Positions 1-38,466 of a stretch of DNA of 38,466 nt are shown piece after piece. Source of the stretch: Nitrospinota bacterium (GTDB taxonomy: Bacteria; Nitrospinota_A; UBA7883; JACRGQ01). The translations under genes were made by a program, and so were the position numbers. Below the pieces are notes generated by a model, which was given only the letters and a program-made list of their open reading frames with translations, was not told the DNA's origin and made no database searches. Within the stretch, counting starts at the first letter, position 1; each line of letters starts with the position of its first letter. The stretch covers positions 1 through 38,466 of the forward strand of contig JACQBU010000033.1 in NCBI GenBank assembly GCA_016194375.1, in the 5' to 3' direction.

Positions 1-813
1 GCGGAGTTTGACGAAATCTGCCGGGTCATCTCCTCCACCAGACCCACGGCCGTAAACCTTTTTTGGGCCGTGGAGCGGGTGAGGAAGGCGGTCAGGGACG
101 CCGGTCCAAAAACCGTCGCGGACATGAAAAAAAGGGCGGCGGAGGAGGCGGTGAAAATCCTGAAGGAGGACCTCTTAATCAACGAAAAAATGGGGCGCAA
201 CGGGGCGCGCCTCATTGCCGACGGAGACGCGGTGCTGACGCACTGCAACGCGGGAGCCCTGGCGACGGCGGGGCGTTTCGGCACCGCGCTCGGCGTAATA
301 AAGGCCGCGCATCTTGACGGGAAGCGTATAAGAGTGTTCGCGGACGAAACGAGGCCCTTTTTGCAGGGGGCGCGCCTCACCGCGTGGGAGTTGAAGAAGG
401 AAGGGATAGACGTAACGCTGATAACCGACAGCATGGCCGGTTATTGCATGAAAAAGGGGCTCGTCCAAAAGGTCATTGTCGGAGCCGACAGGATAGCCAA
501 AAACGGCGACGTCGCCCACAAGATAGGGACTTACACCATAGCGGTTCTGGCCAGAACCCACGGCATACCGTTTTACGTGGCGGCGCCGCTCTCGACCATA
601 GACTTCGAGATTCCGGACGGCGAGCACATACCGATTGAGGAGCGCGACGCAAAGGAAGTGTCCCACATCGGCGGCCGGCGTATGGCCCCGGATGGCGTTA
701 AAATTTTTAACCCGGCCTTTGACGTCACCCCAAACGAGTATGTGTCGGCAATAATAACGGAAAGGGGAATCGCAGAAAGGCCGTTCGAGCAGTCACTGGA
801 AAAACTACGATAA
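1..813 (+). CDS. mtnA: S-methyl-5-thioribose-1-phosphate isomerase (5'-truncated by window edge)
   Basis: Family role: interconverts 5-methylthioribose-1-phosphate and 5-methylthioribulose-1-phosphate in cytoplasmic methionine salvage. The frame is open from base 1, so the start lies upstream; 270 residues remain of a family that is usually about 340-350. Seen: SSTRPTAVNLFWAVER near the left edge, the catalytic-Cys segment THCNAGALAT, and VGADRIAKNGDVAHKIGTY, which holds the catalytic Asp. A late ATG at 121 is not the real start, because the conserved RPTAVNL motif precedes it. Related eIF2B-like and ribose-1,5-bisphosphate isomerases share the fold, but the motif set fits MtnA best. No other methionine-salvage gene is visible in the window. 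Confidence 0.93.
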   Translation, partial: AEFDEICRVISSTRPTAVNLFWAVERVRKAVRDAGPKTVADMKKRAAEEAVKILKEDLLINEKMGRNGARLIADGDAVLTHCNAGALATAGRFGTALGVIKAAHLDGKRIRVFADETRPFLQGARLTAWELKKEGIDVTLITDSMAGYCMKKGLVQKVIVGADRIAKNGDVAHKIGTYTIAVLARTHGIPFYVAAPLSTIDFEIPDGEHIPIEERDAKEVSHIGGRRMAPDGVKIFNPAFDVTPNEYVSAIITERGIAERPFEQSLEKLR

Positions 814-937
814 GAAGGGTATATTAAGCGGATAAGAGGATTGATTAGTTCCTGAATAGTCGTCGCTTTCTCGGCGAAGCGGGGCGGGTTTGCCTAATTC
901 TTTAGCGCGCAATTGCGGACAACAGGAGGAGACTATT

Positions 938-1138
938 ATGACGATGGACGAACTCCGGGAGTTCGCAACGGCCCTGGGGATCCAATCAGTTCACAAGTTT
1001 GAAAACAAGGAGGATCTCGTGAGGACCATCCAGCTAGCCGAAGGGTACAGCGACTGTTTTCGCAGGACCAAGGACTGCCCGAACGAGAAATGCGCGTGGT
1101 ATGACGACTGCATAAAATTCCGGGAATCCCAGGACTGA
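938..1138 (+). CDS. Small SAP/Rho-N-like protein with C-terminal cysteine cluster
   Basis: A 66-residue protein of unknown function. The start is the ATG at 938, because AGGAGGAG lies just upstream; a longer in-frame reading from 890 has no such site. Residues 4 to about 36 (LREFATALGIQSV...KEDLVRTIQ) have the helix-extended-helix pattern of SAP or Rho N-terminal domains, which often bind nucleic acid. The tail carries four cysteines spaced C-x7-C-x4-C-x5-C with acidic and aromatic residues between them, suggesting a small metal site. Similar small SAP-plus-Cys proteins occur in other proteobacteria, but no function is known to me. It stands alone, about 120 bases after mtnA. Confidence 0.7.
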   Translation: MTMDELREFATALGIQSVHKFENKEDLVRTIQLAEGYSDCFRRTKDCPNEKCAWYDDCIKFRESQD

Positions 1139-1336
1139 CTTCCGGCCTCAACCCCCCCCGCGCTATGGCGCTTCCGGGTATGGCCAAAAGAAGCGCGTCA
1201 ACCCCTCCCTCGTCCAGCCGGGCGTTCATATTATCGGACTCGTGGACCAATGCTGTCTTTCTGCCGCCGTCGCCCGCCATAATGGGGGACGTCGTGGACG
1301 TCCGAGATTGTCCCTATTTTCATGTTGGTTTCCCCA

Positions 1337-1420
1337 ACCTACCTTGAGTTCTGAGGTTAGCCAATAAATTATCCGGTTTGGGGGGCCGATTACGCCCCCT
1401 GAACCCATACGCCGGTAGGT
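1337..1420. ncRNA. Candidate structured RNA element (nested inverted repeat)
   Basis: ACCTACC (1337-1343) and GGTAGGT (1414-1420) are perfect 7-base complements. They enclose a 12-pair hairpin, 1375-1386 with 1394-1405, with two G-T wobbles and a 7-base loop. Neither strand has a T-run after the stem, so it does not look like an intrinsic terminator. A closing stem, an open bubble and a strong terminal hairpin suggest a folded RNA or a regulatory leader, but it matches no Rfam family I can recall. Strand and function are unknown. Confidence 0.3.
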
Positions 1421-1430
1421 AAAAAAAAAT

Positions 1431-1461
1431 TTGCTGTTAAATTATTTTTTTCTGCTAGAAT
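1431..1461 (+). promoter_or_regulatory. Candidate sigma-70 promoter for the lipoprotein gene
   Basis: TTGCTG at 1431-1436 and TAGAAT at 1456-1461 are spaced by 19 bases in a strongly AT-rich stretch, about 100 bases before the lipoprotein start. The spacer is longer than the ideal 17 bases, so the call is tentative. Confidence 0.4.
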
Positions 1462-1558
1462 TACGGACTTACGCGAAATTGCCTTTTTTATATTGCCCAG
1501 CCGTGCGCGTGGCACGGACATGGGTCGCAAGGCTAATTATTTTTGGAGGAAATGGAAA

Positions 1559-1819
1559 ATGTTAAAGAAACTCGACCTGTTTGTACTGTCGGCCTTCTTC
1601 GCGGCCAGCGTATTGACTTTTACCGCCTGTCAGAAAGAGGAAGAAAAGGCCCCGGCTCCCGCGGCGGCGCCGGCTCCTGAGGCGGCTCCGGCCCCTGCGG
1701 CGGCTCCCGCGGCTCCCGGCGCGGCGGCTCCCGCGGCTCCCGCGGCCCCCGGCGCGGCGGCTCCCGCGGCTCCCGCGGCCCCTGCCGCGGCGGCTCCTGC
1801 GGCCCCCGCCAAGAAATAA
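1559..1819 (+). CDS. Ala/Pro-rich low-complexity lipoprotein
   Basis: An 86-residue predicted lipoprotein. The start is ATG 1559, eight bases after GGAGGA; an in-frame reading from 1493 would put an unlikely tail before the signal peptide. Residues 1-23 form a basic start (MLKK) and a hydrophobic core ending in FTAC, a lipobox with lipidated Cys24. The mature part is a short charged QKEEEK segment followed by imperfect AAP, APA and PGA repeats and a KK end. The Pro/Ala tail is probably extended and unstructured, like a wall-spanning spacer, but no partner is visible. The gene has its own promoter and terminator, so it is a single-gene unit. The repeats make length change by slippage likely. 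Confidence 0.75.
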   Translation: MLKKLDLFVLSAFFAASVLTFTACQKEEEKAPAPAAAPAPEAAPAPAAAPAAPGAAAPAAPAAPGAAAPAAPAAPAAAAPAAPAKK

Positions 1820-1835
1820 CTACGGCGTTGATAAC

Positions 1836-1870
1836 AAACGGGGCGCTCAAACGAGCGCCCCGTTTTATTT
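1836..1870 (+). terminator. Intrinsic terminator after the lipoprotein gene
   Basis: A perfect 13-base-pair stem (1836-1848 with 1853-1865) with loop AAAC is followed by a T-rich run. It begins 16 bases after the lipoprotein stop. The stem is near-symmetrical and could also stop transcription from the right. Confidence 0.9.
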
Positions 1871-1950
1871 TGTGCCCTATATATATCGGCGCAAGACGAC
1901 GGAAATCTGTTGCCGGCCGTCGGGGCCAAGCGCCTTTCTGACGAAATACC

Positions 1951-3294
1951 GTGTCAATCCCAGAGAGTGAGGATTACCTCAAAACCCGCGGTGGCGACAC
2001 CATTGCCGCCATAGCCACCCCGGCCGGAGAGGGGGGATTGGGCGTGATAAGGATTTCCGGCCCGAAATCCCCGTTGATAACTCTCTCGATTTTTCGCACC
2101 CCAAAGGGTTCGCCGCTAAAATCACTCGTTCCGCGCAAACTCCATCTGGGCAAAATTTGGGATGAACAAGGGGCGTTGGACGAGGTGTGCGTCGTTTTTT
2201 TCAATGCGCCCCATAGTTACACAAGGGAGCACGTGGTTGAAATATCCAGCCACGGGTCTCCCGCGGTGTTGCGCAAGATATTGAAACTTGCGATATTATC
2301 CGGGGCCAGGATTGCGGAGCCGGGAGAGTTCACAAAAAGGGCGTTTTTAAACGGAAGAATTGATTTAAGCCAGGCCGAAGGGGTCATTGACCTCATAAAA
2401 AGCCGTTCGGAAGGGGCGGCGCTAGCGGCATATCGGCTCATGGAGGGAGGGCTTTCCGCCCGTATAGATTCGATACGTCAAAAACTTGTTGGAGTGCTTT
2501 CAAACCTCGAGGCCTCGATTGATTTTCCCGACGAGGATTTCCAGACCGCATCCGACGAGGAGATTTACAAAATCCTGGACGAGGCGCTCGCCAGGATGGA
2601 GAGGCTCGTTAAAAGTTACGACGGAGGCAGGTTTTTGAGGCACGGGATAAACCTGCTGAACGCGATCGTCGAGGAGGAACGCGCCATCGTGACGAATCAT
2701 CCCGGAACGACTCGAGACCTCATACGCGCCGACGCGGAGATTTCCGGGCTTAAGGTGGAGCTTGTGGACACCGCCGGACTGAACCCCGCGCCGGACGAGG
2801 TCGAGGCGGAGGGTATAAGGCGCTCGATGAAGGCGGCCGAAACTGCGGACGTGGTTCTGGGGCTTTTTGACGGCTCCCGCCCGTGGGAGGCGGCCGACGA
2901 CGCGGTCCTTGAATTGTTGAAAAAATCCCGCCGATTTGTCGTGGCGATTAACAAGGCGGACATTCCGCAGTTATTGGAATGGCCCGACGCGGAAACAAGG
3001 CCGGTGCTTATTTCGGCAAAAACCGGGGCGGGGTTTAAGGAACTGACCGGCGCTATTTCGGCCTGGGGCCGCTTGGAGGGGGAGGAGCCGGTGGTGACCC
3101 GAATGCGCCACCGGGACATATTCACCCGGATAGCCGAGGACCTAAGGCGCGCCAAGGACGAACTCAAGGCTGGGCGCGAGCTAGCCGCCGCCGCCGTGTG
3201 GGACGCCCTCGAGGAGGTCAAAAGGTTCACCGGCGAATCGTACACCGAAGAGGTGCTAAACGCGCTCTTCTCCGAGTTTTGCGTGGGCAAGTGA
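1951..3294 (+). CDS. mnmE: tRNA modification GTPase MnmE lacking its P-loop
   Basis: MnmE works with MnmG to make the carboxymethylaminomethyl group on U34 of certain tRNAs. The chosen start is GTG 1951 (447 residues). The N-terminal folate-binding domain is intact ([41 protein letters not shown]). In the GTPase domain, TTRD (253-256), DTAG (273-276), NKAD (334-337) and SAK (355-357) are present, and the protein ends in the conserved FCVGK with Cys444. The Walker A loop is absent: the text runs RHGI then NLLNAIV at residues 230-240, whereas family members have about 13 residues including GxPNxGKS between these. The loss is in frame at about 2649/2650. Such a protein should not bind GTP. The stop overlaps the mnmG start. 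Confidence 0.93.
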
Positions 3295-5171
3295 CGAGAG
3301 ACTTCGACGTAATCGTAATTGGCGGCGGACACGGAGGGTGCGAGGCGGCCGCCGCTTCGGCGCGGCTCGGTTGTAACACGGCGCTTGTCATAACAAGAAA
3401 AGAGGCCATCGCCCGGATGTCGTGCAACCCGGCCGTGGGAGGCCCCGGCAAGAGCCAGATAGTTCGGGAGATTGACGCGCTCGGGGGTCTGATGGCCCGC
3501 ATTACCGACAGGACCGGCCTTCAATACCGCACCTTAAACGACTCGAAAGGTGCGGCCGTTCGCGCATACCGCGTGCAGTCCGACACGGTGGAATACGAAA
3601 AGGAGATGCGCTCCGTTTTGGAGAACATCCCCGGCCTCAGGATAGTCGAGGGAGAGGCTGTTTCCATCGAACCCGAAAACGGCGCGGTCTCGGCCGTAAC
3701 GTTGAAGTCCGGCCAAACTCTTTCGGCGCGCGCCCTGGTGGTCTGCACCGGCACGTTCTTAAACGGACTATTGCACACCGGACTGGAGCAAACTCCCGGG
3801 GGACGGTTTGGGGAGGCGCCTTCCGGCAACCTTTCGGCGTCGCTCAAGAGACTTGGGTTCACGCTGGGAAGGCTAAAGACGGGAACGCCGCCCAGGCTGG
3901 ATAAAAACAGCATCGATTGGTCGGCCCTTAAAAAACAGGACGGCGACGACCCCCCCCCTTCGTTTTCATATTTCCAGGACAAGGGGGTTCGGAACCAACT
4001 GCCATGCTTCCTCACGGCCACCAACGCGAGAACACACGAGGTAGTCCGCGCCGGGTTCGGCGAATCGCCCTTGTTCACCGGGGTGATCAAGGGGGTCGGG
4101 CCGCGCTACTGCCCCTCGATCGAGGACAAGGTGGCCCGTTTTCCCGACCGCGACTCGCACCATATCTTCTTGGAGCCGGTTTCGAGACAATCGGACGAGA
4201 TATACCCGAACGGAGTGTCAACCTCGCTATCCCGCGAAACGCAGGCGAACTTCCTTCGCACGATTCCCGGTTTGGAAGACGTGAGGATTCTAAAGGCGGG
4301 ATACGCCGTCGAATACGACTATGCCCCCCCTACGCAACTTTATCCGACCCTCGAGACAAAACTGGTCGGCGGCCTGTTTTTTGCCGGGCAGATAAACGGA
4401 ACCAGCGGGTATGAGGAGGCGGCGGGGCAGGGGTTGCTGGCCGGCATAAACGCGGCCCGGTCCGTCCGCGGGGAGCAACCGATAATCCTCAGGCGTTCCG
4501 ATAGCTACATAGGCGTCATGGTGGACGACCTGACGACGCTCGGGACCGAGGAGCCGTACCGGATGTTCACCTCGCGCGCGGAGCACCGCCTTGTCTTGCG
4601 GCAGGACAACGCGGACGAAAGGCTTTGCGAGTTGGGCCGCTCGATCGGGCTGTTGTCCGACGAGGATTACAAGGCGTTCGTCGACAAGCGCGACCGCATT
4701 CGCCTGGCCTTGAGGGTCATACGCGGCAATTCCCTCAAGCCCGAGCGGGGCACGCTTGAATGCCTGAAATCCCTGGGGCTTCCGCCGGTGCAGGAGGCGA
4801 CGCCGCTTTGGCAGTATTTAAAGAGGCCTGAGGTCACGATTAGGAGGGGGGGAATGACGCCAAACAGCGTTTTTTCTTCCTTGGCCCAATTTTTGCCGGA
4901 TGAAACCGAGCGGGCGGAGATAAGCGTCAAATACGAGGGATACATTGAGCGACAAAACAAATGGATCGAACAGTTGGACGACGTGGAGCACATCTCCCTT
5001 GACAAGGACATGGATTACGCGTCGGTCTCCGGCCTCTCGACGGAGCTGAGGCAAAAGCTGGACAAGGTTAGGCCGCTCACGTTCGGCCAGGCCTCGCGAA
5101 TACAGGGGATGACGCCGGCCGCGCTGGCGGTCCTGATGATTACGCTAAAGGCCCGGAAGAAAAGCGGATGA
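3291..5171 (+). CDS. mnmG: tRNA U34 modification enzyme MnmG (GidA)
   Basis: FAD-dependent partner of MnmE in modification of the tRNA wobble uridine. The start is GTG 3291, overlapping the mnmE stop as GTGA; this gives 626 residues, the normal family length, whereas the upstream in-frame reading from 3198 lies inside mnmE. Seen: the FAD-binding [10 protein letters not shown] near residue 11, [20 protein letters not shown], the TGTFLNG segment, [12 protein letters not shown], and [17 protein letters not shown]. The C-terminal helical domain that contacts MnmE is complete. A nine-C run near 3949 encodes the DDPPP loop. The stop overlaps the rsmG ATG. Unlike mnmE, this gene shows no lesion. Confidence 0.97.
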
Positions 5172-5701
5172 ACGACAAACGGATTTCGGCCTACCTTTCC
5201 GAGCTGTATAAATGGAACAAAAAAATCAACCTCACCTCGGTGGAGGAAAAGGATGCGGTCGAGGTTTTGGTGAAGCCCTCGCTGGGTATGGTCGAATTCA
5301 TACCCGAAAAGGCCGTCGTTTTTGACGTCGGTTCCGGCGGAGGTATTCCAGGCGTCGTGTTGGCGTTGAATCTTCCGGCCTGCGAATTTATTTTGGTCGA
5401 GTCGGACGGCAAGAAATCCGCGTTTTTGAAGCACGTAGCGGGAATGCTGCAACTTACAAACCTCCGGGTCGTACGCGAACGAGCCGAAAAGCTGGCCGCG
5501 GCCCCCGAATTCGCCGGTCGCGCCGACGCCGTCGTCTCCCGCGCTGTGAAAAGAGAGGTCGTGTTGACGGCGGCCGCGGGATTGCTGAAGGCGCGCGGCG
5601 TGGCCGTCCTTCACCGCTCGTCAAAACCGTTCGGGGCGGACCCCCGTTTCGAGCCGGCCGGAGGCAACGAGTTCGCCGACTGCCTCCGCCTTGTCGGCTG
5701 A
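5168..5701 (+). CDS. rsmG: 16S rRNA (guanine-N7)-methyltransferase RsmG (GidB)
   Basis: Methylates N7 of a guanine in the 530 loop of 16S rRNA. The ATG at 5168 overlaps the mnmG stop. Seen: the N-terminal [11 protein letters not shown] motif, the SAM-binding [16 protein letters not shown], an acidic residue at [12 protein letters not shown], and RERAEKL followed by VVSRAVKRE. At 177 residues it is shorter than the 200-240 usual for the family; the C-terminal sheet after the HRSSKPFG region is reduced, and the usual KG motif is absent. It is the third gene of a tightly overlapping mnmE-mnmG-rsmG set, a very common arrangement. Confidence 0.9.
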
Positions 5702-5709
5702 CCCCGACC

Positions 5710-6465
5710 TCAGCCTTTCCAGAGCTCGCGGAGCCTTTCGTACTTCGTGAAGGTGTGGAACGCGCTCAGGCCGCAGATTATGAGCCCCGGGACGCCGTCC
5801 AAAAAACCCAGCTTAACAACATACATTTTTAGGAAGGTGAAGAGCGGTCTTGTGGTTACGTCCAGAAGGTTCGACCTTTTGCCGCGATTAAACGCCTCCA
5901 GCGCCCCTATGCTGGTGAAATTGTCTATCGTATTGAAGTGGTCTTTAACGGAATCGAAGGAGAGGTGGTATAAATCCCCGTGCAATATTTCCACGTTACC
6001 CGAGACGACCAGCGCGTCGTGGGGGTCAACGCCTTCCCATGCGGCCTTTGACTTTTTGGCTAGCCTTACCTTGCGCGCCGGATACCAGCCGCAATGGCCT
6101 ATCCACCTGTTTATATAGAAGACCTTGCGCGGCATCGAGTAACCTTCCGCGCTCGGATTCCTCATAACCTCCAGAATCTCCCCCCTAAGGCGTTGCGACA
6201 CGCGTTCGTCGGAATCAAGCGAGATGACCCATTCGTGCGACGTGGCGTTTAGGGCGAAGTTCTTTTGTTTAACGTGACCCTCCCAGTCGTGCTCTATCAC
6301 CCTTGTCTTTGGGAAGGACTCGACAACGCCGATGGTGCCGTCCGTGCTGTGGGAGTCCACAACAACTATCTCGTCCACCCATGAAAGGCTCTTGATGCAG
6401 TCGGCTATGCGCGTCTCCTCGTTGAAGGTGATTATCGCGGCCGAGATCGGCGGGTGTTGCCGCAT
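5710..6465 (-). CDS. Family 2 glycosyltransferase, WaaE/KdtX-like
   Basis: A 251-residue inverting GT-A enzyme, probably adding a sugar to lipopolysaccharide core or a related surface glycan at the inner face of the membrane. Seen: the N-terminal SAAIITFNEE strand, VDEIVVVDSHSTDGT, which binds nucleotide sugar, the metal-binding ISLDSDERVS, and the acceptor-side WEGHVKQKNFAL and FYINRWIGHCGWYP segments typical of the WaaE group. A hydrophobic stretch near the C-terminus may associate with the membrane. It converges on rsmG and starts shortly downstream of the Trm112-like gene, with which it may be co-transcribed. The exact sugar and acceptor cannot be read from the sequence. Confidence 0.88.
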   Translation of the reverse strand: MRQHPPISAAIITFNEETRIADCIKSLSWVDEIVVVDSHSTDGTIGVVESFPKTRVIEHDWEGHVKQKNFALNATSHEWVISLDSDERVSQRLRGEILEVMRNPSAEGYSMPRKVFYINRWIGHCGWYPARKVRLAKKSKAAWEGVDPHDALVVSGNVEILHGDLYHLSFDSVKDHFNTIDNFTSIGALEAFNRGKRSNLLDVTTRPLFTFLKMYVVKLGFLDGVPGLIICGLSAFHTFTKYERLRELWKG

Positions 6466-6478
6466 AAAACCCCCTATT

Positions 6479-6670
6479 TTAATTTTTCGGCTTAAGGTCG
6501 TCGCCTAGCAGAACCGCCTCGTCCGTGAGCATCACCGGAATGCCGTCCCGAATCTCGTAAAGTAGTTTGCAGTTCGGGCAGACCAGCCCGTCCTCCCCCT
6601 TGGTGAGTTGCAGGGTCCCCTTGCATTTGGGGCACGCGAGTATCTCAAGAAGCTCCTTGTCAATTCCCAT
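6479..6670 (-). CDS. Trm112-like zinc-ribbon protein (YcaR/UPF0434 family)
   Basis: A 63-residue protein with LLEILACPKCKGTLQL and LVCPNCKLLYEIRDGIPVML, the classic Trm112/YcaR pattern with two CPxC knuckles that would bind one zinc. In eukaryotes and archaea Trm112 activates methyltransferases; in bacteria the role is less clear, and such genes often sit near LPS or lipid A genes. Here it lies between the glycosyltransferase (13 bases downstream) and the zinc-protease lipoprotein (8 bases upstream), so the three genes probably form one operon. Confidence 0.9.
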   Translation of the reverse strand: MGIDKELLEILACPKCKGTLQLTKGEDGLVCPNCKLLYEIRDGIPVMLTDEAVLLGDDLKPKN

Positions 6671-6678
6671 TATGCGCC

Positions 6679-7362
6679 TTAGTATACATCCGCCACCGAC
6701 CGGGCGGTTTCGACCCCCTTTGTGGATATGCCGACGGCGGCCATCACGTCGAGCGCGAACTGATCCGCCTCCAGCTCTTGCGGCAGGCCGAATTTGGCGT
6801 CACCCCGCAGTTTTAACGCGGAATGGTTGAGCACGGCGTGGCCTATTTCATGGTAGAGAACGAACGCAAGGCCGGAGACAAATTCGTCGTCCCCCCCCCC
6901 GTTGGCGCGAACCGCCTCCTTGAGCCTCCCGATAAAGTCGTTGGATAATGACACGGTGCGGTAAAGCGCGTTCGCGCTGGCGGACATCCCGTTGCATAAA
7001 AACACGCCGACGGAATTTTCGCCGCGCGGCGGCGCGTCAAGCAGCGCCACCTCGTTCACGGGCGGGGAGATATCAGCCATCTTTCCAATGACGGGGTTTA
7101 TTTTGCCGACCAAGCCCGAGACGTCGGGGTAAAACGGGGAAGCGGAGGAGACGCAGTCTCTCCATTGGGCCGAGTTTTGGTACGATGATCCCTCAAGGCC
7201 CTCCAGGGAGCTTTTCTCGGTAGGGCTGATGGAGACGGCCGCGCTTTTGCTGTCGGCGGACACCTGCCCCACGTTGCCGCACGCGGATATGGCGAGGGCG
7301 AGCGCGACCGCCACAAGCCCGGTTCCGGGCGCATTTTTTACAAAATCCAAGAGCTTTTGCAT
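6679..7362 (-). CDS. M48-like zinc metalloprotease lipoprotein
   Basis: A 227-residue predicted lipoprotein. A signal peptide ends in the lipobox AISAC with Cys28. The zinc-binding HEIGH lies at residues 171-175, and the distal acidic ligand fits the ELEADQFAL segment at 196-204. This arrangement resembles M48 or other gluzincin-type lipoproteins, although the domain is short. The region between 30 and 150 is not recognised. The sequence encoding GGGDD (around residues 155-159) is a run of ten G on the coding strand, ending eleven codons before the active site, so a slip there would destroy the enzyme. The gene is divergent from clpC. Confidence 0.75.
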   Translation of the reverse strand: MQKLLDFVKNAPGTGLVAVALALAISACGNVGQVSADSKSAAVSISPTEKSSLEGLEGSSYQNSAQWRDCVSSASPFYPDVSGLVGKINPVIGKMADISPPVNEVALLDAPPRGENSVGVFLCNGMSASANALYRTVSLSNDFIGRLKEAVRANGGGDDEFVSGLAFVLYHEIGHAVLNHSALKLRGDAKFGLPQELEADQFALDVMAAVGISTKGVETARSVADVY

Positions 7363-7533
7363 GCCTTATAATGATAACATTCGCGCGGCGCGGCACAAAA
7401 TTTCGCCCTTTTGGGCCGCGCGGTGTAGAATAATGGTGATAGCGGCGATTGAATTTGAAATTTATGCGGCTGGACGGCGTGCGGAATTTTGTCGTGCGAC
7501 GTTCCCCGGTTTGACGGATGAGGTAATGGAAAA

Positions 7534-8718
7534 ATGTTTAAGAAATTTACCGAACGAGCAAGGAAGGTCATAATCCTCGCCCGCGAGGAGGCCGAAAAAA
7601 ATCAGCACGAGTATCTTGGCACCGAACACCTTTTGATGGGGATACTCAAGGACGGCGGCGGAGTGGCGATAGCGGTGCTTCAAAGGCTCGGCGCCGACCT
7701 TAGGCAGATAAAACTGGAGATTGAAAGACACATGCCCCCGATTTCTACGACTATCGTCATAGGGGACATTCCGTTCACGGCCCGCGCCAAGAAGGTTTTG
7801 GAGTACGCCGTCGAAGAGGCGCGTTCCATGGGGCACAGCTACATCGGAACGGAGCACATGTTGCTGGGCCTCATACGCGAAAAGGAGGGGGTTGCGGCGA
7901 GGATACTCATATCTCTCAACCTGCATTACACCGAAATACGCGAGCAGACCATCAACCTCCTTAGGGAACCAGTTTCCCCGACTCAGGAGAAGCAGCAGAG
8001 CAAAACCCCCGCGCTCGACGAATTCGGAAGGGACCTGACGGAACTGGCGCATGAAGGAAGGCTTGACCCCGTCATTGGTCGCGACAAGGAGATAGACAGG
8101 GTCATACAAATACTCGCACGAAGGACAAAAAACAACCCCATCCTTATCGGGGAGCCGGGCGTCGGCAAAACGGCCATCGTCGAGGGGCTGTCCCAGCGGA
8201 TTTATCACCGGGAGGTGCCGCAGTTGCTTTACGACAAGCGCGTCATAGCCCTTGACTTGGGCGCGATAATCGCCGGAACCAAGTACCGCGGCCAGTTCGA
8301 GCAGAGGATCAAGGCGATAATGAAGGAGATAATCCAGTCGCGCAACGTCATAATCTTCATTGACGAGATACACACGCTGGTGGGCGCCGGCGCCGCCGAG
8401 GGGTCCGTGGACGCCTCGAATATGCTGAAACCGGCCCTTTCGCGGGGCGAGATACAGTGCGTCGGCGCGACCACGATAGACGAGTACCGAAAGTACATAG
8501 AGAAAAACGGCGCTTTGGAGCGAAGGTTCCAGCCGATCATGGTCAACGCCCCGAGCATCGACGAGACCATAATGATAATCAAGGGGCTGAAAAACGAGTA
8601 CGAGCTCCACCACAAGGCGATAATCACCGACGGCGCCATAAACGCCGCCGTTTTGCTCTCCGACAGGTACATAAGCGACAGATTCATGCCCGACAAGGCC
8701 ATCGACGTCATCGACTAG
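7534..8718 (+). CDS. clpC: ClpC N-terminal part: Clp-N domain and first AAA+ module, ended by an in-frame TAG
   Basis: ClpC is a two-ring Hsp100 unfoldase that feeds ClpP. This piece has 394 residues: two Clp-N repeats ([38 protein letters not shown]), then the first AAA+ module with Walker A GEPGVGKT, Walker [15 protein letters not shown], the [14 protein letters not shown] sensor region and [17 protein letters not shown]. Families continue DEAGSRVRLR; here the Glu codon is TAG (8716-8718), and AGSRVRLR follows in the same frame after the stop. The start at ATG 7534 matches the family. A candidate -10 (TAGAAT) lies at 7426-7431. As read, the product is an N-terminal half only. Confidence 0.9.
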
Positions 8719-8806
8719 GCGGGCTCCCGGGTGCGGTTGAGGCAGGTTACAGGAGTTCGAGCACGCAGTCGAACTTCGCGACAAGGAAAGCAAACTGCGC
8801 AAGGAC

Positions 8807-9889
8807 TTGGAATTCCTAAAGGACAAGTGGGAGGGAACCGCCTCTACCGCCAAGCCGGAGATCACCGAATCCGACGTGGCCCAAGTGGTGTCGTCCATAA
8901 CCGGCATCCCGGTTTTCCGCCTTGCGGGGGAGGAGTCGGTCCGCCTTCAGGACATGGCCTCCTCGATAAAAAGGAAGATATTCGGCCAGGACGAGGCTGT
9001 CGCGCGCGTATGCGAGTCCGTAAGAAGGTCCAGGGCCGGACTCAAGGATCATTTCAGGCCCATGGGGACGTTCCTTTTCCTTGGTCCGACGGGCGTCGGA
9101 AAGACGGAGCTCGCCCACGTGCTGGCCGAGAACCTGTTTGGAGACAGGCGCTCGCTGATAAGGCTCGACATGTCGGAGTATGTGGAAAAGTTTTCCGCGT
9201 CCAAGCTTACGGGAGCCCCTCCGGGGTACGTCGGCTACGAGGAGGGGGGCCAGCTCACCGAGCAGGTTCGCCGGAGGCCGTACTCGGTAGTCCTTTTGGA
9301 CGAGATAGAGAAGGCGCATTCGGACGTTTATCAAATGTTGCTCCAGATAATGGACGACGGAAGCCTGACCGACAGCTTCGGGCGGCGCGTCAGCTTCAGA
9401 AACGTCATCTTGATTATGACGTCCAATCTGTCGGCCAGGTTCATCGAAAAGGAATTCACGATGGGGTTCCAGACGACCGAGGGTGTGGCCGACCACCAAA
9501 AGATGTCCGGCATAATAAAGGCGGAGCTCAAGAAGTCCTTCAGTCCGGAGTTTATCAACAGGATAGACGAGGTCGTCGTCTTCAAAAAGCTTGACCGCCA
9601 ATCCATCGCCAACATCGTGGACCTGCAACTAGAAAAGGTTCGCGAACGGCTCAAAGAGGAGAAGCTTGACCTCGAGATAACCCAGGAAGTGCGAGATTGG
9701 ATCTTGGAGAAAGGGTACGACGCCTCGTACGGAGCGAGGCCCATAAGGCGCGCAATACAAAAATACCTTGAGACCCCCCTGTCGGAGAAGATCCTTTCCG
9801 GCGAGGCGAAACCGTACGGAGTGCTTAAGGCGGAAATACGCGACGGTTCGATTCACATCTCTGAAAAAAGCGCGGTAGAAGCGGTCTAG
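8807..9889 (+). CDS. clpC: ClpC C-terminal part: second AAA+ module in a different frame
   Basis: The reading continues ClpC in another frame. Homology begins at about 8745 (QEFEHAVELRDKESKLRKDLE, upstream of the TTG taken here as start) and runs to the end. Seen: IFGQDEAV, Walker A GPTGVGKTE, RLDMSEYVEK, the pore-loop region GAPPGYVGYEEGGQLTE, Walker B VVLLDEIEKAH, ILIMTSN, PEFINRIDE and YGARPIRRAIQ. Between AGSRVRLR(QVT) and QEFEHAV, relatives have about 28 more residues, the first part of the middle domain that contacts adaptors such as MecA. There is no ATG or GTG and no clear ribosome site for the second piece, so independent translation is doubtful. It is best viewed as the 3' half of a disrupted clpC. 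Confidence 0.85.
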   Translation: MEFLKDKWEGTASTAKPEITESDVAQVVSSITGIPVFRLAGEESVRLQDMASSIKRKIFGQDEAVARVCESVRRSRAGLKDHFRPMGTFLFLGPTGVGKTELAHVLAENLFGDRRSLIRLDMSEYVEKFSASKLTGAPPGYVGYEEGGQLTEQVRRRPYSVVLLDEIEKAHSDVYQMLLQIMDDGSLTDSFGRRVSFRNVILIMTSNLSARFIEKEFTMGFQTTEGVADHQKMSGIIKAELKKSFSPEFINRIDEVVVFKKLDRQSIANIVDLQLEKVRERLKEEKLDLEITQEVRDWILEKGYDASYGARPIRRAIQKYLETPLSEKILSGEAKPYGVLKAEIRDGSIHISEKSAVEAV

Positions 9890-9936
9890 TTGCCTTAACA
9901 GCCGTTCATTTTATTGGTGGGGGGGGTTTTGTACGG

Positions 9937-12252
9937 GTGCGGCCTCTGGTTATGAGTCGGCTTCTCCAAAGGGCGTTGCCACGGCTTTTTTTCCTGCTGG
10001 CGTTCGGTCTTTCCACGGCCTCCGCATTCGACCTATCCAAGCCGGTCAATGAGATACGCATCGAGGGAAACCAGCGCGCCGACGCAAACACCATACGGTT
10101 CTACATCCATTCAAAAAAAGGTGAGCCGTATTCGGTGAACAACATCCGCGAGGACATACGGAGGGTATACAACCTCGGGTACTTCGACGACGTAAGGCTG
10201 GAGGTCGAGGAGGATTCCGGCGGTCTCTCGCTCGTATTTGTCGTCAAGGAAAAGCCCTTCATTAGGCGCGTGAAGATAGCCGGCAACAACGAGTTTTCCG
10301 AAAAAGACCTCGGCACAATGATCGAGCTGAAGAAGGGCTCCTTTTACCAGAAGCACCTGGCGCAAAAGGACATCCAAAAAATAAAGAAGAAATACCAGAA
10401 AAAGGGGTTTTATTTCACCGAGGTGGCCGCCGTCACGACGGACGAAGGTCAAAACCAGATTGACTTCACCTACAAGATAGACGAAAAGCAGAAGGTCAAG
10501 ATAGGAAAGATAACCTTCAAGGGGAACAGTTTTTTCCAGGATTACCAGCTGGACGACAAGATCGAGAGCAAGGAGGTGGGCTTTTGGTCGATCATCTCGG
10601 ACTCCGGCAACTACCAAAAGGAGATTCTCAAGACGGATCTGCTCCGAATCGAGGCGCTGTACCGTGACTACGGGTTTATTAAGGCTTCGATCGACGAGCC
10701 GCGAGTCGAGGTGGACAAGGAAAACGGCCGGATTCTCATCACCCTCGTCCTACACGAGGGGGATCAGTACAGGGTCGGCGAAATAACGGCGGACGGGGAC
10801 TCCGTGCACGCGGCGGAAGAAATATCGGGAAAAATAAAGTTGAAAAAGGGGGACGTCTTCAACCAGTCGGTCTTCCGTTCCGGGCTTTTCCAAGTGACGG
10901 ACATGTATGCGAACGACGGCTACGCATTCGCCAGCCCCGTTCCCGACGTGCGCGAGCATCCGGAAAGCAGGACCGTTGACTTTCATATAAGGGTGGACCC
11001 CGGCCAAATGGTCTACGTCGGCAGGATCAATTTTTCCGGCAATTACAAGACGCAGGACAACGTCCTGCGCCGCGAGTTCCGCCTGACGGAGGGGGAGAGG
11101 TTCAGCGGCGAAAAGCTGGCCCGTTCCCGTCAGCGCCTCATCAACACCGGTTTCTTCGGAAACGTCGAGTTGGAGCAAAAAAGCGGCCGCGGGACGGACC
11201 TGATGGACGTCAACGTCACCGTAACGGAGAAGGAAACCGGCCAGTTGCGCGCGGGGTTGGGATACAGTTCGGTGGAAAACGCCATGATACAGGCCCAGAT
11301 TTCGGAAAATAACGTCCTGGGGACCGGCAGGAGGCTGTCGCTTGGCGTCAACACATCCTCGATAAGGCAGGATTATTTCATGGATTTCACCGAACCTCAC
11401 TTCAGGGACAGGGACATTTCCCTCGGGTATTCCATATACAACCGGCAGTTCGTCTATCAAAGCTACATTACGAACAGGCTTGGCGGCGGTTTTACCTTCG
11501 GCCGGGGGTTGAGCGAATACGCGGAGGGATCGCTGGGTTATAAGATTGAGAAGGTCGGCGTCTCCATCAACTCGGTGGCCGCATATTTGTACCCCCCCAG
11601 TCTATACGTAGTTTCGCAGGTGGGCGAAAGGGTTACAAGTTCGGTGAACATGGCGCTTACGCAGGACACTAGGGACAACAAATATGCCCCCACAAGCGGG
11701 TACAAGGCCGACTTCTCAACGCAAATTGCCGGCGGCCCGCTCGGGGCGGACGAAAATTTTTGGAAGCTGATGCTCGGCGCAAGCCGCTATTTCCCGCTTC
11801 CGTACGGATTCGTCTTCATGACGCACGGCGAGGCGAGATACGGCGCGACTTACGACGGCTCGCCGCTACCCATGTGGGAAAACTTCTTTCTCGGCGGGCC
11901 GACATCCCTGCGCGGCTTCAACTATCAAAACGTCGGGCCGAGGGACACCAGCGGCAATTCCATAGGCGGCGATTCTTCGCTTTTGTTTAATTTTGAAGTA
12001 AGCTACAATTTTACTCCGGCGGTCGAGGGCGTGTTGTTTTACGACCGCGGCCAGCTTTACGGGGAAGTCGGCGACTTGTCCAGAACCAGCCTCCAAAGGT
12101 TTGACTTGGCAAACATGAGGCACGGCTTCGGGCTTGGCATTAGGTTCACGACGCCCGCCATGCCGATTTGGATCGCATGGGGGTTCAAACTGGACAGAAG
12201 GGACGAGGAACCGCCCATGGAATTTCATTTCACCATGGGAGGCTCCTTCTGA
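9937..12252 (+). CDS. bamA: Outer membrane assembly factor BamA
   Basis: Inserts beta-barrel proteins into the outer membrane. 771 residues from GTG 9937; ATG 9952 is an alternative. A signal peptide ends near ASAF. Five POTRA repeats follow, roughly residues 30-430 (for example VNEIRIEGNQRADANTIRF, FIRRVKIAGNNEFSEKDL, VKIGKITFKGNSFF, VYVGRINFSGNYKTQDNVLRRE). A 16-strand barrel follows, including the conserved FFLGGPTSLRGFNY lid motif, and the chain ends in an aromatic Phe as expected of a barrel. A run of eight G (9918-9925) may serve as an unusual ribosome site. It is directly followed by skp, the usual pairing. Confidence 0.96.
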   Translation: MRPLVMSRLLQRALPRLFFLLAFGLSTASAFDLSKPVNEIRIEGNQRADANTIRFYIHSKKGEPYSVNNIREDIRRVYNLGYFDDVRLEVEEDSGGLSLVFVVKEKPFIRRVKIAGNNEFSEKDLGTMIELKKGSFYQKHLAQKDIQKIKKKYQKKGFYFTEVAAVTTDEGQNQIDFTYKIDEKQKVKIGKITFKGNSFFQDYQLDDKIESKEVGFWSIISDSGNYQKEILKTDLLRIEALYRDYGFIKASIDEPRVEVDKENGRILITLVLHEGDQYRVGEITADGDSVHAAEEISGKIKLKKGDVFNQSVFRSGLFQVTDMYANDGYAFASPVPDVREHPESRTVDFHIRVDPGQMVYVGRINFSGNYKTQDNVLRREFRLTEGERFSGEKLARSRQRLINTGFFGNVELEQKSGRGTDLMDVNVTVTEKETGQLRAGLGYSSVENAMIQAQISENNVLGTGRRLSLGVNTSSIRQDYFMDFTEPHFRDRDISLGYSIYNRQFVYQSYITNRLGGGFTFGRGLSEYAEGSLGYKIEKVGVSINSVAAYLYPPSLYVVSQVGERVTSSVNMALTQDTRDNKYAPTSGYKADFSTQIAGGPLGADENFWKLMLGASRYFPLPYGFVFMTHGEARYGATYDGSPLPMWENFFLGGPTSLRGFNYQNVGPRDTSGNSIGGDSSLLFNFEVSYNFTPAVEGVLFYDRGQLYGEVGDLSRTSLQRFDLANMRHGFGLGIRFTTPAMPIWIAWGFKLDRRDEEPPMEFHFTMGGSF

Positions 12253-12274
12253 AGCCAATTTTTATGGAGAGCAC

Positions 12275-12829
12275 ATGCTGAAAAGGGCCTTTATTATCGC
12301 CATATCCGCCATCACTCTATGTCCGCCCCACGGCTCAGCCGCCGAGCTAAAAATCGGCGTAATTGACATGCAGAGGGCGCTTGGCGAGACGGAGGACGGG
12401 AAGGACGCGCTACAAAAGCTCAAGGCCAAATTGGACGCGGACTACAAGGTTCTCCAAGCAAAGCAGGAGGAGTTGAAAAAGCTGGAGGACGAGATAGCCC
12501 AGCAGGGTTATATGTTGAGCGAATCCGCCAAAACCCAAAAGCAGGAGAAACTGCGGCAAATGGCCCGCGAGTTCGAAAAGGCCAGGGAGGAAAAAAACAA
12601 GGAATTTGTCGAGGCCCAAAAGGAGGCGACGGGCAAAATCTTAAAAAAACTGGACGAAATAATAAAAAACCACGCCAGTTCCGAAGGCCTGACGATTATT
12701 TTTGAGTCGAGCCCCCAGTCGAAGGGGATGCAGGGATCGGTTGTTTGGTACGACAAAAAATTGGACGTCACCGACAAAGTGATTGAGTTGTACAACGGCG
12801 CGACGACCGACCCCAAAAAACCGCGCTGA
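12275..12829 (+). CDS. skp: Periplasmic chaperone, Skp/OmpH family
   Basis: A trimeric periplasmic holdase that carries unfolded outer-membrane proteins to BamA. 184 residues from ATG 12275, with GGAGA five bases upstream. Residues 1 to about 23 form a signal peptide ending in GSAA. LKIGVIDMQRALGETEDGK is the family's N-terminal strand. The middle is a long Lys/Glu-rich coiled coil (residues about 45-130), and the C-terminal part (LTIIFESS...VVWYDKKLDVTDKVIELYN) completes the body domain. It lies 22 bases after bamA, and the two are probably transcribed together. Confidence 0.92.
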   Translation: MLKRAFIIAISAITLCPPHGSAAELKIGVIDMQRALGETEDGKDALQKLKAKLDADYKVLQAKQEELKKLEDEIAQQGYMLSESAKTQKQEKLRQMAREFEKAREEKNKEFVEAQKEATGKILKKLDEIIKNHASSEGLTIIFESSPQSKGMQGSVVWYDKKLDVTDKVIELYNGATTDPKKPR

Positions 12830-12945
12830 ACCCTAGATATCTACAACGCGTCCCAATGGCCGACGGCGAGGTTTTTTCTCAAAAATCGGTTAATATTGGG
12901 CGTACACATTCGTGGATGGTATTTCTTAGTGGAGCCGACAAAAAG

Positions 12946-13809
12946 ATGCCCTTCAAGAAAGAGGAGACAATAAGGCATGTTGACGAGTTGCCCGCGTATT
13001 CCTCAACCATTTCAAAAATAATGTTGATCGCCAACAACCCCAAAGCTTCCGCGGGGGACCTAATACAGGTCATAAGCCTTGACCCCCTGATGACCACGAA
13101 GGTCCTGGGGCTCATTAATTCCGCGTACTTTAACCTGGGGGAAAAGGTCGTCTCCCTTAAGCGCGTCGTTATAATGCTTGGTTTTAACACCATAAAAAAC
13201 GTCGCCATCGGCTTGGCAGTGGTCTCAAGCGTAAAAATGAGGAACGACTATCGCTGGTTCTCCGGAGACCAGTTTTGGGAGCACTGCCTGGGCGTGGGAA
13301 TAGGCGCCAAGATCATAGCGGCACACGCCGGCGTTTCGGCTCAAGATCAGGACGAATACTTCATCGCAGGGCTTTTGCACGACGTCGGCAAGGCCGTTTT
13401 AATACAACACAACCCGGACGAGCACGCCAGGATATCGGCCGCCGATTTCGAGCCCGGATCGGTAAAGACGGAGCTCGAGGAGGAGGAGTTCGGCATAGAT
13501 CACGCCGAGCTGGGCGGCTTGGTGGCAAAAAAGTGGGACCTGCCGACGAGCCTTCTTGAACCGATCCGGCTCCACCATTCACTGGCCCCTACCGGCAATC
13601 CGACCGTTGACAGGATGGTTTCCGCCGTCCATGTCGCCAACTACGTGTGCAATGACCGGGAGATAGGCATAAAGAATCGGTGCGGCACGAGCGGACACAA
13701 GCTCCGCGACGCCCTAAATTGTCTGTCCATCGGCGAAAACGACGTTGCGCCCCTTTTCACCGGATTGGAAAAAAAGGTTGAAGACGCGAGAGATTTCCTA
13801 AAGAATTAG
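12946..13809 (+). CDS. HDOD domain signalling protein
   Basis: A 287-residue single HDOD-domain protein. HDOD proteins are HD-superfamily relatives that usually lack hydrolase activity and appear in signalling, often together with two-component or cyclic-di-GMP systems. Seen: VDELPAYSSTISKIM, ISLDPLMTTKVLGLINSAYF, VVIMLGFNTIKNVAIG, and the HD-like FIAGLLHDVGKAVLIQH. The start was placed at ATG 12946, after AGTGGAG at a suitable distance; in-frame readings reach back to 12856 but without a ribosome site. Three bases separate it from the MBL gene, which suggests co-transcription. Confidence 0.85.
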   Translation: MPFKKEETIRHVDELPAYSSTISKIMLIANNPKASAGDLIQVISLDPLMTTKVLGLINSAYFNLGEKVVSLKRVVIMLGFNTIKNVAIGLAVVSSVKMRNDYRWFSGDQFWEHCLGVGIGAKIIAAHAGVSAQDQDEYFIAGLLHDVGKAVLIQHNPDEHARISAADFEPGSVKTELEEEEFGIDHAELGGLVAKKWDLPTSLLEPIRLHHSLAPTGNPTVDRMVSAVHVANYVCNDREIGIKNRCGTSGHKLRDALNCLSIGENDVAPLFTGLEKKVEDARDFLKN

Positions 13810-13812
13810 CCT

Positions 13813-14706
13813 ATGGCCATAATGAACCTCAGGTTTTGGGGGGTAAGGGGGTCGATCCCCGTGCCCGGGCAGGACACCGCGATTTATGGTGGAAACACGT
13901 CCTGCGTCCAGATTGCAACGGACAACCAGTCGGTTCTCATTTTGGACGCCGGCACCGGGATTCGAAAGCTCGGCCTGGAACTTGTGACCAAGCACAAGGA
14001 CAAAAAGGAGGTCCACCTCTTCCTTTCGCACACCCATTGGGACCACATACAGGGCCTCCCATTTTTCGCCCCCCTTTATATCCCAGGGTATTCCATCACC
14101 ATCTACGGGCCGGTTCACTATGAAAAGTCCCTTGAGCAAATCCTCGACCGCCAGATGGAGTACACATATTTTCCGGTGCGTGTGGCGGAACTGGCGGCGA
14201 AAATAAATTACCACAGCCTAAAGGAGGAGAAATTAAGCATAGGGGATTTTTCTGTGAGCACAAAATACCTCAACCATCCGGTGCTTTGCCTTGGCTACAA
14301 GTTTGAACACGGAGGGAAATCAATCACCTACTGCACCGACCACGAGCCGTATATCAACATTTTCGGAAACGGAGGCCATAGCGACGAGGTTGTGAGAACC
14401 GTCGTAGCCGAACAAAACAAGGGTTTTGACAATTTTATAAGAAACTCGGACCTGTTGGTGCTGGACACGCAGTACACGGAAGCCGAATACCCCTCCCATA
14501 TCAGCTGGGGACACGGCTACACCTCCCGAAATCTGGAAATCGTCCGACAATGCAACGTCAAGAAGTGGGCCCTTTTCCACCACGATCCGGATAGGTCCGA
14601 TGCGGACGAAAAAAAAATAGAAGAGAGCCTCCAACGGCAGGGGGGGGAGGAAAAACTCCAAACCGAGATCTTTGCGGCCAAGGAAGGGATGATAGTCGAG
14701 GTCTGA
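13813..14706 (+). CDS. Metallo-beta-lactamase fold hydrolase (PhnP/cyclic phosphodiesterase-like)
   Basis: A 297-residue MBL-fold protein. It starts with RFWGVRGSIPVPG and YGGNTSC, typical of a group that includes PhnP-like and cyclic-nucleotide phosphodiesterase-like hydrolases. The metal motif is LSHTHWDHIQGLPFF (HxHxDH). Further metal ligands fit LNHPVLCLGY, YCTDHEPY and the late HHDPDRSD. Substrate is not determined. A second ATG at 13822 would give a protein three residues shorter; neither start has a clear ribosome site. Because it follows the HDOD gene directly, a role in nucleotide-signal turnover is possible, but that is only inference. Confidence 0.85.
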   Translation: MAIMNLRFWGVRGSIPVPGQDTAIYGGNTSCVQIATDNQSVLILDAGTGIRKLGLELVTKHKDKKEVHLFLSHTHWDHIQGLPFFAPLYIPGYSITIYGPVHYEKSLEQILDRQMEYTYFPVRVAELAAKINYHSLKEEKLSIGDFSVSTKYLNHPVLCLGYKFEHGGKSITYCTDHEPYINIFGNGGHSDEVVRTVVAEQNKGFDNFIRNSDLLVLDTQYTEAEYPSHISWGHGYTSRNLEIVRQCNVKKWALFHHDPDRSDADEKKIEESLQRQGGEEKLQTEIFAAKEGMIVEV

Positions 14707-14724
14707 TTCGGCTTCGACAGGATC

Positions 14725-15381
14725 ATGTTAAAAAAAGCCCAAAAGGAAGTCATAAACATTTTTTTGGCCGGTTTGCTGGCCTCGTTGCCGCTGGTCATCA
14801 CCGTGTTGATCATAAGATTCATTTTCACCACGGTGGACCACCTGTTAAGTCCGCTCGCAACCCAGCTCCTTATCCTTTTCGGCGTCCCGTTGGAGGTCGG
14901 CTACAAGATTCCGGGGCTGGGTTTTATCGCCACGGTGTTGATCGTGTTCGGCATGGGGCTCTTCACGCGCAACTTCCTTGGTCGTAAATTTATCGCGTTT
15001 GGCGAGAGGCTCTTCATTAAAATCCCCGTTTTTAAAAGCATTTACACCGGCGCCAAGCAGGTGATAGAGACGTTTTCCGCCTCCTCCTCAATGGCGTTCA
15101 AAAAGGTCGCGCTCATAGAATACCCCCGTCGGGGCATATACACCCTCGCGTTCATAACAAACCAGGGAAAAGGGGAGATAACAAGGCGCACCGGCAAGGA
15201 GATGATAAACGTCTACGTTCCTACAACCCCCAACCCCACCTCCGGCTTTTTCCTCTCCCTCCCCGTTGAAGACGTAATAGAGCTAGACATGCCCGTCGAG
15301 GACGGGTTTAAAATTGTCATTTCAAGCGGCCTCATAGTACCGGCGGATCGAAAAGAGACGAAGCCGTCCCTTCCAATATGA
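14725..15381 (+). CDS. DUF502 family inner membrane protein
   Basis: 218 residues. Two hydrophobic segments (residues about 12-32, FLAGLLASLPLVITVLIIRF, and about 62-82, GLGFIATVLIVFGMGLF) precede the conserved FIKIPVFKSIYTGAKQVIETF motif and a soluble beta-rich part ending in NPTSGFFLSLP and a VEDGFKIVISSG segment. This is the DUF502 architecture, whose biochemical function I do not know. It sits between the MBL hydrolase and rlmN, all on the same strand with short gaps. Confidence 0.88.
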   Translation: MLKKAQKEVINIFLAGLLASLPLVITVLIIRFIFTTVDHLLSPLATQLLILFGVPLEVGYKIPGLGFIATVLIVFGMGLFTRNFLGRKFIAFGERLFIKIPVFKSIYTGAKQVIETFSASSSMAFKKVALIEYPRRGIYTLAFITNQGKGEITRRTGKEMINVYVPTTPNPTSGFFLSLPVEDVIELDMPVEDGFKIVISSGLIVPADRKETKPSLPI

Positions 15382-15396
15382 CCCCGGGCGACGGCG

Positions 15397-16449
15397 TTGC
15401 CGAAAAAAATGCGAGTTAACCTCAAGGACCTTTCCTTCGCCGATTTGGATTCCTTAGTGGCCCAAATGAATGAACCGGCCTTTCGCGCAAAACAGGTGCG
15501 AGACTGGCTTTATAAAAAAAACTGCTGTTCCATCTCCGAGATGACCAACCTCCCAAAACAGCTCCGCGAAAAACTGGAGGCCGGGCACTGCGCCGACGGC
15601 CTTGATGCGGTTAGAAAAGACGCGTCCGGCGACGGCGTCCTCAAATACCTCTTCAAACTGAGGGACGACCTGCTCGTCGAAACCGTCTATATCCCCGAGG
15701 AGGGGAGGCGTACCGTTTGCGTCTCGTCGCAGGTTGGGTGCAGGTTCGCGTGCGCGTTCTGCGCGACCGGCGGGCAGGGGTTTTCCAGAAACCTTTCGCT
15801 TGCCGAAATCCTCAACCAAGTCATCGAGGTAAGGAAGGACCCGGAGGCGGGGGAACCCACAAACGTGGTTTTCATGGGGATGGGCGAGCCGTTGGACAAT
15901 TTTGACGCGGTGACGTCCGCGGTCGCAATATTGAATTCACCGGACGGCTTCAACATCGGAGGCAGGAGAATAACGGTCTCCACCGCCGGCATGGCCGGTC
16001 AGATAAGGAAGCTTGCCGAGACGGGGCTGAACATGAACCTTGCGATATCGCTCCATTCCGCCGACGACAAGACAAGAAGTCTGCTCATGCCGATAAACAG
16101 GAGATATCCGGTGGACGATTTAATCAGGGCCTGCGCCGATTATCCCCTAAAACACGGCAGGAAACTGACGTTTGAGGCCATCCTCTTCGACGGCGTCAAC
16201 GACTCCCCCCAGGACGCGGCAAAACTAATACGCGCACTGCATCCCGTGAGGGCGAAAAAAATCAACCTAATTCGGTTCAACCCCGTTTCGGAAATCTCTT
16301 TTAGACCGTCCCCGCCGGAAAAGGTGAATGCGTTTAAGGGGTTGTTAGAAAGGGCGGGAATTGACGCCACCATAAGGGTGAGCAGGGGAGCGGACATTGC
16401 CGCGGCCTGCGGACAGCTAAAATCGGATTATTTCGGCGTTACCCGGTGA
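15397..16449 (+). CDS. rlmN: 23S rRNA/tRNA adenine-C2 methyltransferase RlmN
   Basis: Radical-SAM enzyme that methylates C2 of an adenine in 23S rRNA and of A37 in some tRNAs. Counting from TTG 15397 (350 residues), the cluster-binding CxxxCxxC is Cys115, Cys119 and Cys122 (VGCRFACAFCATG). Other family marks are VCVSSQVG, NVVFMGMGEPLDN, RITVSTAG, NLAISLHS and FNP near the end. The conserved methyl-carrier Cys fits the C-terminal AAACGQL. ATG 15409 is an alternative start, four codons later; neither has a strong ribosome site. The stop codon lies inside a long hairpin that probably ends the transcript. Confidence 0.95.
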   Translation: MPKKMRVNLKDLSFADLDSLVAQMNEPAFRAKQVRDWLYKKNCCSISEMTNLPKQLREKLEAGHCADGLDAVRKDASGDGVLKYLFKLRDDLLVETVYIPEEGRRTVCVSSQVGCRFACAFCATGGQGFSRNLSLAEILNQVIEVRKDPEAGEPTNVVFMGMGEPLDNFDAVTSAVAILNSPDGFNIGGRRITVSTAGMAGQIRKLAETGLNMNLAISLHSADDKTRSLLMPINRRYPVDDLIRACADYPLKHGRKLTFEAILFDGVNDSPQDAAKLIRALHPVRAKKINLIRFNPVSEISFRPSPPEKVNAFKGLLERAGIDATIRVSRGADIAAACGQLKSDYFGVTR

Positions 16450-16461
16450 TAATCCGATTTT
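16419..16461 (+). terminator. Hairpin spanning the rlmN stop codon
   Basis: AAAATCGGATTA (16419-16430) and TAATCCGATTTT (16450-16461) are perfect 12-base complements with a 19-base loop that contains the last rlmN codons and its stop. The second arm ends in four T. It is probably a terminator or mRNA-end stabiliser. A second, weaker inverted repeat follows (16521-16531 with 16548-16558). Confidence 0.6.
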
Positions 16462-16688
16462 GCCGGCGTTCCTTTGCGGCTTTCCGTGCAATTCGCGAGC
16501 GCTCCAGTGAATAATACGGTTTAAGGCGCAACATTTATTCTTGATTTTTGCGCCCTAACCAATTTCTACTTCTTAATAGGCCATGTGAAAGGGTGCGGGC
16601 AACAGATTGATTTACCGGGCTTAATTTTGAGCATCTGGCCCATACAAAGCGGGTTATCATTAGTATAATTTAAAAGGAGTTAGGATTT
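16450..16688. other. Intergenic region upstream of fabI
   Basis: 239 bases without a gene. It holds the second arm of the rlmN hairpin, an inverted repeat TTAAGGCGCAA/TTGCGCCCTAA at 16521-16558, and near the right end the fabI promoter and ribosome site. Confidence 0.5.
16664..16679 (+). promoter_or_regulatory. fabI -10 element and ribosome site
   Basis: A perfect TATAAT at 16664-16669 is followed by AAGGAG at 16674-16679, nine bases before the fabI ATG. If TATAAT is the -10 box, the transcript starts at or just inside the ribosome site. No good -35 box is seen at the usual spacing. Confidence 0.5.
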
Positions 16689-17507
16689 ATGGATTCCATC
16701 GTTTCTTTAAAAGGCAAATCGGCCCTCATATTCGGCGTCGCGAACGAAAGGAGCATCGCCTGGGGGATTGCTCAGGAGCTTCACAGGGCCGGATGCACGG
16801 TCGGATTTTCATACGCCGGCGAGGCGCTGGGGAAAAGAGTGGCGCCGCTGGCCCAATCAATCGGCTCCGAATTTGTGGAGCAGTGCGACGTGGCGGACGA
16901 CGCGCAGATAGAGCGGGTCTTCTCGCTTTGGAAGGAAAAATACGGGTCGCTTGACGTCCTAATTCACGCGGTCGCGTTTGCGGATAGGAACGACCTCAAG
17001 GACAAATTTGTCACCACCAGCAGGGCCGGGTTTCACCTTGCAATGGACATATCGGTCTATTCTCTTGTCGCAATGGCCTGTTGCGCGGCCCCGTTGATGG
17101 AGGGGCGCGAGGGAGCCATTCTCACGCTCACGTACTACGGCGCCGAAAAGGTGGTCAAACGATACAATATTATGGGCGTCGCAAAGGCCGCGCTCGAGGC
17201 CTCCGTACGCTATCTGGCCTCCGACCTCGGCCCCAAGGGGATACGGGTCAACGCCATCTCCGCCGGACCGATAAAGACGCTCGCCGCGAGCGGCATTGGC
17301 GATTTCCGCGCCATGCTGAAACACCACGAGAAAACGGCGCCTTTGCAAAGGAATACGACCCAGGAGGACGTCGGCAAAAGCGCGCTGTACCTTTGCTCGC
17401 CTCTCGCGGGCGCGGTCACGGGGGAGGTTTTGCACGTTGACTGCGGGTACAGCATCATGAGCACCCCCGCCATTGACGAGCCAGGCGAACCGACCGCGCA
17501 AGGGTAA
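16689..17507 (+). CDS. fabI: Enoyl-[acyl-carrier-protein] reductase FabI
   Basis: Last step of each fatty-acid elongation cycle: NAD(P)H-dependent reduction of enoyl-ACP. 272 residues. Short-chain dehydrogenase fold with the FabI-type cofactor site (LIFGVANERSIAWGIAQ), CDVADD, and the catalytic set Y149, Y159 and K166 within the segment LTYYGAEKVV...YNIMGVAKAALE. Then RVNAISAGPIKTLAASGI, typical of FabI. The gene has its own promoter and a clear ribosome site. A downstream hairpin suggests it is transcribed alone. Confidence 0.95.
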   Translation: MDSIVSLKGKSALIFGVANERSIAWGIAQELHRAGCTVGFSYAGEALGKRVAPLAQSIGSEFVEQCDVADDAQIERVFSLWKEKYGSLDVLIHAVAFADRNDLKDKFVTTSRAGFHLAMDISVYSLVAMACCAAPLMEGREGAILTLTYYGAEKVVKRYNIMGVAKAALEASVRYLASDLGPKGIRVNAISAGPIKTLAASGIGDFRAMLKHHEKTAPLQRNTTQEDVGKSALYLCSPLAGAVTGEVLHVDCGYSIMSTPAIDEPGEPTAQG

Positions 17508-17540
17508 TGGCATTTCCCCTCCTTGCCGAGGGTTTGGTAG

Positions 17541-17565
17541 GTACGGGCAATCCTGCCCGTACTTT
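17541..17565 (+). terminator. Hairpin after fabI
   Basis: GTACGGGCA (17541-17549) and TGCCCGTAC (17554-17562) form a perfect nine-pair stem with loop ATCC and a short TTT end. The T-tract is short, so it may be a weak terminator or a REP-like palindrome. Confidence 0.5.
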
Positions 17566-17655
17566 GCCACATGAGCGGTAATCTTTTTCTTTCCTTGCCG
17601 AAGGTGAGGAGAGGCGCACGGGTGGTTTTCAACTCGTGCTAATCCCTATTGAATA

Positions 17656-18369
17656 ATGAAATTATTAATCAGCGTCATTGACCCCTTGGAATGCACGGCC
17701 TTCTCGCGGTGGCCGGATTACCTTGACGTAAAAAACCCCTCCGACGGCTCGCTCGGAAAGCCCCGGCCGGGAGTCATCCGCGCCGTGCGCGAGTTTATCG
17801 GCGGGAGAATCGTAATTTCCGCCGCTATTGGAGACGCCTCCGACGACGCCGAACTTTACTCCAAACGCGCGGTCATGGCGGCCGGGGAGGGGGCGGATAT
17901 CATCAAGGTCGGCCTGTTTTCCTTTTCGTCGCGCCGGGCGGTGGTTAAATTTTTACAGAAAATCGGCGACTCCTTGAAAGACTCCGGCGGTCAAAAAAAA
18001 ATCGTTCCTGCCGTTTATGCCGACGTCGCCGACAAAAATTTAATTAGAAAATTCCCGCGCCTTGCCCGCGAGGCCGGAGCGTGGGGGTGCCTGATAGACA
18101 CGTTTGACAAGTCGCGGGGAAGCCTTTCGGCTCATCTTGATTTGGACGCGCTAAGGCGCTTCACAGCCTCGTGCCGAGAAAACGGGGTCGTCAGCGCGCT
18201 TGCCGGCGGCCTGCGCATGGAGGATTTTGACTGGCTCTCCAACGTGAACCCCGACGTCGCCGGCTTCCGCTCCGCCGTCGTCACTAACGGCCGCGGCGAG
18301 GTTGGAATAGATGCGAGAAAGTTGGAGGGTTTATACTCTAAGGTTGAAGGCGGCAAATTCAAGGTATAA
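17656..18369 (+). CDS. mfnB: (5-formylfuran-3-yl)methyl phosphate synthase MfnB
   Basis: Makes the furan ring of methanofuran from two molecules of glyceraldehyde-3-phosphate. 237 residues, TIM-barrel family (formerly DUF556). Seen: MKLLISVID at the start, YLDVKNPSDGSLG with K26 as the likely Schiff-base lysine, IIKVGL with K84, and LIDTFDKSRGSL with D148 and K152; these correspond to the catalytic residues of the archaeal enzyme. Bacterial homologs occur in organisms that use tetrahydromethanopterin/methanofuran C1 chemistry. It stands alone here, 13 kb from mfnD and mfnF. No obvious ribosome site precedes the ATG. Confidence 0.92.
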   Translation: MKLLISVIDPLECTAFSRWPDYLDVKNPSDGSLGKPRPGVIRAVREFIGGRIVISAAIGDASDDAELYSKRAVMAAGEGADIIKVGLFSFSSRRAVVKFLQKIGDSLKDSGGQKKIVPAVYADVADKNLIRKFPRLAREAGAWGCLIDTFDKSRGSLSAHLDLDALRRFTASCRENGVVSALAGGLRMEDFDWLSNVNPDVAGFRSAVVTNGRGEVGIDARKLEGLYSKVEGGKFKV

Positions 18370-18414
18370 TCTCCGGCAAGTTTTAGAGTGACGAATTAAT
18401 GATGGGAGGGCATT

Positions 18415-19325
18415 TTGGCAGTTCCTGATTTTCAATCGGTTTTCTTGCCGCTTTTAAAATAATCGAAAAACGCGGCGCCGTTTCACTTCGTGATTCGATA
18501 GACTTGACCGCTGATTATTTCAATTTAACTCCGGAAGAGAGGAACACACTTCTCCCGAGCGGAAAGCAAACCATTATTTCAAACAGGGTTGGTTGGGCGC
18601 GTACCTATTTGAAGAAGGCCGGACTTATTCATTCTCCGCAACGTGGCGTGGTCTCTTTAACAGATAGGGGGAAAAAGGTCTTGTCAGAGAATCACCCAGA
18701 AATCAGGGTTAGCTTTCTCCGTCAGTTCCCGGAGTTCAAATCCTTCCATGCTTATCAAAATGAAAAGGGGGTGCAGGTTGGGAGGGAGCCGACCGTTAAG
18801 CCAGAAGATTCCACACCGGAAGAAATTCTTGAGCAGACCTATTCTGATCTAAGGGGTGGCTTGTTGGATGACATATTGGAAAAAGTAAAGTCCTGTTCCC
18901 CGAAATTCTTTGAAAGGCTTGTGGTTGATGTAGTTGTTAAAATGGGGTGCGGGGGTTCCAGAAGGGAAGCTGGCCAGGCAATTGGCCAAAGCGGGGACGA
19001 GGGCATTGACGGCATCATCAACGAGGATCGTCTTGGATTGGATGTGATATATCTTCAGGCCAAGAGGTGGCAGGAAAATGTGGGGCGTCCGGAAATCCAG
19101 AAATTTGCGGGCGCTCTTCAAGGCAAAAGGGCAAAAAAAGGGATTTTTATAACGACCTCTGATTTCACAAACGAGGCGAAGGAATTCGCAAAAAACATTG
19201 AATCCAAAATCATCCTTATTTCCGGCGGACAACTGGCGGAAATTATGTGGGAGTTCAATATCGGAGTTTCGTCGGCGGAAAATTACGAAATAAAGAAGCT
19301 GGACTCGGATTTTTTCGAGGAATAG
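18415..19325 (+). CDS. mrr: Mrr-type restriction endonuclease with an internal -1 frameshift
   Basis: Mrr-like enzymes cleave modified DNA. The gene starts at TTG 18415 behind GGAGG and reads AVPDFQSVFLPLLK, then meets TAA at 18460. The -1 frame continues at once with IIEKRGAVSLRDSIDLTADYFN, and the whole joined product is 303 residues, matching E. coli Mrr in length and order. The N-terminal winged helix includes LPSGKQ and NRVGWARTYLKKAGL. The catalytic domain has FERLVVDVVVKMG, GDEGIDGII, LQAKRWQENVGRPEIQKFAGAL and GIFITTSDFT; the D and QAK residues of the PD-(D/E)xK site are present. The shift point is TTTAAAA. Base composition is more AT-rich than in the neighbours, suggesting transfer. 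Confidence 0.88.
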
Positions 19326-19333
19326 AATTTGTT

Positions 19334-19362
19334 GGTAGGGGGCAGGCCCCCGCGCCTGCCCA
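19334..19362. repeat. REP-like palindrome upstream of the transposase gene
   Basis: GGGCAGG and CCTGCCC form an inverted repeat with a C/G-rich loop, inside a G/C-rich patch within otherwise AT-rich DNA, about 25 bases before the transposase ATG. REP-associated tyrosine transposases usually act on such palindromes. Confidence 0.5.
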
Positions 19363-19387
19363 TTTGGGAATCCGCGTACATATTTAT

Positions 19388-19993
19388 ATGGTAGATAAAT
19401 CGATTGGCAGACGTTCAATCCGGCTCAAGGCCTATGATTATTCCCTGGCTGGGGCGTATTTTGTCACAATATGCACAATGGACAGAAAATGCATTTTGGG
19501 AAAAATTCAAAACAAGGAGGTGTCGTTAAATTCCTTAGGACTGATGGTTCAACAGGTTTGGGGAGAATTACCGACCAAATATCCCGGAGTGGCCGTTGAC
19601 CAGTTTGTCGTCATGCCCAACCACATTCATGGCATTGTCATCCTTAACAATGCAGCCTCTTATGGGCAACCGCAGGGGGTTGCCCCTACATATTCGCTTC
19701 CCATGGTGGTTCATCGGTTTAAATCGTTTACGACCTACTTGTACCGGAAAAATTTGCGAAATAGTTCTTCGGAGAATCCGGCGGGCGGATTATGGCAACG
19801 TAATTATTTTGAGCACATAATTCGAAACGAAGAATCATTGGGCAAGATTCGCAATTATATTTTCACCAATCCCGCTACATGGGAATCTGATTTGGAAAAC
19901 AAAAAGAACCAGCGCGAATTGCATGCGATTGACTATTACAACAATATTTCCGGAACCACCAAACCGTCAATACTTCCAAAGAAAAATGATTAG
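19388..19993 (+). CDS. REP-associated tyrosine transposase (RAYT, IS200-like Y1)
   Basis: A 201-residue single-strand DNA transposase-like protein. Start ATG 19388 (MVDKSIGRRSIRLKAYDY) gives the usual N-terminus RRS.RL..YDYS..G.YFVTICT. The HUH motif is VVMPNHIHGIVIL; the likely nucleophile is the Tyr of RNYIFTNPATW; LWQRNYFEHIIRNEESLGKI is characteristic. Residues around ASYGQPQGVAPTYS are encoded by a palindrome, GGGCAACC...GGTTGCCC, so a REP-like sequence appears to sit inside the gene as a tolerated in-frame insert. It overlaps the end of the converging aldolase gene by about three bases. Confidence 0.88.
   Translation: MVDKSIGRRSIRLKAYDYSLAGAYFVTICTMDRKCILGKIQNKEVSLNSLGLMVQQVWGELPTKYPGVAVDQFVVMPNHIHGIVILNNAASYGQPQGVAPTYSLPMVVHRFKSFTTYLYRKNLRNSSSENPAGGLWQRNYFEHIIRNEESLGKIRNYIFTNPATWESDLENKKNQRELHAIDYYNNISGTTKPSILPKKND
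19661..19686. repeat. REP-like palindrome inside the transposase coding sequence
   Basis: GGGCAACC and GGTTGCCC are perfect complements separated by a six-base spacer, flanked by TAT and CTACATA. The segment encodes a loop absent from many RAYT proteins. Confidence 0.6.
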
Positions 19994-20826
19994 GAAAACT
20001 TTCTTAATTCCGCCATCACTTCGCGGGTGATTAACTCCACAAGCCGGTCGTCGTTTCTCAACGGGCCACCGTATTCCGGCAATTTGGCAGAAGGCGCATC
20101 GTCGGAGTCTCGGGCCGCTACGGCACCGATGGAACAGCCGTACTTGCCGCAGGCGTTGCAGTCGTTGCACGTAACCCTTCTTTCCGGCAGTCCGAGGCCG
20201 GAGCGAATTTTTAACAGCTCGTCAACCTGCGTCCCGGTGAGCGGACGAGCGCCTCCAAGCGACCGCGCGTAATAAGTTATTTCCGCCGCGTGCTCCATGC
20301 GCTCAAGAGTGTTGTACGCGTCAAAAATTGTTTTTCCCACGGTCACCGACCCGTGACGCTCCAAGATGACGGCGTCGTATTCCCGAATCGGCATTTCAAT
20401 GGACTTTGGCACTTCTTCCGTCGTCGGCGGAGCATAATCCGCCGTGGGGATGGAACCGAGCGTAAAAACAACCTCCGGCAGGAGGCATTGGGCAAGATGA
20501 ATCCCCGCCACGGAAAACGCCACGCACATCGTCGGATGCGCGTGTATCACTCCATTCACGTCCGGCCTCTGCCTATAGCATTGCAGGTGGAGCGCAAGCT
20601 CGCTCGAGGGGTTCAGGCGGCCGGATATTCTTTTTCCGGTCATGTCCACGACTATCAGGTCGTCCTCGTCTAAAAACCCCTTGTGAACGCCAGTGGGGGT
20701 CGTGAGTATGCGGTCGTCGCCGAGCTTCACCGAGAAGTTGCCGTCGGTGGAGGATATCCACCCCTTTTGGTGGATTCTTTTTCCCACCTCGACGAGGTCC
20801 CTTCTGTGTTGAAACTCGGTTTTCAT
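19990..20826 (-). CDS. Microcompartment-associated class II aldolase (fuculose-phosphate aldolase-like)
   Basis: 278 residues. Class II aldolase/adducin fold: the strong SSTDGNFSVKL and TPTGVHKG motifs, zinc ligands in VIHAHPTMC and ILERHGSVTVG, consistent with L-fuculose- or L-rhamnulose-1-phosphate cleavage to dihydroxyacetone phosphate and lactaldehyde. After about residue 215 there is an extension: a CNDCNACGKYGC cysteine cluster, a flexible linker, then an amphipathic C-terminal helix (DRLVELITREVMAELRKF) of the kind that targets enzymes into microcompartments. It is the last gene of the operon; its ATG overlaps the stop of the preceding shell gene. The substrate is inferred from the family only. 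Confidence 0.88.
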   Translation of the reverse strand: MKTEFQHRRDLVEVGKRIHQKGWISSTDGNFSVKLGDDRILTTPTGVHKGFLDEDDLIVVDMTGKRISGRLNPSSELALHLQCYRQRPDVNGVIHAHPTMCVAFSVAGIHLAQCLLPEVVFTLGSIPTADYAPPTTEEVPKSIEMPIREYDAVILERHGSVTVGKTIFDAYNTLERMEHAAEITYYARSLGGARPLTGTQVDELLKIRSGLGLPERRVTCNDCNACGKYGCSIGAVAARDSDDAPSAKLPEYGGPLRNDDRLVELITREVMAELRKFS

Positions 20827-21089
20827 CTTTGCACCTCGTCCACGATTCCGACTATGACCGAATGAACGGGCGCGTCGTCGTTCATGAATAGCTGTCGCGC
20901 GGCGTTTCCCTCCGTCTCGACAAGCGCGATATCGCCCGGACCAGCCTGGACGAAGTCGCAGGAGAGAAACGTCTCCCCCTGCGGTTTCAATTCCGGGTCA
21001 AGCGGCTGGACGACCATTATCTTCACGCCGTTATATACTGGCTCCTGCAAAGAGGTCGTGACGTTGCCAACGACCCGGCAGATTTTCAT
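20823..21089 (-). CDS. Microcompartment vertex protein (EutN/CcmL family), copy 1
   Basis: 88 residues. EutN/CcmL pentamers cap the vertices of the polyhedral shell. Seen: KICRVVGNVTTSLQEPVYNGVKIMVVQPLD at the start, the central FVQAGPGDIALVETEGNAARQLF with the GPGD turn and small residues that line the pore, and the C-terminal VIVGIVDEV. The start overlaps the stop of the second vertex gene and the stop overlaps the aldolase start, so translation is probably coupled. Confidence 0.93.
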   Translation of the reverse strand: MKICRVVGNVTTSLQEPVYNGVKIMVVQPLDPELKPQGETFLSCDFVQAGPGDIALVETEGNAARQLFMNDDAPVHSVIVGIVDEVQR

Positions 21090-21364
21090 TCGACCTCCCT
21101 GTTAATCGGCTCGTCAACCACGCCCACGATCCCTGCGTCAACCGGGGCGTCGGGAGACGGCAGGCCCAGCATCGCTTCCCTGCCCACAACGTAGGTGACC
21201 ACGCATCCGGGGCCGGCCTGCATATTGGGGTCTACGGCTATAACTGGATCCCCCTTCTGCCTTAGCCTGTCGTCCACCGGCTGGAGCAAAAGCAGTTTTA
21301 CGCCTTGTAACGCCGGGTGTTTTTGAGTGGCGACCACCGTGCCTATCACTTTTGCAAGATGCAT
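21086..21364 (-). CDS. Microcompartment vertex protein (EutN/CcmL family), copy 2
   Basis: 92 residues with the same fold: LAKVIGTVVATQKHPALQGVKLLLLQPVD, MQAGPGCVVTYVVGREAML and AGIVGVVDE. It is clearly different in sequence from the neighbouring copy, so the two are old paralogs rather than a fresh duplication. Its start lies directly after the stop of the PduT-like gene. Confidence 0.93.
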   Translation of the reverse strand: MHLAKVIGTVVATQKHPALQGVKLLLLQPVDDRLRQKGDPVIAVDPNMQAGPGCVVTYVVGREAMLGLPSPDAPVDAGIVGVVDEPINREVE

Positions 21365-21365
21365 C

Positions 21366-21944
21366 TCAGGTCACCTTCCTTATCAGGTCGGCGTGCGGAC
21401 GGGGGATAATCTCCACCGCAACCAACGCCCCCAGGTGTTCTATCGCCTTTTTTCCCGCCTCAATACCGGCCTCGACGTCCGCTATTTCGCCAGTCATGGT
21501 GAAAAAAGACTTGCCGCCCAGCCCGTTCGCCAGCCGCATCTCTATAAGGTGCGTTCTGGCCGCCTTCACCGCGGCGTCCCCCGCCAGTATCGTGGAGGCC
21601 ACCGTGAAGGTCTCGAACACGGCCAGTGCGTCAACCGCGGGCGGTACGGCGCACGCCTCCATCGCGGGCACAAGTTGTAGGTCGGCGTTGGGGAGGAAAA
21701 GCTCGTCCACCATCATATCCGCGCCGATTTCGACGCCCGCCTTAAAAGACTCCTCCACCGGCCCCACCGGCCCCGCAAAAAGCACCATGTATTTGCCGGG
21801 GCAGAGCGAGCGCGCGTCCAGTAGTTGGATGTCCGCCCGTTTAAGGGTCTCGTCGCACACCCGGACGCCGCGCGCAATCGAGCGAAGCTCCAGCAGGGCC
21901 AGGGCTGGGCGCTCAATCGCCGACGGTTTTGAGAATCCGGTCAT
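21366..21944 (-). CDS. pduT: PduT-like tandem BMC-domain shell protein with Fe-S cysteine
   Basis: 192 residues, two BMC domains in tandem that form a trimeric shell tile. It follows the PduT pattern: ALALLELRSIARGV, then SLCPGKYMVLFAGPVG, then the second domain ALAVFETFTVAS and GLGGKSFFTMTGEIADV, ending IIPRPHADL. In PduT the Cys of the CPGK motif provides, from three subunits, the ligands of a 4Fe-4S cluster at the pore; here Cys48 is at the same place. It is transcribed immediately after the PduS-like gene, as expected for partners that pass electrons across the shell. Confidence 0.92.
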   Translation of the reverse strand: MTGFSKPSAIERPALALLELRSIARGVRVCDETLKRADIQLLDARSLCPGKYMVLFAGPVGPVEESFKAGVEIGADMMVDELFLPNADLQLVPAMEACAVPPAVDALAVFETFTVASTILAGDAAVKAARTHLIEMRLANGLGGKSFFTMTGEIADVEAGIEAGKKAIEHLGALVAVEIIPRPHADLIRKVT

Positions 21945-21945
21945 T

Positions 21946-23265
21946 CTAAGCCCCCCGCCTTTCGATCCTTATCCTGCCGTTTATTTTTGTGACGACCCCC
22001 GCGATGGAGGCGTGGACGTCGGCTCCAAGCTTGCCTGAGGCGATTTTTCCGACGACCGTCCCTCGCCCGACCTTGTCCCCAATCCTGACAACCGGCTCCG
22101 CCGCCACTCCGATGTGCATGGATAGCGGGATTTCGACGGCGTCGACGTCCCACTCCTTCCCGTGGAATTCCGGCGCCAAGTCGTAACCGGAGACGCCGAT
22201 CCTCCTTGTAAGCTTCCCCTTTGGGACGCGCCTATGCTCCCTGTACAAATCGGCCTCGCATTTTTTATTCCTTTTCCGCAACCAGATCTTCCTTGCTGAA
22301 AGCGACGCCTTGAATTCCCGGTAAAACCGGCGCGGCGAAAGCGACAACGGGCACGCGAAAAGGTCGCACACCCCGCACTCGCAACAAAGGAAGGAGTCGG
22401 TGACGGTTTCGACTTCCGGCTCGCGTTGCTCGTTCATCACCCGCATTATCATGTGCGGCTTCAGGGAATGCCCCTGAAGGTATCGCGGACAAAAGTCCGT
22501 GCAGTACCTGCATTGCTCGCACGCGCCCCTGCTAAGGCGGATGTCGGCGGAGAGCGGCCTGGACAGCCTCTGGGCCAGCGGGTTGTCGCGGGGGAGTAGA
22601 AACAGCCCGCCGGTGGTCTTTGTGACGACCTCCTTGGAAGGTTCGACGAGCCTGCCCATCATGGGGCCGTTCAGCAAGGCGACGCCATCATCGCGGATCG
22701 GGCCGCCGCAGGCCGCGATGACGTCGGACAGCGGAGTGCCGACCGGGATGACGTGAACCCCCGGCTTTGCCACCTCGCCCCCGACCGTAACGACCTTGCT
22801 TGTCACGGCCTCCCCTTTAAGGGCTCGGGCGACGTTGGCGAGGGTGGTCACGTTTTGCACCAACACCCCGACGTCAATCGGAAGCCCCCCCTCGGGCGTT
22901 ATCTTTCCCGTCGCCTCGAAGGTTAGGATATGCTCGTCGCCGGCTGGGTAAAAATCGCCGAGCGCAAGTATTGAAACGTTTTTTGTAAGGTGTTTTTCAA
23001 GCTCCTTCGCTCCACGGGTGTTTTTTTCCTTGATGCAGACGACGCCTCTTTTCGCGCCGGTCGTTTCCATCACCGTTCTTAGGCCGTCTAGTATTTGTTC
23101 GGCGCGGTCGAGCATGACGAACTGGTCGGAGTGCAACAGCGGCTCGCACTCGGCCCCGTTTGCCAACACCACGTCGACTCGGGCGCCGATCTTGGCGTGC
23201 GTCGGAAAGCCGGCCCCACCGGCCCCGACGACCCCGGCGTTTTTCACCAGCTCCGCGTGATTCAT
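21946..23265 (-). CDS. pduS: PduS-like RnfC-family flavo/iron-sulfur protein
   Basis: 439 residues from ATG 23265, which overlaps the stop of the dehydrogenase gene as ATGA; an in-frame ATG at 23295 is less likely. RnfC/complex I 51-kDa-type start GVVGAGGAGFP with LANGAECEPLL (flavin/NAD region), an SLBB-like middle, two 4Fe-4S motifs at Cys249/252/255/259 and Cys294/297/300/305, and a C-terminal barrel-sandwich (HIGVAAEPVVRIGDKVGRGTVVGKI). In the propanediol shell PduS is a cobalamin reductase; no B12 enzyme is present here, so a more general redox role such as NADH re-oxidation through PduT is inferred. Confidence 0.9.
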   Translation of the reverse strand: MNHAELVKNAGVVGAGGAGFPTHAKIGARVDVVLANGAECEPLLHSDQFVMLDRAEQILDGLRTVMETTGAKRGVVCIKEKNTRGAKELEKHLTKNVSILALGDFYPAGDEHILTFEATGKITPEGGLPIDVGVLVQNVTTLANVARALKGEAVTSKVVTVGGEVAKPGVHVIPVGTPLSDVIAACGGPIRDDGVALLNGPMMGRLVEPSKEVVTKTTGGLFLLPRDNPLAQRLSRPLSADIRLSRGACEQCRYCTDFCPRYLQGHSLKPHMIMRVMNEQREPEVETVTDSFLCCECGVCDLFACPLSLSPRRFYREFKASLSARKIWLRKRNKKCEADLYREHRRVPKGKLTRRIGVSGYDLAPEFHGKEWDVDAVEIPLSMHIGVAAEPVVRIGDKVGRGTVVGKIASGKLGADVHASIAGVVTKINGRIRIERRGA

Positions 23266-24704
23266 ATAATCCTGAAACTGTCCATAAGGGTGCATCTTCG
23301 TTCGCGGGTAAAATTAACGGCGGTTGTGAGACCCTCGCCGGTGGGGCTTGCTATGGTGAAGGATGTGTGCCCCTCCCCTCCGAAGCCTATCCCGGCGAGC
23401 GACGGCCCGTTCTTGACGAATATCGAGGAGTCGACCGCCTGCGCCATCGCGCTTAAGTTCTCGATGTTGCGGGAGTGCATAACGGCCGTGTGGCGGAACC
23501 CGTGCTCCACCTCTATCGCCGCGCCTATGGCGGCATTGACGTTCTTCACGCGCACAAGCCCCACGACCGGCGTCGAAAGCTCCATCTGCACGAACGGATG
23601 GTCCTTCGGAAGGTCAGCGACCAACAGCCTAACGCCCGGTTTCGCGTCCGCGTCAATCCGTTTTAATATTTCGCGCGCGTCCTTGCCGACCCATTCCTTG
23701 TTGACCGCGCCGTGACCGCCGTTGCCCGACGGGGCGCTTTCAACGAGGATTTTCTCGAGTCGCCGCACCTGGTGCTGGTTAAGGAGGTACGCGCCGTTCT
23801 TGGCCAACTCCGCCGACAACCTGTCCGCAATGGACTCGACCGCAATGATCTCCTTTTCGAGTATGCAAACGATGTTGTTGTCGAACGAGGCCCCGTCCAC
23901 TATGTGTTTTGCGGCCGCCGGAAGGTCTGCGGTTTCGTCCACCACGACCGGCGGGTTGCCGGGCCCGGCGGCTATCACCTTCTTGGCGCTCGCCATAGCG
24001 GCCTTTACGACCCCCGGACCGCCGGTTACGACCAGCAGGGCCACGTCGGCATGCCTCATCAGCTCGCCGGCCGTGGCTATGGTCGGTTTTTCCACGGTTG
24101 AGATGAGGTTCGCGGGGCCGCCGGCGGCCATCGCCGCCTCGTTAAGGAGGCTTATCACGAAGAGCGTAACTTCCCTTGCGGTCGGGTGGGCGTTTACCAC
24201 GATGGAGTTGCCGCCCGCAATCATCCCTATCGCGTTGTTGATAATCGTGGCCGTAGGATTGGTGCAGGGGGTGATGCATCCTATGACTCCGTAGGGGGCG
24301 TGCTCGGTCAGCGTAAGGCCGTGGTCGCCGGTTTGCGCCGAGGTCCTTAATATTTCTATCCCCGGCGTTTTTGTCGCGGCGAGGACGTTCTTCTGGATTT
24401 TGTGGTCAACCCGCCCCAAGCCGGTTTCGGCCACCGCCATCTTGGCCAGTGTTTCCGCTCCTGAGAGCGCGGCGGATCTGACGGCGGCGAGAACTTTCTC
24501 CCTTACCGCCAGCGGCTGGCTTTCAAGCGTCCCGAAGGCCGCCTTGGCCGCCGCAACCGCATCGTTGATGGTCTGAAAAACCCCCAGTCCCCTGCACTCC
24601 CGGGCCTCCGTCCGCGCGTTTGCCAAGGGAAGCGACGGGTCTTTGGATATTTTTTCCACCACCCGCCGGACAACCTCGGAAATCCGCTCTTCGCCCAGAT
24701 TCAT
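23262..24704 (-). CDS. CoA-acylating aldehyde dehydrogenase of the microcompartment (PduP/EutE-like)
   Basis: 480 residues. Converts an aldehyde, NAD+ and CoA to acyl-CoA and NADH inside the shell. The N-terminal helix (ERISEVVRRVVEKISK) fits an encapsulation peptide and is followed by a linker before the catalytic domain. Seen: APYGVIGCITPCTNPTAT, the cofactor and hinge region VTGGPGVVKAA, GPGNPPVVVDETAD and the nucleophile Cys280 in FDNNIVCILEKE. The closing part has EHGFRHTAVMHS. PduP and EutE share this pattern; the substrate (lactaldehyde if the aldolase cleaves fuculose- or rhamnulose-phosphate) is inferred from context. Confidence 0.93.
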   Translation of the reverse strand: MNLGEERISEVVRRVVEKISKDPSLPLANARTEARECRGLGVFQTINDAVAAAKAAFGTLESQPLAVREKVLAAVRSAALSGAETLAKMAVAETGLGRVDHKIQKNVLAATKTPGIEILRTSAQTGDHGLTLTEHAPYGVIGCITPCTNPTATIINNAIGMIAGGNSIVVNAHPTAREVTLFVISLLNEAAMAAGGPANLISTVEKPTIATAGELMRHADVALLVVTGGPGVVKAAMASAKKVIAAGPGNPPVVVDETADLPAAAKHIVDGASFDNNIVCILEKEIIAVESIADRLSAELAKNGAYLLNQHQVRRLEKILVESAPSGNGGHGAVNKEWVGKDAREILKRIDADAKPGVRLLVADLPKDHPFVQMELSTPVVGLVRVKNVNAAIGAAIEVEHGFRHTAVMHSRNIENLSAMAQAVDSSIFVKNGPSLAGIGFGGEGHTSFTIASPTGEGLTTAVNFTRERRCTLMDSFRII

Positions 24705-24716
24705 CGCCGCCTCCCA

Positions 24717-25040
24717 TCAGGCATGGACCGCCTCCATGCCGTGTTTTTCATAGATCGTCCTGCCGCCTATCTCCCACGTGTCCACTATTCCCATGACCAC
24801 CGCGTCTATCGGCCGGTTTTCGGTCAACGCGGTCTGGCGCGCGCTGGAGCCGGTGGCGAACAAAACGACCTCCCCCATCCCGGCCCCCACCGCGTCGGCC
24901 GCCACCACGTACTGGCCGGACTCCTTGCCCGCGACGTCCACCTGCTGGACGATCAACAACTTCAACCCCTCGAGCCTTTCGTCCTTCCTGCTGGAAACGA
25001 CGGTGCCGGTTATTTTTCCGAAAAGCATCGGACTAGCCAC
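24717..25040 (-). CDS. Microcompartment vertex protein (EutN/CcmL family), copy 3
   Basis: 107 residues from a GTG at 25040 that overlaps the BMC-H stop; ATG 25028 (MLFGKITG) is an alternative. Seen: [48 protein letters not shown] and [11 protein letters not shown]. The C-terminal tail ([16 protein letters not shown]) is longer than in the two downstream copies. Three different pentamer genes in one operon suggest mixed or alternative vertices. Confidence 0.92.
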
Positions 25041-25338
25041 TTTGCTCTTTTTTGGCCTGGTCGGTGCGCCCCAGGGGCAGGCAGACGTCCACGTTCAGGT
25101 GCGGGCGCGGAATGACGTGCACGCTGACAAGCTCGCCGACCTTTTCCGCCGCCCTGCTACCGGCCTCGGTGGCCGCCTTGACCGCCGCGACGTCGCCGCG
25201 CACTATCGCGGTGACGTAGCCGCCGCCGATTTTTTCGTAGCCGACCAACTCCACCTTCGCGGCCTTGACCATCGCGTCCGAGGCCTCCACCATCCCGACG
25301 AACCCTTTTGTCTCAATCAATCCCAACGCTTCCGGCAT
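25033..25338 (-). CDS. Microcompartment hexamer shell protein BMC-H
   Basis: 101 residues, the main facet tile and the only single-domain BMC protein in the operon. Seen: [53 protein letters not shown] and HVIPRPH. The pore loop at the KIGGGY position is small and glycine-rich. A GGAGAAG ribosome site precedes ATG 25338. The C-terminal tail after RPHLNVD is charged and likely flexible. Confidence 0.96.
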
Positions 25339-25358
25339 AAACTTCTCCTATAAAAAAA

Positions 25359-25985
25359 TTATTTGGCTTTTAGCGGCTTTCCCTCGATGCTCTCCATCGC
25401 CCTTATCGCCGCGTCCGCGGCGGAGTCTATCTCGGATTCCGTCCCCGAAAGGTAGAGCCTCCCCAGGGCGCCGAACGGCCTCACCTCCACGAGTTTTATG
25501 TTCGCGGCCTTTTCCGCCTCGTTGGCGGCGTATATGACGTATCCGGCCGGCTCCGTCTCGAGTATGAACAACGACTCCCCCGGCAATATCATGGAGCCGT
25601 AACGGTTGCGGTTGATGAGCTGGCATTGGTAAGGCTCGACGCCCCGGATTATCTCGTTTGAGGCCATGAAGGGCTTTATCCTGTCCGACTCCTCCACCTC
25701 CAGATACTTTAAAATCGAGGCTCCGGCCGAGCGAACCTCCCCCTGGTCCTGGTGGTGCACCTCGAGAAGGCCGAAGGCCCGCTCGACAATTTGAACCGCC
25801 GGCTGGACCTTGGTGGCCTTTAGGGCGACGTCCATGACCCGGTTTATCGCCAGTCCCGGCGCGATTTCCACAAACAGCGACGCCACGCCCGGCACCGGCA
25901 GGAAGCCCTTGGCCGTCGAGCCGATGAAGGAGGCCAGTTGCGACTGCAGGTTGTCCAGAAAAACGTAGGTCCTAAGCGTGATCAT
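25359..25985 (-). CDS. BMC-T tandem-domain shell protein (second trimer type)
   Basis: 208 residues from ATG 25985, because GGAGG lies six bases before it; the ATG at 25991 would abut this site. The two halves ([22 protein letters not shown]...; [23 protein letters not shown]; then [43 protein letters not shown]) fit the tandem-BMC trimer group known from Haliangium-type shells. It lacks the PduT CPGK motif, so the two trimers have different roles. It follows the regulator gene by about 11 bases and is the first shell gene of the operon. Confidence 0.8.
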
Positions 25986-25996
25986 CCCCATCCTCC

Positions 25997-26887
25997 CTAT
26001 GAAATCTGTTTTTGGCCCATGACAACGCCGATTTTTTCCTCGGCGGAAACCGCCTTCTTTCGGTTCCTCATGTGTATTAGCGTGTACAGCGTGTCCACTA
26101 TGCTCATTTGGGCAAGGCGCGACGCCAGCGCCTCGCTCCTAAAGGCCGTCTCCCTGCTCGAGGTCAGGAGGACCACGTCGGCGTGCTTCGTTATCGGGGC
26201 GCGCGGGTTGCTGGTGATGACGATGGTTCTCGCGCCGGCCTTTTTCGCGACGGCCAGGGTCTCGACCGGGTCGCGGGTCCTGCCGGAATGGGAAATGGCG
26301 AGGACCGCGTCGTGCGGGGTCAGGAGGGCGGCCTCCATCATCTGCAGGTGCGCGTCCGGCTGGGCCACGGAGTTTAGCCCGAGCCTGAAAAGCTTGTTGT
26401 GGGCGTCCTGCACGTTGGCGGCGGATGTGCCGACTCCGATGACGAGGATTTTTTGCGCCTTTTCAAGGACGGAGACCGCCTTCCCGATGGTTTGTTGATC
26501 CAGCACCTCCATGGTCTCCCTGAGCGTCTGTATGTTGAACGAAAACACCTTTTTAAGCGCGTCCTCCGGCGAGTCCCCCATCATGACCTCCTCCTCGGAA
26601 GGCGTGCCTGGCGGGGAGGCCAGCTCGGCGGCAAGCCTGAACTTTAGGTCCTGATACCCCTTGAGCCCGAGGGTTCGGCAGAACCGTATGACCGTCGCCT
26701 CGCTCACCTCGCTTTTCGTCGAGGCCTCCGCGACGGTCATCCCCCTTATTTTTTCCGGGTTGTTAAGGACGAGGGACGCGACCTTCCTCTCGGCCCGCTT
26801 TAGGGACGAGACCTGCCCCCTTAGGGAGACGAGGAACCCCCTTTGTTCGGCGGTTCCGGAGCCGGTCGGCTGTTCCATGCGGCCCAT
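25997..26887 (-). CDS. RpiR-family transcription regulator (HTH + SIS)
   Basis: 296 residues from ATG 26887; a longer TTG reading from 26914 and a shorter ATG at 26878 are possible. Residues about 20-95 form the RpiR helix-turn-helix ([53 protein letters not shown]). Residues about 130-270 form a SIS sugar-phosphate-binding domain ([47 protein letters not shown]). RpiR proteins respond to phosphosugars, which fits control of a shell that contains a sugar-phosphate aldolase. It heads the operon, with a candidate operator just upstream. Confidence 0.9.
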
Positions 26888-26914
26888 GATAGGCGAGACG
26901 AAGGGAATAGTCAA

Positions 26915-27163
26915 GTAGTATTACATTTAAAATATAAAAAAGATGTATTACTGCATTTTTATCCCCGCACTCCGGCCCCCCGCCTCGTGAGCCGTGGCCG
27001 AGCGGACGCTTATTTGGGCCCGGGGGAGGCATTCCCTTTGTTTTGCCGGCCGCCGGACGCCAATTCGCTCGACTCGGCCTTTAAATCCCCAACGGGCCCG
27101 AAAAATGCCCGGGTCGGTTTTTGGCTTTTTGGCCCGATTCTGTCGTATAATGCGCGCCTTATT
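26915..27163. promoter_or_regulatory. Divergent control region between rpiR/BMC operon and ffh
   Basis: 249 bases. The left 50 bases are very AT-rich and carry two direct copies of GTATTAC (26918-26924 and 26945-26951), which together also form an imperfect palindrome (AGTATTACAT...ATGTATTACT). This is a candidate binding site for the RpiR-family protein encoded beside it. The right end carries the ffh promoter. The middle has no recognisable feature. Confidence 0.45.
27121..27151 (+). promoter_or_regulatory. ffh promoter
   Basis: TTGGCT (27121-27126) and a perfect TATAAT (27146-27151) are spaced by 19 bases. The expected transcript start is only about six bases before the ffh ATG, so the mRNA would be nearly leaderless. 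Confidence 0.6.
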
Positions 27164-28474
27164 ATGTTTGAACAACTTGAAGCGCGCCTTTCGGAGGCGT
27201 TAAGGAAGTTAAAGGGCCTCTCGCAGTTAACCGACGCGAACATGGCCGATGCGCTAGCCGAGGTGCGGGCCGCCGTTCTTGACGCCGACGTAAGCCTTGA
27301 GGTTGCAAAGGCTTTTGTGGAGAAAATACGCGTCGGGGCGAAGGGAACCGCCGTGCTAAAAAGCCTCTCCCCCGGCCAGCAGGTCATAAAGGTGGTTTAT
27401 GACGAGCTGGTGAGCCTGCTCGGCGGAACCAAGGCGGGCGTAAACTTCGCCAAGAAGGGGCCGACCGTCGTATTGATGGCCGGTTTGCAGGGGAGCGGCA
27501 AGACGACGACCACCGCAAAACTGGCCCTTCATTTGAAGAAGGAAGGATACCGCCCGATGATGGTCTCGGCGGACGTCTATCGTCCGGCGGCGCGCGAACA
27601 ACTTTCCGTGCTTGGGGCGCAGCTTTCCACGCCGGTCTTCGAGGCGGCCGGGATAAACGACCCGGTTCTAATTTGCAAAAAAGCCCTTGCGGCGCTAAAG
27701 GACGAAAACGCCAACGCCTTGTTGGTGGACACCGCCGGCCGGCTTCAGGTTGACGAGGAGCTGATGCTGGAGCTTGAGAGGATAAAGAAGGAGACGAACC
27801 CCTCGGAGATTCTTTTCGTGGCCGACTCCATGATAGGCCGCCAGGCGGCGGACATCGCCAACACGTTCCACAAGAGGGTCGGAATAACCGGCGTGATTTT
27901 GACGAAGCTTGACGGCGACTCCCGCGGCGGCGCGGCCTTGTCCATCAAGTCGGTGGTCGGGGCGCCCATAAAGTTCTGCGGCATCGGGGAGAAACCGGAG
28001 CAGTTCGAGGTGTTCCACCCGGACCGCATGGCCTCGCGAATACTCGGAATGGGGGACGTGCTCAGCCTCGTAGAAAAGGCGCAGGAGGCGGCCGACGAGG
28101 AGGAGGCGAAGAAGCTCGAGAAGAAGCTGGCCTCCGGCGACATGGACCTGGACGATTTCCTGAGGCAGTTGCGGATGATCAAGAGGATGGGGCCGCTCGA
28201 CCAAATAATGGGGATGATACCGGGGGTAAAGATGCCCAAGGACGCGCGGGTTGACGACGGGGAGCTGAAAAAAGCCGAGGCGATAATCAACTCCATGACG
28301 AGGGAAGAGCGTAAAAACCATACTATAATAAACGGGAGCCGCAAGGAGAGGATAGCCGACGGAAGCGGTTCCGAGATAAACGAGGTGAACAGGCTTTTGA
28401 AGCAGTTCGTCCAAATGAAAAGGATGATGAAGGGATTCGGCAAGGGCGGGTTGGGACTGCCCGGCCGAGTTTGA
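27164..28474 (+). CDS. ffh: Signal recognition particle GTPase Ffh
   Basis: Binds signal sequences and 4.5S RNA and targets ribosomes to the membrane. 436 residues from ATG 27164. The N domain starts MFEQLEARLSEALRKLKG; the G domain has the P-loop GLQGSGKTTT, ADVYRPAAREQL, DTAGR, TKLDGDSRGGAALS and GIGEK; the M domain has FLRQLRMIKRMGPLDQIMGMIPG and the RNA-binding GSGSEINEVNRLLKQF. In-frame codons reach back to 26843 but cross the promoter. It leads the classic group ffh-rpsP-khpA-rimM-trmD-rplS. Confidence 0.97.
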   Translation: MFEQLEARLSEALRKLKGLSQLTDANMADALAEVRAAVLDADVSLEVAKAFVEKIRVGAKGTAVLKSLSPGQQVIKVVYDELVSLLGGTKAGVNFAKKGPTVVLMAGLQGSGKTTTTAKLALHLKKEGYRPMMVSADVYRPAAREQLSVLGAQLSTPVFEAAGINDPVLICKKALAALKDENANALLVDTAGRLQVDEELMLELERIKKETNPSEILFVADSMIGRQAADIANTFHKRVGITGVILTKLDGDSRGGAALSIKSVVGAPIKFCGIGEKPEQFEVFHPDRMASRILGMGDVLSLVEKAQEAADEEEAKKLEKKLASGDMDLDDFLRQLRMIKRMGPLDQIMGMIPGVKMPKDARVDDGELKKAEAIINSMTREERKNHTIINGSRKERIADGSGSEINEVNRLLKQFVQMKRMMKGFGKGGLGLPGRV

Positions 28475-28524
28475 GACGCGGCGCCACCGCACGTAGTAAT
28501 TGTTGTTGTTGAGAAGGAGGAAGG

Positions 28525-28782
28525 ATGGCAGTAGTAATTAGGATGACCAGGGGAGGCCAGAAAAAGAAGCCGTTTTACAGGATAGTGGCGGCGGACAAGC
28601 GATTTTGCCGGGACGGGCGGTTTCTGGAGGTGGTCGGGACCTGGGATCCCATCTTGGAAAAGGCGGTCGTGAAGAAAGAGGCGGCCGAGAAGTGGATAAA
28701 AAAGGGAGCCCAAGTCTCCGCGACGGTCAAGAAGCTCTTCGTAAAGCAGGGCGTGTCGCTGGCCACCACCGCGGCTCAGTAA
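28525..28782 (+). CDS. rpsP: 30S ribosomal protein S16
   Basis: 85 residues: MAVVIRMTRGGQKKKPFYRIVAADKR, DGRFLEVVGTWDP and WIKKGAQVSATVKKLF are the S16 marks. A very strong AAGGAGG ribosome site precedes ATG 28525. The protein binds 16S rRNA early in 30S assembly. It has a Cys in the loop where most relatives have Ser or Arg (KRFCRDGRF). Followed by khpA in the usual order. Confidence 0.97.
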   Translation: MAVVIRMTRGGQKKKPFYRIVAADKRFCRDGRFLEVVGTWDPILEKAVVKKEAAEKWIKKGAQVSATVKKLFVKQGVSLATTAAQ

Positions 28783-28888
28783 AGACCGGGGCGGGACATT
28801 TGAGGGACGGGCGCGGTTTGTTGTCCCTCCAGACATCCATTAACGAAGAGAGCTGGCGGCGCATCTGGCGTCATAGGAGTATTTAGCA

Positions 28889-29119
28889 ATGAAGGATTTG
28901 ATAGAAACCATCGTCAAGAACATAGTGGACAACCCGGACGACGTGCACGTTAACGAAATAGTCGGGAGCAAGACCACGGTGGTCGAGCTTCGCGTGTCCC
29001 AGCCCGACCTTGGAAAGGTCATAGGGAAGCAGGGCCGAATCGCCCATGCAATGCGCACGTTACTGACGGCCGCCGCCGCCAAGAACGACCAGCGCGCCGT
29101 TCTGGAGATATTAGAGTAA
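28889..29119 (+). CDS. khpA: KH-domain RNA-binding protein KhpA
   Basis: 76 residues: [20 protein letters not shown] followed by a single KH domain with the GxxG loop in [18 protein letters not shown]. KhpA proteins bind RNA and in some bacteria affect cell division. GGAG precedes ATG 28889. Its position between rpsP and rimM is widely conserved. Confidence 0.93.
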
Positions 29120-29127
29120 CGGGCGGT

Positions 29128-29649
29128 TTGAACACCGAGAAAATCGCCTTCGGCAGGTTTCTCAGGCCGTTTGGCGTAAACGGCGAGATTAAGTTCCAGC
29201 CCTACTTTCCGGAACATCTGGACGTGTCCTCCGTGACGAGCGGCGTCGTCCGGCACGCGCCGGAGAACGGTAAGGCGGACTCCGAATTCCTCATGGCCTC
29301 GGCGCGCCCGCTTAACGGCGGGATTTGGGCGGTGAAACCGGATGGATGCGATTCGCCGGAGTCGGCGCGCCAATTCACGAACGCCGAGCTTTTTGTGCCG
29401 CGCTCCATATTTCCAAGGCCGCCCGAAGGGGAGTTCCTTCCGTTTGACGTCATTGACTGCGAACTGTACGACGCAAAAGGACCGAGGCTGGGGGTCGTTC
29501 GGAGCGTCATAAAAACCGGCGCAAACGACGTTTGGGAGGTCGAGGCGGACGACGGCAAAGAGATAATGATCCCGGCAATCAAGGACGTGGTCGCGTCCGT
29601 GGAGCCGGGGAAAATAACGATAAACGTCCTCGACGGACTTTTGGACTAG
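29128..29649 (+). CDS. rimM: Ribosome maturation factor RimM
   Basis: Assists late 30S assembly and binds S19. 173 residues from TTG 29128 (a GGGCGG lies just upstream). N-terminal FGRFLRPFGVNGEIKFQPYF is the RimM barrel; the C-terminal PRC-like barrel has EFLPFDVIDCELYDAKGPRLG, NDVWEVEADDGKEIMIPAIKDVVASVE. It is normally placed directly before trmD. Confidence 0.94.
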   Translation: MNTEKIAFGRFLRPFGVNGEIKFQPYFPEHLDVSSVTSGVVRHAPENGKADSEFLMASARPLNGGIWAVKPDGCDSPESARQFTNAELFVPRSIFPRPPEGEFLPFDVIDCELYDAKGPRLGVVRSVIKTGANDVWEVEADDGKEIMIPAIKDVVASVEPGKITINVLDGLLD

Positions 29650-29843
29650 CGCGGGCATGGAATGAACCGCGGATGCTCGGAGACGCCTAGAAAACGACGG
29701 AAAAGCATGACGGGGTATTGACGCGAATGAACGCTTATAGAAGGTGGCAAAACAACATCCCCGTTTATCCCGGTTCATGCTTGGTTTTTACCTCCCCCCG
29801 GCTCTTCCGGGGCGCCGTTGTCTGCCATTTTCGGAGAAACTAG
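29650..29843. other. Spacer between rimM and trmD
   Basis: 194 bases without a gene, unusually long for this operon. It holds an inverted repeat ATGAACCG/CGGTTCAT (29662-29669 and 29771-29778) and a short hairpin CCCCGG/CCGGGG (29796-29801 and 29807-29812). I see no T-run that would make the hairpin a clear terminator; an attenuator or processing site is possible. Confidence 0.4.
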
Positions 29844-31124
29844 ATGCGGATCGACGTGTTGACCATATTCCCAGCGATGTTCGACGGCTTCCTTGGGGAA
29901 AGCCTCGTCGCAAAGGGGATTGAGAAGGGTCTTATGACCGTCGACGTGCGCGACATTCGCGACTTCACCGAAAACAAGCACGGGAAAGTGGACGACGCGC
30001 CCTTCGGAGGCGGCGCGGGAATGGTCATGACGCCCCAGCCGCTGGCGGACGCCATAGACTCGCTAAGGAAGGACTCACCCGCCAGGACAATCCTGCTAAG
30101 TCCGCGCGGCAAACCTTTGACGCAAATGAAGGCTAGGGAGTTGTCCCTCGAAAAGCGGCTGATACTCGTCTGCGGCAGGTACGAGGGGGTTGACGAGCGG
30201 ATAGCGAGGCATTGGGCGGACGAGGAGCTGTCCGTCGGCGACTTCGTGCTAAACGGCGGCGAGGTGGCGGCCATGGCGGTCATAGAGGCGGTTTTCAGGC
30301 TTCTCCCCGGGGCGCTAGGATGCGGCGATTCCAGGCGCGAGGAAAGTTTCGAGGAGGGACTGCTCGAATACCCGCAGTATACGAGGCCGGAGAACTTTCG
30401 CGGCCACGCGGTTCCGCAGGAGCTTCTTTCGGGGCATCACAAACAGATACGAGAATGGCGCAGGAACGAATCAATCAAAAAGACGGCTGAAATGCGCCCC
30501 GACCTCCTTGAAAAACGCCGCGGGGCCGCAAAAATAAGTTTCTCCATCGCGCTCGTGCATTACCCGGTCGCCGGCAAGGACGGGTCCGAGATGGTCAGCT
30601 CCATAACAACCTTGGACGCCCACGATTTTGCGCGGCTTGGAAAGACGTACGGGGCCAACAGGGCCTACATGGTGACGCCCGTGGACGAGCAGAGAAGGCT
30701 CGTCGAGCGGATAATCAAACACTGGAGGGAGGACGACTCCCTCAGGCGCATTGACGGAAGAAAGTCCCTGGCGGTGGAGGTTTTGAGTACGGCCGTTTCC
30801 GTCGACGAGGTGATGGCGGACGCCATGGGCCGCTCAAAACGGGTCAGGCTTCTTGCCACAAGCGCCGGAAAAATCCCCGGCGCCGTCCAACCGGGCGCGT
30901 GGCGGGCGACGGCGGCGGGGCGGGCGGCGGGGGAGGAGGAGTGGATAATACTTTTCGGCACCGCATACGGGCTTGGGAAATCCCTGATGGCCAGGGCGGA
31001 TTGCGTGCTTTCACCGGTCGAGGGGGCGGGTGAATTTAACCATTTGCCTGTTAGGTGCGCATCTGCTATTATTTTAGACCGTTTGTTTGGAAGGTCCGAG
31101 AAACCAGGAGAGGAATTGATATGA
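29844..31124 (+). CDS. trmD: tRNA (guanine-N1)-methyltransferase TrmD fused to a second methyltransferase-like domain
   Basis: Makes m1G37 in tRNA. 426 residues. Residues 1 to about 235 are TrmD ([54 protein letters not shown], trefoil-knot SPOUT fold, [23 protein letters not shown]). The remaining ~190 residues ([17 protein letters not shown]..., [40 protein letters not shown]) resemble the SAM-dependent RNA methyltransferase domain (PF09936 type) seen fused or adjacent to TrmD in Desulfovibrio-like bacteria. The stop overlaps the rplS ATG. The target of the second domain is not known to me. Confidence 0.93.
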
Positions 31125-31567
31125 GCCAGATAATTGAGAAGTTGGAGAAGCGGTACTTGAGAAAGGACCTGCCGGAGTTCCGCGTCGGGGACACCGTCAG
31201 GGTCTATGCGAAAATCATCGAGGGCGAGAAGGAACGCGTCCAGATGGTCGAGGGAATCGTCATCCGAAAGAGGGGGGACGGCACCCGGGCCACCTTCACG
31301 ATCCGCAAGGTTTCGTTCAACATCGGTTTGGAAAGGATTTTTCCGCTCCATTCCCCGCGCATTGAGAAGATCGAGGTGGTCCGCAGGAACAAAGTTCGCC
31401 GCGCGAGGCTCTACTACCTCCGCAACCTCAAGGGGAAGGCCGCTCGCCTTACCGAAGTCAGGCAAGCCAAGGGCAAGGCCGGCAAGGGAACGGCGGGGCA
31501 GGCGCCGGTCGAAACCGTCGCGCCGACCGCCGAAGCCCCGGCTCAGGCCGAATCCCCGAAGGAGTGA
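31121..31567 (+). CDS. rplS: 50S ribosomal protein L19 with an Ala/Pro/Lys-rich tail
   Basis: 148 residues. The conserved L19 body ([74 protein letters not shown]) ends near residue 108. About 40 extra residues follow, lysine-rich then Ala/Pro/Glu-rich, as in several deltaproteobacterial-like L19 proteins. The ATG at 31121 overlaps the trmD stop (ATGA), and AGGAGAGG lies upstream. Last gene of the operon, followed by a terminator hairpin. Confidence 0.96.
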
Positions 31568-31568
31568 T

Positions 31569-31595
31569 GCGCGCTCGACAGCGCGCCTTATTTTA
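31569..31595 (+). terminator. Terminator after rplS
   Basis: GCGCGCT (31569-31575) and AGCGCGC (31580-31586) form a seven-pair stem with loop CGAC, followed by CTTATTTTA. It starts directly after the rplS stop. Confidence 0.75.
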
Positions 31596-31655
31596 CCGAC
31601 CGGGCGGGTTTTTGACCTCCTTCATTTAATTTCCCGCCCGGCGCCTCCGATTTCT

Positions 31656-31661
31656 TATAAT
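31656..31661 (+). promoter_or_regulatory. mfnD -10 box giving a leaderless mRNA
   Basis: A perfect TATAAT overlaps the first in-frame ATG (31660), and the expected transcript start falls on the second ATG (31669). No convincing -35 box is seen. If real, mfnD is translated from a leaderless mRNA starting at 31669. Confidence 0.5.
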
Positions 31662-31668
31662 GGCCGGC

Positions 31669-32568
31669 ATGAGATTGTTGGCGTTCGAGTACGCCTGCGC
31701 CGGCGGGGAGGGGGGCGGACCCTTTCTTGACCAGGGGCTGTTAATGCTCTCGCATCTGCTCCGCCACCTTTCCGGACTGGGGCTGGAACGGATAACAACC
31801 ATGCGTTCGGATTCGCTGGGCGCCGTCCCGCTTTTCGCGGATAAAATCGTAACCGTCAAGGACGGCCTGTTAAAGACTTTCGCCAAGGAGCTTCGAGAGC
31901 ACGACGCCGTCTGGATAATAGCCCCGGAATGCGGAGGGAGGCTCCTGGAATTGACGCGCATGGCGGAGTCCTTGGGGGTGGCCGTGGTCGGATCCTCGTC
32001 CGCGGCGGTGGAAGTGTGCGGCGACAAGCTTTTAACGTGCAAGGCGCTGGAGGGGGTCGTGCCAACGCCGCGCACCAGGCCGTTCAACGGGGTTTTTGAC
32101 GAATTCCCATGCGTCGTCAAACCTGCGGACGGAGCGGGTTGCTCGAGCACTTTTTATATCGAGGATGAGGCGCGGGCGGTTCGTTTCGAGGCTCCGCCTG
32201 GAGAATTCGTTGTACAGCCGTATGTGGAAGGCGCGCCGATGAGCGCGGCAATTGTGAGCAACCGGGACGAGGCGGCGTTGCTGGGGGTTTCAAGGCAGTT
32301 GATAAAAACAGGACCACTATTGGAATTCTTAGGCGTGGAGGGGCCGGTAGAGTACGCCCATAAGGACAAATTAACCCTGATGATGAACATAATCAGGAAA
32401 ATAATTCCCGGGCTGAACGGTTATTGGGGGGTCGATTTTATTGACGGCCCGGCGGGGCCGGTGCTGATGGAGATAAATCCTCGACCGACCTCCTCGTATC
32501 CTTTGTACGGCGACGCCGTTCCCTTTCAACTAATATTCCCGAACATAAACGCCTCGCCCACCATCTAG
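31669..32568 (+). CDS. mfnD: Tyramine-glutamate ligase MfnD (ATP-grasp)
   Basis: Joins tyramine and glutamate in methanofuran biosynthesis. 299 residues from ATG 31669, chosen because MRLLAFEYACAGG matches the family start and the in-frame ATG at 31660 lies inside the -10 box. ATP-grasp marks: CVVKPADGAGCSS, FVVQPYVEGAPMSAAI, NGYWGVDFIDG, and the metal-binding LMEINPRPTSSYP. An ATP-grasp of this exact type next to MfnF is strong context. Other ATP-grasp ligases share the fold, so the tyramine substrate is inferred. Confidence 0.88.
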   Translation: MRLLAFEYACAGGEGGGPFLDQGLLMLSHLLRHLSGLGLERITTMRSDSLGAVPLFADKIVTVKDGLLKTFAKELREHDAVWIIAPECGGRLLELTRMAESLGVAVVGSSSAAVEVCGDKLLTCKALEGVVPTPRTRPFNGVFDEFPCVVKPADGAGCSSTFYIEDEARAVRFEAPPGEFVVQPYVEGAPMSAAIVSNRDEAALLGVSRQLIKTGPLLEFLGVEGPVEYAHKDKLTLMMNIIRKIIPGLNGYWGVDFIDGPAGPVLMEINPRPTSSYPLYGDAVPFQLIFPNINASPTI

Positions 32569-32570
32569 AA

Positions 32571-33560
32571 ATGGGCGCGATGAACGTCTTCGCCATTGAC
32601 GTCGGGGGCGCCTTCATAAAAACCGCGTTTCTTCCCGCGAGTGGAAAAATTCGGCGGAAAATAATCCCGTTCGAGATGTGGAAACACCCCGAGAGGCTCG
32701 CCGGCGTGCTTGACGCGTTAAAACCGGTCGGAGCTTACCTCGCCGCCGTAACCATGACGGGCGAGCTTTGCGACTGCTTTAAGAATCGTCGCGAAGGCGT
32801 GCGGCACATCGTGCGCTCCGCGTCAAAAGTTTTCGGAGACGTCGCCATGTTCGGCGTCAAAGGAGGAATGATGGGCCCGGAGGAGGCGGTTGAAAAATAC
32901 GGCGACGTCGCCTCCGCGAACTGGGCCATTCCGCCGTTGCTGGTAGCCCAAACGGAGCGAAACTTCCTTCTGGTTGACGTCGGCTCCACCACCACGGACC
33001 TCACCCCCGTGAGAAACGGGAAGATCGCCAACAAGGGCTTCACGGATTTTGGGCGGTTAAAACACGGCGAGCTGGTTTATTCCGGATATTTGAGGACGCC
33101 GGTTCAATTTTTGGTCAGGACCGCCAAGTTGGGGAAGCGAGAGGCTCCGTTTTCGTCCGAATATTTTTGCATCGCCGGGGACGCCCACCTAATCCTCGGG
33201 GATATCTCAAGGTCGAAATATCTCTCCCCCACTCCGGACGGGGGCCCCAAAACCAAAGCCGGGGCGTTGAGGCGGCTGTCGCGGGCGATGCTTGCCGACG
33301 AAGGGGAGCTGGCGTCAAGTGAATTGCGCGCCGTGGCCAAACAAGTCGCCGAAGCGCAACGAGACGAGATTGTCCGAGCCGCCGCAAGGTTTGGGTTGCC
33401 GCTCGTCACCATGGGAACCGGCGCGTTCATTCTAGACGAGGCCTTTAAAAACGGGGCGTTGGAAATGGTAGGGTCGGCAAAAAGATACAGGTGGCTCGAC
33501 CCGTCCTTGGCGCTGGCCCTTCTGGTCAGCGGGCGAGGCGAAACCGGACGTTGTCGGTGA
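32571..33560 (+). CDS. mfnF: Methanofuran biosynthesis protein MfnF (ASKHA-fold, H4MPT-linked C1 transfer family)
   Basis: Couples the activated furan to glutamyl-tyramine in methanofuran biosynthesis. 329 residues; ATG 32571, with ATG 32580 (MNVFAIDVGGAFIKTAF) as an equally good family start. Actin/hydantoinase-like phosphate motifs are IDVGGAFIK and FLLVDVGSTTTDLTP; the middle has VTMTGELCDCF and MGPEEAVEKYGDVASANW, typical of COG1548. It starts two bases after mfnD. Its 3' end overlaps the converging panC by 35 bases. Confidence 0.9.
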   Translation: MGAMNVFAIDVGGAFIKTAFLPASGKIRRKIIPFEMWKHPERLAGVLDALKPVGAYLAAVTMTGELCDCFKNRREGVRHIVRSASKVFGDVAMFGVKGGMMGPEEAVEKYGDVASANWAIPPLLVAQTERNFLLVDVGSTTTDLTPVRNGKIANKGFTDFGRLKHGELVYSGYLRTPVQFLVRTAKLGKREAPFSSEYFCIAGDAHLILGDISRSKYLSPTPDGGPKTKAGALRRLSRAMLADEGELASSELRAVAKQVAEAQRDEIVRAAARFGLPLVTMGTGAFILDEAFKNGALEMVGSAKRYRWLDPSLALALLVSGRGETGRCR

Positions 33561-34359
33561 GCCGTTTCCCGCCGATGCTTACGGCGGCGAAAATGAGGGC
33601 CTCCTTGGACCGGCCGTCCAACGGGGAGAGGGTGAGCGGGTCGACTATTTCCATGTGTTCTATCCGGGCGGTCTTCTCGGAGGAGATTGTTTTTTTCATC
33701 TCCGCCAACGCCCGTGCGACGCCCGCCTTTTTCAGCTCGTTTTTTCCAATCATCAGGGCCTTGTATATGACCCTCGCCGCGCGCCTTTCATCCGCCGTTA
33801 ACAGGGCGTTTCGGGACGAGCGCGCCAGCCCCCCGCGTTCCCTCACCGTTGGGCATTTGCGTATGACGACCGGAACGTCGAAGTCCGCGGCCATTTTCTC
33901 AATGAGCGCGAGCTGGTGGGGGTCCTTGAGGCCGAAGTACGCCCTTCCCGGCCTGACGATCTGGAAAAGTTTCATGACAACGACGAGAACCCCCTTGAAA
34001 TGCCATTCAAGCCTTTGCGATTGTAACGTTCGAAAAAGTTGCGGCAGTATGATGCGCCCCTCAAAACCGGGGTTGTAAATGTCCCGGGCCGAAGGGGCGA
34101 AGAGGACGTCCGCCCCGGCCTTTAGCGCGATTTCCGCGTCCCCTTTAATGTCGCGGGGATAAAGAAGGTACTGTCTCCTTCCAAATTGCAAAGGGTTCAC
34201 GAAAACCGAAACGGCGACCTTCCGGTTTTCCTTGCGCGCCCTCCTAATGAGTGAAACATGCCCGTCATGAAGGGCGCCAAGGGTGGGAACGAAGCCGCAG
34301 TCGCCGCCGTTCAGCTCGCCCCATTTTTTCATCGCGGAGACCGACCTGATGATTTTCAT
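33526..34359 (-). CDS. panC: Pantothenate synthetase PanC, divergent
   Basis: Condenses pantoate with beta-alanine using ATP. 277 residues. The frame is that of PanC: VPTLGALHDGH (HxGH present), FVNPLQF, the HFKGVLVVVMKLF region, YFGLKDPHQLALI (Lys and Asp present), LARSSRN. Several normally fixed residues differ: PTM is PTL; the PEDxxRYPR part is RRQYLLYPR and one residue shorter; RPGHFRGV is LEWHFKGV; TVV is VVV; GEKD is GLKD; AMSSRN is ARSSRN. So it is either a fast-evolving PanC or a relative with another amine or acid. It overlaps mfnF and plsY. The start is ATG 34359. Confidence 0.85.
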   Translation of the reverse strand: MKIIRSVSAMKKWGELNGGDCGFVPTLGALHDGHVSLIRRARKENRKVAVSVFVNPLQFGRRQYLLYPRDIKGDAEIALKAGADVLFAPSARDIYNPGFEGRIILPQLFRTLQSQRLEWHFKGVLVVVMKLFQIVRPGRAYFGLKDPHQLALIEKMAADFDVPVVIRKCPTVRERGGLARSSRNALLTADERRAARVIYKALMIGKNELKKAGVARALAEMKKTISSEKTARIEHMEIVDPLTLSPLDGRSKEALIFAAVSIGGKRLTDNVRFRLAR

Positions 34360-34988
34360 TTGCGTTTTTTGAAAAAATAGGTTTTCAACTCTTCGCCTTT
34401 AACGAGCCTTTTGATGTTGGTTCGATGCGTCGCCAAAATCAACGCCGCCAAAATGACGGAGACCGCGTATATTTCCCACCTTGTCTCCGTTCCAAAAGCA
34501 AACCGGCTTACGGCAAGCCATGCAGGAACTGACAACGCCGCCCCGATGGAGCCCAGCGACACGTAATTCGTCAACCCAACCACCAGCAGATACACGGCTA
34601 CTGCCGCCATCAACTGACCGGGAGCGACGGCCAGCATGACGCCCGCCGCCGTCGCCACCCCCTTGCCCCCCTTGAAGCCCGCGAACACCGAGAAAATATG
34701 CCCGAAGACCGCCGCAAACCCGCAGAGAATCGAGAGTTGAAGCGGATCCAAAAAACCGGCCGGCGCGGCCAGCGGAGCCCACTTTGCGGATGCGAACCCC
34801 TTAAGGGCATCGATGGCAAGGACCGCGACGTACGCCTTTAGTCCGAAGATCCGATAAAGGTTTGTGGCCCCCGCGTTTCCGCTACCAGTGTTGCGTATGT
34901 CCACCCCGCCCAGCACGTGACCGGCGATGAGCGCCACGGGTATGGACCCAAACATATAGCTTACGGCGACCGCAATTAATAAAGGCAT
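34356..34988 (-). CDS. plsY: Glycerol-3-phosphate acyltransferase PlsY
   Basis: Transfers acyl from acyl-phosphate to glycerol-3-phosphate, the first step of phospholipid synthesis, in the inner membrane. 210 residues with several hydrophobic segments and the three PlsY motifs: GSIPVALIAG and RNTGSGNAGATNLYRI; GHIFSVFAGFKGGKGVATAAG; and the LILATHRTNIKRLVKGEE end. The stop overlaps the panC start by four bases, so the two are translated together. Confidence 0.95.
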   Translation of the reverse strand: MPLLIAVAVSYMFGSIPVALIAGHVLGGVDIRNTGSGNAGATNLYRIFGLKAYVAVLAIDALKGFASAKWAPLAAPAGFLDPLQLSILCGFAAVFGHIFSVFAGFKGGKGVATAAGVMLAVAPGQLMAAVAVYLLVVGLTNYVSLGSIGAALSVPAWLAVSRFAFGTETRWEIYAVSVILAALILATHRTNIKRLVKGEELKTYFFKKRK

Positions 34989-35045
34989 CCCGGCATCCTT
35001 AGTCGGAGGAGAGGAAAATCTGCCCGCGTCCCATCAATACCGGGG

Positions 35046-36239
35046 TCAAACGACCACCCTGTTCCTACCGGCGCTTTTGGCCTTGTATAGGTTTTCGTCG
35101 GCCCTTTTTATCAGATCATCCGCAGTGGTCACGCCATACGATTTTGTGTCGGCAATCCCCATGGAAATTGTGACATAAAAATTTCCGCCGCCAGGATCGT
35201 GCGCCTGCGACTCGACGTCCCTCCGAATTCGGTCGGCGACCTTGTACGCCTTGTCCTTTGAGATCTCCGGGAGAAGCAGTATGAACTCCTCGCCGCCGTA
35301 CCTGGCGACGACGTCGATTTTCCGCAGGTGTTTCTTCAGTATTTCTGCGGTGGAGGTCAGAGCCCTGTCGCCGCTTTCGTGCCCGTAGTTGTCGTTTATC
35401 TTTTTGAAGTGGTCGAGGTCGGCCATTATGATTGTCATGTCCGATTTGTAGCGGTGGGCGCGCTCAAACTCGTTGCGGAGCCTCTCGAAGAAATACCTGC
35501 GGTTGTAGATGCCCGTGAGCGGGTCTGTTACGGCGATCTCTTGGATCGTCTTGTATTGGAGGGCGTTGGATACTGCGCGGGCTATCAGCTCGGCCCCGAG
35601 GCGCATGAAAGAAAGGTCGTGGTCGTCAAAAAAGCCCGCGCTGTTGCCGTTTAGGTTCAGCACTCCTATCGTTTTGTCCTCCATCAAGAGCGGTATGCCG
35701 AACGCATAGTTGTCAACGTACACGCCGGTGTTGCGGACTTTGTATTTGGATTGGCGGATGTCCCTTATGAAGATTATCTCGCCACACTCAACGACGTCCC
35801 GCATCAGAGGCGAGTCGTCCACGCTAATTTCGCCCATGTAGCCCGAAAACTCGCGGTTGCTCACGGCCAGCTTGAAGGTCCTCGTCTCCTTTTTCCAAAG
35901 GAATAGGGAGAAGCGGTCGGCGTAAAATATCTGGCCGACCCCCTGCTTGAACGTCTCCATCAGCCTGTCGAAGTCCAGCGCGGATGTTTTTCGGGAAAAT
36001 TCTATGAGTGATAATATCTCCCTTCTATACATCCACTCGCGGCGGAACGCGCGGAGCCTCGCGAATATCTCCGCATAGCTGAAGGGCTTCTCGACGTAGT
36101 CGAAGGCGCCCGCCTCGAGGCCATGCACCTTGGACTCGGCCAACTTGTCCGCGGAAAGAAAGATGACCGCCGTTCCGTTTGTTTCGGGGTTCTCCTTGAT
36201 CCTTTTGCACACCTCGAAGCCGTCCATGCCGGGCATCAT
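35046..36239 (-). CDS. GGDEF response regulator with truncated receiver (diguanylate cyclase)
   Basis: 397 residues if translation begins at the internal ATG 36239. Contents: the second half of a receiver domain (MMPGMDGFEVCKRIK, VIFLSADK, DYVEKPFSYAEIFARLRA), a GAF-like sensor (about 85-225), and a GGDEF cyclase (VTDPLTGIYNRRYFF, MADLDHFKKIND, ARYGGEEFILLLPE) with an RKID inhibitory site five residues before GGEEF. The real start is ATG 36313, overlapping the histidine kinase stop: that reading gives MKDFLILLVDDEPDLLTSLEAA and then a frame break. The cyclase domain itself looks active. See the stub entry. Confidence 0.88.
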   Translation of the reverse strand: MMPGMDGFEVCKRIKENPETNGTAVIFLSADKLAESKVHGLEAGAFDYVEKPFSYAEIFARLRAFRREWMYRREILSLIEFSRKTSALDFDRLMETFKQGVGQIFYADRFSLFLWKKETRTFKLAVSNREFSGYMGEISVDDSPLMRDVVECGEIIFIRDIRQSKYKVRNTGVYVDNYAFGIPLLMEDKTIGVLNLNGNSAGFFDDHDLSFMRLGAELIARAVSNALQYKTIQEIAVTDPLTGIYNRRYFFERLRNEFERAHRYKSDMTIIMADLDHFKKINDNYGHESGDRALTSTAEILKKHLRKIDVVARYGGEEFILLLPEISKDKAYKVADRIRRDVESQAHDPGGGNFYVTISMGIADTKSYGVTTADDLIKRADENLYKAKSAGRNRVVV

Positions 36240-36313
36240 GACGTCGAGGCCGCCTCGAGGCTCGTTAGAAGGTCCGGCTCGTCGTCCACAAGCAGTATCA
36301 GGAAATCCTTCAT
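36240..36313 (-). pseudogene. 5' stub of the response regulator, out of frame
   Basis: ATG 36313 overlaps the kinase stop (ATGA) and reads MKDFLILLVDDEPDLLTSLEAA, a normal receiver start with the acidic pair DDE. The frame then ends at a TGA near 36238, while LDVMMPGMDG continues in another frame. About 30 residues between SLEAA and LDVMMPG are missing compared with ordinary receivers. Confidence 0.8.
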
Positions 36314-38247
36314 AGCTTGTCCCCCAGCGCCGTCTTCACTCGCGCCAGAAATTCGCCTGCGGTGCATGGCCTGGCCATGACGTCGTACGCCCCCATCTTT
36401 AGGAGTAGCGTTTTTTCCTTCTCCGTCAAATCCTTTCCCATAAATATAACCGGTATGCGGGCGGTTTGTCGGGACTGTTTTATCATGGAAAAAATCTTCA
36501 TCGCGTCGTCGGCTCCGGCGTGATAGTCCATCACTATGAGCAGGGGTTGCGAGCTCAATATCGTCTCAACCACCAAGCCGTCGGAGTCCGCCTTAAGCAC
36601 GTTGAACTCTCGTCCAAGTATGCCCTCGTCCATCGCCGTGTTTTCCGCGTCGGTGGCGAGGAAAACCTTTTTCCTGCGGGCCCCGTTTACGGGGATGGTC
36701 AGGACGAACTGGCTCCCGCCCGATGGGGCGGCCTGGCAGGTTAGAGTCCCGTTGTGAAGCTCCGCCATCTTCCTGCTTATGGAGAGGCCCAACCCCGTGC
36801 CCTTGTACAGCCTTTGAACCCCGGAATCGGCTTGGAAATAACTCTCGAACACCCTCTCCCTGAGGGTCTCAGGCACGCCTATGCCGGCGTCGGAGACCGT
36901 GAACGTAACCGTTCCCCCCCCGCGTTCGGCCGCCGTCTTCCCGACGATTATTGTTATCCAGCCGCCCTTGGGCGTGAACTTGACCGCGTTGGATAGAAGG
37001 TTGTCCAAAATCTGCGTCAGCATCGCCTCGTCCGCGTATACGTTCGGGATTCCGGCGGGGACTTCCATGCTCAATTTTATTCCCTTTTCCTTGCACGCTG
37101 ATTGGAATGTTTCGAAGGTCAGCCGCGCGACGTAGGCCGGCTCGACGAGAATTGGGCGCAATGTCATCATCTTCGCCTCGAGTTTCGCCAGGTCTAGTAT
37201 GCCGTTTACCAGCGCGGTCTGCCGTTCCACGTTGCGCAATATCATCTCAAGGAACGACCTCTGCTGTTCGGTCACGACCCCCAAAGTGCCTCGCAGGAAG
37301 TTCTCCGCCGCACCCCGAATAGCCGTAAGCGGCGTGCGAAGTTCGTGCGAGACCATCGATTGAAATTCCGCCTTTACCTTCTCCATCTCCGTCTCGCGAG
37401 TGACGTCGCGCATCACAAGCATGCGGCCCATCCTCTCCCCCTCGTACTCCACTTCGCTCGACGTCATCCTATAGTTGCGGGAAAAGAGTAGCAACGGCGT
37501 CTCCACCCCGGGGGTGATCTCCATCGGGTCGACGCCCGTCATGGCCCTTAGGTCCTCCAGTTCAAACTTCGCCCCCCCGGCTATCCTGAACGCGCGCCTG
37601 GCCGCCGGGTTTATCATCTCAATATTCCCGCGGCTGTTGACGAACACGACGGCTTCGGACATGGAATGGAGAAGCGATTCAATCGTCCGCCTCTGGGACT
37701 CCTGCTCCTTCCTGATTTTAATAAGGCGCACCGACTGGCGCGCCAACAGTTCGTTGACGGCCTTAAGCTCCTGGTTTTTTTCGACGAGATCATGGTGGAG
37801 CGCCGACTGCTTGCATATAGTGCGAAAGATTAGGATTCCGTTGTCCACCGCCTCAGGAAGCACGCGCACATCCTTGCCATGCTTGAAAAGGTAACCTATG
37901 GCCCCTTTTTCCGACAGCCTTAGGGCGTCGGGCCTTTCCCCCTCGTCCCCGAAGAGGATGACCGGAAACTCGTACTTCCGTTTCCTGACCAAGTCCAGGA
38001 AATCGGAGGCCGATTCGTCCTTTGCCGGGCGCATGGAAACTATCGCGACGTCATAATCGTAATACTTCAACTGCAAAAGCGCGTCTTGGATTGATCCCGC
38101 CCTGTCGCAGTGAAACTCGATGTTCCTGACCTGAAAATATTCGGCGACCTGTCGCACGACCGACTCCGCCGTCTCGTCGTCGGCTTCCACCACCAAGGCC
38201 CTCGCGCCCTCGGAGGTTGGATATTGGAATTTTTTCGTTCCATCCAT
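36310..38247 (-). CDS. Hybrid sensor histidine kinase (REC-like, PAS, HisKA, HATPase, REC)
   Basis: 645 residues, no transmembrane segment, so cytoplasmic. Residues about 15-140 are receiver-like but degenerate: the strand that should hold the phosphate-accepting Asp reads VAIVSMRP. A coiled linker follows (about 145-190), then a PAS-like domain (SMSEAVVFVNSRGNIEMINPAARRAF), HisKA with His301 (MVSHELRTPLTAIRG), HATPase (QILDNLLSNAVKFTP, DAGIGVP, GTGLGLSI), and a C-terminal receiver with Asp574 (IVMDYHAG). Its stop overlaps the start of the GGDEF regulator, its evident partner. The MITE-like element lies just upstream of the start. Confidence 0.94.
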   Translation of the reverse strand: MDGTKKFQYPTSEGARALVVEADDETAESVVRQVAEYFQVRNIEFHCDRAGSIQDALLQLKYYDYDVAIVSMRPAKDESASDFLDLVRKRKYEFPVILFGDEGERPDALRLSEKGAIGYLFKHGKDVRVLPEAVDNGILIFRTICKQSALHHDLVEKNQELKAVNELLARQSVRLIKIRKEQESQRRTIESLLHSMSEAVVFVNSRGNIEMINPAARRAFRIAGGAKFELEDLRAMTGVDPMEITPGVETPLLLFSRNYRMTSSEVEYEGERMGRMLVMRDVTRETEMEKVKAEFQSMVSHELRTPLTAIRGAAENFLRGTLGVVTEQQRSFLEMILRNVERQTALVNGILDLAKLEAKMMTLRPILVEPAYVARLTFETFQSACKEKGIKLSMEVPAGIPNVYADEAMLTQILDNLLSNAVKFTPKGGWITIIVGKTAAERGGGTVTFTVSDAGIGVPETLRERVFESYFQADSGVQRLYKGTGLGLSISRKMAELHNGTLTCQAAPSGGSQFVLTIPVNGARRKKVFLATDAENTAMDEGILGREFNVLKADSDGLVVETILSSQPLLIVMDYHAGADDAMKIFSMIKQSRQTARIPVIFMGKDLTEKEKTLLLKMGAYDVMARPCTAGEFLARVKTALGDKL

Positions 38248-38318
38248 TGTTTGGAGATTATACCCTTAACTCCGCAATCCCCGCGAATAACGCGCGAAAA
38301 AACCGACGGTCGGCTCGG

Positions 38319-38457
38319 TAGTGCCTCAGTTTGAAATTTATGGGGATCGCCACGACCTCTTTCAGAGGTCTCGCGATGACAGGTAATTGTCATTGCGAGC
38401 TAAGCGAAGCAATCCAACATCCTTTTTTTTTTCGATTATTTTCAAACTGAGGCACTA
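38319..38457. mobile_element. MITE-like element with 18-bp perfect terminal inverted repeats
   Basis: TAGTGCCTCAGTTTGAAA at 38319-38336 and its exact reverse complement at 38440-38457 bound a 139-base element with no gene. If TA is the target duplication, this fits a Tc1/mariner-IS630 type MITE. The inside is a second nested palindrome: GGATCGCCACG...CTCGCGATGAC against GTCATTGCGAG...GAAGCAATCC, and within that GACCTCT-TTC-AGAGGTC. The inner GTCATTGCGAG...GCGAAGCAATCC is like a repeat widespread in deltaproteobacterial and related genomes. It lies just upstream of the kinase gene. Confidence 0.8.
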
Positions 38458-38466
38458 ACCTCGGCT

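Follow-up and report, generated by a model that had tools for sequence, protein, structure and literature searches.

A MITE with IS1-type ends that probably carries a head-to-head pair of CGTC-type REPs in a Nitrospinota bacterium

At the end of the 38,466-nt stretch of DNA analysed here (the window) lies an element that, judged from its sequence and those of its relatives, is very probably a non-autonomous transposon of the IS1 kind (a MITE) with a head-to-head pair of CGTC-type REPs as its cargo. IS1-type MITEs are a known kind; what is new is one carrying a CGTC-type REP pair. REPs of this type also adjoin small GIY-YIG nuclease genes, both in this genome and across many others, and we lean somewhat towards the view that the nuclease is the dedicated enzyme of CGTC-type REPs, with gene-less REP pairs spreading both through the nuclease and as cargo of unrelated MITEs. 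The lean is a slight one because the literature searched is partial: a link between GIY-YIG genes and REPs was not found in the openly licensed literature searched, and earlier reports elsewhere are possible.

The element and its copies in the genome

The perfect 18-bp inverted ends described in the first-pass annotation are present in the window copy (38319-38336 and 38440-38457), as is the nested palindrome GTCATTGCGAG...GCGAAGCAATCC (38389-38415). The ends are in fact 20 bp long, not 18 bp, being extended by an outer GG/CC, with AC at the right outer pair where the consensus has CC (Table 1). Alignment of 34 copies gives a consensus of 141 bp bounded by GGTAGTGYCTCAGTTTGAAA and its reverse complement, and the window copy has two additional bases within a T run. 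The TA that had been taken for a possible target duplication is part of these ends and is conserved in most of the 34 copies; the real duplication is 8 bp. In the window copy, GTCGGCTC on the left matches CTCGGCTC on the right at 7 of 8 positions, the final base of the latter lying outside the window and being taken from the overlapping contig C106. The element folds strongly, with a z-score of about -9 on both strands.

Table 1. Coordinates of the window copy of the MITE, its parts and its neighbour (window positions), and of the second MITE family (locus positions)
Feature	Position	Strand	Remarks
MITE, window copy	38317-38459		143 bp
Left target-site duplication GTCGGCTC	38309..38316	.	8 bases outside the left-end GG; right copy matches at 7/8; the duplication is 8 bp family-wide
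Left terminal inverted repeat GGTAGTGCCTCAGTTTGAAA	38317..38336	+	Same ends bound IS1-like transposases
REP unit 1, 38 bp	38344..38381	-	Tag towards centre; hairpin finder
REP unit 2, 28 bp, TGTCATTGCGAGCTAAGCGAAGCAATCC	38388..38415	+	Tag towards centre; hairpin finder
Right terminal inverted repeat TTTCAAACTGAGGCACTAAC	38440..38459	-	Consensus end: CC
Right target-site duplication CTCGGCT(C)	38460..38466	.	Contig end cuts off the last base, which is from contig C106
Hybrid histidine kinase gene (response regulator, HisKA, HATPase)	36310..38247	-	Neighbouring context, outside the MITE
Second MITE family, copies	L068:7601-7737, L101:526-663, L087:457-594, L082:623-759

Contig C106 (G000:C106:15310-15405, where G000 is the window genome) overlaps window positions 38360-38466 within the MITE with a few base differences, which indicates that the assembly breaks at the MITE repeat and that the window copy may be a mixed consensus.

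A search of the 1.91-Mb genome for the 18-bp end, as the first-pass annotation had proposed, returned 68 matches at up to 3 mismatches compared with 3 for the reversed pattern, a count that is far above chance, and searching with the element places the 141-bp family at about 40 separate sites. The flanks carry an exact 8-bp duplication in 14 of 33 copies and match at 6 or more of 8 positions in 23 of 33, compared with 0.7% when flanks were paired across copies; a perfect duplication of 7 or 9 bp was seen in only 1/33. Almost all copies (31/34) lie outside predicted open frames. Short, gene-less, bounded by inverted ends, present in many copies and flanked by target duplications, the element has the properties of a MITE, as had been suggested at the outset. 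No comparable clean empty site was found among the relatives, where kinase homologues are too diverged; the homologue from the same genus matches over its C-terminal half only.

Two subtypes of the MITE exist, with ends 81% identical, REP units 80% and 92% identical and linkers 37% and 25% identical; within the subtypes, conservation of the REP units equals or exceeds that of the ends. At one locus, L071 (G000:C29, about 1477), the same ends enclose next to nothing, in a very small element of about 55 bp. At three others (L080:4490-4680, L104:1577-1766 and L120 near 1607) a repeat CATTCGTCTTTGCC..CGGCCAGGG is inserted in REP unit 2 between GCAA and CAATC.

About 70 bp separate the window copy from the start of the hybrid histidine kinase gene, which lies downstream of it and is read away from it. 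A sigma-70-like promoter was not found in the window MITE, nor an Rfam RNA family in the window. The strong folds of the MITE could affect a transcript, a putative effect, and the influence on kinase expression suggested in the first-pass annotation is likewise putative.

Transposases that share the ends

The 20-bp end, allowing at most one mismatch, occurs in 11 of 60 relatives. In G008 and G001, among other relatives, it adjoins an IS1-like transposase (PF03400; 331 aa in G008). A transposase with the same ends, which the first-pass annotation had proposed to seek as an IS630-type enzyme, thus exists in relatives, but of the IS1-like kind. Scanning of named genome contigs with the end yielded at least 116 stretches from many phyla; among the loci listed, a transposase is present in 29/80, and where ends are paired at distances of 1.1-3.9 kb, exact 8-bp duplications are common. 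Five of the six transposase proteins tested pass the PF03400 cut-off, and the match to the NCBIfam IS1 model NF033558 stays below its own, which makes the mobiliser IS1-like and somewhat divergent. The likeness to the IS1 family lies in the DDE_Tnp_IS1 transposase (PF03400) bounded by these ends, in ends that start with GG and in an 8-bp target duplication, within the 8-9 bp of that family. The differences are the NCBIfam IS1 score below cut-off, the passenger genes of the larger relatives and, in the window MITE, a REP pair in place of a gene.

The larger relatives with these IS1-type ends (L276, L283, L284, L253, L292, L266 and L158) are 2.3-3.9 kb long, mostly with 8-bp duplications, and their passenger genes, which accompany the transposase, encode P63C proteins, AAA ATPases, SocA/Panacea antitoxin-like proteins, and an HTH protein with an IrrE-like peptidase.

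The window genome (a 94%-complete assembly of 135 contigs) gave no match to an IS1-like transposase, so that the present mobility of the MITE is at most putative; an autonomous IS1 partner, not found here, is not required for MITE status. We suggest that an IS1-like DDE transposase once acted on the ends, and that it has since been lost from the genome or is missing from the assembly; such activity would have copied the REP pair around the genome. An IS1595 transposase as the source of the MITE was rejected, PF12762 being absent from the window genome.

REP pairs and GIY-YIG genes

The core of the MITE is a head-to-head REP pair of 38 + 28 bp, each unit with a TGTC tag towards the element centre and a stem starting with AT. 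A strict hairpin finder run over the whole window returned, apart from these two units, a single weak site whose loop is 26 bases long. Compared with the text description in Di Nocera 2013 (PMC3733652), the units share with the CGTC REP superfamily the C/TGTC tag, the AT-starting stem, the short CC/CT tail and the arrangement in head-to-head dimers. According to the same paper, members of the superfamily, which includes Rickettsia RPE-4/RPE-6 and Neisseria dRS3, stand mostly in head-to-head dimers and 'apparently lack a dedicated transposase'. The REPs described here differ in lying inside MITEs as cargo and beside a GIY-YIG gene.

The idea that the MITE holds a repeat of another kind is borne out by the REP pair between the ends of all 34 aligned copies, and the idea that it spreads this repeat by the presence of the pair in copies with unrelated flanks and 8-bp duplications. 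The genome has 84 occurrences of the motif GTCATTGCGAG, whose contexts include, besides the IS1-type MITE, a second family of MITEs, two units with a GIY-YIG gene, and 21-bp tandem arrays. In this second family, with ends AACCTCTGAAAAAG and a length of about 138 bp, the tags of the same REP units point outward, and the duplications are apparently 9 bp (9/9 in one copy, 8/9 in another). In relatives, elements with the same IS1-type ends carry other CGTC-type REP pairs with tags inward, e.g. ATTCT/ATCCT in G011. Outside this class, an AT-type CGTC REP was found in IS1-type MITEs of only 1/17 named contigs, and the notion that REPs are present in every IS1-type MITE was dropped. Since the subtypes share ends and REPs and have unrelated linkers, and since a second MITE family holds the same units in another layout, the REP appears to travel as cargo. 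The unrelated linkers further point to capture between IS1-type ends at least twice, and repeated capture is the simplest reading; in principle, extreme divergence rather than separate assembly of the subtypes could also have left linkers without resemblance.

The window genome holds two GIY-YIG genes (on C130 and C38) of about 100 aa, each set between a 38-bp and a 28-bp REP whose order and orientation are those of the MITE core. The C130 unit is intact; in the C38 copy the gene is split between two frames. The two copies share 88% identity over 386-387 bp, and their homology begins and ends at the REPs, as it does for paralogues in G047 and, roughly, in G026. Given these boundaries, REP, gene and REP behave as a single moving unit. 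Window REP unit 2 is identical to the right REPs of both units at 26/28 positions, and REP unit 1 to the left C38 REP at 30/38. The MITE core is most likely a gene-less form of this unit, and this form would have been caught between IS1-type ends on at least two occasions; with REP unit 1 only about 79% identical to the GIY-YIG-flanking REP, direct descent from the observed copies is uncertain. Beside the intact GIY-YIG unit, the locus L100 (G000:C130:5551-6188) contains 21-bp tandem arrays of TGTCATTGCGAGCGTGGCGCG-like units.

Across genomes, 61 of the 79 distinct close GIY-YIG homologues with usable flanks have a CGTC-type hairpin within 250 bp of the gene, 43 of them on both sides, and for 18/79 no REP was found nearby. 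These counts are conservative, as the finder misses variants such as GTCGTTCCC (G076). Hairpin density near the close homologues is 4.04/kb compared with 0.065/kb (62-fold) in a background of 400 kb from 20 genomes that also hold such genes, and the median distance of the REP from the matched GIY-YIG domain is 23 bp. Among distant GIY-YIG genes from the same profile, 1/6 and 0/20, together 1/26, are REP-flanked (close vs distant, pooled Fisher p = 1.3e-11). Where REPs lie on both sides, the tags point outward in 30/43 cases; the window genome, with its inward tags, is among the exceptions.

REP identity also follows the protein. On a tree of 61 REP-flanked proteins from about 40 bacterial families, built from few columns and with weakly resolved forks, the stem class (ATTCC, ATTGC, ATTCT or ATTTC) changes 10 times compared with 29.6 after shuffling (0/200 as low), and the nearest neighbour at no more than 85% identity has the same class in 84% of cases compared with 31% (0/10,000), figures that include close relatives, which are not independent, and that pool similar stem variants within the four classes. 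Paralogues within one genome adjoin different classes (G043, G005, G047). The PF01541 domain is found in 19/19 proteins of the first GIY-YIG alignment, and R29, E66 and N85 are invariant in these 19, which fits an active nuclease. We infer that this nuclease acts on the REP, a putative enzyme function.

Competing readings and known systems

The proposal in the first-pass annotation of an IS630/Tc1-mariner MITE with a TA target duplication draws on the TA at the outer edge of the 18-bp repeats. That TA lies inside the conserved 20-bp ends, the duplication is 8 bp, no DDE_3 transposase (PF13358, IS630) is present in the window genome, and the transposase found with these ends is IS1-like; we rejected the IS630 assignment, which retains practically no probability. 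The same annotation had named the absence of other copies and of a matching transposase anywhere as grounds for giving up the element, and both copies and transposase exist. It is also conceivable that the REP pair is a functional part of the MITE, an internal hairpin for regulation or transposition unrelated to free REPs. The conservation of the REP units relative to the ends within subtypes and the strong folding speak for it, but the same units recur elsewhere, in the second MITE family as well as in tandem arrays and at the flanks of GIY-YIG genes, and the scarcity of such REPs in IS1-type MITEs of unrelated taxa (1/17) indicates that the REP is not needed for transposition, making a functional part improbable.

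Enzymes other than the nuclease have to be weighed as well. GTAG-type REPs have a known enzyme, the RAYT, and the genome encodes three such IS200-like tyrosine transposases (Y1_Tnp), which could likewise mobilise the REP pair (TGTCATTGCGAG hairpins). One of them lies within the window, and another, on C14, is separated from a MITE copy by about 70 bp. We consider mobilisation of the pair by RAYTs very unlikely: the scanned surroundings of the window RAYT and of the C31 RAYT contain no CGTC-type hairpin, on which ground the RAYT was rejected as REP partner, the hairpin match near the C14 RAYT is the MITE itself, and palindromes near the window RAYT start with GGTAG. PMC3733652 likewise reports no RAYT flanked by CGTC REPs. 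A different doubt is that the GIY-YIG link is a by-product, nuclease genes and REPs gathering in loose intergenic regions with no functional tie. Both do lie between genes, the role of the nuclease is putative, and nearly a quarter of the close homologues (18/79) have no REP found nearby; against this stand the 62-fold density over background, the near absence of REPs at distant GIY-YIG genes, the agreement of REP class with the protein tree, the different classes at same-genome paralogues and the end of paralogue homology at the REPs. We regard a by-product as rather unlikely, though the least so of these alternatives.

By analogy, a gene-less inverted REP pair together with a gene flanked by the same REPs recalls the REPIN/RAYT system (PMC3116915), with the difference that the flanking gene here is a GIY-YIG nuclease and not a tyrosine transposase. 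The nearest solved relatives of the REP-flanked nuclease are UPF0213 GIY-YIG proteins (PDB 1zg2, 1ywl), although the sequence matches to them are weak. A nuclease family that flanks CGTC REPs and is matched to them class by class turns the question of the missing enzyme into a direct in vitro test, and the MITE would be a second route by which a small palindrome multiplies, as cargo of a transposase-driven element.

The tyrosine transposase encoded in the window, at 19247-19993, is RAYT-like: it matches PF01797, and its match to the NCBIfam model REP_Tyr_transpos stays below the cut-off. Palindromes of the GGTAG type lie close to it, at 19334 and at about 19655-19690, so that parts of both REP worlds are found in the same window.
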